DNA from: an uncultured Clostridia bacterium
Lineage (GTDB): Bacteria; Bacillota; Clostridia; Oscillospirales; Ruminococcaceae
Assembly (NCBI GenBank): GCA_947589355.1
Contig: CANPZC010000005.1
Coordinates: 1-64,000 of the forward strand
DNA length: 64,000 nt
Direction of reading: 5' to 3'
Shown: positions 1-64,000 of the stretch, piece by piece
Layout of the letters: each line of letters opens with the position of its first letter
How positions within the stretch are numbered: the first letter of the stretch is position 1
Made by a program: the position numbers and the translations under genes
The notes under the pieces: generated by a model
Told to the model about the DNA's origin: nothing
Database searches by the model: none
The model's input: the letters and a program-made list of their open reading frames with translations, nothing else

Positions 1-6
1 GTAATT

Positions 7-1278
7 ATGTCAAATACAAAAATGACTATGACACAGAAAATACTCGCCCATGCGGCAGGGGTTGAAAAAGTAGTGCCCGGGCAGCTTATTATGGCAAAAC
101 TAGACCTTGTTATGGGCAATGACATAACCTCGCCCGTGGCTATGAACGCATTTGAAAAGGCAGGCTGCCAAAGCGTTTTCGACAAAGACAAGATCGCGCT
201 TATAATGGATCACTTTGTGCCGAACAAGGACATCAAGGCGGCGCAGCAGGCAAAGCAGTGCAGAGAGTTTGCCGCAAGGTTTGATATAACCAACTTTTAC
301 GATGTAGGCAAAATGGGCATAGAGCACGCGCTTATACCCGAGGCAGGGCTGTGCGCGCCGGGTGAATGTATCATAGGCGCTGACTCGCATACTTGTACTT
401 ACGGAGCGGTTGGAGCGTTCTCAACCGGCGTAGGGTCTACCGATATGTGCTACGGCATGACCACGGGCAAGCTGTGGTTCAAAGTGCCCTCCGCGCTGAA
501 GATAGAGCTAAAAGGCAGGCTGCCGAAGTGGTCTGCGGCAAAAGATATAATTCTTCATCTGATAGGAATGATAGGCGTTGACGGCGCGCTTTACCGCTCT
601 CTTGAATTCTGCGGCGACGGCGTTTCGACTCTTTCAATGGAGGACAGACTTTGCATATGCAACATGGCTATTGAAGCAGGCGCAAAGAACGGTATCTTCC
701 CTGTTGATGACATTTGCAGAAAATACATAGCCGAGCGCACCGACCGCAAGTACACTGAATTTTCAGCAGATGAAGACGCGCAGTACGACAAACATATAAT
801 TATAGAGCTTGACAAAATAAAGCCGACGGTATCTTTCCCTCACCTGCCGTCAAATACAAAAACGTTTGATGAGATAGGCGATATCAAGATAGACCAGTGC
901 GTTATAGGCTCTTGCACCAACGGCAGAATTGAAGATATGCGCGCCGCAGCAGAGATACTAAGCGGTCGGCAGGTTGCCGATGGGGTTCGCTGCATAGTTA
1001 TTCCCGCAACGCAGAAAGTATATCTGCAAATGATAAAAGAGGGCATTACGCAGGCTTTGGTAAACGCAGGCTGTGTGGTCTCAACGCCGACGTGCGGCCC
1101 TTGCCTTGGCGGTTATATGGGTATACTTGCCGAGAACGAGCGGTGCGTTTCAACTACAAACCGCAACTTTGTCGGCAGAATGGGTCACACCAAAAGCGAG
1201 GTATACCTCGCATCGCCTTACGTGGCAGCCGCAAGCGCTGTTACGGGCAGACTTTCCTGTCCGCAGGATATTATTTAA
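7..1278 (+). CDS. leuC: 3-isopropylmalate dehydratase large subunit (aconitase family)
   Basis: 423 aa ORF with aconitase-family motifs ([24 protein letters not shown]); followed by leuD and leuB. Confidence 0.95.
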
Positions 1279-1290
1279 GGAGGCACTGCT

Positions 1291-1767
1291 ATGAAAGCTG
1301 ACGGAAAAGCTATTAAATACGGCAACAACGTTGATACCGATGTTATAATCCCTGCAAGGTATCTCAACACCTCCGATCCGCAGGAGCTTGCCGCCCACTG
1401 CATGGAGGATATAGACAAAGATTTTCACAAAAAGATGCATGAGGGCGACCTTATAGTGGCGCAGGCAAACTTCGGCTGCGGTTCTTCAAGAGAGCACGCG
1501 CCTATGGCTATAAAAGCGGCAGGCGTTTCATGCGTTATAGCGAAAACTTTTGCACGAATATTCTACCGCAACGCAATAAATATAGGTCTGCCTATCATAG
1601 AATGTGCCGAGGCTGCCGACGGCATTGAAGACGGTGACCACGTTACCGTTGACTTTGACACGGGCGTTATCACAAACGTTACTAAAAATGAGACATATCA
1701 GGGGCAGCCGTTCCCGGAATTTCTGATAAACATAATAAACAGCAGCGGTCTGCTGAACACCCTTTGA
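1291..1767 (+). CDS. leuD: 3-isopropylmalate dehydratase small subunit
   Basis: 158 aa; [17 protein letters not shown] and [12 protein letters not shown] motifs; adjacent to leuC. Confidence 0.95.
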
Positions 1768-1781
1768 AAGGAGCGCACAGT

Positions 1782-2852
1782 ATGACAAAGAAGATAGCCG
1801 TTATAAAAGGCGACGGCATAGGCCCCGAGATAACCGAGCAGGCGATAGCAGTGCTTGACAGAGTTGCAGAAAAATTCGGACACAAGTTTGAATATTCTTA
1901 TGTACTTATGGGCGGCTGCGCGATAGATGAAACGGGCGAACCGCTCCCGAAAGAGACCGTTGACATATGCCTTGAAAGCGACAGCGTTCTGCTTGGCGCG
2001 GTTGGCGGCCCGAAATGGGACAAAGGCGAAGGCTCAAAACGCCCCGAGGCAGGGCTTCTGGGAATACGCAAGGCTCTGGGGCTTTTTGCAAATTTAAGAC
2101 CAGCACGGCTTTTCGCACCTCTTAAAGATGCCTGCCCTTTGAAAGACGAGATAACCAAAGACGGTCTTGACCTTATTATAGTGCGTGAGCTTATAGGCGG
2201 CGCTTACTTTGGCGAGCGCACAACGGTGACTGAAAACGGCATAACCACCGCCAACGACTGCATGACATACAGCGATTTCGAGATAGAGCGCATTGCGCGC
2301 GTGGCTTTTGATCTTGCCAAAAAACGCCGCGGCAAGGTGACCTCGGTCGACAAGGCGAACGTGCTTGATACCTCGCGGCTGTGGAGAAAGATAGTGCATG
2401 AAGTTGCGAAAGACTACCCCGACACCACGCTTGGCGATATGCTTGTTGACAACACCGCGATGCAGCTGGTTCACTGCCCCTCGCAGTTTGATGTTATCGT
2501 TACCGAAAACCTGTTCGGCGATATTCTCTCGGACGAGGCTTCTATGATAACGGGCAGTCTTGGCATGATACCGTCTGCATCTCTCGGCGAGGGGTCGCTG
2601 GGTCTTTACGAGCCTATACACGGCTCTGCGCCAGATATTGCAGGAAAAGACATTGCAAACCCGATAGCAACTATTCTTTCGGCGGCTATGATGCTTAAAT
2701 ACTCTTTTGATATGCCGCGCGAGGCAGAGGCTATAGAAAACGCCGTAGCGCAGGTGCTTGAAGAGGGCTACCGCACCGCCGATATAATGTCGGCAGGCTG
2801 CAAACAGGTTTCGTGCTCAAAAATGGGCAGGCTCATAACAGAAAAAATATAA
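1782..2852 (+). CDS. leuB: 3-isopropylmalate dehydrogenase
   Basis: IAVIKGDGIGPEI start, LFGDILSDEAS motif; likely start at ATG 1782 rather than 1764. Confidence 0.95.
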   Translation: MTKKIAVIKGDGIGPEITEQAIAVLDRVAEKFGHKFEYSYVLMGGCAIDETGEPLPKETVDICLESDSVLLGAVGGPKWDKGEGSKRPEAGLLGIRKALGLFANLRPARLFAPLKDACPLKDEITKDGLDLIIVRELIGGAYFGERTTVTENGITTANDCMTYSDFEIERIARVAFDLAKKRRGKVTSVDKANVLDTSRLWRKIVHEVAKDYPDTTLGDMLVDNTAMQLVHCPSQFDVIVTENLFGDILSDEASMITGSLGMIPSASLGEGSLGLYEPIHGSAPDIAGKDIANPIATILSAAMMLKYSFDMPREAEAIENAVAQVLEEGYRTADIMSAGCKQVSCSKMGRLITEKI

Positions 2853-2860
2853 CTTGCAGA

Positions 2861-2886
2861 AAAGACCGTTTTGCGGTCTTTTTTTG
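2861..2886 (+). terminator. intrinsic terminator after leuB
   Basis: AAAGACCG-TTTTG-CGGTCTT followed by T-run. Confidence 0.85.
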
Positions 2887-2936
2887 TACTTATGAAGTGG
2901 CTGAAAAAATTTTTCAAAAAAATTTTGTTTAAACTA

Positions 2937-2965
2937 TTGACAGAACGCTCTGAATGTGTTATTCT
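2937..2965 (+). promoter_or_regulatory. candidate sigma-A promoter for the ABC transporter operon
   Basis: TTGACA, 17 nt spacer, TATTCT; upstream of 3159 ORF. Confidence 0.4.
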
Positions 2966-3158
2966 GTATATATCAGATATACACAGTTTGCAAAATATCT
3001 TGTAGTAAATTATATTGACATTTTGTACAACGGCAGAGCCATGCAATTGTAACAATTGATAAAATTGCCGAAAATCGTGAAAAATATGTAAAATACTATT
3101 GCAAATATCCTGCCGCTGTGGTAAACTGTAATAAACAAAAACACATGGAGGTATTAAC

Positions 3159-3947
3159 ATGACAGATGCTTATCCGCCGAATGAGGAGAACGTTTTGGAA
3201 GTGCGCGGACTCTCAAAGCAGTACAAAAAGGGCGTTTACGCAAGCGAAAAGGTGTCGTTTGACATACGCGCAGGCGAGGTGTTTGCGCTGATAGGGCCAA
3301 ACGGCGCAGGCAAGACGACCACTATAAGAATGATAGCCACGCTTTTGAAAGCCACCGAGGGCGATGCTCTGGTTGCAGGGTACAGTATTCTTACTCAGCC
3401 TAATAAGGTTAGAGAAAACATAACCTATCTTCCCGACGAGGCAGGCGCTTACAAGTCGATGACGGGCATGAACTATCTGAAATTTATGGCAGGCATATTC
3501 GCGCCCGACAAACAGTCAGCCGATGAATACGTAAAACGCGCGGTTGATATGTGCGGTCTGGGCGACAGGCTTGGGGACAAGATAGGCAGCTACTCGCGCG
3601 GTATGATAAGAAAGCTGCTTTTGTCGCGCGCGGTAATGTCGCACCCGAAGCTTGCAATACTTGATGAGCCCACGAGCGGTCTTGACATACTCAACGCGCT
3701 GGAGATAAGGCGCATGATAAGAGAACTTGCTGCTACGTATAAAATGGGCTTCCTGCTGAGCTCTCACAATATGCTTGAAATTGAATTTGTAAGCGACAGG
3801 GTGGGCATTATAGCAAACGGTCATCTGCTCAATGTCGGCACACCTGCGGAGCTTAAAGCACAGTACGGCGTTGACAACTTAGAACAAGTATTTGAAAGGG
3901 TGGTGAAGGATAATGAAATTCATGTATCTTCTGAAGAAAGAGCTTAA
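3159..3947 (+). CDS. ABC transporter ATP-binding protein (NatA-like)
   Basis: Walker A GPNGAGKTT, SYSRGM signature region, LAILDEPTSGLD Walker B. Confidence 0.9.
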   Translation: MTDAYPPNEENVLEVRGLSKQYKKGVYASEKVSFDIRAGEVFALIGPNGAGKTTTIRMIATLLKATEGDALVAGYSILTQPNKVRENITYLPDEAGAYKSMTGMNYLKFMAGIFAPDKQSADEYVKRAVDMCGLGDRLGDKIGSYSRGMIRKLLLSRAVMSHPKLAILDEPTSGLDILNALEIRRMIRELAATYKMGFLLSSHNMLEIEFVSDRVGIIANGHLLNVGTPAELKAQYGVDNLEQVFERVVKDNEIHVSSEERA

Positions 3948-5253
3948 AGAACTTCTTACCCCGACTACTATAGTGATACTGGTGCTGTGCGTTTTCGGTC
4001 TTACGGCTCTCGGCTCTATTATGGACAGCGAAATTGAAGAAAGTTCGGAAGACACGGGAAAGATAAACATCTGCGACCAGGACAAAGGCACGTTTTCCGG
4101 CGCGATAATAGAGGCTATGAAAGCCGCGGATTATGAAATAAACGAAGTTGAGCTTAACGGCGACGACTATGTAAAACAGCTCAAAGATCTTGATTTGACT
4201 AGCGTTGTAATTATTCCGCAGGGCTTTGATCAGCAGATGCAGGATATAATAAATTCCGGCGCAGGGGTAGAGCTTAAACCCGTCAATATTGAAATGGTAT
4301 CGCGGCTGGAGAGCCTTTCGCTAACAGGTAATTTAGAAGACGGCTCTATGATGGCGACAACGGCTATAGACAGCGCGGTAAAGACTGTAGTATACTCAAA
4401 AATGGGTGTTACACCAGAGCAAATGGCAATGCTTGAAGCCCCCGTTTCTCTGAAAGAGACCACGATAGTCGGCGACAAGCAAGCTGAGGCATCGGCTACA
4501 ATGCTTTCTGCATACGTTATGATGTCTTCAATGTTCGTGCCGATAGTTATCTTCCTGCTTATTATATATTCTTCGCAGATGATAATGAACGCGGTCGCTA
4601 CAGAGAAGATAGACAAAACACTTGAAACTTTGCTCTCCGCGCCTATAAGCAGGCTTTCGGTACTGCTTGCAAAAATGACAGCCGCATCGGTCGTTTCGGC
4701 TCTGTACGCTGTGGCGTTTTTGATAGGCTTCAAAGACATGATGGGCGGCATGACAGATACTATATCGGGCGCTATAGATTCCTCTGTTGTATCGCAGCTG
4801 GGTCTTGACCTTTCAATGGGCGGTTACATAATGCTCGTGGCGCAGATGTTCTTATCGCTCTTGATAACCCTTGCAATATCGCTTATTCTGGGCGCACTTG
4901 CGAAAGATGCAAAATCATCACAAACGCTTTTGCTGCCGATAATGGGCATGGTAATGATACCTTACATGATATCGCTGTTTACGGATATAAGCGCTTTAGG
5001 CCCATTCAAGTGGGTGCTTTACGCAATACCGTATAGCCACACATTTATGGCGCAGACTAACATTATACTGCATGATATGCCCGCATATTTTGGAGGGCTT
5101 ATCTATCAGCTGATACTGCTTATAATCTGCATGGGCTGCGCTGTGAAGATGTTCACATCTGACAAGATATTCACACTGAACTTAAACTTCGGCGAAAGAA
5201 AAAGCAAGTACGCCAAGGCAAAGGCAAAAAACAAGTTCAGCTTTAAACAATGA
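3913..5253 (+). CDS. ABC-2 type permease (NatB-like)
   Basis: 446 aa multi-TM protein with a large extracytoplasmic domain, overlapping the ATPase gene. Confidence 0.85.
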   Translation: MKFMYLLKKELKELLTPTTIVILVLCVFGLTALGSIMDSEIEESSEDTGKINICDQDKGTFSGAIIEAMKAADYEINEVELNGDDYVKQLKDLDLTSVVIIPQGFDQQMQDIINSGAGVELKPVNIEMVSRLESLSLTGNLEDGSMMATTAIDSAVKTVVYSKMGVTPEQMAMLEAPVSLKETTIVGDKQAEASATMLSAYVMMSSMFVPIVIFLLIIYSSQMIMNAVATEKIDKTLETLLSAPISRLSVLLAKMTAASVVSALYAVAFLIGFKDMMGGMTDTISGAIDSSVVSQLGLDLSMGGYIMLVAQMFLSLLITLAISLILGALAKDAKSSQTLLLPIMGMVMIPYMISLFTDISALGPFKWVLYAIPYSHTFMAQTNIILHDMPAYFGGLIYQLILLIICMGCAVKMFTSDKIFTLNLNFGERKSKYAKAKAKNKFSFKQ

Positions 5254-5274
5254 TTCTGAAAGGAAGCAATTTTA

Positions 5275-6348
5275 ATGTTCAAAAAAATACTGTGCGCCGC
5301 CGTGGCGCTGACAATGTGCCTGTGTACGGCAGGCTGCTCTGATAAAGACAATTCTTCATCGCAAATATCTCAGGCTGATAGTTCTTCAGTAGCAGATACC
5401 ACTGTTACTACCACCGCTCCCGAAAGTTCTTCTCAGGCTGAAACGACGACCGAAGACAGTTCATCTCAGCCCGAGCCGCAGGAGGAAGAAGCGGACATCA
5501 CCCCTGCCATGTGGAAAGTTACGGGCGAAAAAGGCAACACTGTTTACTTCTTAGGCTCTATGCACGCGCTTGACGACAGCTGCTACCCTCTGCCTAATGA
5601 GATAACCGATGCATACAACGCCAGCGACAGCCTTGCTGTAGAGTGCGATATTTTCGCATACATGGGCGACCTTGCATCGCAGATGGAGCTTGCGCAAAGC
5701 ATGATGTATCAAGACGGCACTACTATTGCAGACCACATAGATGCGGATCTTTACGAATCTGCCAAACAGATACTTACCGACGAAGGGCTTTATATGTCGC
5801 TTTTCGATGTGTACAATGTTACCATGTGGTACTCTATGATGGAGTCGGCGATGATAACACGCGCAGGACTTGACAGCAACAAGGGTATTGATATGCAGCT
5901 GCTTACCACTGCTCACGAAGAGGGCAAGGATATTATCGAGATAGAGTCGGTAGATTTTCAAAATGAGCTTTTGTACACTCAGCCCGATGAGCTCAACGAG
6001 TTTATGCTGGAGACATACGTTTACTACTTTGAAGACCAGTGTGAGGAGCTTAAGAAGTCGTTTGATCTGTGGAAAGCAGGCGACATGAAAGAGTACGTTG
6101 AGACCGAAGATGAGTTTGAAGACATTGACATTGAGATAAGCGATGAACTGCAAGCCATGATAGACAACTACAACAAACAGTTGCTAGACGACCGCAACAA
6201 AGGCATGGTCGAAAAAGCAAAAGGCATGATAGACGGCGGACAAAATGTGTTTTACGTTGTCGGCGCAGCGCATTTCTATGGCGAAACGGGCATTCTCAAA
6301 GGTCTTGAAGATGCAGGCTACACCGTTGAAGAAATTCAGTATGACTAA
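5275..6348 (+). CDS. TraB/GumN-family lipoprotein
   Basis: lipobox TAGC; low-complexity S/T/E linker; WKVTGEKGNTVYFLGSMHALDD and VVGAAHFYGETGI typical of TraB/GumN. Confidence 0.8.
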   Translation: MFKKILCAAVALTMCLCTAGCSDKDNSSSQISQADSSSVADTTVTTTAPESSSQAETTTEDSSSQPEPQEEEADITPAMWKVTGEKGNTVYFLGSMHALDDSCYPLPNEITDAYNASDSLAVECDIFAYMGDLASQMELAQSMMYQDGTTIADHIDADLYESAKQILTDEGLYMSLFDVYNVTMWYSMMESAMITRAGLDSNKGIDMQLLTTAHEEGKDIIEIESVDFQNELLYTQPDELNEFMLETYVYYFEDQCEELKKSFDLWKAGDMKEYVETEDEFEDIDIEISDELQAMIDNYNKQLLDDRNKGMVEKAKGMIDGGQNVFYVVGAAHFYGETGILKGLEDAGYTVEEIQYD

Positions 6349-6364
6349 GATCTGACTGCTTATA

Positions 6365-6399
6365 AAAACCGCTCTGCTTTGGTGCAGGGCGGTTTTTGC
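6365..6399. terminator. terminator between convergent genes
   Basis: AAAAACCGCTCTGC...GCAGGGCGGTTTTT hairpin. Confidence 0.75.
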
Positions 6400-6411
6400 G
6401 TTATGAAAGTA

Positions 6412-7449
6412 TTATTTATGATCTCCTCGCGAGAGATCAATGTGATAGCCTATGCTTTCCATGCGGCGTGCTAAGTCTTTAAGGGCATCTGCGCTTTCGC
6501 TGCCGGTAGAAATTTTGCCGTCGTAAAGCATATATTTTTTTCTTACTGACATGGGCGAAAGGTTGGGCATTATAACGTTCGCGCCTGCAAGTATGCCGCG
6601 CTCTCTGCCCGTTCCGCTTGCCGTACCAAGAGCCGTTGTGGCAGGTATAAGAGCGTGCGGCAGCATTATTCTTGATAGAGAAAGCAAAAACACGGTAAGG
6701 TCAACATTGCCGCTTTTTTCATTTGCAAACGGCGTATCTTTGTGAGGTATGAAAGGGCCTATTCCCACCATATGCGGTTTAAGCGTGCCAAGATAAAGCA
6801 TATCCTCCGCTAAATGCTCTGCCGTCTGAAAAGGCGTGCCTACCATCATTCCCGCGCCGGTCTGGTAGCCGAGTTCTTTCAGCTGCAAAAGGCAATTCAT
6901 GCGGTTTTTAAGGCTCATGCTTTCGGGGTGCAGCTTTGAGTAATGCCACTCGCTTGCCGTTTCATGCCGCAGAAGATACCTGTCAGCCCCTGCCTCGCGA
7001 TAAGCCTTGTATTCCTCATAACTTTTTTCACCTATCGAAAGCGTAACGCAGCAGTCGGGGTGAAGTTTTTTTATACTGCTCACGATGTCGCATATCTCGC
7101 CGCAGGTGTAGTGAAGATCTTCCCCACCCTGCAAAACAAACGTATGCAGACCAAGCTCACTGCCATGCTTACAGCAATCTAAAATATCATCTTTTGTAAG
7201 CCTGTAGCGTTCGCATTTAAGATTAGATCTTCTTATGCCGCAGTAATAACAATCATTTTTGCAGTAGTTTGAAACTTCTATAAGACCGCGTATATACACC
7301 GATTTCCCGTAAATGCTTTGTGCAATGCCGCGCGCTTTTTGTGCCGCATACTGCGCATCTTGTTCGGTATATGAAGATATCAATGACACGAACTCGTCTT
7401 TTTCCAAACGCTGTTTTTCCAGCTTGTCAAGCAAAGATATATTGTCCAT
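6412..7449 (-). CDS. hydE: [FeFe] hydrogenase H-cluster radical SAM maturase HydE
   Basis: CKNDCYYCGIRRSN radical SAM motif; HydE/BioB-like architecture; start probably at 7449 (MDNISLLDKL) just after tsaD. Confidence 0.85.
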   Translation of the reverse strand: MDNISLLDKLEKQRLEKDEFVSLISSYTEQDAQYAAQKARGIAQSIYGKSVYIRGLIEVSNYCKNDCYYCGIRRSNLKCERYRLTKDDILDCCKHGSELGLHTFVLQGGEDLHYTCGEICDIVSSIKKLHPDCCVTLSIGEKSYEEYKAYREAGADRYLLRHETASEWHYSKLHPESMSLKNRMNCLLQLKELGYQTGAGMMVGTPFQTAEHLAEDMLYLGTLKPHMVGIGPFIPHKDTPFANEKSGNVDLTVFLLSLSRIMLPHALIPATTALGTASGTGRERGILAGANVIMPNLSPMSVRKKYMLYDGKISTGSESADALKDLARRMESIGYHIDLSRGDHK

Positions 7450-7453
7450 TTTA

Positions 7454-8473
7454 TTACTCTCCGTAAATGCTGTCAAGCGGCAGAGTTGCAATGCCGTTCA
7501 AGCTCTCGTCTGCTCGCCTGCCTGCAAGATAGTCATAATAAGCCTGGCAGCCTATCATGGCGGCATTATCGCCGCAGTATTTAAGCTCCGGCAAATAAAG
7601 CTTTATACCGCGCTCGCCGCAAGCCTTTTCCATAGCCGCCCTCACGCCGCTGTTAGCAGATACGCCGCCCACCACCGAAAGCTTTTTAAAACCGTATCTG
7701 TCGGCGGCAAGCATGGTTTTCTGCACAAGAATATCGCACACGGTCTTCTGGTAAGATGCCGCTATATCGCACTGCGAAAGCTCATCGCCGCGCTGCTGTG
7801 CGTTATGAACGAGATTTACCACCGCGGTTTTAAGTCCCGAAAAAGAAAAGTCAAACTCGCTGCCTGCCACTTTCGGGTGAGGGAAAGAAAACGCCGTCGG
7901 GTCGCCTTTTTTTGCGGCTTCGTCTATATACTTTCCGCCGGGGTATTCAAAACCTATCATTCGCGCCGCCTTGTCAAGAGCTTCCCCTGCCGCATCGTCG
8001 CGCGTTCTGCCCAGAACGGTGAACTTTGTGTAGTTCTCAACATGAACAATGTTTGTATTGCCGCCGCTTATAACAAGGCAAAGGTAGGGCGGTTTCAGAT
8101 CGCTGTGAGAGATATAATTTGCCGCTATGTGCCCTGCTATGTGGTGCACAGGTATAAGCGGCTTTCCTGCCGCCATTGCAAGCCCTTTTGCAAAACTTAT
8201 GCCGACAAGCAGCGCGCCGATAAGTCCCGGAGCATATGTCACCGCCACGGCATCAGTGTCTTTAAGTGTACAGTTCGCATCTTCAATAGCCTTTTGCGCC
8301 ACTGCATAAATGCTCTCACTGTGCATACGCGAGGCTATCTCAGGCACAACTCCTCCGTAAAGCCTGTGCGCATCTATCTGTGTTGCCACAACGTTTGACA
8401 GCACCTTTGTACCGTCCTCTACCACTGCGCACGCGGTCTCGTCGCAAGAGCTTTCTATTGCAAGTATCTTCAT
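7454..8473 (-). CDS. tsaD: tRNA N6-adenosine threonylcarbamoyltransferase
   Basis: ILAIESSCDETACAVVEDG, HHIAGHIAAN, FSGLKTAV, CGDNAAMI motifs. Confidence 0.97.
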   Translation of the reverse strand: MKILAIESSCDETACAVVEDGTKVLSNVVATQIDAHRLYGGVVPEIASRMHSESIYAVAQKAIEDANCTLKDTDAVAVTYAPGLIGALLVGISFAKGLAMAAGKPLIPVHHIAGHIAANYISHSDLKPPYLCLVISGGNTNIVHVENYTKFTVLGRTRDDAAGEALDKAARMIGFEYPGGKYIDEAAKKGDPTAFSFPHPKVAGSEFDFSFSGLKTAVVNLVHNAQQRGDELSQCDIAASYQKTVCDILVQKTMLAADRYGFKKLSVVGGVSANSGVRAAMEKACGERGIKLYLPELKYCGDNAAMIGCQAYYDYLAGRRADESLNGIATLPLDSIYGE

Positions 8474-8928
8474 TTCATCACTACCCGTTTTAAGTATTTT
8501 GTCATAAGGTCGGCATCTTCTTTGGGCTGTTCGTAAAAGCCCCTGCGCGTGCCGACTTTTATATACCCCATGCTTTTGTACAGCCTTATAGCCGCTTCGT
8601 TGCTTTGCCGCACTTCAAGAGTTATAAACTCTGCCTCGTCGGTCGCGCTGTCTTCAAGAGCCTGCATAAGCGCCCTGCCAATGCCCTTTCTGCGATATAG
8701 TGCCTTTACGCCGATGTTGTTTATATAGCACTCGCCGGCTATTTCTCGCATATCCGCAAAGCCTGCGATCTCTCCGCCTGCCTGCGCGACCAAGATAGTC
8801 GCGCTCTTGTTTTCCAGCTCGTCTGCAAAAGCTTGTTCGCTCCACGGCATAGTGAAAAGCTCTTTTTCTATAGTCGCGACCCAAGGTATATCATCGGCTG
8901 TCATTTTTCTTACCACAAACTCACTCAT
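8470..8928 (-). CDS. rimI: ribosomal protein S18-alanine N-acetyltransferase (GNAT)
   Basis: GNAT fold motif RRKGIGRALMQAL; between rsmI and tsaD; likely start MSEFVVRKM at 8928. Confidence 0.88.
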   Translation of the reverse strand: MSEFVVRKMTADDIPWVATIEKELFTMPWSEQAFADELENKSATILVAQAGGEIAGFADMREIAGECYINNIGVKALYRRKGIGRALMQALEDSATDEAEFITLEVRQSNEAAIRLYKSMGYIKVGTRRGFYEQPKEDADLMTKYLKRVVMK

Positions 8929-9763
8929 CGCTATTCTCCAGCAGGGCGGCATATATCTCGCTTTTTGAAAAGCCGCTTGTTTTGGCGGTGTGCTTTGCCG
9001 CATCTGCCTTTTTCATACCTTTGTCAACAAGCGCTTTCGCCTGCGCTATCGCATCTTCCAAAGTTTCGGCGCTTTCCATTTCTTTGCAGCCCTCTATTAT
9101 AAGTACATACTCGCCTTTCGGCAGCTCGTTTTCGTAACGCTCTACCGCCTGAGCTATAGTAGTTCTTATCACTTGCTCGTGAATTTTCGTAAGCTCACGA
9201 CAAAGAGAAATTTTCCTGTCGCCAAAATATTTCAGCATATCGTCAAGCGTAGCCCTCAGCTTGTGCGGAGCTTCGTAAAAAATAAGCGTGTCGGGAATGT
9301 TCGCGGCGTTTTCAAGCTGCTCAAACCGCGAGGGTCTGTTCATTGACAAAAAACCCTGAAACGAAAACCGCGAGGTGTCAAGTCCGCTTATCGCAAGCGC
9401 AGAAATTGCCGCACTCGGGCCGGGCACTACAACTACTTCAATGCCTAAGTCTGCACAATATTTCACCATTTCTTCGCCGGGGTCTGATATGCACGGCATA
9501 CCTGCGTCGGTGACGAGCGCGCAGTTCTCGCCTGCAATTATCCTGTTCGCGACCGCCTCACAGCTCGGCTTTTTGTTGTGCTCGTGGTGGCTGACCAGCG
9601 GCTTTTTTATCTCCAGAAAATTTAAAAGCTTTGCCGTAACTCTCGTGTCCTCGGCGCACACAAAATCGACCGCTTTCAGAGTTTCCACCGCGCGGTAAGT
9701 AATATCGCCAAGGTTGCCTATCGGCGTGCCGACTATATAAAGCTTTGCCTTTTCGCTTTCCAT
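8921..9763 (-). CDS. rsmI: 16S rRNA (cytidine(1402)-2'-O)-methyltransferase
   Basis: LYIVGTPIGNLGDITYRAVETL, VTDAGMPCISDPGE, VPGPSAAISALA. Confidence 0.97.
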   Translation of the reverse strand: MESEKAKLYIVGTPIGNLGDITYRAVETLKAVDFVCAEDTRVTAKLLNFLEIKKPLVSHHEHNKKPSCEAVANRIIAGENCALVTDAGMPCISDPGEEMVKYCADLGIEVVVVPGPSAAISALAISGLDTSRFSFQGFLSMNRPSRFEQLENAANIPDTLIFYEAPHKLRATLDDMLKYFGDRKISLCRELTKIHEQVIRTTIAQAVERYENELPKGEYVLIIEGCKEMESAETLEDAIAQAKALVDKGMKKADAAKHTAKTSGFSKSEIYAALLENSDE

Positions 9764-9765
9764 GT

Positions 9766-10755
9766 TTACCGTCTTTCTCCCCTTTTTATTACCTCTGCCG
9801 CTATCTGCTCCAGCTTTGAATATTCGTCCAGCACAGAACAGCTTGCGCGTATCTTAGCGCTGTCGGGCAGCCCCTTTACATACCATATAACGTGCTTTCT
9901 CGCCTCGCGCATACCATGCTGCTCTCCAAGTGTATCGCACAGCATTCTCGCGTGCCTGAGCATTACCCTCATGCGCTCTTCAAGCGGCGGCTCGGGCAAA
10001 ATTTCACCCGTTTCAAAATAATGCTCCACCTGCTCAAACACCCACGGTCTGCCGTATGAAGCCCTGCCTATCATAACAAGGTCGCAGCCCGTTTCGCTGT
10101 ACATTCTTTCGCAGTCTAGCGCGTTTTTAACATCGCCGTTGCCTATCACGGGTATCTTCACATTTTTCTTGACCTGCTTTATAATGCCCCGGTCAGCCTC
10201 GCCGCTGTAAAACTGCTTTCGCGTTCTGCCGTGAACCGCGACAGCCTTTATACCTGCCGCTTCAAGACCCTGCGCTATAGATACGGCGTTTATGTTTTCC
10301 TCGTCCCAGCCTGCGCGAATTTTAGCTGTAATGGGGCAAGATGCGTTTTCAACAGCCGCTTTTGCAATTGCGAACGCGGTCTCGGGCGTTTTCATAAGCG
10401 CGCTGCCGCCGCCGTTGTTTACCACCTTTGGCACGGGGCAGCCCATGTTTATATCTATTATGTCGGGCGAAAATTTTCCCAGCATCTGCACCGCCCTGCC
10501 GATAAATTCGGGCTCTTCGCCGAAAAGCTGTATCGCCATAGGGCGCTCGGAGTGCGTTATAGTGCAAAGCTCGTCGGTCTTTCTGTCGCCGTAGCACATA
10601 CCCTTTGCAGATACCATTTCACTTACCAGATAACTCGCGCCGTACTCTTTGCAAAGCGTTCTGTACACCGTGTCCGCCACCGAAGCCATGGGCGCAAGCG
10701 CGGCAGTCTTTTTTATGATCACGTTTCCTATGTATATGTTTTCGATCTTCTTCAT
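9766..10755 (-). CDS. dusB: tRNA-dihydrouridine synthase
   Basis: DINMGCPVPKVVNNGGGSALM, VHGRTRKQFYSG; likely start MKKIENIYIGN at 10755. Confidence 0.95.
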   Translation of the reverse strand: MKKIENIYIGNVIIKKTAALAPMASVADTVYRTLCKEYGASYLVSEMVSAKGMCYGDRKTDELCTITHSERPMAIQLFGEEPEFIGRAVQMLGKFSPDIIDINMGCPVPKVVNNGGGSALMKTPETAFAIAKAAVENASCPITAKIRAGWDEENINAVSIAQGLEAAGIKAVAVHGRTRKQFYSGEADRGIIKQVKKNVKIPVIGNGDVKNALDCERMYSETGCDLVMIGRASYGRPWVFEQVEHYFETGEILPEPPLEERMRVMLRHARMLCDTLGEQHGMREARKHVIWYVKGLPDSAKIRASCSVLDEYSKLEQIAAEVIKRGERR

Positions 10756-10860
10756 GCAAATATCACCATGCTTATATTGTAGCACAATTTTTTGGTTTTG
10801 TACAGACCCACTTTACAAACCTCGCCTATTTGTGGTACAATAAAATAAATCGGAATTTAT

Positions 10861-11481
10861 ACGCTTACGCGTGGCGCAGGAGCGAGTTCAACGTCTACAG
10901 TACACAAAACTTTTAATTCCTGTCAAGAAACTAAAAGTTTTCGATCGACCCTTTTTCAAAAGGGTCATCAGGGTCAAGGGGCGGAAGCCCATTGTCGCCG
11001 TCCGCAGACGGCGAAATCCCCATACGGCAGGCGCTCCGCAAAGGGTGAATTGAAAAACAATCCTGTGGATTGTTTTTCAAGAGGGAACGCCCTGCAAGAG
11101 AGGGCGTTCCCTAATGAGAAGCCATATCTCTCTTTCCGCGTTCCATTCTGGAACGCCGTGCTGTATGTGAAGTTATAGCTGGCTCATAAGCGCAAACTTT
11201 TAACAATGCTATTGCGCACGCAAGCGCGCGCAGGCAAGAAAGCCAAGGTCTTTTCATAGGAAAATCCCTCTCTTGCAGGGATTTTCCTCTTGTGAAATAG
11301 TCCACCGGACTATTTCACAATTCACCTTTTTCGGAGCGCACGTTGTGTTTGTGGGGCTCTGCCCCACACCCCGCAAGCCTTTTGAAAAAGGCTTGACCGA
11401 AAACTTTTTCTTTCTTGACAGGGTTTAAAACCTTTGCGTACAGTGGGGCGGTGAATAGCTCATCAGGCTGCGCGACAGCGC
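10861..11481. repeat. multi-hairpin intergenic repeat element, copy 1 (head-to-head double form)
   Basis: left half (about 10861-11156) is the reverse complement of the module in copies 2-4; right half (about 11250-11481) is the forward module; perfect hairpins at 10947-10966, 10995-11014, 11050-11080, 11083-11111, 11138-11156, 11258-11288, 11291-11319, 11351-11367, 11374-11395; ends form imperfect inverted repeats. Confidence 0.85.
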
Positions 11482-11519
11482 AAATTCTGATTTATCTATC
11501 ATGCAAAGGAAGTGATATT

Positions 11520-11558
11520 ATGCTGCTCATCAATGTTTCAGCTCCATGCAAGGTCTGA
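11520..11558 (+). CDS. putative leader peptide MLLINVSAPCKV upstream of MFS efflux gene
   Basis: 13-codon ORF preceded by SD-like AAGGAAGTG; its end overlaps the CTCCATGC arm of a hairpin with GCATGGAG. Confidence 0.5.
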   Translation: MLLINVSAPCKV

Positions 11559-11600
11559 GGGCGCCGCATGGAGGATAGAAGTCCTCGGGCTTTGCTTTTT
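11542..11600 (+). promoter_or_regulatory. candidate attenuator upstream of MFS efflux gene
   Basis: CTCCATGC/GCATGGAG (11542-11573), GAGGA/TCCTC (11571-11586) and competing AAGTC/GGCTT (11579-11592), then TTTGCTTTTTT. Confidence 0.5.
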
Positions 11601-11642
11601 TACATACGCATATACAAAAATTCTTAAAGGAGCAAAGTCATC

Positions 11643-12896
11643 ATGAAAAACAAAAATATAAAAGCATATTTACTTCTCTGGGCAACACAGTCGCTGTCGG
11701 CGCTGGGCAGCGGCATGACCGGCTACGCGCTTGTGCTGTGGCTATACCTAAACAGCGGCAGTGCGCTTAAAACCGCACTTCTTTCGGTGTGCTCCTACGC
11801 GCCGTATGTTATTATGAGCATTTTTGCAGGCGCGCTGAGCGATCGGTGGGACAAAAAGAAAACCATGCTGCTGTGCGACCTCTTCGCGGCGGCAAGCACT
11901 TTTGCGGTGCTGATACTTATAAAAACGGGCAGTTTGCAGCCGTGGCACTTGTACATCATAAACGCCGTAAACGGTCTTATGAACACCGTGCAGCAGCCTG
12001 CAAGCGAGGTAGCCGCAACGCTTTTGGTGCCTCAGGAATACTACCAGAAAACAAGCGGTCTGCGGTCGTTTTCGCAATCTTTAAATTCAATACTTACGCC
12101 CGTTATCGCCACCGCGCTTTTCTCTTTTGCAGGGATAGACTTCGTTATTGCCGTCGATCTTGCAACGTTCGCGATAGCATTTTTGTCGCTTTTGCTGTTT
12201 ATAAAAATACCCGACTGCCGCGGCAAAGGCGAGAACGGCTTTCTCACCTCCGTGCGCGAGGGGCTGAAATGGCTGAAAAACAGCCCACTAATTATGCAGT
12301 TAATACTTTTTCTGTCCTGCATAAACCTTACCGCCTCGGCTTACGATGCCGCCCTGCCTGCCTTGGTAATACCCAAAAGCAGCGAAACAGTGCTGGGCAT
12401 TGTAAACGCCTGCGCAGGGGCAGCGGCGCTTCTGGGAAGCATTTTAGTAACGTTTCTTCCGCCGCCGAAAAACAGAGTTAAAGCAATTTTAGTAACTCTT
12501 TTCATCTCGATGAGTACCGAAAACTTCTTTCTCGCGCTTGGCAAAAGCCCGATAATTTGGTGCATAGGCTCAGTCCTCGGCTGGGTGGTAATACCGATAA
12601 TGAACGCCAACATGGACGTTATTTTCCGCAGCGAGATACCTGCCGATATGCAGGGCAGAGTGTTCGCCTGCCGCAACACCATGCAGTTTTTTACCATTCC
12701 GCTGGGGCTCCTGCTAGGCGGCTTTATGACCGACAAAGTGTTTGAGCCGTTCATGGCGCAGCAGCCAGAATTTCTATGCAAGCTGTTCGGTACAGGCATG
12801 GGAAGCGGCGCGGCAGTGCTGTTTTTTGTGCTTGGCATAGTGGGCGTGCTCACCTGCCTTGCGTTTTCAATATCGCTCAGAAAGTACAAACGATAA
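11643..12896 (+). CDS. MFS transporter, DHA3 (macrolide-efflux-like) family
   Basis: 417 aa, 12-TM pattern, ALSDRWDKKKTMLL loop 2-3 motif; preceded by leader peptide/attenuator. Confidence 0.8.
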   Translation: MKNKNIKAYLLLWATQSLSALGSGMTGYALVLWLYLNSGSALKTALLSVCSYAPYVIMSIFAGALSDRWDKKKTMLLCDLFAAASTFAVLILIKTGSLQPWHLYIINAVNGLMNTVQQPASEVAATLLVPQEYYQKTSGLRSFSQSLNSILTPVIATALFSFAGIDFVIAVDLATFAIAFLSLLLFIKIPDCRGKGENGFLTSVREGLKWLKNSPLIMQLILFLSCINLTASAYDAALPALVIPKSSETVLGIVNACAGAAALLGSILVTFLPPPKNRVKAILVTLFISMSTENFFLALGKSPIIWCIGSVLGWVVIPIMNANMDVIFRSEIPADMQGRVFACRNTMQFFTIPLGLLLGGFMTDKVFEPFMAQQPEFLCKLFGTGMGSGAAVLFFVLGIVGVLTCLAFSISLRKYKR

Positions 12897-12902
12897 CATA
12901 CA

Positions 12903-12940
12903 AAAAGACCGCTGACGGGTAAAAACCACAGCGGTCTTAT
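12903..12940. terminator. bidirectional terminator
   Basis: AAGACCGCTG...CAGCGGTCTT between convergent genes. Confidence 0.7.
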
Positions 12941-12945
12941 CATAT

Positions 12946-14490
12946 TCACGTTATCTTTACAAAAACAGCCGAGCCTGCGCTTACAGTACATTTATTTTCA
13001 CAAAGAACGGCACCTTTGCCAAAGCTGTAGATCACCTCTTTGAAGCTGCCGTTCACTTCAATTTCAGCCGAATTTACGGTGGGATTTATTGCAATGAATA
13101 TCCTCTCGCTTTCAAAGCTTCTTATGTATGCAAGCGGTTTTCCTGCCTCGCCGCGGCACACAAACTCTATCTTGCCAAGGCTTTGCAAAGGCTTGTTTGC
13201 CTGCCTTACCAAAATAAGTTTCTTTATTTCGTTAAGCAAAGAATTTTCATCGGCAAGCTGTTTTTGCACGGTCGGGCGGTCGCTGTCGGGGTCGATAGGT
13301 ATATATAATTTTTCTGCCAAAGCGGTCGAAAATCCTGCATTTGCACTGCTGTCCCACTGCATAGGCGAGCGCGAACCCGTTCTGCCGTAGCCGCCCTCAA
13401 CAGAGGTCAGCCCCTCTACATAGTTCATGCCTATTTCATCGCCATAATAAATATACGGCGCACCAGGCATCGAGAGCAGAAAAGCAAACGCAAGTTTTTT
13501 ATTGTCGCCGTGAATATGCCGTGCAAGTCTGTCCATATCATGGTTGCCCGACGGAATACATATAAGCCCCTTTCCGCCCGAGCGTTCATAGCTGTCGATG
13601 TATTTTTCAACAAATGCCGATGCATCACCGCTGCCGTTAAAATAAGGTTTTTCACATCTGAAAAGATCATTATAGTGCGACGAACCGAAATGCAGCAGAA
13701 AGTCCATATGAAATCCGCCTGCAAGGCTCTGATACGGCTCGCCCCACTCAGATACCATTGCCGCTTCGGGAAACTCCTCATCAAGAAAAGCACGAATATT
13801 CTGCCAAAGAGCAATAGTACCCTTGCCGTCCTCGTCGTTTTTCACAAGCGAACCTGCCATATCCACGCGAAAGCCGTCGCAGCCTTTTGAAAGCCAGAAG
13901 CGCATTATATCTTTAAGAGCTTCCCTTGTTGCTATCGCTCCCGGCGAATCTGTCGGCTGCTGCCAAGGGCGAGTGGGTCTGTAAAAGCCGTAATTGAGCG
14001 CAGGCTGATGAGTAAAGAAATTCACCGCACAGCTTCCGTCGCGGTCTGATATACCTCTTAAAGAGCCATAGCCCACAGGTTCTTCCCATATGCTGTCCGT
14101 CCAGACATATCGGTCGGTAAATTCGTTCCTCTTTGCTTTCATGCTTTCTTTGAACCAAGGGTGTTCCCACGAAGTATGCCCCGGAACGAGATCGAGAATT
14201 ATATGCATACCAAGTTTGTGCGCTTCATTGAACAAATTTATCAGATCGTCATTCGTTCCGTATCTCGGCGCAACTTTGCAATAGTCCGATACATCATATC
14301 CTGCATCGCCGAAAGGTGATTCAAAACAGGGATTTATCCATACGGCGGTGCAGCCGAGCCCTTTTATATAGGGCAGTTTTTCTGTAATGCCGTTTATATT
14401 TCCTATGCCGTCGCCGTCGGTATCTTTGAACGACTGCGGATATACTTCATAAAACACAGCATTATCGAGCCATTTTGGTCTTTCAGACAT
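12946..14490 (-). CDS. alpha-amylase family (GH13) glycosidase
   Basis: FYEVYPQSFKDTDGDGIGN, GFRVDMAG, GNHDMDR motifs; start MSERPKWLDN at 14490. Confidence 0.9.
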   Translation of the reverse strand: MSERPKWLDNAVFYEVYPQSFKDTDGDGIGNINGITEKLPYIKGLGCTAVWINPCFESPFGDAGYDVSDYCKVAPRYGTNDDLINLFNEAHKLGMHIILDLVPGHTSWEHPWFKESMKAKRNEFTDRYVWTDSIWEEPVGYGSLRGISDRDGSCAVNFFTHQPALNYGFYRPTRPWQQPTDSPGAIATREALKDIMRFWLSKGCDGFRVDMAGSLVKNDEDGKGTIALWQNIRAFLDEEFPEAAMVSEWGEPYQSLAGGFHMDFLLHFGSSHYNDLFRCEKPYFNGSGDASAFVEKYIDSYERSGGKGLICIPSGNHDMDRLARHIHGDNKKLAFAFLLSMPGAPYIYYGDEIGMNYVEGLTSVEGGYGRTGSRSPMQWDSSANAGFSTALAEKLYIPIDPDSDRPTVQKQLADENSLLNEIKKLILVRQANKPLQSLGKIEFVCRGEAGKPLAYIRSFESERIFIAINPTVNSAEIEVNGSFKEVIYSFGKGAVLCENKCTVSAGSAVFVKIT

Positions 14491-14613
14491 ATTATCATCT
14501 CCGCTGTTATATAACTTTATGTTGATTATACAGCATACATATTCAATTGTCAATATCATCTTGCAAAAAATAAAGACCCGAAAGGCATGACCTTACGGGT
14601 CAGATGATATTTT

Positions 14614-15468
14614 TTACTGCGGCACTTTTGAAAATGTTACCTTAACGCCGGGTACATACTGTATGCCCTTTGCGTGGAAAAGCTCAGAGACGGTCACAAA
14701 CTCATAGCCCTGCTCTTTAAGCTCGGGTATTATCTGTTTCAGAGCTTCCACAGTCTGGCTGTTGCCCTGCGCATCGTGCAGAAGTATTATAGCGCCGTCG
14801 CTGCACTGCTCCAAAGTTTTTGTAACTCTCGTTTCAACGTCAACCGCAGGATCCCAGTCATCGCAGCCGAAGCCTGCAATAAACATCATATTTATCATTC
14901 TGTACATTCTGCCGCTGGTTGCAATATACGGCGGACGGAAAAACTTCGGCTCTATGCCTATTGCATCTTTGATAAGCTTAGTTACCTGCTCGGTATCGGC
15001 GGTTATCTCTTCTTCGGTCATGCTGTTCATATAGTCATGAGTCATAGAATGAGAACCTATTTCGCACCCCTGCGATACAGCCCTTTGCATAACCGGCACG
15101 GTATCGGCGTTTATGTTGTTGCCGATAACAAAGAATGTGCCCTTTACATCAAACTCTTTCAGTACGTCAAGCACTTCGTTCGTGGTGGTGGTGTTCGGCC
15201 CGTCGTCAAAGGTAAGGGCAATCACCTTGCCGTATTCTTCGGGCTCTTTCCACTGCTGTGTAGTATATGTAAACTGCGTAGTAGTCACCTCTTGAGTCTG
15301 CGTAGCTGTGGGCGTTGTAGTTTCAGCCGCGCTTTCTGTAGATGTTGTACTTTCGGCTGTGCTTTCGGTCGGCGTGGTTTCAGCGCTGCTGTCACCTGCC
15401 CCACAAGCCGTCATTGAGAACATTCCGCCCACAAGCGCAAGTATAAATAATCTCTTGATCTTACTCAT
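14614..15468 (-). CDS. polysaccharide deacetylase (CE4) lipoprotein
   Basis: lipobox MTACG; ALTFDDGPN, GSHSMTH, FRPPY motifs. Confidence 0.9.
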   Translation of the reverse strand: MSKIKRLFILALVGGMFSMTACGAGDSSAETTPTESTAESTTSTESAAETTTPTATQTQEVTTTQFTYTTQQWKEPEEYGKVIALTFDDGPNTTTTNEVLDVLKEFDVKGTFFVIGNNINADTVPVMQRAVSQGCEIGSHSMTHDYMNSMTEEEITADTEQVTKLIKDAIGIEPKFFRPPYIATSGRMYRMINMMFIAGFGCDDWDPAVDVETRVTKTLEQCSDGAIILLHDAQGNSQTVEALKQIIPELKEQGYEFVTVSELFHAKGIQYVPGVKVTFSKVPQ

Positions 15469-15472
15469 AGTC

Positions 15473-16714
15473 TTACCAATTCATAACTTTCTTTATTTCT
15501 TCCGTCAGCTTTGCGCTTGCTTTTTCGTGGGTAGCCTCGGTGGGGTGCCAGTCAGCAGCATAGCCGTCTGTGTTGCCGTCCTGAAGATCATACTGCACCG
15601 CATGAACTTTCGTATCTCCCGTTTCGTCCATATAGTCTTTCATAGCCTCCGCCATTGTCTTTACAAGGGTGTTATCCATAATTCCCAGCGTGCAGAATAT
15701 CTCGGCATCGGGGTTCTTCTCCCTTACCTGTTTGAGGAAATCTATGTAACCCAGCTTGTACTCTTCCTTATGTTCCTTGTTGCTCTTTGTGTATGAAGCA
15801 TCATTCGTACCGAGGTTTATAACTACCACCTGCGGCTTGAAACTTTCAAAATCCCACTCCAGCGACTGCGGTGTCTTGCCGTCGAAAGATCCGTAAGAAA
15901 AGCCGAGAGAGCCGTAATACTGCGGTATAGTCTGCGCCGTAACGGGTTCTTTGCCCGTGGTGTATCCCGAAATTATTCCGTAGCCGCTTACCGAGAACAT
16001 ACTGTAGTCGGCATCGAGCGCCATAGCGGTCTTGTATGCGTAAGCCTTTGTAACGTCTTCCGTCTTGGTCTGGAAAGAATGTTCCTTTACCTCGTCGTCA
16101 ACGCCATAGCCGCAGGTTATTGAGTCGCCTATAAACTCGATCTTGCGCTCTTTTGCTGCCACAGGTGTAAGGCTCTCGCCGTCGCCCAGCTTTACGGGCA
16201 TTATGCCGCAGCAAGACATAGCGCACTCGCTGAGTTTTATAACCTGTATATCAACGGTCTGCGCCTCTGAGCTTTCAAAAGCTGTTATCTTTACTTCGGG
16301 GGCATCTATCATAACGTCGGAAGTTCTTTCGCCGTTAACATATACCGCTACCCTTGCATTGTTGCCGTCGTTGCCCGCTTTTGCGACGTTGTCGCCTTTT
16401 ATAGTCAGTTCCAGCTTTTTGCCTGTGTATGTAAACTCCGCGCCCGAGCCCGAAAGTGCCAGCCACAATGTGTTGTCATCTCCTATGTACGTTCTTCCCA
16501 CGCGCTTGGCGGTGCTGTCGTTAATGGCAGTCAGACCCTCCATATCAATATCTCCTGTCTGTTCATTTTTTGAAGTGTTTCCGTCAGCATTTTGCACGGT
16601 GCTGCTGTTTGCCGATGTCGTGCCGTCCGAGCTGTCCGAGCTTCCGCAGGCTGTCAAAGCCGTTACAGAAAGCATCATGGCAAGCAAAGCGGCAATTATC
16701 CTTTTGCTTTTCAT
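15473..16714 (-). CDS. SGNH/GDSL esterase lipoprotein, CE2-like
   Basis: lipobox ALTACG; N-terminal beta domain then EFIGDSITCGYGV and DWHPTEATHEKAS catalytic motifs. Confidence 0.85.
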   Translation of the reverse strand: MKSKRIIAALLAMMLSVTALTACGSSDSSDGTTSANSSTVQNADGNTSKNEQTGDIDMEGLTAINDSTAKRVGRTYIGDDNTLWLALSGSGAEFTYTGKKLELTIKGDNVAKAGNDGNNARVAVYVNGERTSDVMIDAPEVKITAFESSEAQTVDIQVIKLSECAMSCCGIMPVKLGDGESLTPVAAKERKIEFIGDSITCGYGVDDEVKEHSFQTKTEDVTKAYAYKTAMALDADYSMFSVSGYGIISGYTTGKEPVTAQTIPQYYGSLGFSYGSFDGKTPQSLEWDFESFKPQVVVINLGTNDASYTKSNKEHKEEYKLGYIDFLKQVREKNPDAEIFCTLGIMDNTLVKTMAEAMKDYMDETGDTKVHAVQYDLQDGNTDGYAADWHPTEATHEKASAKLTEEIKKVMNW

Positions 16715-16783
16715 ATTATACAACTCCTTTTAGATATTAAAATTATTCGCCTTTTATACTAAGGTATTTCTATGATAAATTTT

Positions 16784-17296
16784 GCGCTTACGCGCGGCGC
16801 AGGAGCGCGTTCAACGCCCCACAACAACATCTAACCATCACACTATTTCACGCCCACTCTCATTCCTCATAAAAGCACGTTGCCCCACACATCACTGGAA
16901 GAATATTCTGCCAATTATCTCTCTTTGTGGCGGTTTGTGGGTGGGCTTCTAGAGGCAAGATAACGGGATGCAAGAAGCGTGGTCTTTCACCTAGCACGGC
17001 GTTCCAGAATGGAACGCGAAAAGAGAGCAAAGGTCTTTTCAAAGGAGAGGCTCTCTCTTGCAGAGCCTCTCCTCTTAGAAAACAGTCCACAGGACTGTTT
17101 TCTAATTCACCTCTTGCAGAGCGCACGATGTAGGGGGGGTTCGCCGTCTGCGGACGGCGACGGGGGTTTCACCCCTCGACCCTGACGACCCTTTTGAAAA
17201 AGGGTCGATCGAAAACTTTTAGTTTCTTGACAGGAATTAAAAGTTTTGTGTACTGTATGGCGTTGAACAGCTCCGCAGGTTAGCTGCGACAGCAGC
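16784..17296. repeat. multi-hairpin intergenic repeat element, copy 2
   Basis: left end GCGCTTACGCGCGGCGCAGGAGCGCGTTCAACGCCCCACA; hairpins GCGTTCC AGA ATGGAACGC region, 17044-17072, 17077-17103, 17141-17160, 17187-17206; right end inverted relative to left. Confidence 0.85.
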
Positions 17297-17541
17297 AAAA
17301 ATAAATCTTGCTTCTTGCCTCTTGTAAATCGCAGGTATGAAAAACTGCCGAAAAGCCTTAAAAACCGCTTCTTACTTCTAACTTCTTATCTCTTACTTCT
17401 AATAAGTATAACATATTTTCACTTTCTTTTCAATAGCAAACAGCAAAAAAGCAAAGGACGGCGAAAAATTTCCGCCGCCCAATGCTGTTTGGAGTTTACA
17501 TGAAAATGATCTGGCATTATCAAATCATTGAAGAAAGCTTA

Positions 17542-18960
17542 TCAATAACCGAAGTTGAAAAACGGGTTATAGCCGAAGTTTCCAAAATCATCGTCAAAGT
17601 TGTTGTTATTGTTCTGTGTATTGTCTTTGTCCTTATCAATAGCCGAGGTATCTTCGGCAAGCGTTACTTTAAGGTCTATTATCTCTTTGTCACGGTATAC
17701 CGATATCGTTATAGTATCGCCAGCTTTGTATTTTGCCTTTATTTCGTTGAACTCATCAATGCTGTTTACAAGCTGTGACTCTATGCCTATAACTATGTCG
17801 CCGACCTTAACGCCTGCTTTTTCGGCAGGACCGTCTTCTGTTACGGCTGCAACATAAAATCCCTGAGGAACATCATAATACTGCGCATATACCTCTGAAA
17901 TATCCTCGCCCGAAATGCCTATCACAGGTCTGCCCTTAACATAGCCGTACTCTATAAGGTCTGAAATTATCGGCAGAGCCTCGTCTATAGGTATCGCAAA
18001 TCCGAGACCGTCGGCATAATAGCTGGCAATTTTTGCAGATGTTATGCCTATTATCTGACCATAGCTGTTTATCAGCGGGCCGCCCGAGTTGCCGTTGTTT
18101 ATAGATGCGTCCGTCTGTATAAGGTTCATCTTGCGTTCCTCAATGGTAAGAGTTCTGTTCAGCGCGGAGATTATGCCCGCGGTAACAGTACCCGAAAGCT
18201 CGCTGCCCATAGGGTTGCCTATGGCAATTGCAAGCTCGCCCACGATAAGGTCGGAAGATTTGCCGAATTCCACAGCCGTCAGACCGTCTTTGTCTATTTT
18301 CAGCACCGCAATATCAGTCTGCTCGTCGCCGCCGATAAGCTCTGCATCGTATTCCTCGTCGTCATCTGATACCGAGAAAGCAACGGTTATCTTCTGCGCG
18401 CCGTCTATAACGTGGTAATTAGTAACGATATAGCCGTCCTGTGAAATAACGAATCCCGTGCCGTATGAAGTGCCGCCGCTTAAAAGCGATGTTACACCCA
18501 CTACCGACGGAGAAACTTTTTCAACTATCTCGGGAACCGGCAGTGCATCATCAAGCGCGGCAAGCTGCTCTAAGCTGGGAACTTCTCTGCGCGGTCTTTC
18601 TTCTTCCTTGCTCGCATTATCGGCAGGGGCATCGGCATCTACAGCAGAGGTGTCATCGGCTGCCGAGCTGCTGTTTTCAACAAGGCTGTCGCTCAGTCTG
18701 CCGCCGGTTATGAACTTATAGCCAAAAATCGAGCCTACGGAAATTACAGCCGCCAGAGCAACTGCTCCCACTGCCATTGCGGCTTTTTTGGCAGCGCCGC
18801 CTTTTTTCTTTTTGCCGCCGTCATTGTTGCTGCCGCCGTTTTCGGGGTAGTAAGTATAGCCGCTTTGAAAGCCGGTATACTGATACTGCTCGGGCATTCC
18901 GGGCTGCTGAAAGCCGTTTTGCATATTGTTGTTATTTTCGTTAAAGTTATTAAGATCCAT
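17542..18960 (-). CDS. HtrA/DegP-like S1C serine protease with PDZ domain
   Basis: single TM, GTGFVISQDGYIVTNYHVI, GNSGGPL active site, C-terminal PDZ. Confidence 0.92.
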   Translation of the reverse strand: MDLNNFNENNNNMQNGFQQPGMPEQYQYTGFQSGYTYYPENGGSNNDGGKKKKGGAAKKAAMAVGAVALAAVISVGSIFGYKFITGGRLSDSLVENSSSAADDTSAVDADAPADNASKEEERPRREVPSLEQLAALDDALPVPEIVEKVSPSVVGVTSLLSGGTSYGTGFVISQDGYIVTNYHVIDGAQKITVAFSVSDDDEEYDAELIGGDEQTDIAVLKIDKDGLTAVEFGKSSDLIVGELAIAIGNPMGSELSGTVTAGIISALNRTLTIEERKMNLIQTDASINNGNSGGPLINSYGQIIGITSAKIASYYADGLGFAIPIDEALPIISDLIEYGYVKGRPVIGISGEDISEVYAQYYDVPQGFYVAAVTEDGPAEKAGVKVGDIVIGIESQLVNSIDEFNEIKAKYKAGDTITISVYRDKEIIDLKVTLAEDTSAIDKDKDNTQNNNNNFDDDFGNFGYNPFFNFGY

Positions 18961-19133
18961 ATATATTACCTCTTTTCAAAGATCTTTTGCATCTTGTTTT
19001 CCTTTTGTGATTATATGATACCCCCCTAATGTGATAGTTTTATGATAACTGCGAGAATATTTTGTGCAAACTCAGTGAAAACTGTGTGCTGCCCTGTTGA
19101 CTTTGAGATAAAAGAGTATTATAATTATTAAAG

Positions 19134-19168
19134 AAAAATGCTCCTCCGCGCAAAGCGAAAGAGCATTA
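19134..19168 (-). terminator. terminator after acpP
   Basis: AATGCTC...GAGCATT with T-run on the minus strand. Confidence 0.65.
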
Positions 19169-19182
19169 CAATGCAGCTGATA

Positions 19183-19413
19183 TCATTCGGCTGACTTTTC
19201 TTCGATATATCTGACTATATCTCCGACAGTTTTCAGGCTCTCAGCCTCCTCGTCGGGTATCTTCACGTCAAACTCGTCTTCAAAAGCAAGCAAAAGCTCT
19301 ACAAGCTCCAGAGAGTCTGCATCAAGATCGTCCGTCAGAGAGGTCTCGTAAGTAATATCGTCCTCGTCAACGTCAAACTGTTCCAGAATTATCTTTTTTA
19401 CGGTATCAAACAT
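19183..19413 (-). CDS. acpP: acyl carrier protein
   Basis: DLDADSLELVELLLAFEDEFDVKIPDEEAE; start at MFDTVKKI or a few codons upstream. Confidence 0.93.
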   Translation of the reverse strand: MFDTVKKIILEQFDVDEDDITYETSLTDDLDADSLELVELLLAFEDEFDVKIPDEEAESLKTVGDIVRYIEEKSAE

Positions 19414-19628
19414 AATAGTCACCCGCCCTTATCTTTTTGTTCGGTATCGTGTTCGCTGTGAACATCTCCTATAGTTAGTATATATGCATTTAAACGCTTC
19501 GTCAATACTTTTTTTAAAATTTGGCATATTCAATAATATGATACGCGATAATTTGTTACAACAGTATATTTTTATGAATACAATGAAAGCGCGGAAACAC
19601 CGCCTTTCTGTAATAAGGAGAGATACAT

Positions 19629-20456
19629 ATGAAATTTACACCAAACGGCTGCGACCACCTGCTTTTAGGCAGAAGTCTGGCGCACACACTTTCACCGCAG
19701 ATACACGCCCAGCTTTTTGAAATTACGGGCAAAAAAGGCTCTTACGGCATATGCGAATGTGAACCGCAGGAGCTTGGCGATGTATACAAAACGCTTCGCA
19801 CGCTTGTGGGGTACAATGTTACTATCCCCTATAAGTGCGATATAATACCTTTTCTTGACGGTCTTGACGAAACTGCGCAGGTGTGCGGCGCGGTAAACTG
19901 CGTTGCCAACACCGAAAAAGGCGCGATAGGCTACAACACCGACATAACGGGATTTGAATACGCTTTGAAAGCTAACGGGCTCTCGCTTAGCGGAAAGGTG
20001 CTGCTTTTAGGCTTCGGCGGCGCAGGAAAGATGATGGCTGCCGCGGCTCTGAGAGCTGGCGCACAGCTCACCGTCGCAGACCTTACCGTTCCCGATATAA
20101 ACGAACTTTGCCTGCGGCTTTACAAGAGCGCACAAGCTTGCACTATAGACAGCATAAAAGGCGAATACGACCTTTGCATAAACGCTACACCTGTGGGTAT
20201 GTACCCCAAAGTAAAAGGCTGCCCGATAACCGATGAAGTTATAGACAAATGCGGCTCGTTCTTTGATGCTATATATAACCCCGAAAAGACGGTGCTTATA
20301 CAAAAGGCTGAGGCACAGGGCAAAAAGTGTGCAAGCGGAATGGAAATGCTCGTGGTGCAGGCGGCGCAGTCACACACGCTGTGGTACGGCGCAAAGTTTA
20401 CCGATGAGCAGATAGCGCGCGTTACAAAAAGGACAAGGGAGATACTGAATGGATAA
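19629..20456 (+). CDS. aroE: shikimate dehydrogenase
   Basis: GRSLAHTLSPQIHAQLF, NVTIPYK, GFGGAGKMMAAAAL. Confidence 0.93.
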   Translation: MKFTPNGCDHLLLGRSLAHTLSPQIHAQLFEITGKKGSYGICECEPQELGDVYKTLRTLVGYNVTIPYKCDIIPFLDGLDETAQVCGAVNCVANTEKGAIGYNTDITGFEYALKANGLSLSGKVLLLGFGGAGKMMAAAALRAGAQLTVADLTVPDINELCLRLYKSAQACTIDSIKGEYDLCINATPVGMYPKVKGCPITDEVIDKCGSFFDAIYNPEKTVLIQKAEAQGKKCASGMEMLVVQAAQSHTLWYGAKFTDEQIARVTKRTREILNG

Positions 20457-20943
20457 GACTATATTTCTCTGCGGCTTTATGGGCTGCGGCAAAACTACCG
20501 TGGGCAAAATACTTGCAGAAAAATCGGGGCGTAGCTTTTTTGACCTTGACGACCTTATCGTTGAGAGCGAGGGACGCACAATACCCGAAATATTCGCCCA
20601 AAACGGTGAGGAATACTTTCGCGCCGTTGAAAGCAGGCTGATCACCGAACTGGGCGGCAATACCGTTGTTGCGCTGGGCGGCGGCGCGGTTCTGAGAAAA
20701 GAAAACACCGCGGCGGCTAAGCGCAGCGGCGTTATAGTATTTATAGATACTGATTTTGATACTTGTTACTCACGCATTTGCGGCGACAGCAACCGACCGC
20801 TTGCCTCAAATGCCGACCGCGCCGAGCTGCTGGAGCGTTTTGAGAGCCGCTACCCTATATACAACGCGGCAGGCGATATTATAGTAAGCGGCGACGGCAC
20901 GCCCGAAGATATCGCTGACAAAATACTTGCCTCTATTGGCTGA
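20449..20943 (+). CDS. aroK: shikimate kinase
   Basis: GFMGCGKTTVGKILAEKSGRSFFDLDDLI; adjacent to aroE. Confidence 0.93.
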   Translation: MDKTIFLCGFMGCGKTTVGKILAEKSGRSFFDLDDLIVESEGRTIPEIFAQNGEEYFRAVESRLITELGGNTVVALGGGAVLRKENTAAAKRSGVIVFIDTDFDTCYSRICGDSNRPLASNADRAELLERFESRYPIYNAAGDIIVSGDGTPEDIADKILASIG

Positions 20944-21430
20944 CACCCTCGATAACGAATATCACATACCCCGCTTCGTATTTCTTTACGATGTCGGGGT
21001 TTTTGTCTGCCTCTTCAAAAATTCTCTTTGACAGCTGCTTTGCAACATTTGCTATATCTTTCACTGCCCTTGTCTGCAAAACAGGGCATACCGGTGAGAG
21101 CGCTATAACTCTTTTGCCGTCCAGCTGCATTACTCGCAGCGGCCAAATGCTGCACTCAAACGGCTTTTTATCGCCAAGCACGCAGCCTTTGTTTTTATCC
21201 AGAAGATTGCAGCAATAAAGCTCCTCGCCGCCTATCATGGCTTTTGGCATTTTAAGTATCCGCTTGCCGTTTTCAAGATACTCAAACTGCGTATCTTCAA
21301 GCTCTTTTGCAAGTTCGTCCGTCATAACGGGCGCTTCCCAAAGGTCTGTATCATCAAAGCAGCAGCATATTCTGCATTTTGCACATTCTTCTTTTGATAA
21401 TATATCGCTGAGCATATATGTACGGCGCAC
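20933..21430 (-). CDS. YkgJ-family cysteine cluster protein
   Basis: CAKCRICCCFDDTD Cys cluster and PFECSIWPLRV. Confidence 0.75.
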   Translation of the reverse strand: MRRTYMLSDILSKEECAKCRICCCFDDTDLWEAPVMTDELAKELEDTQFEYLENGKRILKMPKAMIGGEELYCCNLLDKNKGCVLGDKKPFECSIWPLRVMQLDGKRVIALSPVCPVLQTRAVKDIANVAKQLSKRIFEEADKNPDIVKKYEAGYVIFVIEGVSQ

Positions 21431-21462
21431 GCTAAAGGCAGCGCCATTCCCTCCTAATACTA

Positions 21463-21906
21463 TTATACTATAGTAGACAGCCAGTAAATAAGCCCGTAGA
21501 CCACCGATGCAAGCGTACCGTAAAGTATTACAGGCCCGCTTATTATGAATATCTTCGCGCCAAGGCCCAGAACAAAGCCCTCAGCTTTAAATTCCACCGC
21601 CGGCGCTACCACCGAATTTGCAAAGCCCGTTATCGGCACAAGCGTTCCTGCGCCTGCGTGTTTGGCAAGCTTGCTGTAAAGCCCCAGCCCTGTAAGCAGC
21701 GCCGATATGAACACCAGCGTTACCGATGCCGCCGCCGCGCTGAGTTTTTCATCAAGCCCCAAGCTGCCATAAAGCGTTATCAGGTATTCGCCGAGCATAC
21801 ATATCAAACCGCCTATCACAAAGGCTTTCGGCACGTTTATATACGCCTTTGAACCCTCGCTTGCCTCTTTATACATCTCGTTATACTGCGATCTGCTAAG
21901 CTGCAT
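21463..21906 (-). CDS. spoVAC: stage V sporulation protein AC
   Basis: 147 aa membrane protein; SKAYINVPKAFVIGGLICMLGE and GAGTLVPITGFANSVVAPAVEFKAEGFVLGLGAKIF. Confidence 0.88.
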   Translation of the reverse strand: MQLSRSQYNEMYKEASEGSKAYINVPKAFVIGGLICMLGEYLITLYGSLGLDEKLSAAAASVTLVFISALLTGLGLYSKLAKHAGAGTLVPITGFANSVVAPAVEFKAEGFVLGLGAKIFIISGPVILYGTLASVVYGLIYWLSTIV

Positions 21907-21959
21907 AATATCTCTCCTCTAAAATAGTTTCAAAGATATTATGCCGATATGGCGGCGGT

Positions 21960-23741
21960 TTATTCAGCTTCGTCACTTTCGCTGTCGGTATTTTCTTTAT
22001 CTTCTTTTTCCTTGTCTTCCTTATCTTTTTGCGCCTGAGCGGCATCTGCCTTTTCTATTTCTTCCGCGAGTTTATCAAAGTCGGGCAGCTCATCGCGGCA
22101 TATAACTATATTGTTTGAATAAAGCTCTATCATCTTGTCGGCAGGTATAACTTCCTGCGAATAATTGCCATATTCGTCTATAACATAGCTGCCGCCCCAT
22201 ATGCCGAAGCAGCACCACAGCGTTTTTTCGTCCGCAAGCATCTGAACGTCGGGCGCATTCCCACACTCACTTAAAGCAAGCATTTTATTTGCAGAGATCC
22301 TATGCAGCGACAAAAACGCGCTAAGTTGGCTTGCACCGCCGTCGTCATAAATATCAGCCGAGATAATATCACAGTATTTGTCACCAACATACCAGTCGGG
22401 GTGCTGACCGTTCCAGATCCATATTATGTTATTAAGCCCGTGAAGCTCTGTCATTCTTCTGTACATAAGCTTCCACAGCCACATATACGCATCTTTGTCT
22501 TTGCCCCACCAGAACCAGCCGCCGCCTGCCTCGTTAAGCGGTCTGAACAGCACGGTAACGCCGTTTTCCTGCAACAGACCAAACTGCGAAGCTATGGTGT
22601 CTATGTCTTTGACTATTGCAAGGCACTGCGGTGTTATGCCGCCCTCGCTGCACATAACTTCCAGATCGCTTATAGGTATCTTAGCTATGTCAAGTTCTGT
22701 AACAGCCTGCGTTATGTCAAAGTCGGTAGTCATTTCTTCGGGTACGTCAGCCGCGCCTTTTGAATAGTAACCGCCGCTGCCCATAGGGTCTGCCCAGTGC
22801 CACACATAGCCGACCAGACCGCCGTTTTCAGCCCATTCTATGGCGTTTTCAACATCATCGGCATACGAATCGCTTTCGGTATACTGATTAAGATCGCCAA
22901 ACCTTATAGCAGGGTAATGACCGGTAAGCTTGTAAATGGCATCGGTCTCGGCAGTGGTGCTTACCGTATCATACTGACCGCTGAGCATATTCTTTCCATA
23001 GCACTGCGCAAGATAATTATACACGGCTCTTGTTTTTGCTGTAGCTTTTTTGTTTGAAAGCTGCGGCATCTCTTTATAGGTAAGATCCATTTTCGCAACG
23101 GTATCGCTGGCAGTTAACATAATGTAATCAAGCCCGACCTCGCTGTCATCAACAAGTATTCCTATGGTGCTAACGCCTGCTTCAAGGCGTATATTGTCAA
23201 AACCTATAGCCTCAAATTTGCCGCTGCCGTCGGTAGTGAAAGAACTGTACTCGCTGCCGTTTATCCAGAAAGATATATCGCTTTTCTGCTTTTCGGGCGA
23301 ATTTACCACAAGCACTATATTATAATACTGCGTTGAGGGTATCTCAGCATCATAAGACCAGCCCTCGCTTAAACCTATAAGATACTTTCCGCCGCTTGCG
23401 TTTGCATCTTCCCTCTCCGCGATATTCTCGGAGTACAGCCCCTCCTGCGCTTCGATATTCTGCGAAAACTCTACATATTCCAAAGTGCCGGCTTCTATCA
23501 CCTTTTCGGCAGATGTGGTTATCTGCTCGGGCTTTTCTTCCACGGGCGCGCTTGTAACAGGCTTGCTTTCCTGCGCGGTAGTGGCAGTGCCGCCCACATC
23601 TTCCTGCTTACTGTCAGCAGATGAAGAACTGCTGTCTTTGCCGCCGCACGAAACAAGCGATGCGCCTATCACTGCAGCCGCAAATATACTAAGTATCTTT
23701 TTAATACCTACAAAACGTATGCTTTCTGTTTTTATACGCAT
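21960..23741 (-). CDS. GH26 beta-mannanase-like lipoprotein
   Basis: lipobox SLVSCG; CBM-like N-terminal domain; TVLFRPLNEAGGGWFWWG and MLALSECG catalytic motifs. Confidence 0.88.
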   Translation of the reverse strand: MRIKTESIRFVGIKKILSIFAAAVIGASLVSCGGKDSSSSSADSKQEDVGGTATTAQESKPVTSAPVEEKPEQITTSAEKVIEAGTLEYVEFSQNIEAQEGLYSENIAEREDANASGGKYLIGLSEGWSYDAEIPSTQYYNIVLVVNSPEKQKSDISFWINGSEYSSFTTDGSGKFEAIGFDNIRLEAGVSTIGILVDDSEVGLDYIMLTASDTVAKMDLTYKEMPQLSNKKATAKTRAVYNYLAQCYGKNMLSGQYDTVSTTAETDAIYKLTGHYPAIRFGDLNQYTESDSYADDVENAIEWAENGGLVGYVWHWADPMGSGGYYSKGAADVPEEMTTDFDITQAVTELDIAKIPISDLEVMCSEGGITPQCLAIVKDIDTIASQFGLLQENGVTVLFRPLNEAGGGWFWWGKDKDAYMWLWKLMYRRMTELHGLNNIIWIWNGQHPDWYVGDKYCDIISADIYDDGGASQLSAFLSLHRISANKMLALSECGNAPDVQMLADEKTLWCCFGIWGGSYVIDEYGNYSQEVIPADKMIELYSNNIVICRDELPDFDKLAEEIEKADAAQAQKDKEDKEKEDKENTDSESDEAE

Positions 23742-23773
23742 ACTCAAAAGCTCCTCTCTTTATGCCAAAAGGG

Positions 23774-26035
23774 TCATGCCCCCGTAATGATATATTCTTT
23801 GCCTTTTTTCGCTGTAAACGATGTTACTTCGCCGTCAAAAGAAGCATCTTCGGCGTTTACGTTTAACTTGCCTGTTATCTTGCATATGCCGTCATAGTCG
23901 GCGGTTATTTTCGCTTGCAAAAGTTTTCTTTTTTCCCAACTTGCGCTTACTTTATAGCCGCCTCTCGCTCGCAGACCCTCAAAACTGCCGCTCTCCCACT
24001 GCTTTGGCAGCGCAGGCAGAAGCGTTATCTCGCCGCCCGTGCTTTGCAAAAGAGCCTCAACTATGCCTGCCGCACCGCCGAAGTTTCCGTCTATCTGAAA
24101 AGGCGGGTGGCTGTCAAGCATATTTTTGTTTGTAGAGCGTGAAAGCAACGCGGTTATGTTGTCATAGACCTGCTGAGGCTGCCACAGCCTTGCCCACATA
24201 TTTATGAGCCACGCCCTGCTCCAGCCGGTATGACCGCCGCCGTATTTCAGCCTGCGCTCCAGTGTTGCTTTTGCAGCCTCTGCAAGCTTTGGCGTTTTGC
24301 GAACGGTTATCTGCTCTGACGGATACAGCGCGAACAGTTGAGATATGTGCCTGTGACCCGGTTCTGCCTCGTCGTAGTCCTCTGCCCATTCCATTATCTG
24401 TCCGTACTTGCCTATCTGCGGTCTTGGCAGTTTATCTCTGAGCGCTATAAACCTTTCCGCGCCGTCTTTGCCCAGTATCTCAGCCGCGGTAATAACAGCT
24501 GTAAAAAGGTCATATATTATCTGGCTGTCCATAGAAGGACCCATGCAAACCGAACCTTTTACGCCGTCTTTCGTGATATATGTATTTTCGGGCGAAACCG
24601 ACGGGCAGGTAACCAGCTGACCCTTGCCGTTGTCTATAAGAAAATCTTCATAAAACTGCGCCGCTTCAAGCATAGTGCCATACTTTTCATTGAGGAAATC
24701 CTTGTCAAGCGTATACCTGTAATGCTCCCACAAATGCAGGCACAGCCACGCCGCTCCCATAGGCCACTGCGTACCGGGTGTCCACAGATCCTGCGGCGCG
24801 CAATCTCCCCAGAGGTCGGTGTTGTGGTGGCACACAAAACCTTTGCAGCCATACATAAGCCGAGCCGTTTGCCTGCCCTGCGGCCGCATTTTTTCTATAA
24901 GGTCAAAAAGCGGCTCGTGAAGATCTGACAAATCGCAGCTTTCAGCGCACCAGTAATTCATTTCGGTGTTTATGTTTATCGTGAATTTGCAGCCCCACGC
25001 AGGCCACATATCCTTGTTCCATATTCCCTGCAAATTTGCAGGCAGCGTTCCTTTTCTGCTGGAAGATATAAGCAGATATCTGCCAAAGTTGAAATACATC
25101 TCCGCCAGTTTGTTGTCGGGCGCGCCCTTTATATTTTCAAGACGTTTGTCTGTCGGCAGGCTGCTTTCACCGTTGTTGCAAAGCGTAATACTGCACCTGT
25201 CAAACAGCTCTTTGTAGTCTTTTATATGTCCATCAAGAATCTCATCAAAGCCCTTTGCCGCCGCTTTTTCGCAGATCTCTATACTTGCCGCGCGGTAGCT
25301 TTCACAGCCGTGGTAATAGCTAGTTTCGCAGGCAAAATAGATAGTCGCCTCGCTTGCGCCGTCAACGCATATATTCATGCCCTTTGCATACGGTGGCACA
25401 TCGGCTTTCACCTTAATGCAGCAGGCAAAATTTATGCCGTTTAAGCCGCCCATGCCGCCGCTGTACATAAGGGTATCATCGCTTGCGGGGCGGTTTTCGT
25501 CTATGTAGTCGTCCCTGCCGTCTAAACGAAGCGAAAAAGATACAAGCGGCTGCGTGCATTTTATGTTCACCGCAATAACTCTGTCGGGGTAAGATGCTAT
25601 AACCGTACGTGTGTATCTTGCACCCGTTTTTTCGTCTGTAAACTCCGTCACTGCCACAGCGCTTGAAATATCAAGGCTTCTGCGATACTTTGTTGTTTCG
25701 CCATCAAACGGCATATCTATATACATAGAACCAAGAGTCTGGTAATGAGGCTGATTTACGGGCGTTCCGCTAAAGCACTCGGTGACTATCTTTTCCGCTT
25801 CGGGAATTTTTCCGTCAAACAAAAGGCTGCGCACCTTGTCAAGATTTTTAAGAGCCGAGGGGTTATTGCGCTCTCTCCTGCCGCCCGACCACACGGAATC
25901 TTCATTCAGCTGTATCTCCTCGCACTTTACCCTGCCGAAAACCATTCCGCCCAGTCTGCCGTTGCCCACAGGCAGAGCTTCATTCCAGTCATTTGCTTCG
26001 CTCTCATAAAAAAGCAGCTGTGAACGCTTATCCAT
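23774..26035 (-). CDS. GH95-family alpha-L-fucosidase/galactosidase-like glycoside hydrolase
   Basis: EALPVGNGRLGGMVFG, NMLDSHPPFQIDGNFGGAAGI motifs; no signal peptide. Confidence 0.88.
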   Translation of the reverse strand: MDKRSQLLFYESEANDWNEALPVGNGRLGGMVFGRVKCEEIQLNEDSVWSGGRRERNNPSALKNLDKVRSLLFDGKIPEAEKIVTECFSGTPVNQPHYQTLGSMYIDMPFDGETTKYRRSLDISSAVAVTEFTDEKTGARYTRTVIASYPDRVIAVNIKCTQPLVSFSLRLDGRDDYIDENRPASDDTLMYSGGMGGLNGINFACCIKVKADVPPYAKGMNICVDGASEATIYFACETSYYHGCESYRAASIEICEKAAAKGFDEILDGHIKDYKELFDRCSITLCNNGESSLPTDKRLENIKGAPDNKLAEMYFNFGRYLLISSSRKGTLPANLQGIWNKDMWPAWGCKFTININTEMNYWCAESCDLSDLHEPLFDLIEKMRPQGRQTARLMYGCKGFVCHHNTDLWGDCAPQDLWTPGTQWPMGAAWLCLHLWEHYRYTLDKDFLNEKYGTMLEAAQFYEDFLIDNGKGQLVTCPSVSPENTYITKDGVKGSVCMGPSMDSQIIYDLFTAVITAAEILGKDGAERFIALRDKLPRPQIGKYGQIMEWAEDYDEAEPGHRHISQLFALYPSEQITVRKTPKLAEAAKATLERRLKYGGGHTGWSRAWLINMWARLWQPQQVYDNITALLSRSTNKNMLDSHPPFQIDGNFGGAAGIVEALLQSTGGEITLLPALPKQWESGSFEGLRARGGYKVSASWEKRKLLQAKITADYDGICKITGKLNVNAEDASFDGEVTSFTAKKGKEYIITGA

Positions 26036-26183
26036 TGCCTCACCCCCCAAGTTCTAAAAACGCAAATATATATTTAGTATAGCACATTTATGCTTAAATT
26101 GCAAGCCCTTAAATGCCGAAAAAAGGCGTGCAAAACAAAAAGCGCCTGCCAAAAGGCAGACGCACAAATGTTCATTTTTGTTG

Positions 26184-27023
26184 TTATGACAAATTTTTAA
26201 CAAGCTCGCGCTCTTTTGCCGTTTTGTAAATTGCCTCTGCAATAGCTTTTGCGTATGCATCGCAGTTATCGTCAAACAGCTTGTTATCCTGCTCGTCCTG
26301 CATAAAGCCAAGTTCCACAAGGCACGAGGGCATATTCGTTTCCCTGTTCACCTGATAATTCACATACTCGTTGCCGCGGTAGCCGAAGTTCACGCCTCTG
26401 TCCTGCGAAACGCCAACTTCTTTAAGGGCATCTAAAATATTCTGCGCCAGAGCGGTGTCATTTTCGGGCCTTTCGTTGTGTACCCACACTTCAACGCCCT
26501 GCGCTTCTCCGTCATAATAATTTCTGTGCAGAGAAACAAATATCACAGCGTTTGAATCATTAGCTATCTTGCACCTGTCGTCAAGCGTTACGTAAACGTC
26601 CTCGGTCCGTGTCATAATAACGTTTACGTTCATACTTTTCAGATACTTTTCAACGAGCTTTGCAACTCTCAGGCAGTCTTCCTTTTCATACCGCACGCCG
26701 TCAAAGTCTGTCGAGCCAACATCTTCACCGCCGTGACCTGCATCTATAACTACCGTGAACAGCGAATTATCTACAGGCTCGGCGCTCTCGGGCGTATCCT
26801 GCTGAGAAGATACCGCAGATGCATTCGCTTTAACAGCCGATGAGCTGTCGTCTTTTGAACGCGCGCCCTTTATCGCTCCCACCAGCGCGCTTATCAGCAT
26901 AACTATGCCGACTATCAGCACTATAAGAGCTGCCAAAGCAATTATTACCCTGTCCCACAGTATTTTGTATTTTTTCTTTCTGCGTGTGCCGCGGTCGGGC
27001 TGTACGTTTCTTTCCTCGTCCAT
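26184..27023 (-). CDS. N-acetylmuramoyl-L-alanine amidase (Amidase_3)
   Basis: N-terminal TM; VVIDAGHGGEDVGS, SLHRN, CLVELGFM motifs. Confidence 0.9.
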   Translation of the reverse strand: MDEERNVQPDRGTRRKKKYKILWDRVIIALAALIVLIVGIVMLISALVGAIKGARSKDDSSSAVKANASAVSSQQDTPESAEPVDNSLFTVVIDAGHGGEDVGSTDFDGVRYEKEDCLRVAKLVEKYLKSMNVNVIMTRTEDVYVTLDDRCKIANDSNAVIFVSLHRNYYDGEAQGVEVWVHNERPENDTALAQNILDALKEVGVSQDRGVNFGYRGNEYVNYQVNRETNMPSCLVELGFMQDEQDNKLFDDNCDAYAKAIAEAIYKTAKERELVKNLS

Positions 27024-27056
27024 TTTAATGTTTCTCCTTTCCTTTGTTTCTTTGTT

Positions 27057-28148
27057 CTACAATGTTTTTTCTATCTCTGTTGTTTCGTCGCAGTATTCGC
27101 AAACGGCTTGTCCGTCTTTAATAACAAAATAATGCGGCAGATATTTTTCTGTATTTGTAATGCATTTGTCGTTGCAGCATTTTATATCACTGCGCACCTC
27201 GCCTTTGAAAAGCGGCGCAGGCTTCAGGCTTTTTTCAAGTATCAGCAGAATTAGCGCCATTCTTACATACATACCGCAGTTTGCCTGCTTGAAATACATC
27301 GCTCTCGGGTCGTCGTCAACGCCTATGGTTATCTCGTCAACCCTCGGCAGCGGGTGCAAAACAACCAAGTCTTTCCTTGCCTTTTTCATCTTTTCTTCAT
27401 CGAGAACATACACATCTTTCTGCTCTAAATACTGCTGCTGCGATGCAAATCTTTCTCTTTGTATCCTCGTCATATAAAGCACGTCAAGGTCTGCAATAGC
27501 ATCTTCAAGTCTTTCTTCCTCGCGGTACTCTGCGTTGTGCTCGTCAAGTATCTTCTTTATGTAATTCGGCAGCTCCAGTTCTTTTGTAGAAATAAGCACG
27601 AACCTGTTGTCGGGCATACAGCTCATGGCTTTTATCAGCGAGTGAACAGTTCTGCCGTTTTTAAGGTCACCGCACATACCTATCGTCAGACCGCTAAGCT
27701 TCCCCTTTGTTTCATAAAGAGTGAGCAGGTCTGTAAGCGTCTGTGTCGGGTGAAGATGACCGCCGTCGCCTGCGTTGATAACCGGGCATTCTGCCGATAT
27801 CGCAGCCGCCTTTACAGCTCCCGGGCTGGGGTGGCGCATTACAAGAATATCACCGTATGTGCTGACTATTTTTGTGGTATCTTTAAGATTTTCGCCCTTT
27901 GCGACCGATGAAGTTGACGGGTTGTCAAAACCTATCAACGAACCGCCCAGCCGCAGCATTGCCGCCTGAAACGACATCTGAGTTCTCGTTGACGGCTCAT
28001 AAAAAAGCGTTGCCATTATCTTGCCTGCACACCTTTGTGTGTACCTTTCGGGGTGCTGCATTATCTCATGCGCAAGCACTACTATATCTTCCCACCAAAC
28101 GGTCGAATAATCGCTCAGATCTATAAGATCTATATATTCATCGCGCAT
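27057..28148 (-). CDS. pyrB: aspartate carbamoyltransferase catalytic chain with C-terminal PyrI-like zinc motif
   Basis: FYEPSTRTQMSFQAAM, HPTQTLTDL, HPLPRVDEI; C-terminal CCNDKCI...CEYC resembles the PyrI zinc domain. Confidence 0.92.
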   Translation of the reverse strand: MRDEYIDLIDLSDYSTVWWEDIVVLAHEIMQHPERYTQRCAGKIMATLFYEPSTRTQMSFQAAMLRLGGSLIGFDNPSTSSVAKGENLKDTTKIVSTYGDILVMRHPSPGAVKAAAISAECPVINAGDGGHLHPTQTLTDLLTLYETKGKLSGLTIGMCGDLKNGRTVHSLIKAMSCMPDNRFVLISTKELELPNYIKKILDEHNAEYREEERLEDAIADLDVLYMTRIQRERFASQQQYLEQKDVYVLDEEKMKKARKDLVVLHPLPRVDEITIGVDDDPRAMYFKQANCGMYVRMALILLILEKSLKPAPLFKGEVRSDIKCCNDKCITNTEKYLPHYFVIKDGQAVCEYCDETTEIEKTL

Positions 28149-28207
28149 ACAACCCGCTCCATTCGCTTTAATATTACATTTTATTATAACATAACTTCAC
28201 TCTTTTT

Positions 28208-28795
28208 TCAAGTACCTTTTAACGACGTTATCAGCCCTTTGTATTCCTCTGCCGACATCATTGAATTTACTATATCTAAAAGAGCTTTAGATGATACGCA
28301 TGGCACATTCAACGCCCTGCACATCTCTTCGCGCATTTTACGGCTGTTTTTGCCGCCCGAAATGCCGTCTTCAATAAACTGCTGCATAGTAACTCTGTCG
28401 CCGCTTCTTTCGCCGCTAAACTGCACGCCGCACCTTTGCAGAGCCTCACAAATAAGCTGCGGCTCAATGCCCTCAACGCCCAGCTTGCCCTCTTTAGATG
28501 GCGCGTTTTTTCTCTTTTCCTTGCCAAAAATTTCGGGCACATACGCATTATATATCTTAGCGCCCTCGCCCGCAATGCTCTTTATCCTGCCGCGTATCAT
28601 ATTGCCTGCGCTGTCGCTGTCAGTCATTATGATGATGCCCGTAGTCTTAGCGTAATGCCTTACAAGCGCCTGAATATCCTTATCTTTATATATGCCAAAA
28701 CCGTTGGTAACGATTATCACCGCATCAACTATCTGCGAGAGATGTATCTTATCATACTTGCCCTCAACTATTATCGCCTGTTCAATATGCAGCAT
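28208..28795 (-). CDS. rnmV: TOPRIM-domain protein, RNase M5-like
   Basis: QAIIVEGKYDKIHL and IIMTDSDSAGNMIRGRIK TOPRIM motifs; start MLHIEQ at 28795. Confidence 0.75.
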   Translation of the reverse strand: MLHIEQAIIVEGKYDKIHLSQIVDAVIIVTNGFGIYKDKDIQALVRHYAKTTGIIIMTDSDSAGNMIRGRIKSIAGEGAKIYNAYVPEIFGKEKRKNAPSKEGKLGVEGIEPQLICEALQRCGVQFSGERSGDRVTMQQFIEDGISGGKNSRKMREEMCRALNVPCVSSKALLDIVNSMMSAEEYKGLITSLKGT

Positions 28796-28797
28796 GG

Positions 28798-29847
28798 CTA
28801 TTTCTCCAGCATTTCGGTAATGCAGCGCTCCAGCAGTACGCGATCGTCTGTCCTCATCTGCTTTGACTGCATATCTGCCTTGGCTATCGCTGTTATACAC
28901 CTGCGTATGCGCTGTTCACTTACGCCGCGGCAGTCGTTGAAAGCGTGCCTTATCACGAATGTGCGGTTCTTGGCGTATTCAAAATCTTTAGCAATATCTT
29001 CCGCACCCTTGCCGGCAGGCATGGCAGCCTTTGCCCTGTATATATCGAGAAAAGAGCGTGCGAGGGTAGCAATAATTATCTGCGTGGGGGTCTGCATATC
29101 GTAAAGGTCGCTGACCATATTGAATGCCGCGTCGGCGTTTCGCTTCAGTATAAGCCCTGCCAGCTTGAAAACGTCAGCCTCCAGTCTGCGCGCGCACAAA
29201 AGGTCTATGTCGTCTTTCGTTATCTCTCTGCCGTCTGCGTATGCCGTAAGCTTGCTTATCTCGGAATTTATAGCCGCCTGTTCGCAGAGGCATTTTTCGG
29301 CAAGATACGCAGCGCTTTCGCCGTTTATAACGCCGCCCAGCTTTTTCACCCTTGACATAATAACTTTAGAAAGCTCCTCGGGCGTTTTATAGGCAAATTC
29401 ATAAACGTCGCCCACCTTGCCGCAGGCATTTTTCAGCTCGTTGTTCGCGGCGGTGATGTTGTTTCTGCCCTTGTATATGTCAATGCCAGTAACGTAAAAA
29501 ATAAGCACGGTGCTTTCGGGCAGGTCGCCTATCGTTTCTTTAAGATATGCCATATCATCTTTTGAAAGGCTGTCGCAGTCGGGGTCGTTTACGGTAACTA
29601 CCACCTTTTCAGAAAAGCACGGCAGCATATTGCAGCACTCCCACAGTTCTCTCACCGAAAGTTTTCTGCCGTCAAGCTTGTAAAAGTCAAGGCTTGTTTC
29701 GTCTTTGCCTGCAAGCTTAGTAACCAGCCTTTCGGTAAAAGACTGCACCGCGGCTGTGTCTTTGCCGTAAAAGTAGTACACTTTTTCAATATTGCCTGCG
29801 CGTATCTTTTTTGCAAGCTCTGCCTCACTCGTCTGAAAAGCCATCAC
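28798..29847 (-). CDS. holA: DNA polymerase III delta subunit
   Basis: KVYYFYGKD start, domain organisation and length typical of HolA; next to comEC. Confidence 0.85.
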   Translation of the reverse strand: MMAFQTSEAELAKKIRAGNIEKVYYFYGKDTAAVQSFTERLVTKLAGKDETSLDFYKLDGRKLSVRELWECCNMLPCFSEKVVVTVNDPDCDSLSKDDMAYLKETIGDLPESTVLIFYVTGIDIYKGRNNITAANNELKNACGKVGDVYEFAYKTPEELSKVIMSRVKKLGGVINGESAAYLAEKCLCEQAAINSEISKLTAYADGREITKDDIDLLCARRLEADVFKLAGLILKRNADAAFNMVSDLYDMQTPTQIIIATLARSFLDIYRAKAAMPAGKGAEDIAKDFEYAKNRTFVIRHAFNDCRGVSEQRIRRCITAIAKADMQSKQMRTDDRVLLERCITEMLEK

Positions 29848-31741
29848 TCAGCCTCCTGTATACCGTTTCTCCGTCTTCATAAACATATATGACATATGCG
29901 CCGTCATCTAGGGCTATGCCGTCTTTGCCTATTGTAAATGATTGTGTTCCGCTGCCGAAAGCAACGCTCTCTCCGCTTGACTTCACATCTATCTTTTCAT
30001 TGCCAAAATACTTAGCAAACTGCGGATATGCTGTCGTTGTGTCCTCAAGGTCGTAAAAGCCCACAGCTTTTCTTATGCCCTTGCTGCTGCATAGCCTTTC
30101 CGCGCTCTGTGTAAGTTCACCATCGCCAGAGATATTCACAACAGCGCACTCGCCGCCCAAAACTACAACAGCCATTTCGCTGCCTTTGTATTTTACAGAG
30201 TATATACGCAAAACATCTTTCAGCATGATGTGATTTACTGCGCACGCCAGCACAAAGCACACAAACGACATTGCCGCGACTGCCACCGCCTGCCTGTCTA
30301 TCTTCTTTCTGAAAATCATGAATAATGCCGCTGCCGCCCAGCATATCAAAGCAGCAGTTTTAACGCTTTTGTAGCCTATGCCTACAGATGAAAACGGCAG
30401 CGATGCCAGAGCGCGTGATATGCCTATAAGCACTTTTGCCACTGCGCCTGCAACATACAGCGGAAAGGTTATAAAGCCGCCCGTAAACATTACGGCAGCC
30501 GCAAGTGTTAAAGATACCGTAAAAAGCGGTGCGAGCAGCATATTCGTTACCGCCGCAACTAAAGATACTTCGTCAAAAAACATTATGTTCAGCGGCAGTG
30601 TTACCACTGATACAGTTGCAGCAAATATAAAGCCTTTTGCAAGCGCAGAAAACGCTCCCAGACGGTATGTCTTCACTGCTCTCACAGCCTTTGGCGCAGC
30701 CACGCCGAACGAAAACGCTCCTCCTGCCGACAAAAGCAGTGATGCGCTTCTTATGGCATACGGTTTGGTCAAAGTCATTATCATAACGCTTATCAGTATG
30801 GCTGTAAGGCAATCGTAACGCCTGTTGAATATTTTGGCAGTGTTCATTATGCTCATCATCAGCGCGGCGCGTATTACAGAGACCGATCCGCCTGCGAACA
30901 CCACAAACATTATTATAACTGTTTCTGTAAGCGCAAACTTCACGCGGCTGCTAAAGCTCATAACATCAAGCAGCCACATCACCGCAAAGGCTATAACAAC
31001 AAGGTGCATACCCGAAACGCTGAAAATATGCCCTATCCCTGCGCGGTACAAAGCAGTCTGCAAGCCGCCGTCCAGCTGCGACTTATCGCCGCACAGCATG
31101 GCAGCTAAAAACGCGCCCTCGTCGCCAGGCAAAGTTTCGGTAATTATATCAAACACCCTGTCGCGGTAGGCAAGTATAACTTTAGCAAGCGAAAAACCGC
31201 CGCCGCTGACCTTTAGCACCTTTGCATACTCGCCCTGCAAAAGCTGACCCTTAGGCGCAGAATATTTTTCTGACTGATATTTTACGCTGTCGGTGATAAG
31301 CGCAACTTTTGCCTGCAAAGTTACCGTATCGCCATACTGCGCATCAATATCCCCCGTATAGAAAGATATGTCGGTAGCATAGCCGCCGACATCTCCCCGA
31401 AGCGTTAGCGAATACATACTGTCGCCCAGATAATTCGCCTCACGCACTTTGCCTGTAAAAACTATCTCACTGCCGTCATAAGCCGTTATAGTTCTGTATT
31501 CGTTCACAAGATACGCAGCATACAGCCCCAAAGCGAAAACGAACGCCACGGTTATAACAAAGCAGTTTCTCTCGTCAAAGAAATGTGCCGCAAGAAAGCC
31601 TATTGCAGCCGCCGCAAACATTATAACGCAGCACTGCGCCGCGCTCGCCCATGAAGCTATGAACAGTCCGCTGACATACGCCGCCCCGACAGTGACAGTT
31701 TTGCGTATCATCGGTCTGTTCGCCGTCGTCATGCCGCACAT
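29825..31741 (-). CDS. comEC: ComEC/Rec2-family competence protein
   Basis: multi-TM; GIGHIFSVSGMHLVVIAF typical of ComEC. Confidence 0.88.
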   Translation of the reverse strand: MCGMTTANRPMIRKTVTVGAAYVSGLFIASWASAAQCCVIMFAAAAIGFLAAHFFDERNCFVITVAFVFALGLYAAYLVNEYRTITAYDGSEIVFTGKVREANYLGDSMYSLTLRGDVGGYATDISFYTGDIDAQYGDTVTLQAKVALITDSVKYQSEKYSAPKGQLLQGEYAKVLKVSGGGFSLAKVILAYRDRVFDIITETLPGDEGAFLAAMLCGDKSQLDGGLQTALYRAGIGHIFSVSGMHLVVIAFAVMWLLDVMSFSSRVKFALTETVIIMFVVFAGGSVSVIRAALMMSIMNTAKIFNRRYDCLTAILISVMIMTLTKPYAIRSASLLLSAGGAFSFGVAAPKAVRAVKTYRLGAFSALAKGFIFAATVSVVTLPLNIMFFDEVSLVAAVTNMLLAPLFTVSLTLAAAVMFTGGFITFPLYVAGAVAKVLIGISRALASLPFSSVGIGYKSVKTAALICWAAAALFMIFRKKIDRQAVAVAAMSFVCFVLACAVNHIMLKDVLRIYSVKYKGSEMAVVVLGGECAVVNISGDGELTQSAERLCSSKGIRKAVGFYDLEDTTTAYPQFAKYFGNEKIDVKSSGESVAFGSGTQSFTIGKDGIALDDGAYVIYVYEDGETVYRRLSDGFSDE

Positions 31742-31764
31742 CTCCCCAGCTGCTTTACACTATC

Positions 31765-32118
<354 letters not shown>

Positions 32119-34749
32119 TTATCCGTTTATGATGTTTGTCAGTATTCCGTCAAAAGCGTGCAAAGCTTCGTCTATCTTGTTTATGTCGCCTATTCCTGCC
32201 ATAGCCATGTCGGGTCGTCCGCCGCCCTTACCGCCTGTTACTGCGGCTGCCTCTCTGACAAGCTTGCCTGCGTTCGCGCCCATTTCAACAGCCTTTTTGG
32301 AGCAGGCACACATAAACTTGGGCTTCTCGTCGGCAGTGCCAGCCATAAGCAATACGAACGGTTCGTCTATCGTCTTTACGCCCTCGGCAAGATTTTCATA
32401 CATATCGGAGCCTACGTTGGTCATCATGTTCGCCATAACTTTAATACCGCACACCTCGCGGCAGTTCTTTATCATATCCGCAAAAATGCCGTCGGCTATC
32501 TTCTTTTTAAGGCTCTCTGCGACCCTTTCAAGGCTCTTGTTTTCTTCAAGAACGCCCATTATCCTGTCCGCAAGGTGATTGGGATCGCTGAGTTTGAGAA
32601 TAGTAGCCGCTTCTTTCACCCTGCCGTTTATCTCATCAAATATTTTCAGAACGCCCATACCTGTAACGCCCTCGATACGCCGAACTCCCGCAGCTACAGA
32701 GCTTTCGGAAACTATCTTGAAAAGACCTGCCCTTGCGGTGTTGTCAAGGTGCGTGCCGCCGCAAAATTCGGTAGAAAAGCCGTCTTCAACGCTTACAACT
32801 CTTACCACCTTGCCGTACTTCTCGCCAAACAGAGCTATTGCTCCCTTTTCTCTCGCTTCTTCAATAGGCAGCTCCTGCGTTTTGACCTGCACGCCTTTAA
32901 GTATCTCCTCATTTACAAGCCTTTCAACTTCCGCCAGCTCATCGGGCGTTACCGCGCTGAAATGCGAAAAGTCAAACCTGCATCTGTAAGGGTCAACATA
33001 AGAACCTGCCTGATGAACGTGATCGCCGAGCACCTTTCTCAGCGCCGCTTGCAGCAGGTGGCAACAGGTGTGGTTTCTCTCTGTGGCAAGCCTCAGCTCC
33101 TCGTCTACCTGAGCCAGCACCTCATCGCCTGCAAAAAAGCTGCCGCTCTCAACAATGCACTCGCTCACGAACTGACCTGTGGTAGCTTTCTTTGTGTCCA
33201 GCACCCTCATAACGCTGTCGCCCGATCTTATAACGCCCTTGTCGCCTACCTGACCGCCCATTTCCGCATAGAACGGCGTTTCCTCGATAACGGCAAGCAC
33301 GCTGTCGCCCTCGTTTGCAGCCGAAACGCTCTCTCCGTCTTTCAAAAGTGCAAGCAGTTTTGTCTTTTGAGAAAGCGTATCATAACCCACAAACTTGGTA
33401 GTGTAGCCCGATACCGCATTCATAGAAGCCTCGTCCCAGCCGCCCTTGAACGCCTGATTTGCCCTTGCGGTCTGCTTCTGAACTATCATAAGCTCCTTGA
33501 AACGCTCTTCATCAAGCGAGAGATTCTTTTCTTCAAGTATCTCTTTTGTAAGGTCAAGCGGAAAACCGTATGTGTCGTGCAGCTTGAAAGCATCATCGCC
33601 GCTTAGTATCCCGTCGCTGCCTATGCCCTCAATAAGCTCTGCCAGCAGCGCAGTGCCTTTTTCAATAGTCTTGTTAAAACTCTCCTCCTCGGTGGAGATG
33701 ACTTTCTTTATATACTCTCTCTTTTCTTCAAGCTCGGGGTAGGCGTTTTTGTTCTCGTCTATAACTTGATCAACAACTTGTGCAAAGAACGGCTTTGTGT
33801 TGCCCAGCAGTCTGCCGTGGCGAGCAGCCCTCCTTATAAGTCTGCGAAGAACATAACCCCTGCCCTCGTTTGAGGGTCTTACGCCGTCGCCGACCATAAA
33901 TGTTGCAGCTCTTGCGTGGTCGGTAATAACGCGTATAGAAATATCGTCGTTTGCGTTCTCGCCATACTTCTTGCCGCAAACTTCGCTGATCCTCTTTATG
34001 ATGTTCTGTATGGTGTCGACCTCGAACATATTGTCAACACCCTGCATAACGCAGGCAAGCCTTTCAAGACCCATACCAGTGTCGATGTTCTTGTTTTTAA
34101 GCTGAGAGTAGTTTCCGTTGCCGTCATTGTCAAACTGCGTGAAAACAAGGTTCCATATCTCTATTATCCTGTCGCAGTCGCCTGCCTGTTCAAAGCTCTC
34201 GAACGGGCCGTACTTCTCGCCCCTGTCAAAATGAATCTCAGAGCACGGGCCGCACGGACCGCTGCCATGCTCCCAGAAGTTGTCCTTTTTGCCCAGCTTA
34301 ATTATTCTGTCGCGCGGCACGCCTATCTCGTTTGCCCAGATGTCGCCTGCCTCGTCGTCCTGCTCATATATAGTCACCCACAGCCTGTCCTCGGGTATCT
34401 CAAGCACCTTTGTCAGGTACTCCCACGCCCAAGCGGTCGCCTCGTGCTTGAAATAATCGCCGAACGAAAAGTTGCCGAGCATTTCAAAGTATGTGCCGTG
34501 CCGTGCCGTCTTGCCGACGTTTTCGATATCGGGCGTTCTTATGCACTTCTGGCAGGTAGTCACCCTTTTGCGCGGCGGCGTTTCAATGCCCTGAAAATAC
34601 TTTTTCAGCGGTGTCATGCCGGCGTTTATCAGCAGCACCGAGTTGTCGTCCTGCGGCACCAATGGCGCAGAATCCATTCGCAGATGCTCCTTGCTTTCAA
34701 AAAATTTCAGATAGCTTTCTCTTAGTTCGTTAAGTCCTGTCCACTTCAT
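32119..34749 (-). CDS. alaS: alanyl-tRNA synthetase
   Basis: 876 aa; NAGMTPLKKYFQG, GMGLERLACVMQG, HTCCHLLQAALRKVLG. Confidence 0.97.
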   Translation of the reverse strand: MKWTGLNELRESYLKFFESKEHLRMDSAPLVPQDDNSVLLINAGMTPLKKYFQGIETPPRKRVTTCQKCIRTPDIENVGKTARHGTYFEMLGNFSFGDYFKHEATAWAWEYLTKVLEIPEDRLWVTIYEQDDEAGDIWANEIGVPRDRIIKLGKKDNFWEHGSGPCGPCSEIHFDRGEKYGPFESFEQAGDCDRIIEIWNLVFTQFDNDGNGNYSQLKNKNIDTGMGLERLACVMQGVDNMFEVDTIQNIIKRISEVCGKKYGENANDDISIRVITDHARAATFMVGDGVRPSNEGRGYVLRRLIRRAARHGRLLGNTKPFFAQVVDQVIDENKNAYPELEEKREYIKKVISTEEESFNKTIEKGTALLAELIEGIGSDGILSGDDAFKLHDTYGFPLDLTKEILEEKNLSLDEERFKELMIVQKQTARANQAFKGGWDEASMNAVSGYTTKFVGYDTLSQKTKLLALLKDGESVSAANEGDSVLAVIEETPFYAEMGGQVGDKGVIRSGDSVMRVLDTKKATTGQFVSECIVESGSFFAGDEVLAQVDEELRLATERNHTCCHLLQAALRKVLGDHVHQAGSYVDPYRCRFDFSHFSAVTPDELAEVERLVNEEILKGVQVKTQELPIEEAREKGAIALFGEKYGKVVRVVSVEDGFSTEFCGGTHLDNTARAGLFKIVSESSVAAGVRRIEGVTGMGVLKIFDEINGRVKEAATILKLSDPNHLADRIMGVLEENKSLERVAESLKKKIADGIFADMIKNCREVCGIKVMANMMTNVGSDMYENLAEGVKTIDEPFVLLMAGTADEKPKFMCACSKKAVEMGANAGKLVREAAAVTGGKGGGRPDMAMAGIGDINKIDEALHAFDGILTNIING

Positions 34750-34789
34750 ACATTTTGCTCCTTGATTAAAATTTCTATAAAAACACTTC

Positions 34790-35303
34790 GCGCTTACGCG
34801 CAGCGCAGGAGCGCATTTAACGCCCCACAGTAATTTGGTTTTCTTCTCATTTTAAGTGTGTCAATTCATTTGCACATTTTACTTGTTATGAATTTTCACA
34901 TTGTACGGCGTTCCATAATGGAACGCGGAAAGAAAGTAAAGGTCTTCTCAAAGGAGAGGCTCTCTCTTGCAGAGCCTCTCCTCTTAGAAAACAGTCCACA
35001 GGACTGTTTTCTAATTCACCTCTTGCAGAGCGCCTGCCGTATGGGGATTTCGCCGTCTGCGGACGGCGACAATGGGCTTCCGCCCCTTGACCCTGATGAC
35101 CCTTTTGAAAAAGGGTCAATCGAAAACTTTTGTTTTCTTGACAGGGATTACGACCTTTGAAGGTAAACGCACTATGCAAAGAATTACGGTTTCAGAATAT
35201 GCGAGCTTTCGAGCATATTCTGAAATAGCCGCCACACTTTCGGCGGCTAAGTAATTCTTTCATCGTGGCTTGGAGGCTAAAGCCGACAAGACACTGCGAC
35301 AGC
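34790..35303. repeat. multi-hairpin intergenic repeat element, copy 3
   Basis: left end CGCGCTTACGCGCAGCGCAGGAGCGC; hairpins at 34953-34981, 34986-35012, 35050-35069, 35098-35117, plus an extra three-way-junction insert at 35178-35260; right end GCGACAGCGC. Confidence 0.85.
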
Positions 35304-35320
35304 GCAACAATTCACCTTAT

Positions 35321-35540
35321 TACAAACAAAAACAGTTCCGCCCTTGATATGGGACGAAGCTGCTCCGTGGTACCACCCAAATTGCAGAAATTTTCTGCCG
35401 CTCTTTTTCTTTAACGCAGAAGATACGGCGCGGTTTGCCGCGCAGGCTCGGGAGCAGCCACCGAAGCGCCTTACAGGGGCTTGCACCTACCGCCCTTTCT
35501 CTGAATAAGACATCTTTCGGATAATTCCGTCATCGCCAAA
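35321..35540 (-). promoter_or_regulatory. T-box leader of alaS
   Basis: minus-strand AATTTGGGTGGTACCACGG (35365-35383), Stem I with GCT (Ala) as likely specifier, terminator CAGCTTCGTCCC...GGGCGGAACTG-TTTTTG. Confidence 0.9.
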
Positions 35541-35579
35541 AGATCTATATGTATATTATACTACCGTATCAGCCTTTTG

Positions 35580-36746
35580 TCAAGGATTTTTTCTTTTTGC
35601 CGCCGCTGAGCCGAAGCCGTAAGCCAGCGGTATGCCGAGGGCGAATATAATGAGGAAGAACGGGTACGCCCCAAGCCCCGTTTTATCCGATAGCAGACCG
35701 AAAACGGGCGGCATAAGCATACTGCCCAGATACGCGCTTGCCATTTGCAGACCTATCACCCCTTGCGAGTTCTCTCTGCCGAAGTTGTCGGGCGTGGCGT
35801 GGGTTATCGCAGGGTACACGGGTGCGCAGCCCAGCCCCGTTATAACAAGCCCCGAAAGCGCGAAAATATCCGTCGGCAAGGGCAGCATTATCATAACTAT
35901 GCCTGCCGCCATTACCGCACTGCCGGTGAAAATCATCTTTGTATCGCCAAGCTTTGCTGATACAAAGCCGCTTACAAATCTACCGACGGTTATGCCTATA
36001 TAGAAAAGCGATGCGAACATTGCCGCGGTCTCGGCGTTTATGCCCCTGTGGTCTGTAAGATAGGTGCTTGCCCACAGCCCTGCCGATGTTTCGGCGGCGC
36101 AGTAGCAGAAAAACGAGATAAGCACAAGCGGCACGCCCTTAATTTTCAGCATTGAAAATATACCGCCGCGCGTACTCTTTTGTGTATTCTCTTCGCCCTC
36201 TCTGCCTTTCCACAGCGGCAGACTTATCAGCAGCAGCGCGGTCAGAATTATCTGCAAAACGCAAACGCTTCTGTAGCCGCTCCTCCAGCCCATACCGCGC
36301 GACAGGCAAAAACTCATTATATACGGCGCAACGCTGGTTCCGACGCCCCAGAAGCAGTGCAGCCAGTTCATATGCCGCGAAGAATAATGCAGCGCGACGT
36401 AGTTGTTCAGTGCGGCATCAACAGCCCCTGCGCCCAGCCCGTAAGGTACTGCCATTATGCACAGCATAGCCATATTTCGCGATACCGAAAACCCAAACAG
36501 CGCAGCCGCTGTAAGAGCCACACTGAAAGCAGTCACCTTGCCTGCACCGAGCTTTTTTGTAAGCCTGTCAGACATCAGGCTTGAAACTATAGTTCCTGCC
36601 GAAATTATCATGGAAAGCGTTCCTGCGAACGATGTGGGCGCGTTTATATCAAGCCGCATGGTAGGCCACGCCGCCCCGAGTATAGAATCGGGCAGACCGA
36701 GGCTTATAAACGACATATATATAACAGCCAGCAAAAATGAGAACAT
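35580..36746 (-). CDS. MFS transporter
   Basis: 388 aa, 12-TM MFS pattern, SDRLTKKLGAGKV. Confidence 0.85.
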   Translation of the reverse strand: MFSFLLAVIYMSFISLGLPDSILGAAWPTMRLDINAPTSFAGTLSMIISAGTIVSSLMSDRLTKKLGAGKVTAFSVALTAAALFGFSVSRNMAMLCIMAVPYGLGAGAVDAALNNYVALHYSSRHMNWLHCFWGVGTSVAPYIMSFCLSRGMGWRSGYRSVCVLQIILTALLLISLPLWKGREGEENTQKSTRGGIFSMLKIKGVPLVLISFFCYCAAETSAGLWASTYLTDHRGINAETAAMFASLFYIGITVGRFVSGFVSAKLGDTKMIFTGSAVMAAGIVMIMLPLPTDIFALSGLVITGLGCAPVYPAITHATPDNFGRENSQGVIGLQMASAYLGSMLMPPVFGLLSDKTGLGAYPFFLIIFALGIPLAYGFGSAAAKRKNP

Positions 36747-36859
36747 AGGCTTCTTCCTTTACATTTTCGTACTTAAAGATTATATAATATTGCATACGTT
36801 TTGTCAAGCCTGCATTGACATAAAAGCGGCGGTATGGTATACTTGTTTTGGTGATGATC

Positions 36860-37570
36860 ATGAACGATATAAATTCTGAAATACTTTCCCTGCTCTTTGA
36901 AAGCGCCGATGAAAGCTACCGCGATTTTCAAATTCCCACTATCCCCACAGTTTCCAAAGAAAACATAATAGGCGTGCGCTTTCCGAAAATACGCGCTCTT
37001 GCAAAAGAGCTTAGCTCACGCAGCGACATTGACGTTTTTCTTAAAAATGTGCCGCACAGATACTACGATGAAAACAACCTGCACGCCGCCCTGATAGCTC
37101 TCACCAAAGACTTTGACAAGTGCGTTTTGCAGGTGGAGCAGTTTTTGCCGTACATAGACAACTGGGCGACCTGCGACACGCTCTCTCCGAAAATGTTCGC
37201 AAAGCAGCCGCAAAAGCTTTTGCCATACATTGACAAGTGGCTGCTGTCCGATAAAGTGTACACAATACGCTTTGGGGTAAATATGCTTATGAAGCACTTT
37301 CTGGGTGAGCGTTTTGAAAGCGTGTACACCGACAAAGTTTCTGCCATACGCCATGACGATTACTATGTAAAAATGTCGGTCGCGTGGTATTTTGCAACGG
37401 CTCTTACAAAGCAGTATGACATCGCTGTAACATACATTGAAAATCACGCGCTGGACACATGGACACACAACAAATCTATACAAAAAGCCATAGAGAGCCG
37501 ACAAATAGATGATAACAAAAAGGCGTATCTTCGCAGCCTGAAAATAAGCAATAAAAAGAGCCGCAACTAA
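36860..37570 (+). CDS. DNA alkylation repair enzyme, AlkD-like
   Basis: HEAT-like repeats, GVRFPKIRALAKEL, YIDNWATCDTLSPKMFAKQP. Confidence 0.85.
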   Translation: MNDINSEILSLLFESADESYRDFQIPTIPTVSKENIIGVRFPKIRALAKELSSRSDIDVFLKNVPHRYYDENNLHAALIALTKDFDKCVLQVEQFLPYIDNWATCDTLSPKMFAKQPQKLLPYIDKWLLSDKVYTIRFGVNMLMKHFLGERFESVYTDKVSAIRHDDYYVKMSVAWYFATALTKQYDIAVTYIENHALDTWTHNKSIQKAIESRQIDDNKKAYLRSLKISNKKSRN

Positions 37571-38181
37571 CTGCGGCTTTTTTGCGCTTTGATAACCTTG
37601 AGCCGCGAAAACTCCTCGCGCTCTTTTTCTTCAAGCGAATCGGCAATAAACTTTACCGTATGCTCGCTGTCGGGGATTATAATATTTTTCAGCGCGTTTG
37701 CCCTGCGCTGGGTCTTCTTTATGGCGATCGCAAGCCTGTAAACGCTGTTTTCGACCTGCGCCAGCGTTGCGGTTATCTCTTTCACCTTGCAAAACGCTAT
37801 ATAAGCCTTGTCAAGCTGCGAATTTGTATACGAAAGGCTGTAAGACATCTGCGGCTGAGCCTGCGCTATCTCAACGCATGGCAACTGCACGCCCATAACG
37901 TTTTTGTAGCTTATCTCAAAGCTGTTGTCAACGGGCATTCTTTCGGCAACGGGCGATACAACACCCATGGTTATGTTCGCAAGCTGCAAAGCCTCATAGG
38001 CATCGCCGTAGACCTGCTCTATCGTTCCGCGAAGCCTCTCTGCGCTGTCAATAAGCGACATGAGTTCGCGTATAAGTATGTTGCGCTTTCTGTCTAAAAG
38101 CTCATAGCCGAGCTTTGCAAGTGAAAGCGTTTTTTTGGTGTTTATAAGGTTGCCTTTGGTGGCAAACACCTGCCCTGCCAT
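37567..38181 (-). CDS. atpD: V-type ATPase subunit D
   Basis: TKGNLINTKKTLSLAKLGYELLDRKRNIL. Confidence 0.93.
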   Translation of the reverse strand: MAGQVFATKGNLINTKKTLSLAKLGYELLDRKRNILIRELMSLIDSAERLRGTIEQVYGDAYEALQLANITMGVVSPVAERMPVDNSFEISYKNVMGVQLPCVEIAQAQPQMSYSLSYTNSQLDKAYIAFCKVKEITATLAQVENSVYRLAIAIKKTQRRANALKNIIIPDSEHTVKFIADSLEEKEREEFSRLKVIKAQKSRS

Positions 38182-38196
38182 AAGCCTTTCCTCCTG

Positions 38197-38409
38197 TCAT
38201 TTAAAAGTATACGCCATTATGATCCATATGCCTGCCCAAACAAGCGCCGCAACAGCTGCAATTACAAGCCAGAAGACAGTTGCTCTCTTGCGCAGTTTTT
38301 CGGTATCTTCGTTTTTCTGTGCCTTTTTACTAACGCCGCGTATCTTGCCAAGCAGCATATTTAAAAGTATTATGCCTGCTATCGGCACTATAAGGTACAG
38401 ATATTTCAT
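38197..38409 (-). CDS. small two-TM protein within the V-ATPase operon
   Basis: 70 aa with two hydrophobic helices between subunits B and D, overlapping the end of B. Confidence 0.65.
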
Positions 38410-39812
38410 GCCTGCCCTCCGAACGCTTCTTTAGCCTTTTCGGGCGAGTAGTATTTCTTTATATGCTCATCGTCAACACGCTCGAGCTCGGACTTCGGCA
38501 GCGTAGAAAGCAGCAGCCAGCCGAGGTCTAACGTCTGATCTATGGTGCGATCCTCGTCAAACGACTGCGACAGAAAATGCTTTTCAAAAAGCTTACCGAA
38601 GCCTAAATAGTCTTTGTCCGTCTGCGAAAGTTCTTCCTCACCTATAACAGATGCCAGCGCCCTTGCGTCCTGCACTTTTGCATACGATGCGAACAGCTGA
38701 TTTGACAGCATAGAGTGATCTTCCCTTGTGAAGCCCTCGCCTATGCCGTCTTTCATAAGTCTTGAAAGCGACGGCAGCACCGAAACCGGCGGATACACGC
38801 CCGTCTGGTCAAGTCCTCTGTCTAAAACTATCTGACCCTCTGTTATATATCCCGTAAGGTCGGGAACGGGGTGGGTTATGTCATCGTTTGGCATGGTAAG
38901 TATGGGTATCTGCGTTACAGAACCTTGCGCACCCTTTATTATGCCAGCTCTTTCGTAAAGCGATGCAAAGTCAGAATACAGATAGCCCGGGAAGCCTTTT
39001 CTGCCGGGGATCTCGCCCTTAGAAGACGAAAATTCTCTGACTGCCTCTGCATATGAAGTCATATCGGTAAGTATCACAAGTATGTGCATATTGTGCTCAA
39101 ACGCCAGATATTCGGCAGCAGTAAGAGCGCACCTCGGGGTGAGTATCCTCTCTATTATCGGGTCGTTTGAAAGGTTAAGAAACATAACCGTCCTCTGCAA
39201 TGCGCCCGACTCCTCAAAACTGCGCTTAAAGTAGTCGGCAACGTCATTTTTAACGCCCATTGCGCCGAACACCACGGCAAAGTCCTTGCCGCTCTCGTCT
39301 GCAATTTTAGCCTGCTTTACTATCTGCACCGCAAGCTTGTTATGTGAAAGTCCCGAGCCCGAAAATATCGGCAGCTTCTGACCTCTTATCAATGTTGCCA
39401 AGGCATCTATAGAAGAAATGCCCGTGTTTATATAGTTTCTCGGGTATGTTCTGTAAACGGGGTTGAGCGGCTTGCCGTTTATATCGGCGTACTTTTCCGC
39501 GAGAATGTTTCCCAGCCCGTCAATAGGCTTGCCTGCGCCGCTGAATATCCTGCCGAGCATTTCGGTAGACAGCGCAAGCTCCATAGGCTTGCCCTCAAAC
39601 TGCGTTTCGGTATTTTCAAGAGAAAGTCCGCTTGTGCCCTCAAACACCTGCAAAACAGCCTTGTCCTCGCTTACCTCTACAACTCTTGCAAGTCTCTGCG
39701 TGCCGTCGTCAAGCTTTATTTTTGCCATTTCGTCATAGCCTATGCCCGAAACGCCCTCCAGCGCCACGAGCGGCCCGTTTATCTGACTCAGACCTATATA
39801 TTTTACAGTCAT
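38406..39812 (-). CDS. atpB: V-type ATPase subunit B
   Basis: [54 protein letters not shown]. Confidence 0.96.
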
Positions 39813-39833
39813 TGTAAACGCTCCTTTCGGCTG

Positions 39834-41627
39834 TCAGACAGAAGTTCTCAGCCTGTCAAAGGTCTGCACCATATCTCTCTGATATTCATCGAACATCTCG
39901 GGCTTGTCGTTGGGTATATCGTACTTGACTTTTATAAGCTTTTCAAACCAGCCCGTCGCCGTAATATCCGCAACGCTTATACCACTTGCAACAGCCTCTT
40001 TCGCAAGGCTGTACAAAAGAAGAATGGTCTTCATCATAAGGTACTGCTTTTTCAGCGGCACAAAAGTATCGTCGGGGTGGTATGCATTCTGCTGCAAAAA
40101 GCCTACCCTTACAACTCTTGCCGTTTCTATAAGCACTTTCTGATCGTCGGGAAGAATATCCGAGCCCATGAGCTTTACTATCTCCATAAGGTTGGTTTCT
40201 TCTACCAGAATATTAGAAAGCTGCTGACGTGCGCTCATAAAGTCGGGCGCGATGTTCGTGTTGTAATACTCTGCAAGGTCATCAGAGTATTCCGAATAGC
40301 TGAGATTCCAGTTTATAGCAGGGTAATGCCTTGCATACGCCAGCGACTTGTCAAGCGCCCAGAAGCAGCGCACAAATCTTTTGGTGTTCTGCGTTACGGG
40401 TTCCGAGAAGTCAGAGCCCTGCGGAGATACCGCGCCTATTACGGTAACCGAGCCTTCCTTTCCGCAAAGAGCCTTTACATAACCTGCTCTCTCGTAAAAC
40501 TGCGAAAGCCTTGACGGCAGATATGCAGGGAAACCCTCCTCGGCAGGCATTTCTTCAAGTCTGCCCGAAATTTCTCTCAAAGCTTCCGCCCAGCGCGAGG
40601 TGGAATCTGCCATTATCGCGGTGTGGTAGCCCATATCCCTGTAGTATTCCGCCAAAGTTATACCCGTGTAAATAGATGCCTCTCTTGCCGCAACAGGCAT
40701 ATTCGAGGTATTCGCAATATGAATGGTTCTCTCTGTAAGAGGTCTGTTGGTCTTCGGGTCGATAAGCTCCGAAAACTCCTCCAAAACCTGAGTCATCTCG
40801 TTGCCGCGCTCGCCGCAGCCGATGTACACGATTATATCAGCATCGCACCATTTTGCCAGCTGATGCTGCGTCATCGTCTTTCCCGTGCCAAAGCCCCCGG
40901 GTATTGCAGCCGCGCCGCCCTTTGCAACGGGTACTACGGTATCTATTATCCTCTGACCCGTAATAAGCGGCATATTTGCAGGCAGCCTCTCGGCTACCGG
41001 TCTGGCAGTTCTTATAGGCCACTTCTGGCACAGCGTCAAAACCGTTTCTTTGCCGCCTACTTCTATCTTTACCACCGTATCATTGACCTTATACTTGCCG
41101 TTTGGCGCGGCATAAGTCACTTTACCCTCTTTTATGTTTGGTGTAAGCATACACTTGTGGGTTATAAGCGGCGTTTCGGGGCAGGTGGCGTATATTTCGC
41201 CTGCGTGAAGCACATCGCCGACCTTTACGCATACCGTAACATCATATTCCTTTTCGGTATCTATCGGTGCGACCGCAATGCCGTCTTCTATGAAAGCGCC
41301 TTTTCCGTCTGCTCCCATAGCTGCAAGAGGTCTTTGTATGCCGTCAAATATGTTTGATATTATCCCGGGCCCCAGCGTAACTTCCATAGGCGCGCCCGTG
41401 CTTTCAACCGGTTCGCCGGGCATAAGACCGCCTGTGCCCTCATACACCTGTATCGTGGTAAAATCGGCGCTCACGCCTATCACCTCGCCGATAAGGCGCT
41501 TTTTGCCCACATACACCATTTCCATCATCTGAAAGTCCTTTGTGTCTTTCACTTTCACAACAGGCCCGTTGACGGAATATATACTGTTCGTTTTTACATC
41601 TGCATTTACAGTGTTCAACGTTTTCAC
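39834..41627 (-). CDS. atpA: V-type ATPase subunit A
   Basis: [66 protein letters not shown]. Confidence 0.97.
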
Positions 41628-41636
41628 TCCAATCGG

Positions 41637-42233
41637 CTATACTTTCAGACTGCTGTCTGCAATATCGGAAAAATTCTCCGCCTGCTTTATAAGCGCCGCG
41701 TCAAGCGTGCCGTCGCATATGACACCCACATTTGCAGGCTTTATCTTCACTCCGCCCAAAGCTATGGTGTCATCGCAGGTTATCTTCACGCTTCTGGGCA
41801 GGTCTTCAAAAAGCTCTGCCCTTTGCATATCGGCAGCAGATACGCGCACCTCGGCGTTTTCAATGTCGTAGCTTTTTTTATACTCGCTTATGCATCTGCT
41901 GATATATTCTTTGTATTCTTTTGTATTGCGAAACTCTTTCAGCTTTTCTCTTACGCCGTCAAACAGCTTTTCGGTAAGCATATTTCTGTGCATCAGAATA
42001 TCTTTCTGCATCTGAGAGCGCAGCGCGGCAGTCTGCTTTGCATACTTTGAAGCTATCGCAGTCTTTTCGCTTTCTATTGACTTTTGGGCATCAGCATAGT
42101 ATTTGTCGCTTGCCTCTAAAACTATCCTGCTGCTTTCATTTTCAGCATCGCTTACAAGCTTGTCGGCTTTCAGCTTTGTTTCGCTCAGTATAGACTCACG
42201 CATCATGGCAAGTTTTTCTTCAGCATTTATCAT
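41637..42233 (-). CDS. atpE: V-type ATPase subunit E
   Basis: coiled-coil protein of expected size, GGVKIKPANVGVICDGTLDAAL; operon position. Confidence 0.85.
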   Translation of the reverse strand: MINAEEKLAMMRESILSETKLKADKLVSDAENESSRIVLEASDKYYADAQKSIESEKTAIASKYAKQTAALRSQMQKDILMHRNMLTEKLFDGVREKLKEFRNTKEYKEYISRCISEYKKSYDIENAEVRVSAADMQRAELFEDLPRSVKITCDDTIALGGVKIKPANVGVICDGTLDAALIKQAENFSDIADSSLKV

Positions 42234-42252
42234 ATTATCACTCCCGGAAACG

Positions 42253-42561
42253 TTACAGCCTTATACCCACCGCGTCTGCAACATATTTTGATATTGTGCC
42301 CGAAATATTCGCAGAGGCGTGTCTGTCGGGTATCTCGACTATAAGCGGATATGCGCGGTTAAGCTTTGTTTCATACACATCGTCACGGCAAAGGTCGATG
42401 ATCTTTGTGGTCATAAGCACCACCGCCACCGAGCTGTCGTCCATAGCCTTTTCAAGCTCTTTTTTTACGTCTCCGGCAGTATGCACCACAACGCCCTCTA
42501 TACCGGCAAGGCGCATACCCATCTGCGTATCCGTATTGTCGCTTATAAGATAGGCTTTCAT
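42253..42561 (-). CDS. atpF: V-type ATPase subunit F
   Basis: 102 aa; AYLISDNTDTQMGMRLAGIEGVVV, PLIVEIPDRHA. Confidence 0.88.
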   Translation of the reverse strand: MKAYLISDNTDTQMGMRLAGIEGVVVHTAGDVKKELEKAMDDSSVAVVLMTTKIIDLCRDDVYETKLNRAYPLIVEIPDRHASANISGTISKYVADAVGIRL

Positions 42562-42583
42562 AGCTTTTCCTCCTGCTAAAATA

Positions 42584-43030
42584 TCAGCCCAGACCGTTTA
42601 TTATAAGTATCGAGATAAGCAGTCCGTACAGCGCGATACCCTCGCCAAGAACGACGAATATCAGCGACTTTACGAACGATTTCGGGTCTTCCGCAACCGC
42701 GCCTATAGCAGCCGATGCGCCCGAACCTACCGCAATGCCTGCGCCTATACAGGAAAGACCCGTTGTAAGACCTGCACCGAAATAACCTATGCCTGCGCCG
42801 AGGGAAATCACAGCGTTCACTGCCTCTCCCACAGCTGTTTCAGCCTCCGCGGCATAAACGAACTGACCGAACGGGAATATAACAGCCAGCAGCATAACGC
42901 CGAAAAACGTGCAGAGATTTGCAATAAATGCTCCCTTAGGGCTCTTGCCCTTTTTCGCCTTGATGACCGCCGGTACTACAGGCGCGCATATAAGCAAAAG
43001 ACAAACAAGCGGTAAAATAAGTATCATCAT
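42584..43030 (-). CDS. atpK: V-type ATPase subunit K (proteolipid)
   Basis: GAGIGYFGAGLTTGLSCIGAGIAVGSGASAAIGAVAEDPKSF; FVVLGEGIALYGLL. Confidence 0.93.
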   Translation of the reverse strand: MMILILPLVCLLLICAPVVPAVIKAKKGKSPKGAFIANLCTFFGVMLLAVIFPFGQFVYAAEAETAVGEAVNAVISLGAGIGYFGAGLTTGLSCIGAGIAVGSGASAAIGAVAEDPKSFVKSLIFVVLGEGIALYGLLISILIINGLG

Positions 43031-43068
43031 AATAAAACCTCCAAAAAGCTATATATTTTTAACTTTGA

Positions 43069-45030
43069 TCATTCACTGTCGGTCGAGAGCGCCGCCCCAA
43101 CGGGCTCAAACGGTATGCCGTCGCCCTCATAAAAACGTGAGAACACCTCGTAAAATTCCAGACGGATAAGCTGTATCGCGACAATCATGCCCTCCATAGC
43201 CATAACGAACGCGTTGCCCACAACAAGCACTATCGGCTGCGCTGCGGCTGAAAAACCGTCCATAAGCGTCATAACAACAAGCATCATGCCTGCGTGGCAG
43301 AGAACAAATCCGCCTACCCTTAAAAACGACAGCGTATTTGAAACGTAGCTTAGCAAAAACTCAAACATCTCAAAAAAGTTCTCAACAATAAAGTTGCCTA
43401 TGCCGCCCTCCTCGGGGTCTTCAGAAAGCTGCCAGCGTTTGTATTTTGCCGCTATAGAGAAAGGCACGCGGCAGAATATGCACACAAGCGGTATCACTAT
43501 CAAAAATATTACATACATCGGCGTTGTAAGTGAAAAGCCTGCTATTCTGCCGACCAGCGCCGCAGCCACAGATGAATAGAAAATAATTCCCGCTATGCCG
43601 TTGCACCCGAATATCGCTTTTTCATAGTCGTGCTGCTTAAAGCCGGTTATTATATTAAGTATCATAGACATCAGTATTATAGCCACGCCTATTGCTACCG
43701 CGCTTATCAGTATGAACGTCGTCTGGTCGAATATCTCCAGCGGTTTTTTGCCCCAGCCTATCGCCTCGTAAACGGGGTCGAGAAAATCTTCAAACCCGAA
43801 GAACGACCCGTACATAAATCCGAAGAACATACTTGAAAGTCCGCACCTTGTAAGCAGACCGCCGTATTTGTTTTTAAGTTTAAGGCTCATGAACAGCCCT
43901 GCCAGAAATACTACAAAGCCTTGTCCCAGATCGCCGAACATTATACCGAACAAAAGAGTAAAGCTAAGCGCCACGAACAGCGTGGGGTTTATGCCGTTGT
44001 ATACCGGCACGCCGTACATCTCTACTACAGATATATAAGGTCTTGAAAACCAGCCGTTTTTAAGCTTTGTCGGCGGCGTTAAGTCGGGCTCTGAGTCGGC
44101 AGGAAGAATAGTTACCGAAACGCTCCTTATCTTTCCGACTTTCTTTTTGAAATCCTCCGATGCGCTCTTTGGCACGAACCCTTTCAGGAAGAACTTTCCG
44201 TTTACTTCTGCGGCATTTTTTCTAAGCCCGAATATGTTCTCCCTCATCGCCAGCTGATCGTAAACTTTCAGCATTTCCTCGCGCCGCTCTTTTGAAAGCG
44301 AAGATAGCTCCTCGTCTATCTGCTCTGCCCTGAGCGATCGGCGGTTGACAGCATCGTTGAGCTGCTCAAGAGCCTTTTCGGGCGTACCCTGTATATAAGG
44401 CGATACCGTTACCGGCTCGAAGTAAAGCGTCTGGAATATCTCATCTATAATAGCCTTGTCCTTGTTCGCGCAGAAGTACATTCCCCAGTAAAACTGCTTG
44501 TCTTTGTCAAACGGTATAAAGAAGAACACTTCGTCGTAATATTCAAGCTTGCTGTAGCTGTCAATAGGAAGCTTGCCAAGTTTAAGATGGATATACTCGC
44601 AGCTGAACACCTGCTCAAAGTTGGCGTTCATGCCTTTTAAGTGGTTCAGCTGTTTTATAGCCGCTCCCTTTTCGGAAATTTCCTTGTAACATTCGCGCTT
44701 TTCGTCTATCAGCGAGCCCAGCTGCTTTTCCAAGCCCGAGACATATCGCTCAAAGTCGTAAAGCGTTTTGTAGTCTGATTCCGAGTAGTCTGCCTCAAGC
44801 TTTGATGCCGCATCGATATTCAGCTTCCTGCAAAGCTCTCCGAATCTCCTCAAAGTGTTTGTATAGGGGTTTTCCTCCGAGAGCAGTTTAAGCTCCGTTC
44901 TGCCCTCCGCTCCCCTTGTAACGGCAGGTTCTATGTGAAAGCAGCCGCTCTCACAGCACTTAGTCAGCGTGTTGTCCAGCTGCGACATATCACCGACAAT
45001 GTTTACAAGGGTCATCTTTTCTATTCCCAT
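43069..45030 (-). CDS. atpI: V-type ATPase subunit I
   Basis: 653 aa; N-terminal coiled coil, C-terminal TM region with FGIMFGDLGQG and LSFLRVGGFVLCHAGM. Confidence 0.94.
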   Translation of the reverse strand: MGIEKMTLVNIVGDMSQLDNTLTKCCESGCFHIEPAVTRGAEGRTELKLLSEENPYTNTLRRFGELCRKLNIDAASKLEADYSESDYKTLYDFERYVSGLEKQLGSLIDEKRECYKEISEKGAAIKQLNHLKGMNANFEQVFSCEYIHLKLGKLPIDSYSKLEYYDEVFFFIPFDKDKQFYWGMYFCANKDKAIIDEIFQTLYFEPVTVSPYIQGTPEKALEQLNDAVNRRSLRAEQIDEELSSLSKERREEMLKVYDQLAMRENIFGLRKNAAEVNGKFFLKGFVPKSASEDFKKKVGKIRSVSVTILPADSEPDLTPPTKLKNGWFSRPYISVVEMYGVPVYNGINPTLFVALSFTLLFGIMFGDLGQGFVVFLAGLFMSLKLKNKYGGLLTRCGLSSMFFGFMYGSFFGFEDFLDPVYEAIGWGKKPLEIFDQTTFILISAVAIGVAIILMSMILNIITGFKQHDYEKAIFGCNGIAGIIFYSSVAAALVGRIAGFSLTTPMYVIFLIVIPLVCIFCRVPFSIAAKYKRWQLSEDPEEGGIGNFIVENFFEMFEFLLSYVSNTLSFLRVGGFVLCHAGMMLVVMTLMDGFSAAAQPIVLVVGNAFVMAMEGMIVAIQLIRLEFYEVFSRFYEGDGIPFEPVGAALSTDSE

Positions 45031-45078
45031 ATACCTCTCACTCCCTTTCAGGTATCAGTATATTTTAATATTTTATTA

Positions 45079-46110
45079 TCAGTATGCTATCAAAGCCTCT
45101 ATCCTGTCAGGCTCCAGCCCGTACCTTATCCCCTCTATTATATGGATAATGTTAGAAGTTTCTATATCGCACAGCTGCAAAAACGCAAAGTACACCGCCG
45201 GCATAGACTGCGTTCTCATCAGCTTGCGCGCATAATTCAGTTTTACCTGCGTCATAGCCGTTTCAAGAAATTTGCTGTTTTCTTTTACAACGCCTTTTGT
45301 TCCCCTAAGGCGGCAAAAAAGCTGTAGCATCTCCTGTTCGCTGTCACACTCAAACAGCCTGTTAAGACCATGGCTTCCCACCGAGCCCAGCACCGTTACC
45401 ATTTTCTTGCTTATCTCATCGGGCGGCGCGTTGAAGTATGCTTTCATGCGGTATGCGTTTACAAAATTTCTTATATGCACGCCTGCCTTCACGGGTTCCA
45501 TAATAAGCTTCGCATCGCTTTTTGAAAGGTCTTTCTCAATGCTGCCAAGCAGCCGTTTGTAGTAAAGCTGCGCAAAGGCGTTTTCAATTTCCGTCATATC
45601 GCCCTGTTTGCTTTCTTTAACTATCATATCGCACAGCGGCGAATACTTAGTATGCTCCAGCTTTCTTGCAAGTTCCTCAACATTTTTGCACGCCGCAAGC
45701 TCGTAAAAATCAATAGAGCTGCTCTTTGCGGCATATGTCGGCAGAGAGTTCAAAAACGAAGTCTTCTCACCGCTGTCAATAGTCCTTATAAGTATCAGCA
45801 GAAGCTCGTTTTCATATCTTTCGCTCACAAGGTCGTAAAACTGCTTTTTGCCAAGGTGCTGAAAATCTCTCAGATCCAAAAAAATTTCAAAACTGCGCTT
45901 TTTCAGAAGCTCCTCTATATATCCTCTGTGAACGGTGTTTACGTCTATATCCGCAAAAGTATCTTTAAAGCCCTCGCGGCTCTTTAAATACTGCGCCACC
46001 TCTGCCACACTGCCCTTTGAGGAAAGTATCCTGTAGTCCTCGCCCGTCAGCATACGCCCGTGCATAGCCCTTATTTTAGTTATAGTAGCGTTTAACGACG
46101 CCTTGTTCAA
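45079..46110 (-). CDS. atpC: V-type ATPase subunit C
   Basis: 343 aa; MLTGEDYRILSSKGSVAEVAQYLK; operon position. Confidence 0.88.
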   Translation of the reverse strand: MNKASLNATITKIRAMHGRMLTGEDYRILSSKGSVAEVAQYLKSREGFKDTFADIDVNTVHRGYIEELLKKRSFEIFLDLRDFQHLGKKQFYDLVSERYENELLLILIRTIDSGEKTSFLNSLPTYAAKSSSIDFYELAACKNVEELARKLEHTKYSPLCDMIVKESKQGDMTEIENAFAQLYYKRLLGSIEKDLSKSDAKLIMEPVKAGVHIRNFVNAYRMKAYFNAPPDEISKKMVTVLGSVGSHGLNRLFECDSEQEMLQLFCRLRGTKGVVKENSKFLETAMTQVKLNYARKLMRTQSMPAVYFAFLQLCDIETSNIIHIIEGIRYGLEPDRIEALIAY

Positions 46111-46151
46111 AACGTTTCACCGCCCTTGCATTTATTTTCGCAAGCCAGAGT

Positions 46152-46460
46152 TTAGCCGTTTACTATGCTTTCAAAAATGCGCTTTTGCCACTTCTCGCTG
46201 TTTTCTTCAAAAGCCCTGTCAAGCCTTGCGATCGCTTCATCTCTTTCGTCAAGCAGCTTTTTCTGCTCTTTTTCGGCGTTTGCTTTCTCTGTCTTTTCAT
46301 ACTCGGCTGACTTTTTCTCAGCCGCCGCAGCTATATCGCTCTCTATGCTCTTAACGCTCTCTCTGGCCTCGCTCATAAGGCTGTCGCGCTTTTCTTCGGC
46401 GCTCTTCATCATCTCTTTGGCGATGTTGTCCGTTTCCAGAATAGCTGATATAACGTCCAT
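46152..46460 (-). CDS. V-type ATPase subunit G/H-like coiled-coil protein
   Basis: 102 aa charged coiled coil, first gene of the operon. Confidence 0.75.
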   Translation of the reverse strand: MDVISAILETDNIAKEMMKSAEEKRDSLMSEARESVKSIESDIAAAAEKKSAEYEKTEKANAEKEQKKLLDERDEAIARLDRAFEENSEKWQKRIFESIVNG

Positions 46461-46482
46461 AAAGTCAAGCCCCTTTCCTATT

Positions 46483-46567
46483 TAGCAGTGTATAGCCGAG
46501 CCCAAGTCGGTTTTGCACCTCAAGCCGAGGGGCTTTGAGGCGGCTCGTGTTCGGCTCTCCACTGCTA
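46483..46567 (-). promoter_or_regulatory. candidate structured RNA leader of the V-ATPase operon
   Basis: nested pairings: TAGCAGTG/CACTGCTA (46483-46490, 46560-46567), AGCCGA/TCGGCT (46494-46499, 46551-46556), CCTCAAGCC/GGCTTTGAGG (46518-46540). Confidence 0.5.
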
Positions 46568-46863
46568 TCAATAAATATCTATACTTATACTATACTCTTT
46601 TAATCTGTTTTGTCAATAGAAATAAGAATATTATTGTATTCTTGCACAGTTTTTATGTTGAATACGCCAACATTTCAGGCAATATATCAGTTAATTCCCC
46701 TGCCGCAGTGCCCTTGCGCCCCTCTGAGCGTTTGCGACAAAACATTTGTTTAGTTTTCATAATATACTATTGACGTATCGCCCAAAAAGAGGTAAAATAT
46801 ATTCAGGGGTATTTCCCCCAAGTTAAATAACTTCAATACATGAAAGGAGGATGTGTATACGGC

Positions 46864-47304
46864 ATGAATATTCTCTTTTTGCTAAAGCCCAAGCAAGAGG
46901 TCGCGCACCTTGTCAGCGACTGCACGGTAAGACAGGCGCTTGAAAAAATGCGCTCGTCGGGCTACACCGCAATACCCATAATAAACAGAGAGGGAGAGTA
47001 TATAGCGACCGTTACCGAGGGCGACTTTTTGTGGCTTGTGCTCGGCTGCGGCACCGACATACTGAAAAAGACGGAGCATATGCCGCTTCAGTCTGTAAAA
47101 CTGCGGACTGTAAACAAAGCGGTAAGCGTAAACGCAAAGCTGGAAGATCTGCTTTTGATGACGATGAACCAGAACTTCGTACCCGTTGTGGACGACAGAA
47201 ATATGTTTATCGGCATAATAACAAGGCGCGATGTTCTGCAATATTTTTACAACAAGCTGCAAAATGAAAAGACCGCTGAGAAGAAAATTTCCCAGCAGGC
47301 TTAA
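46864..47304 (+). CDS. CBS-domain protein
   Basis: two CBS motifs (GYTAIPIINREGEYIATVTEGDF, NFVPVVDDRNMFIGIITRRDVLQYF). Confidence 0.85.
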   Translation: MNILFLLKPKQEVAHLVSDCTVRQALEKMRSSGYTAIPIINREGEYIATVTEGDFLWLVLGCGTDILKKTEHMPLQSVKLRTVNKAVSVNAKLEDLLLMTMNQNFVPVVDDRNMFIGIITRRDVLQYFYNKLQNEKTAEKKISQQA

Positions 47305-47322
47305 CAAGGTTATATAAAAGCA

Positions 47323-47351
47323 TGGACTGCATAATATATGCAGTCCTTTTT
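47323..47351. terminator. terminator between convergent genes
   Basis: GGACTGCATAATATATGCAGTCCTTTTTT. Confidence 0.85.
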
Positions 47352-47353
47352 TA

Positions 47354-48829
47354 TTAAAGTATCAGGCAGATGAGTCCCGAACAGCCCTCGTTTATCATGC
47401 GCTCTACCGTTTCGGCAAGCTTGCCGCGCGCTTCCTCGGGCATTTTTGAAAGCTTGTTGTGCAGTCCCTCGCCCACCAGTTCGTGAAGCGATTTGCCAAA
47501 AATATTGCTGTCCCATATCTTTTCGGGAGATTCTTCAAAATCGTTCAGCATATAAAGCACCAGTTCCTCCGACTGCTTTTCGCTGCCGACTATAGGGCAT
47601 ACCTCGGCTTCGATGTTCGCTTTCAGAAGATGTATAGACGGCGCGGTAGCTTTAAGGCGAACACCGTATTTGCCTCCTTGCTTGATTATCTCAGGCTCGT
47701 CAAGAGTAAGCTCCTCGATAGACGGCATAACTATGCCATAGCCCGTTTCTTCAAGCTGCTCGAGAGCCTGCGAGAATTTTTCAAACTTGTTGCGTATCTT
47801 AACAAGCTCAAGTATCTGCGGCATAAGGTCGCTCTCGCCGGTTATTTCAAGCCCCGTCGCCTCGCCGATTATCTTGAAGAACAGATCCTTGTTCGTGGTA
47901 ACCTCTATCACCGCGCTGCCCGTTCCCATGTCTATAGAGGCTATCTTAGAGTTGACTATATGCTCACATTCCGTCAGCTTTTCGGCAAAGCATTTTATGT
48001 CTTTTATAGCCGCAACGCTTTCGGCACAGCTTTTTATCGTGCTGAAAATATCCTCTTTCAGCCAGTGACCCTTGTCAAGGGCTGCTATCCAGCGCGGCAG
48101 GTCTATGTTTATCTCCTTTACGGGGAATGCGTTTAGTATCTGCGAAAGTATGCCCTTTATGTCGTCTTCCGCAAGTTCTAAGCAGTTCACCGCGATAACG
48201 CACGCGTCATACTTTTCAGAAAGCCTTTCACACAGCGCTTTTGCTTCTTTAGAATTAGGCGTGGTAGTGTTCATAAGCACCACAAACGGCTTGCCTATCT
48301 CTTTAAGTTCGTGTATGATGCGTTCTTCACATTCTTCATACTCATCGCGCGGCAGGTCTGTAATTGAACCGTCGGTAGTTATCACAAGCCCTATCGTTGA
48401 ATGTTCGGTAATGACCTTTTGCGTTCCCACCTCTGCCGCCATGTTGAACGGCACAGGGTCGTCGAACCACGGGGTGTGTACCATGCGCGGCGCTTCGTTC
48501 TCAATGTAGCCTATCGCGCTGGGTATTATGTAACCAACGCAGTCTATCATGCGCACATTGAAGCGAATGTTGTCATCAATACATATCTCCACCGCTTCTT
48601 CGGGTATGAATTTCGGCTCGGTAGTCATTATGGTCTTTCCGCCCGAAGACTGCGGCAGTTCGTCTACCGCCCTTTCTCTGCGGAAATCGCTTTCTATGTT
48701 GGGTATAACAAGGCTCTCCATAAACTGCTTTATGAATGTCGATTTGCCGGTGCGCACAGGGCCTACCACTCCGATATAGATGTCGCCGCCCGTGCGTTTG
48801 GCAATATCTTTATAGATGTCATTGTTCAT
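47354..48829 (-). CDS. spoIVA: stage IV sporulation protein A
   Basis: YIGVVGPVRTGKSTFIKQFME, MIDCVGYIIPSAIGYIEN, full-length 491 aa. Confidence 0.97.
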   Translation of the reverse strand: MNNDIYKDIAKRTGGDIYIGVVGPVRTGKSTFIKQFMESLVIPNIESDFRRERAVDELPQSSGGKTIMTTEPKFIPEEAVEICIDDNIRFNVRMIDCVGYIIPSAIGYIENEAPRMVHTPWFDDPVPFNMAAEVGTQKVITEHSTIGLVITTDGSITDLPRDEYEECEERIIHELKEIGKPFVVLMNTTTPNSKEAKALCERLSEKYDACVIAVNCLELAEDDIKGILSQILNAFPVKEINIDLPRWIAALDKGHWLKEDIFSTIKSCAESVAAIKDIKCFAEKLTECEHIVNSKIASIDMGTGSAVIEVTTNKDLFFKIIGEATGLEITGESDLMPQILELVKIRNKFEKFSQALEQLEETGYGIVMPSIEELTLDEPEIIKQGGKYGVRLKATAPSIHLLKANIEAEVCPIVGSEKQSEELVLYMLNDFEESPEKIWDSNIFGKSLHELVGEGLHNKLSKMPEEARGKLAETVERMINEGCSGLICLIL

Positions 48830-48856
48830 ATGCTCGGTTTCCTTTCTGTAATGCGG

Positions 48857-50401
48857 TCATTCTATATCGGGTATGAGCAGCATTTTGTCCTCGGCAAGTA
48901 TGTCAGCTGCCAGATCGTTCTCACCCGTTATCGCCGAAACAGGTATGCGGTATTTCTTGGCTATGTCCCATACCCTCTCGCCGCTTTTTGCATAGTACAG
49001 CTTCAGCGCGCTCTGCCTTGCCCTTTCGGTCTGCTCTTCCGATATTTTTATATCGGTTATGAGCCGCTTTGTAATAAGCTTTGATACAGTTCCGCATATG
49101 CTCAGGTCCGCCTTTATCTCAACGGTCGCAGGGTCGCACAGCGTGTATGAGCAGCCGACTATGTCCACCCTCGGCTCTAAAATGCTGTCCTGCGTGGCGC
49201 ATTCGCTCTCTATAACGTGTTCAAAAGCCGTGTCGCTCTCTAAATATATCGGCACGCCGCTGTCGTTTCTGCCAACTAAAGCAAACGAGAGATTTCCGCT
49301 TACTATAAGGCTGTTTTTATCAAAGCTGAACCTGCCGCTGACGTTTGAAACATCGCACCAGTTGTCGTATACCGCAGCTATCTCGCCGTCTTGACAAGTA
49401 AGCCTTGCGGTGTGGGTGTGCGGCTCGCATATCTCAACGGGCACGCTCTCTATCTTCTCATCGCTCTTGTCAATGTCAAGGTCGTACCCCGTGGAATATA
49501 CGTCTGTCACAAGCTCTCCCGTTTCGTATTTTACCGCGCGGCAGTTTACCAGCAGAACTATCTCACATTCAAGCGACTTCTGATCATCTCCCTTTACTAT
49601 AACGCTGCAACCGCTCTGTATCAGGTCAACGTAATTTTCATAACGCTCGTCAATGCCGTCAATGTCCATTATCTGGCTGAAAGGCACCGAAAAACGCATA
49701 GTTTCAAGGCTTGCGCTGTCTTCTCCGTTTTCGCTGCTGTAAAGAACGTTTATATACGCATCGCCCTTTATCACCAGTTTGCCCGATACCAGCTTTTTCT
49801 CGCCCAGCGTTGCAATGCAGTCGCTGCGTATAACGGAAGAGATAGGCGGCTTTGTCTCGCCAAGTTCAAGTTCTTCTACAATGGTTATACGTTTTGAGGC
49901 GTACAGCCTGTTTGTCGGGTATGTCACGCTCTCGTGATACAGCTGTATGCCGCAGCCCATAGCATCTGCCACCGCCGACCTGCCTTTTTCGCAGCACAGT
50001 CTTACTTTAGATGTAACTGCGCCGCGCAGGTCAAGTCTTCGCTGATTTACCACACGGCAGTTTATGTAGTCCGCCTTTGCCGTTACGGTAACGCACGGGT
50101 TTTTAATGCCGCTCGGTATGTCGCATGAACGTGTGTAGCTCAGTTTCTGCTCAATGCAGCTGAGCTTGCTTGAATTTTCGCTGACGTACATCACCTTTAT
50201 AACGGCGCACAGCTCATAGGTAAGCTTGTCGCCGTTTATGCTCTGCGATACTATCCTGGGCAGCAGGCGGCATTTCAGCACCCTGAATATGTCGGGATAG
50301 TAGTCGGGAAGAATGTAGTCAAGCTCGATCGCCTGCTCGAAGCCGTTGTCAAAAGCGGTCTCCGAGGCAGTGAAGATCTCACGGTTAAGTTTAAGATCCA
50401 T
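48857..50401 (-). CDS. SPOCS (DUF3794) + LysM protein, SipL-like
   Basis: DUF3794-like repeats and C-terminal LysM (KSGERVWDIAKKYRIPVSAITGENDLAADILAEDKMLLIP); start MDLKLNREIF at 50401 with CAGGAGGAAG RBS; directly upstream of spoIVA. Confidence 0.82.
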   Translation of the reverse strand: MDLKLNREIFTASETAFDNGFEQAIELDYILPDYYPDIFRVLKCRLLPRIVSQSINGDKLTYELCAVIKVMYVSENSSKLSCIEQKLSYTRSCDIPSGIKNPCVTVTAKADYINCRVVNQRRLDLRGAVTSKVRLCCEKGRSAVADAMGCGIQLYHESVTYPTNRLYASKRITIVEELELGETKPPISSVIRSDCIATLGEKKLVSGKLVIKGDAYINVLYSSENGEDSASLETMRFSVPFSQIMDIDGIDERYENYVDLIQSGCSVIVKGDDQKSLECEIVLLVNCRAVKYETGELVTDVYSTGYDLDIDKSDEKIESVPVEICEPHTHTARLTCQDGEIAAVYDNWCDVSNVSGRFSFDKNSLIVSGNLSFALVGRNDSGVPIYLESDTAFEHVIESECATQDSILEPRVDIVGCSYTLCDPATVEIKADLSICGTVSKLITKRLITDIKISEEQTERARQSALKLYYAKSGERVWDIAKKYRIPVSAITGENDLAADILAEDKMLLIPDIE

Positions 50402-50568
50402 AGCTTCCTCCTGTTGTGTTTTAATTACTCGTTCAGGTATTTTGAGTGTACCTAAAACATTTATATTCACACAAAACAGGCTATATGCATACAGCAAGCG
50501 CGTGCGCGAAAAATTACTCTTTACAAATATTTCAAAATATGTTATACTAGTAATACTACTCAAAGGAA

Positions 50569-51549
50569 GTGCGTTGCATGGATTGGACAGAGCTGAAAAT
50601 ATACACCTCATCGCAGGGGGTGGACGCCCTTACGGGCAGACTTATGGACATTGGCATAAGCGGTTTTGTCATTCAGGATAAAAACGACTTTGAGGATTTT
50701 CTTCAACACAAGGACGGCAACTGGGATTATATCGACGACGACCTTTACGAGCTCAGAAACGCAGAAACATCTGTCACCGTGTATATTTCAAATGATGCCG
50801 ACGGCTTAGAAACGCTCTCTATGATAAAGCAGCAGCTTGCAGCTTTGAAAGCATTAGACAAGTGCGGAGAGTACGGCAGGCTGGAATGTGAATTTTCATC
50901 GGTGCGCGAGCAAGACTGGGCAAACAACTGGAAGCAGTTCTTCAAGCCGCTGAAAATAGGTGACAGACTGCTTATAAAGCCATCGTGGGAGCAAACACAG
51001 CCGCAAGATCGGCGCGTGGTGGTCGAGATAGACCCTGCGGCAAGCTTCGGCACGGGGCAGCACAACACAACGCAGCTGTGCCTTGAGCTTCTGGAAGAAA
51101 ACATACAGCAAGGGGACAAGCTTCTCGATCTGGGCTGCGGCAGCGGTATACTCTCGGTAAGCGGCGTAATGCTGGGCGCTTCATCTGCATACGCGGTGGA
51201 TATCGAACAAGGAGCTGTAAACATAGCAGCCGAAAACGCCGCCAAAAACGGCATCTCTCCAAAGCGTTACAAGGCAGTGTGCGGAAATATCATTGAAGAC
51301 AATGCCCTGCGCTGTAGCATTAGCAGCGGATATGACGTTGTGTGCGCAAATATAGTCGCTGATGTGCTTATAGCTATGTCACCGTTTTTTGCAGGTTTTC
51401 TCAAAAGCGGCGGCAGGCTGATAACATCGGGCATTATTGAAAAACGCTTTCCCGAAGTGCTGGAAAGTATCCTGAAAAACGGCTTCACACTTACAGGCAA
51501 AAGGCAAAAGGACGACTGGATAGCCTGCTCGTTTGTAAAAAACGCTTAG
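50569..51549 (+). CDS. prmA: ribosomal protein L11 methyltransferase
   Basis: EIDPAASFGTGQHNTTQLCLELLEE, LDLGCGSGILSVSGVMLGA. Confidence 0.95.
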   Translation: MRCMDWTELKIYTSSQGVDALTGRLMDIGISGFVIQDKNDFEDFLQHKDGNWDYIDDDLYELRNAETSVTVYISNDADGLETLSMIKQQLAALKALDKCGEYGRLECEFSSVREQDWANNWKQFFKPLKIGDRLLIKPSWEQTQPQDRRVVVEIDPAASFGTGQHNTTQLCLELLEENIQQGDKLLDLGCGSGILSVSGVMLGASSAYAVDIEQGAVNIAAENAAKNGISPKRYKAVCGNIIEDNALRCSISSGYDVVCANIVADVLIAMSPFFAGFLKSGGRLITSGIIEKRFPEVLESILKNGFTLTGKRQKDDWIACSFVKNA

Positions 51550-51583
51550 CTTATCCGCTCGGCTGACAGAAAGGAGGTCAGAA

Positions 51584-51922
51584 ATGCAGCAGTTATTAGT
51601 GGTAATATTAAAGAAATCGGAGATCGTCGATACCCTGATGCAGTCATTTGCCGAAAAGGGCATAAAGGGCGGCACGGTCGTAGAAACAACAGGTATGGCA
51701 AGATCGCTCACTAAAAGCCAGAATGTGCAGATGCTTGCCGCCATAGGCACGATACTTGGAAATATTCCGCCCACCAACGGAAACATGATAATGTTAGCTC
51801 TTCCCGAAGAACAGGTAGAAACTGCGAAAGACGTTGTGCATGAAGTGTGCGGCGATCTTTCAAAGCCCAACGCAGGCGTAATGTTTGCGCTGCCTATAAC
51901 ATTCTCCGAGGGTATCATATAA
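51584..51922 (+). CDS. P-II-like small protein of unknown function
   Basis: 112 aa ferredoxin-like/P-II-like pattern; good RBS (GAAAGGAGGT). Confidence 0.6.
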   Translation: MQQLLVVILKKSEIVDTLMQSFAEKGIKGGTVVETTGMARSLTKSQNVQMLAAIGTILGNIPPTNGNMIMLALPEEQVETAKDVVHEVCGDLSKPNAGVMFALPITFSEGII

Positions 51923-51949
51923 ACGATCTATGTATTTAATATTGTTGCA

Positions 51950-51985
51950 AAAAAGAGACAGGGAATTTTCCTTGTCTCTTTTATA
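51950..51985. terminator. bidirectional terminator
   Basis: AAAAGAGACAGGGAATTTTCCTTGTCTCTTTT. Confidence 0.85.
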
Positions 51986-51997
51986 TATGTATATGCT

Positions 51998-52912
51998 TTA
52001 CTGCTTGTTTAAGTACCTTTTCAGCTCGTCTATGTATTCCACCGCAAGTTTGCTCATTATAAGCTCTTTTTTAACTATGTAGCCTATCTCCATTATCTCC
52101 TCGCCGCCTGCATCTTCAATAGGTATGGCAATGTAGCCGTCACCGTTTAGTTCGCCGCATATTATGCCCGAGCACACCGTGTAACCGTTGAGCCCCACCA
52201 TAAGATTAAGTATAGTAGCCCTGTCGCTTACCTTTATCATTCGCGGATAGTGGTTTGTGCTGAATATCTCCTCCGCATAGTAAAACGAGCTTTCTCCCCC
52301 CTGCTCAAACGACAGGCACGGGTAGTCCTCCAGCTCTTTAAAGCTTACGCTCTCACTTTTCGCCAGCGGGTGGCTCTTGCTCATATATGCATATGCCTTG
52401 CAGTCTATCAGCTTGTGAAACTCCAGCCCGTTTGAGGAAAGCACCTTCATCATAGCCTTGCGGTTGAAATCGCTCAAATATATAACACCTATCTCGCTTC
52501 GCATAGTGCTTACGTCCTCTATAACCTCGCGCGTTTTTGTCTCCCTCACCGCAAATTCGTATTCGGCGGTGTTGTATCTCTTTACAAGCTCTACAAAGCT
52601 CTTCACCGCGAAAGAATAATGCTGCGCCGATATCGCAAATCGCTTTTTGTGCGGCCCGTTCTTGTCGTACTGCTCCATCAGCGATTCATACTGCGTGTAC
52701 AGGTATCTGGCAGACGACAAAAACACAACTCCGTCGTTTGTCAGCGACATACCCTTGCCGCTTCGGTGAAAAATAGTTATGCCAAGCTCGTTTTCAAGCT
52801 CCCTTACAGACGATGTAAGAGACGGCTGCGATATGTAAAGTATCTGCGCCGCCTTGCTAAGCGATCCTGCCTCCGAAATAGTTATTATATAGCGCAGTTG
52901 TTGCAGCGTCAT
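51998..52912 (-). CDS. LysR-family transcriptional regulator
   Basis: N-terminal HTH TLQQLRYIITISEAGSLSKAAQILYISQPSLTSSVRELE. Confidence 0.93.
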   Translation of the reverse strand: MTLQQLRYIITISEAGSLSKAAQILYISQPSLTSSVRELENELGITIFHRSGKGMSLTNDGVVFLSSARYLYTQYESLMEQYDKNGPHKKRFAISAQHYSFAVKSFVELVKRYNTAEYEFAVRETKTREVIEDVSTMRSEIGVIYLSDFNRKAMMKVLSSNGLEFHKLIDCKAYAYMSKSHPLAKSESVSFKELEDYPCLSFEQGGESSFYYAEEIFSTNHYPRMIKVSDRATILNLMVGLNGYTVCSGIICGELNGDGYIAIPIEDAGGEEIMEIGYIVKKELIMSKLAVEYIDELKRYLNKQ

Positions 52913-52951
52913 ATTTTTTCACACTCCGTTTTAAATTTTAGTACTTGAAAA

Positions 52952-52978
52952 CCTATTAAATATATGTTATTATAGGTA
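52952..52978. promoter_or_regulatory. candidate operator between divergent lysR-like and rrf2-like genes
   Basis: ACCTAT-N15-ATAGGT inverted repeat. Confidence 0.35.
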
Positions 52979-53015
52979 TATGGATATATTATAGATGTTA
53001 GGTAAGTGATCAAGT

Positions 53016-53450
53016 ATGAAAATATCTACAAAAGGAAGATATGCCCTGCGGCTGCTGCTCGATCTCTCAGAGCACCGCGGTGACGGTTATGTTGCACTGA
53101 AAGACGTTGCACAGCGGCAGAATATCTCAAAAAAGTATCTTGAACAGATAGTTCCCGTGCTGACAAAAAGCGGCGTTTTGCTTACGAACCGCGGCTATCA
53201 GGGCGGTTATATGCTCTCGGGCACGCCCGACAAGTACACAGTCGGCATGATACTGCGCCTTACCGAGGGCAGTTTAGCGCCGGTTGCCTGCCTTGACTGC
53301 GACCCCATAGGCTGCGACAGAAGCGACAACTGCGCTACTCTGGCGGTATGGCAGGGGCTTTACAAGGTCATCAACGAATATCTGGACTCTGTTACACTTC
53401 AGGATATTCTTGACAAGCAGCACGCGGACGGCGGCGACTATGTTATATAG
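53016..53450 (+). CDS. Rrf2/IscR-family transcriptional regulator
   Basis: MKISTKGRYALRLLLDLSEH, CLDCDPIGCDRSDNC Cys cluster. Confidence 0.93.
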   Translation: MKISTKGRYALRLLLDLSEHRGDGYVALKDVAQRQNISKKYLEQIVPVLTKSGVLLTNRGYQGGYMLSGTPDKYTVGMILRLTEGSLAPVACLDCDPIGCDRSDNCATLAVWQGLYKVINEYLDSVTLQDILDKQHADGGDYVI

Positions 53451-53519
53451 TACACCGTAAAATATTATAACACCTACCGAAACGGTAGTCAAGCATTTTT
53501 TCAGAGAGGAGCGCACCCT

Positions 53520-53981
53520 TTGAAAACAAAAGTAAAGAAGATAATACCGCCAAAGCTGCCAAGTACCGATGATATACTAAAGCTTTCAAAAAGCCTGACG
53601 GAAAACGAGAGCGAACAGAAATTTATCTGCTGCTGCCTTGCTTTAACGCTTGCCATTGCGCCCGATAACGAGCGTGATATGTATTCTGTGGTGCTCTATG
53701 CCTCTCACTTTGCAGACGGCTTTACTGCTAATACCCTTGAAACGCTGCGGCTGTGGCAAAGCGGAAAACTTGACAGAAACTACAGCGGCGATATTCCATG
53801 GGCTATAGTTAAAAATTTCATAGGCTCATATCTTTTCAAATGGCAAAAGCCCCTTATCGCTCTCGCGCTTGAAAGTTATGATAGTTTTAAAGATAATTTA
53901 AGCGATGAGCTTATCTCAAACTGCCGCGATATACTGTGCTGCTTCGCCTTAAAAAATACATCTCTCGATATATTGCGATAA
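53520..53981 (+). CDS. hypothetical helical protein
   Basis: 153 aa, TTG start with AGAGAGGAG RBS, not antisense to another gene. Confidence 0.6.
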   Translation: MKTKVKKIIPPKLPSTDDILKLSKSLTENESEQKFICCCLALTLAIAPDNERDMYSVVLYASHFADGFTANTLETLRLWQSGKLDRNYSGDIPWAIVKNFIGSYLFKWQKPLIALALESYDSFKDNLSDELISNCRDILCCFALKNTSLDILR

Positions 53982-54082
53982 TACTTGACAATTGCCGAGC
54001 AAAAGTGTTATACTATAGATACATATCTTAATATACGAAGAATATAAACACAAAGATACGCTTCCCGAATGGAGATGCAAGA

Positions 54083-54808
54083 ATGAACAATAAATATAAA
54101 ATAGCAGTAACAGTGCTGGGCGTCGTCAGCGCGGTAATGATAGCAATACTGTCTATACTTATACTTTCAGACGATGACGACAAGGTGAAAAGGTCGGAAG
54201 TGACCACCGGTTTGCAGGGGAATGTCATAGTAACTCAAGACGAAACAACACCCGTTACCACCGAACCGCCGATCACTGATATTACCACTTCCGATGATGA
54301 AAGCGAGACCACGCCTGACAGCGAAACGACTACTTCCGAGCGCACCACTCCCGAAGTTACCACGCCCGAAAGAACTACGCCGACAGAAGAAGACATTACC
54401 GACGGCAACGACTACACCACGCCCGACGAAGAATACACAACTACGAAGCGCAAAACTACCACACCCGATGACGATGATGATGAAACATCGTCAACGCGCA
54501 AAACTACCACACCGAGGGTGACTACCACGCCTAAGAAGACCACTACACCAAAAGCGACTACAACACCGAAGAAGACTACTACCCCCAAGAAAACTACCAC
54601 TCCTAAAGTAACTTCGGATGAAGACAGCAGTATTCCCGACTACAATGATGACAGCAGCATACCTGATGACAGCAGCGCACCTGATGACAGCAGCGTGCCT
54701 GATGACAGCAGCGTGCCTGATGACAGCAGTCAGCCTGATGACAGCAGTCAGGTCGAGGACGATCCTCAGGATCCCTCACACCGCCCCGGCAACGGCTTCT
54801 GGAACTAA
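54083..54808 (+). CDS. single-TM protein with low-complexity Thr/Pro/Lys and DDSS-x-P repeats
   Basis: N-terminal TM, then TTTPKK and PDDSS(A/V/Q) repeats. Confidence 0.75.
   Translation: MNNKYKIAVTVLGVVSAVMIAILSILILSDDDDKVKRSEVTTGLQGNVIVTQDETTPVTTEPPITDITTSDDESETTPDSETTTSERTTPEVTTPERTTPTEEDITDGNDYTTPDEEYTTTKRKTTTPDDDDDETSSTRKTTTPRVTTTPKKTTTPKATTTPKKTTTPKKTTTPKVTSDEDSSIPDYNDDSSIPDDSSAPDDSSVPDDSSVPDDSSQPDDSSQVEDDPQDPSHRPGNGFWN
54640..54755 (+). repeat. 18-bp tandem repeat CCTGATGACAGCAGC(N3) in coding sequence
   Basis: consecutive CCTGATGACAGCAGC/T units visible in the sequence. Confidence 0.85.
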
Positions 54809-54821
54809 AAATACATAAACA

Positions 54822-54855
54822 AAGTGCAGCACTGTTTGGTACTGCACTTTTATTT
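54822..54855. terminator. bidirectional terminator
   Basis: AAAGTGCAGCACTGTTTGGTACTGCACTTTTATTTT. Confidence 0.75.
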
Positions 54856-54863
54856 TGTGTAAA

Positions 54864-57386
54864 TTATGCGGTCTCTACACTGTTTGCCTGCTGAAGACCC
54901 AGCTTTTCAACAGCCGCCTCGCGCATTTTGTATTTGAGTATCTTGCCTGCCGCGTTCATCGGGAACTCGCTTACAAAGTCAACATATCTGGGTACTTTGT
55001 GCTTTGCCATGTGCGACATAACATACTCTTTCATTTCTTCTTCTGTAGCCTGTTCGCCCGGCTTCAAGATGATGCAAGCCATTATCTCCTCGCCGTAAGC
55101 CTTGTCGGGCACGCCTATTACCTGAACGTCCTGCACCTTGGGGTGGGTGTATATAAAGTCCTCTATCTCCTTGGGGTAAATGTTCTCGCCGCCGCGGATT
55201 ATCATATCTTTTATGCGTCCCGTTATCTTGAAATTCCCGTCAGGCAGACGTCTTGCAAGGTCGCCCGTGTGCAGCCAGCCGTCCTTGTCGATAGCCGCTT
55301 CCGTAGCCGCCTCCATTTTGTAGTAGCCCTTCATGATGTTGTATCCCCTTGCACAGAACTCGCCGTCAACATTGTCGGGAAGCTCCTTGTTCGTCTCGGG
55401 GTCAACTATCTTGCACTCAACGCCGAATATCGGGCCGCCAACGGTGTTTACTCTGGTTTCTATAGAGTCGGTAGTCTTAGACATCGTGGTAGCAGGCGAT
55501 GCCTCCGTCTGACCGTAGGTTATGCATATCTCTTTCATGTTCATCTTTTCTATAACGTCCTGCATAGCCTTTATCGGGCAGGGCGAACCTGCCATAATAC
55601 CCGTTCTCATGTATGAAAAATCAGTCTTGGGGAAGTTTTCATGACCGAGCATAGCTATGAACATAGTCGGCACGCCGTGGAAGCAGGTTATCTTCTCTTT
55701 GTTTATGCAGTCAAGTCCTTTTCTAGGTGAGAACGCCGTTATAGGTGACATCGTTACCGCGTGCGTGACCGATGCAGTCATAGCCAGCACCATACCGAAG
55801 CAGTGGAACATAGGAACCTGTATCATCATTCTGTCGGCGGTGGAAAGGTCCATGCAGTCGCCGATAGCCTTGCCGTTGTTTACAACGTTGTAATGGGTGA
55901 GCATAACGCCTTTCGGGAATCCCGTTGTGCCCGAAGTGTACTGCATATTGCAGACATCGTGCTTGTTTATCTTGCGGCGCATTACCTCAACTTCGCTGTA
56001 AGGCACTGTTTCTGCAAGAGCTATAGCTTCTTCCCATGTAAAGCAGCCGGGCTGTTTTGAATCGCAGGTAATTATATTTTTCAGCACGGGAAGTCTCTTA
56101 GACTCCAGTTTGCCCGGCTCGCAGGTCGCAAGTTCGGGGCATATCTCTTTTATTATCTCAACATAGTTTGAATCCTTGAAACCGTCTATCATAACGAGCG
56201 TGTGCGTATCAGACTGCCGCAGCAGATATTCAGCCTCGTGAATTTTATATGCGGTATTTACTGTAACCAAAACCGCGCCAATCTTCGTGGTAGCCCAGAA
56301 AGTTATATACCACTGCGGAACGTTCGTAGCCCAGATAGCAACGTGGTCGCCTTTCTTTACTCCCAAAGCTATCAGAGAGCGCGCAAACGTGTCAACATCA
56401 TCTCTGAACTGCGGATATGTTCTTGTGTAGTCAAGCTCTGTATATCTGAACGCATACTGCTCGGGAAACTCCTCACACACCCTGTCAAGAACGTCTGGAA
56501 AAAGGCAGTCAATAAGCTTTTCTTTCGGCCAGATATACTTGCCCGTGCCCCTGTTGTTATCGCAGAGAGTCTCGGTGTGCTTGCCCTTGTAGGCTTTCAT
56601 GTAGTTTTCAAACTGCGGGAACACCACGCCTGCGCTGTAGAGGTTCTTAGCCCACCTCTTTACCCATTCGAGTGAAACATAGCCCGTGTAGTCAATGCTC
56701 AAAAGCGCCTTGAACATATCATCAAGAGGCATATCGCCCTCGCCCATAAGCTTGTATTCGGGCTTGCCGTCCCGCATAACGCTGTCTTTAACGTGAACAT
56801 ACTTTATATAGTCGCGAAGATTTGCAACCGTTGTTTCGGGCGATTCGCCTGCGTATCTGTATGGGTGATGCATATCCCACAGAGCTGCCACCCAGCGGTT
56901 GTCAACAGCATCGAGCACCTTTTTCAGCCTTGCGCTGTCAGAGTACACGCCGTTTGTTTCAACAAGCATGGTAACTTCATACTTTTCCGCTATCGGCACT
57001 ATCTTTTTAAGAGCTGCGATCATCTTTTCATCGTCAACATCGCCGCTCGGCTCGGGGTCTAAGTCCGCAAGTATTCTTATGTAAGATACGCCGAGTTTGT
57101 CTGCAAGTATAGCATACTGAGTTATCTCGTCAATTGCCTCGTCTAGCTTGTCTTCAAATTTTAAGCACGCGCCCGAAGAAAGGCAGGATATCTCCAGCCC
57201 CAGAGAGCGCAGTTTTTCTACCGTTTTCGGCAGCTGCTCTTCGGTGAAAGGTTTTGCCTTTACCGAGAAAATGTCGTCGCCCAGACCTCTTATCTCAATG
57301 CCGTCAAAGCCGAGGTCATGAGCCATTGAATATATGTCCGACCACGAATAGTCAGGACACGCGAGTGTTGAAAAGCTGAGTTTCAT
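54864..57386 (-). CDS. fusion of sugar-phosphate isomerase/epimerase-type TIM barrel and AMP-dependent acyl ligase
   Basis: residues about 1-270: MKLSFSTLACPDYSWSDIYSMAHDLGFDGIEIRG (AP_endonuc_2-like); residues about 300-840: MQYTSGTTGFPKGVMLTH, TYGQTEASP, GWLHTGDLAR, GRIKDMIIRGGENIYPKEIE. Confidence 0.9.
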   Translation of the reverse strand: MKLSFSTLACPDYSWSDIYSMAHDLGFDGIEIRGLGDDIFSVKAKPFTEEQLPKTVEKLRSLGLEISCLSSGACLKFEDKLDEAIDEITQYAILADKLGVSYIRILADLDPEPSGDVDDEKMIAALKKIVPIAEKYEVTMLVETNGVYSDSARLKKVLDAVDNRWVAALWDMHHPYRYAGESPETTVANLRDYIKYVHVKDSVMRDGKPEYKLMGEGDMPLDDMFKALLSIDYTGYVSLEWVKRWAKNLYSAGVVFPQFENYMKAYKGKHTETLCDNNRGTGKYIWPKEKLIDCLFPDVLDRVCEEFPEQYAFRYTELDYTRTYPQFRDDVDTFARSLIALGVKKGDHVAIWATNVPQWYITFWATTKIGAVLVTVNTAYKIHEAEYLLRQSDTHTLVMIDGFKDSNYVEIIKEICPELATCEPGKLESKRLPVLKNIITCDSKQPGCFTWEEAIALAETVPYSEVEVMRRKINKHDVCNMQYTSGTTGFPKGVMLTHYNVVNNGKAIGDCMDLSTADRMMIQVPMFHCFGMVLAMTASVTHAVTMSPITAFSPRKGLDCINKEKITCFHGVPTMFIAMLGHENFPKTDFSYMRTGIMAGSPCPIKAMQDVIEKMNMKEICITYGQTEASPATTMSKTTDSIETRVNTVGGPIFGVECKIVDPETNKELPDNVDGEFCARGYNIMKGYYKMEAATEAAIDKDGWLHTGDLARRLPDGNFKITGRIKDMIIRGGENIYPKEIEDFIYTHPKVQDVQVIGVPDKAYGEEIMACIILKPGEQATEEEMKEYVMSHMAKHKVPRYVDFVSEFPMNAAGKILKYKMREAAVEKLGLQQANSVETA

Positions 57387-57440
57387 AGTGATTTTCCTTT
57401 CTCTTTACAATATATTTCTGCGAATTTCAGGACTGTGATA

Positions 57441-57700
57441 ACAAACAAAAACCGCCCCAAAGATAGTTCTTTGAGGCGGAATATCTTTCCGCGGTACCAC
57501 TCAAATTGCGTTCGCACGCCACTTCAGGCTCCAACAAGCCCTTTGCTTTTACGTCGCACTTTACGGATAACACTACTTGCCTTTTGGCTTTCGCATTATC
57601 AGCTCGGGAGTGAGTTGTACAGAGACCCTCGCTGTCGGCTCGCATCTACCGCCGACTTTCTGAAAGCTGCCTTCTCTGACGCTCTCCGTCACAGCCTTTA
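57441..57700 (-). promoter_or_regulatory. T-box leader upstream of the TIM barrel/AMP-ligase fusion
   Basis: minus-strand GCAATTTGAGTGGTACCGCGG (57489-57510), Stem I with CTCCCGAGCT, terminator CCGCC...GGGGCGGTTTTTG. Confidence 0.88.
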
Positions 57701-57777
57701 TTAAACAGTATATTGAGTTTAACACATTTGAATTTGTTTGTCAAGAGCTTTTTTTATTTTTATGCAATTTACTAAAA

Positions 57778-58023
57778 TCACTTTGCCCTTGAGGCGATTA
57801 TTTCTGCCATTTCGCCGACATTCTTCATTGTAGATACCTCGCCCATCTTAAAGCGCACGCCAAATTCGTCCTCGACCGCGCCCACGAGCGTTATATGCAT
57901 CATGCTGTCCCAGTCCTCAATATCGTCCGCGACTGTTTCGGGCTTTACCGTAATTTCCTCATCGTCAAACACATCTCTGAACACCTTGTTCAGTCTCTCA
58001 TAGATCTCCTTTTTGTCAAGCAT
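57778..58023 (-). CDS. acyl carrier protein
   Basis: 81 aa with phosphopantetheine site region DIEDWDSMMHITLVGAVEDEFG. Confidence 0.88.
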   Translation of the reverse strand: MLDKKEIYERLNKVFRDVFDDEEITVKPETVADDIEDWDSMMHITLVGAVEDEFGVRFKMGEVSTMKNVGEMAEIIASRAK

Positions 58024-58038
58024 TATGTACCTCTCCTT

Positions 58039-59817
58039 TTAAATTTGCTGTATTTCTATGTATCCGCACTTGTTTTCATAAGCAGATACATTCAACTCCC
58101 AAACGGTATTGCCGCTCTCGTCCTCCGAAATTTTCTCAAACCCGAAAGAGCCGAAAAGCTCCTTTACCATTTTGTTTTTCGCCGTCGGGCAATAATAGCC
58201 GACTATCTTGTCTATTCCCTGCTCACGGCACTTTTTCACCAGAACATCAAGCATAGCAAACTCCATATCGCGCTTTAATACGCGGCAGCTCATAAGCCAC
58301 AGGTCTATATGAAGTTCTTTCTCTTTTTTCTCGCCTATAACTACCGATACCACGCCGTTGTCGCCGAATTTATCGGTCAGCCTGCCAAACAGCCTGATGT
58401 AGTTTTTGCTCTCAAAAACTTCCTGCATCTGCGCCTGCGTGTAGCGTTTTGTGGTAACGTTGAACTGGTTGCTCTTGTTTGTAAGCTGCGTTATCCTTTG
58501 CAGGTATACAGGCTGAAAATCGCCTATATACGCTGTCATTTCAAGGCTTTTGAGATAGTCTCCGTAATTTTCAAAACTTGCCTGCTGCTGCGCCCTTTTG
58601 GCGTTTGCTATATACATATCATTTCTTTGCAGATCGTCTTTTGAAAGCTGCGTTACCTCGAAAAATCCGCTGCGGTCTATAACTCTTATGTAGTCCTCAA
58701 CGCTGCCTATCTCGGGCGCTGATATGTGCAGCTGCTTTGAAACTATCTCCCGCTCGGCAGGGTTGTCATCAACAAAAACAATGCTCTCGGGCAGAATATT
58801 CAGCTCTTTCGCTGTCTGCGCAACGTTTAAGTCTTTTGGTTCCCAGTTAGCTTTTATGCACACAAAATCGTCTGGGCGCAAAACGCCGTCGGGGTGGTTT
58901 AGCCCTGCTAAGGCGTTTTCCTCGTCATTTTTTGAGCAGACAGTCAGCATAACGCCCATGCTTTTAAGCTGTTTTAAGTATGTCTGAAACTCTCTGTACC
59001 CCTGTGCAACGGGCGTTTCCTCTCCGACCGCAATGCCCTCAACGCCGTCGTCGCCTACAACTCCGCCCCAAAGCGTGTTGTCAAGGTCAAGCGCCAGAGC
59101 CTTTTTGTTCTTGCCAAGTATCGCCTTGATTATATTCGCCACGCTGAACGAAAGTGTCGGTATCGCCTCGGTACACAGCGCGTATTTATACATATACCAG
59201 TAAAGCGGTGCAGACCATTTTTCCAGCCCATAGCTTGCCGCAAGGTAGTTTATATCGTTTATGTAAAAGTCGTCATGCTCTGCCGCGTACTCATAAAAAC
59301 GCTGATTGAGCCGCGTTATAAAGTTCGTCATTCCCCTGTGGTCGTAGGCATCGCGGTTGCCTAAAAGCCTGTAAAGCGGCGGTTCAAAGTTATTCTGTAT
59401 GATAACGCACCCGAAACGCTCCCTGAGCTTTTCCCACATCATGGTAAAATGCTGTACCTGCCGCTGAAGAGCCTCGTCAGCCTGCTCTTTTGTCATATCG
59501 GGCGCAAGTTTTTCGGTAATGTTCCTGTTTGAAGTATGTATAAAAATTATGTCGGGCGCAAACTCGTCAAGCTGCTCGTTTCCAAACATCGCGTCCTGCC
59601 AGTATGCGTTATACTCCGACTGCCAGAGCTTTGGTTTTATACCGCTGTCGAGCAGAAAAATTTCCAGCATATCGGCAATATCGCCTGTGGTAGAACCGCC
59701 TAATATTGCTATTTTCTTCTCAACTCGCTCGCTGCCGTCAGAGAGCAAGGCTTTCTTTATACTGCGCTTTTTCTTCATCAGGTATGCGCCGTCAAACGGA
59801 TATTGCAGTTCTTTCAC
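58039..59817 (-). CDS. FkbH-like HAD-IIIC family protein
   Basis: KALALDLDNTLWGGVVGDDGVEGI, VFVDDNPAEREIV, C-terminal GNAT-like region. Confidence 0.92.
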   Translation of the reverse strand: MKELQYPFDGAYLMKKKRSIKKALLSDGSERVEKKIAILGGSTTGDIADMLEIFLLDSGIKPKLWQSEYNAYWQDAMFGNEQLDEFAPDIIFIHTSNRNITEKLAPDMTKEQADEALQRQVQHFTMMWEKLRERFGCVIIQNNFEPPLYRLLGNRDAYDHRGMTNFITRLNQRFYEYAAEHDDFYINDINYLAASYGLEKWSAPLYWYMYKYALCTEAIPTLSFSVANIIKAILGKNKKALALDLDNTLWGGVVGDDGVEGIAVGEETPVAQGYREFQTYLKQLKSMGVMLTVCSKNDEENALAGLNHPDGVLRPDDFVCIKANWEPKDLNVAQTAKELNILPESIVFVDDNPAEREIVSKQLHISAPEIGSVEDYIRVIDRSGFFEVTQLSKDDLQRNDMYIANAKRAQQQASFENYGDYLKSLEMTAYIGDFQPVYLQRITQLTNKSNQFNVTTKRYTQAQMQEVFESKNYIRLFGRLTDKFGDNGVVSVVIGEKKEKELHIDLWLMSCRVLKRDMEFAMLDVLVKKCREQGIDKIVGYYCPTAKNKMVKELFGSFGFEKISEDESGNTVWELNVSAYENKCGYIEIQQI

Positions 59818-59894
59818 GTTATCATCTCCGCTATTATAATGTGATGAGAAATTATAGCTTCGCTTTCAGAAGCAAGAAATAGGGTTTATTCAAT

Positions 59895-60145
59895 AGCACG
59901 GCGTTCCATAATGGAACGCGAAAAAATAGATATAACTTCTCAAAGGGGAGGCTCTCTCTTGCAGAGCCTCCCCTCTTAAAAAACAGTCCACCGGACTGTT
60001 TTTTAATTCACCTCTTGCAGAGCGCCTACCGTATGGGGATTTCGCCGTCTGCGGACGGCGACGAAGGGCGTTGCCCCTCGACCCCACGACCCTTTTGAAA
60101 AAGGGTCGATCGAAAACTTTTATTTTCTTGACAAGAATTAAACGC
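59895..60145. repeat. multi-hairpin intergenic repeat element, copy 4 (truncated, no terminal repeats)
   Basis: hairpins at 59901-59919 and 59945-59973, then AAAAAACAGTCCACCGGACTGTTTTTT, CGCCGTCTGCGGACGGCG and GACCCTTTTGAAAAAGGGTC. Confidence 0.85.
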
Positions 60146-60150
60146 TTTGT

Positions 60151-61908
60151 TTATTTCGTTTTATTCTGCACTCTCAGGTTCTCGATATAATTCGCCTTGT
60201 CGCTGGTGCAGGTGAACATACACGTTGCAAACAGCACGTCGGTCGCGCCAACATTCTGACAAAACTCAATAGCGTTGGGCGTAAAATATCTCAGGTCAAC
60301 TACGTATATCTTGCTGTATGAGCCCGTCAGGAACGGCACAAGCGCGTTGCCGAAGCTGTCTTTGAATATGACCAGCGTTCTGCCGTTGTCGCAGTCGGTC
60401 TTTATCTCTGCTATCTGCTGATCTGTACCCAAAAATGTACTGTACAGATTTATCTTTTCATACGCCTTGAAAAACAGCGTGCTTCTTACGCTCTTGTCCG
60501 TAAAGTCGGGCGAATAGTAATAAACTTCAAGGTCGTTATTGTTGTGCGGTTTATAATAGGTAAACGTATCGGGGTTGTCGGCAAGTTCGCTGTTATAGCC
60601 GCTAAATCCGTACAGCGTGCCAACAAAGTCTTCCTCTACCACTTTTTCATACGTTGAAAGCTCATCGAACGGCACTTGCGATACCTTTGCAAATTCCTGC
60701 GCCGCATAGTAAGCGCCGAGCGGCTGCCAGTGGTGGTCGGTACGCGAATAGATATACTCATCGGTATGCTTTTTCAGCGCCGAGTACACGTCAACGTCCG
60801 CCACTCCGTCAAGGTAACTTCTTATATTGTTTATGTTGTCCAGCGTATCGCCGTAATCGTCTTTATACTTATCGGGGCAATAGAACGCGAACGCAGTCGG
60901 TATGTTCATGCTGTATACATTTACATACTGCCCCAGTTCTTTTTTATACTTATTTACAAACTCCGCATACGATTTTCCGTAAGAGAAGCTGCCGCCGTAA
61001 CATTCAAGCGCCCTAACATTCTTGCCGCTGCCGACTATCATTATACCGTTTGAAAGTGTAGTATTATCGTTATTTACCGGCAAAGTGGTCTGCTGCGGCG
61101 TACTCACCGTACCTGATGGCGTGGTAACATCTGCGCCGTCAGTAGTTGTTCCCGTAGGCGGCGTGCCTGTGAATATTTCCACTTTCGGCGTAGTTACCGT
61201 GCCGCTGAGAGTCTGCTTTTCAATATCTCCTCTGTTGCCGTCAAGAATTACCTTATCTTCGTCATTTCCTATATGCAGACCGAACAGCTTTGTCAGCCGT
61301 GATGAAAACGACAGCATATCGTCGCGGTATGGTATAGTATCGGTATACCACTTTGTAACGCCGTCGGTAAAGTTTCCGCCCAGCCACTGCGATACCGATA
61401 TTTCGGGAAAATCAGCAAGCTCTCTGTTTTCAAACACGCTTCTGCCGTCCTCCCTCTTTATAACTATCAGCATTACCGCTATAACTGCAAACACCAGTAT
61501 CATAGCGATAACGTTTATAAAGTTCATTTCAAGGCGGCAGGCTCTTATATCCATATCCTTGTCTGTAGTTTTGGGAGCTTCGTCTTTAACGCCCTCGCGT
61601 ATGCGGTCGCCAAACTTTCTGCCTATCTTTTTAACTGCCTGTTTGCGTGAGCGCTTCTTTTCCTCACGCATCTGCATATTTTTTGCTTTCTTCACCTTTT
61701 TCGGGTCAAGCTGCAAATTTATAGTCTTTTTGTCGCGTTCTTCGCTCACAACGTCAACGCCGACGACCATGCCTTCTACCATTTTAATGCCCTTTTGCTG
61801 AGGCATCTCTATGGTAACTACCTTTTTGGTCTCGGTGTTATTATTTTCGCTGTTGTTTTTGTTGTCCTCAGTGTTCGACACTTTTTCTATATTCTCTTTA
61901 TTTTCCAT
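60151..61908 (-). CDS. DHHW-family protein (AlgX/AlgJ/DltD-like surface acylation partner)
   Basis: charged cytoplasmic N-terminus, TM, ENRELADFPEIS, YIYSRTDHHWQPLGAYYAAQEF. Confidence 0.9.
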   Translation of the reverse strand: MENKENIEKVSNTEDNKNNSENNNTETKKVVTIEMPQQKGIKMVEGMVVGVDVVSEERDKKTINLQLDPKKVKKAKNMQMREEKKRSRKQAVKKIGRKFGDRIREGVKDEAPKTTDKDMDIRACRLEMNFINVIAMILVFAVIAVMLIVIKREDGRSVFENRELADFPEISVSQWLGGNFTDGVTKWYTDTIPYRDDMLSFSSRLTKLFGLHIGNDEDKVILDGNRGDIEKQTLSGTVTTPKVEIFTGTPPTGTTTDGADVTTPSGTVSTPQQTTLPVNNDNTTLSNGIMIVGSGKNVRALECYGGSFSYGKSYAEFVNKYKKELGQYVNVYSMNIPTAFAFYCPDKYKDDYGDTLDNINNIRSYLDGVADVDVYSALKKHTDEYIYSRTDHHWQPLGAYYAAQEFAKVSQVPFDELSTYEKVVEEDFVGTLYGFSGYNSELADNPDTFTYYKPHNNNDLEVYYYSPDFTDKSVRSTLFFKAYEKINLYSTFLGTDQQIAEIKTDCDNGRTLVIFKDSFGNALVPFLTGSYSKIYVVDLRYFTPNAIEFCQNVGATDVLFATCMFTCTSDKANYIENLRVQNKTK

Positions 61909-61952
61909 ATGTTTATCCTTTATCTTTTCGATCCAAAACGCATAAGCAAAGA

Positions 61953-63431
61953 TCAGAATCTTAAATACAAAAACGGATTATTAGTATTGCTCAGCAGCAT
62001 GAGACTGCTTACCAGCAGCATAGCCACGTTCAGCACTATACCAAGGGTATTCATCGTTATGCACGCGCCAACACTCTTGTCGCCCAGCGAGCGTATTTTC
62101 TTTACTATCGGCGTTGAGAATATCAAAGCTGCAAGCAGCAAGAACAGATTATTCAGCACGCTCGTTCCCGTCACCGCATCAGCAAAGGCATTGCCGCCCA
62201 CACCGACTAAGTTTTTGAAAAATCTTCCCAGCGACGGCAGATCTTCAAAGTAGAATATGCCGTAGCCGACCGCCACCACAATGGTAACGTAAATGTGCGC
62301 CAGCACGCTCGGAATTTTCCTCATGCGCTTTCTGCCTATCTTCATTTCAAGCACTATGAACAGGCCGTAATACAGACCCCATAGAATAAAGTTCCAGCTT
62401 GCGCCGTGCCACAGTCCCGTGCAGAACCACACAAGGAACAGTCCGCCGTATTTTCTTCTTTTTCCGAATATCGGCACATACAAAAGGTAATCTCTGAAAA
62501 AGCTGCCGAGAGAGATATGCCACCTCTGCCAGAATTCCGTTATGTTCTTTGATATGTACGGATAGTTGAAGTTTTCGTTAAAGTGAAAGCCGAACATTCT
62601 TCCTATGCCTATCGCGATGTCCGAATATCCCGAAAAATCGAAATAATACCACAGCGCAATAACTATTATGCCGTACCATGTTCCCACGGTGGAAACAGAA
62701 CTCAGCCCTGCATAGCCGTTGTCATTGTCACCGAACATCGCGGTAACAATTGAACTTAAATTATTCGCAATTATGACCTTTTTCGACACGCCGAGGATAA
62801 GCCTTGAAAAGCCCTCGCTCAGATCGACAAGTTTAGTCTTTCTGTCCTCTATCTCAGCTTCAATGTCGGCATAGCGCACTATAGGACCTGCCACCAGCTG
62901 TGGGAACAGCGAGACGTACATCAAAAATTTTCCGAAACTTTTCTGCGACTTTACCTTGCCCCAGTATACGTCTATTATGTAGGAAAGTATCTGGAAAGTA
63001 TAAAAGCTTATTCCTATAGGCAGCGCGGCAGTCTTTAAATTCAGCCCCGTAACAGAATTTAGCTTTTCAACAATAAACAGCCCGAAGCCGTCCTCACTCA
63101 GGTGAGTGCCTGCCAAAGCGTTTATGTTTTCCGCAATAAATCCGCTGTACTTGAAAAGCCCCAGCATACCTATGTTATATATCAAAGCTGTCGCCAGCAA
63201 AAATTTTCCCGAGCGTTTTTCACGTCTGGGCTCTATTGCCATGCCAAGCAGCCAGTTCACCGTGGAACTGAGCAGCAGCAAAACTATCCACCATGGCTCT
63301 CCCCAAGCGTAAAATATCAAAGAAAATAACACTAAAATAAAATTTCTGTACTTCAGCTTTTTGGTTGCAAAGTAGCACACCAGACATACAGGCAGAAAGA
63401 AGTACAGAAAGAAAAGATCAGCAAATACCAA
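61953..63431 (-). CDS. MBOAT-family O-acyltransferase (AlgI/DltB-like)
   Basis: 492 aa, [36 protein letters not shown]-like motif, [18 protein letters not shown]. Confidence 0.95.
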   Translation of the reverse strand: [492 protein letters not shown]

Positions 63432-63611
63432 TTTGTTTTACTCCTTGTCTTTCTTTTGTTACACTTGTTCCACTCCACAGGCATTTTTTATCTCTATATT
63501 TTCGCCTATATAATATTATATAACAACTGTTCCTCATAGTCAATTACAATTAGGTAACAATTTCGACTTTTTTATAAATTTATTTTGGTGATTTTAACAA
63601 AAGCAAAACTT

Positions 63612-63962
63612 TCAGTCAATAATACTCTTTGTCGGGCGGTCGTTGTATTCATCTTTTGCCCGTTTGCGCTTTCTTACGAAAGCAAATATTTTCATCAAAA
63701 GCAGAGCCGCCGCGCATACCGCAATTATTATCGACGGGTAGAAAAACAACATATATTTAACGTCCATTTTGCTGTTTTCGGGCGAAACATAATAATTTTG
63801 CATATAGTAGTGTATCTTGCCTACAAACTTCACGCCCTCGCTGAAAAACATAATACTTCCGCCGCCTGCAAAAATAAATGTCAAAATATACTTGCGCAAA
63901 AACGCAAATACTATTCCCACAGTTACAGCCGCTATCTCTGCCAACAGAAAATAAGCCGTCAC
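63612..63962 (-). CDS. hypothetical membrane protein
   Basis: 116 aa with hydrophobic helices, upstream of the MBOAT gene on the same strand; true start may lie further upstream. Confidence 0.55.
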   Translation of the reverse strand: MTAYFLLAEIAAVTVGIVFAFLRKYILTFIFAGGGSIMFFSEGVKFVGKIHYYMQNYYVSPENSKMDVKYMLFFYPSIIIAVCAAALLLMKIFAFVRKRKRAKDEYNDRPTKSIID

Positions 63963-64000
63963 TTTTTCAATATCGTTTATACCGACAAAAAGTATTGCAA

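Follow-up and report, generated by a model that had tools for sequence, protein, structure and literature searches.

A T-box leader with a leucine specifier codon precedes a predicted isovaleryl-CoA synthetase gene in an uncultured Clostridia bacterium

The building of branched-chain amino acids from isoacids by rumen bacteria has been known since the 1960s. To our knowledge, neither an activating ligase nor a regulator has been assigned to this route. According to PMC7356843, which cites Allison and co-workers, rumen bacteria make leucine from isovalerate, isoleucine from 2-methylbutyrate and valine from isobutyrate. In Staphylococcus aureus, the acyl-CoA synthetase MbcS accepts 2-methylbutyrate and isobutyrate but is a poor activator of isovalerate, and it channels external acids into branched fatty acids (PMC10026030). 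In the papers searched, the targets named for T-box leaders are synthetases and genes of amino acid biosynthesis and transport (PMC2494555, PMC3766115).

This work describes a T-box leader in front of an acyl-CoA ligase gene in a window of 64,000 nucleotides (the whole stretch of DNA analysed) from an uncultured Clostridia bacterium of the Ruminococcaceae (assembly GCA_947589355.1, contig CANPZC010000005.1). Sequence data show the T-box and its codon, how far they are conserved, the ligase, and which pathway genes the genome carries. Taken together, they point to a leucine T-box that probably induces a ligase activating isovalerate for leucine synthesis, with isoleucine and valine T-boxes driving sister ligases.

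When the whole window was scanned with cmscan, the leader matched RF00230 over the full length of the model (1-219) with 96.9 bits and an E-value of 4.7e-20, where 93 bits is the curated cut-off (Table 1). A sequence-only reading of this DNA had placed a complete T-box at 57441-57700 and proposed the RF00230 scan as a check. Its coordinates are correct, the strand that it left unstated is the minus strand, and the T-box motif, the antiterminator and a terminator with a T-run are all present. Along this strand, the promoter-like site, the T-box motif and the strong terminator follow each other in the order expected of a T-box. The terminator hairpin, which runs into TTTTTGTTTG, has a folding energy of -19.7 kcal/mol (z -6.2). 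As its 5' arm is also part of the antiterminator, the two structures exclude each other. When Stem I was folded by energy on its own, the canonical T-box fold did not result (z 0.18), and the T-box structure therefore rests on the covariance model. The RNA of the window is an ordinary T-box of the transcriptional type.

Table 1. Positions of the T-box unit and of the leuC, leuD and leuB genes in the window.
Feature	Position	Strand	Basis or remark
Promoter-like site TTGACA-17-TAAACT, just upstream of the T-box	57716..57744	-	consensus scan, 10/12; no proof of function alone
T-box leader, Stem I to antiterminator	57469..57701	-	RF00230
Specifier codon CUC (leucine)	57612..57614	-	position as in known-target T-boxes; leucine in relatives' T-boxes
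T-box motif GAGUGGUACCGCGG	57502-57489	-	sequence
UGGU bulge, predicted to receive the tRNA acceptor end	57496..57499	-	sequence
Intrinsic terminator hairpin	57452..57479	-	12 pairs, then T run to about 57442
840-aa fusion, predicted isovaleryl-CoA synthetase	54864..57386	-	PF01261, PF00501, PF13193
leuC, leuD, leuB	1..2852	+	ORFs 7-1278, 1291-1767, 1764-2852; outside the T-box unit

The gene that follows the T-box, with its ATG at 57386, encodes a fusion protein in which a xylose-isomerase-like TIM barrel (residues about 1-285) is followed by an acyl-CoA ligase of the AMP-forming type (about 296-830). As the earlier reading had held, the T-box thus precedes an acyl ligase and not a synthetase: no aminoacyl-tRNA synthetase lies directly downstream of it, and past the ligase the next likely gene lies on the other strand. 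Among NCBIfam models, the ligase matches PRK12583 best (693 bits against a cut-off of 832). Its score stays below every NCBIfam cut-off, and MbcS (NF047394) is absent from its 25 best NCBIfam matches. Three ligase motifs (YTSGTTGFPKG, GRIKDMIIRGGENI and the AGK lysine motif) vary little or not at all across 78 sequences, and residues E143, D171 and E240 of the TIM barrel are invariant in 78/78 aligned fused proteins. The barrel, which shows weak similarity to AsbF, may have metal-dependent enzyme activity. The genes upstream of the T-box form a separate set that ends before the promoter-like site. They encode, in a row on the minus strand (57778-63431), an acyl carrier protein, an FkbH/HAD-IIIC protein, a DHHW/AlgX-like protein and a DltB-like MBOAT, which together look like a Dlt-like surface-acylation set, possibly for a glyceryl-type group.

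The RNA part of the mechanism that we propose follows from established T-box knowledge. A shortage of leucine would raise the level of uncharged tRNA-Leu, which is predicted to pair with both the CUC of Stem I and the UGGU bulge and to hold the antiterminator. RNA polymerase would then read into the acyl-CoA ligase gene, while the terminator would stay in place with charged tRNA. Because of the codon, the clade and the gene content, the substrate is predicted to be isovalerate, and the ligase would most likely turn this gut-derived acid into isovaleryl-CoA. In the predicted direction of flux, a 2-oxoacid:ferredoxin oxidoreductase would carboxylate isovaleryl-CoA to 2-ketoisocaproate, from which a branched-chain aminotransferase would yield leucine. 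Isoleucine- and valine-specific T-boxes would likewise drive MbcS-like ligases for 2-methylbutyrate and isobutyrate. The suggestion of the sequence-only reading that the ligase is tied to amino acid supply is probably right; the oddness that it implied in this pairing disappears, since leucine from isovalerate makes sense without the usual branched-chain pathway.

The gene content of the genome (99.69% complete, 0% contamination) bears on this point. No match to IlvC or IlvD was found in it, and both were found in 14/14 control genomes. An assembly gap is unlikely, as IlvD is also absent from a genome of the same genus. The genome does encode a branched-chain aminotransferase, a VorB-type oxidoreductase, IorAB with a PaaK-like ligase, LeuA and CimA; leuC was recognized by an aconitase-family match (contig C5:88-1248), and leuD and leuB were named from sequence. 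LeuA, CimA and leuC-leuD-leuB are thus kept despite the missing matches to IlvC and IlvD. Among relatives that are at least 90% complete, IlvD was missing in 21 of 42 ligase carriers versus 14 of 70 non-carriers (Fisher p 0.0014, kinship ignored), and for the full-length fused ligase alone the difference was not significant (12/30 versus 38/119, p 0.40). With IlvD retained in half of the well-assembled ligase carriers, its loss together with the presence of the ligase is a tendency only.

The same genome carries a sister T-box (C4:97261-97494; 89.7 bits, below the cut-off of 93, E 2.8e-20) that precedes an HTH-cupin-ligase and reads AUC (isoleucine). Among 22 T-boxes before HTH-cupin ligases, 19 read isoleucine and three valine. 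Tandem ligases occur in two genomes (L151, L155), where the first T-box reads AUC and the second GUA, and in one locus (L068) an isoleucine T-box with its HTH-cupin-ligase stands head to head with a leucine T-box and its TIM-ligase. The best NCBIfam match of the isoleucine-controlled ligase is MbcS (NF047394), at 439.7 bits against a cut-off of 850, which is not reached. In a midpoint-rooted FastTree tree, the leucine-controlled ligases with and without the TIM barrel form two sister groups, and the HTH-cupin ligases lie outside them. The substrate range of MbcS is the pattern that would be expected if the HTH-cupin clade served isoleucine and valine and the other clade leucine. The N-terminal HTH-cupin of the Ile/Val-controlled ligases (L142-L171) is part of the same gene here (L012:2084-4357) and is encoded by separate adjacent genes in L016; it is possibly a second regulatory layer.

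A genuine leucine T-box could also serve another end, with isovaleryl-CoA going to branched-chain membrane fatty acids and leucine being spared, as might be suggested by S. aureus MbcS, through which external acids reach branched fatty acids (PMC10026030). The signal, however, is tRNA charging and not lipid state, a genome without IlvC and IlvD needs a carbon source for its branched-chain amino acids, and a set of isoleucine, valine and leucine T-boxes suits amino acid supply better, which makes this destination unlikely. The presence of LeuA, leuC, leuD and leuB in the absence of IlvC and IlvD counts against the isovalerate route in a different way: leucine could come from 2-ketoisovalerate, and the ligase, still under a real leucine T-box, would then perhaps act on another acid such as isobutyrate and feed LeuABCD. 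We regard this as quite improbable, as the valine-specific T-boxes go with ligases of the MbcS-like clade, a better match for isobutyrate, and the leucine-controlled clade is separate.

The activation of isovalerate, our preferred reading, is based in part on the codon, which was assigned by comparison with other T-boxes of the genome. Eleven were found, that of the window ligase included. The genes behind them, named by eye from translations except where stated otherwise, are hisS, GNAT-tyrS, a trpB-like gene, the window ligase, alaS, the HTH-cupin-ligase, trpE, ileS, asnB, cysE-cysS and a GNAT gene. The alaS T-box is the second of the window (35347-35542, minus strand, 94.8 bits); with the specifier GCU (Ala) upstream of alaS (32119-34749), it is an ordinary synthetase T-box. 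A GNAT gene sits between the tyrS T-box (L002) and tyrS, and a weak T-box of 43.7 bits (L011, G000:C38:5740-5954) precedes a GNAT acetyltransferase gene.

As specifier we took the three bases that come before the last base of the specifier loop, which is equivalent to the choice made by TBDB (positions 2-4, counted back from where the specifier bulge ends; PMC7778990). The specifier strings were delimited by eye, since several loci were misplaced by an automatic finder, and their presence was checked in each locus. In six of eight known-target T-boxes of the genome the distance from the codon to the K-turn GAG is exactly six bases, namely those of hisS (Asp/His), tyrS, trpB-like, alaS, trpE and ileS, and at this fixed offset the asnB and cysE controls (2/8) are off by one. 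For the window T-box the evidence gives CUC, read 57614-57612, and none of the codons UAC, ACA, CAA and AAC, between which the sequence-only reading had left the choice, fits. ACU (Thr), first read off the Rfam alignment, was rejected after comparison with the known-target T-boxes.

The window T-box is thus predicted from its sequence to be specific for tRNA-Leu. The genome encodes tRNA-Leu(CAG), tRNA-Leu(UAA) and tRNA-Leu(CAA), and a gene for tRNA-Leu(GAG) was not found in it by pattern and similarity searches, which counts against the proposal. In tRNA-Leu(CAG) an A precedes CCA, and the U of the UGGU bulge would pair with this discriminator A. The complete tRNA-Leu(CAG) gene is located at G000:C8:14799-15257 (L192-L198), and two 39-base copies of its 5' part lie nearby, possibly as traces of an integrating element. 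It is very unlikely that a different frame holds the specifier (Thr ACU, Asn AAC or Tyr UAC) and that the ligase works for a different amino acid. In favour of this are the length of the specifier loop, the Rfam alignment, which sets ACU under the consensus auu, and the fact that TBDB weighs the -1 and +1 frames too (PMC7778990), but in relatives the other frames mix amino acids (ACU/UCU/GCU; AAC/UAC/AGC/CUC/UUC/AUC) and a single meaning is kept in frame 0 only. Moreover, UGGU suits the discriminator A of tRNA-Leu, and the asnB T-box of the same genome has UGGC.

A scan of GTDB genomes yielded 80 fused orthologues, mostly from Ruminococcus and other Oscillospiraceae MAGs, many of them from rumen or gut, with R. 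flavefaciens strains included. A pattern search detected a T-box at most 700 bp upstream in 18 of these 80, and 5/5 pattern-found T-boxes that were scanned with Rfam (L026, L033, L068, L092 and L098) pass the cut-off. An adjacent T-box was not found by pattern in most fused orthologues, those of R. flavefaciens included, and the Rfam scan at its cut-off found none in 15 fused-orthologue loci lacking a pattern match; this, too, counts against the proposal. Where a T-box precedes a fused ligase, its specifier is leucine in all 21 distinct cases, the window's own T-box included (CUC or CUG, a synonymous change), and the neighbouring frames mostly hold mixed amino acids. Unfused relatives of the same family are about 55-62% identical over the ligase; an upstream T-box was present in 20/20 of those fetched, and all read CUC or CUG, after GAA. 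With leucine read by each of these T-boxes, association with a leucine T-box is widespread in this ligase clade. Although synthetases or amino acid genes follow most T-boxes, a relic of a lost leucyl-tRNA synthetase or other gene with the ligase as a chance neighbour is barely credible when the leucine-codon T-box and the ligase recur together in about 40 relatives, including all 20 sampled genomes with unfused ligases, and the recent loss of an aminoacyl-tRNA synthetase, an objection that the earlier reading had itself raised, was rejected on this recurrence as very unlikely.

The search around the fused ligase returned few other pathway genes. MbcS-like ligases are encoded just upstream of it in four loci (L029, L073, L085 and L086). 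In L028 a PaaK-like ligase lies downstream, and IorAB is encoded near L084.

For gut bacteria of the Oscillospiraceae type, these data make a T-box code moderately probable, in which leucine, isoleucine and valine T-boxes each control the ligase of the matching isoacid, and environmental isovalerate, 2-methylbutyrate and isobutyrate would be a starvation-induced source of branched-chain amino acids. In the literature searched, no description of a link between T-boxes and isoacids or acyl-CoA ligases was found; an earlier mention is possible. In such a code, the T-box codons would point to one candidate enzyme per acid, a matter of interest for cross-feeding in gut and rumen and for the use of isoacids as feed additives, and they would allow substrate prediction for ligases now annotated merely as fatty acid CoA ligase.

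Compared with known systems, the leader shares with the transcriptional T-boxes of RF00230 a Stem I with K-turn and specifier loop, an antiterminator with UGGU bulge and an overlapping terminator, and differs from them in its target, an acyl-CoA ligase. S. aureus MbcS is likewise an AMP-forming short branched-chain acyl-CoA synthetase and is the top NCBIfam match of the sister Ile/Val-controlled ligases. However, it feeds membrane lipids and is poor on isovalerate, the sister ligase scores below the MbcS cut-off, and the leucine-controlled ligase of the window belongs to another clade, with PRK12583 as its best match. The rumen reductive carboxylation route of Allison and co-workers is close in organism, namely Ruminococcus and relatives, and in gene content, as IlvC and IlvD are missing here and a VorB-type oxidoreductase and an aminotransferase are present; what the window adds to this route is a candidate activating ligase together with a candidate regulator.
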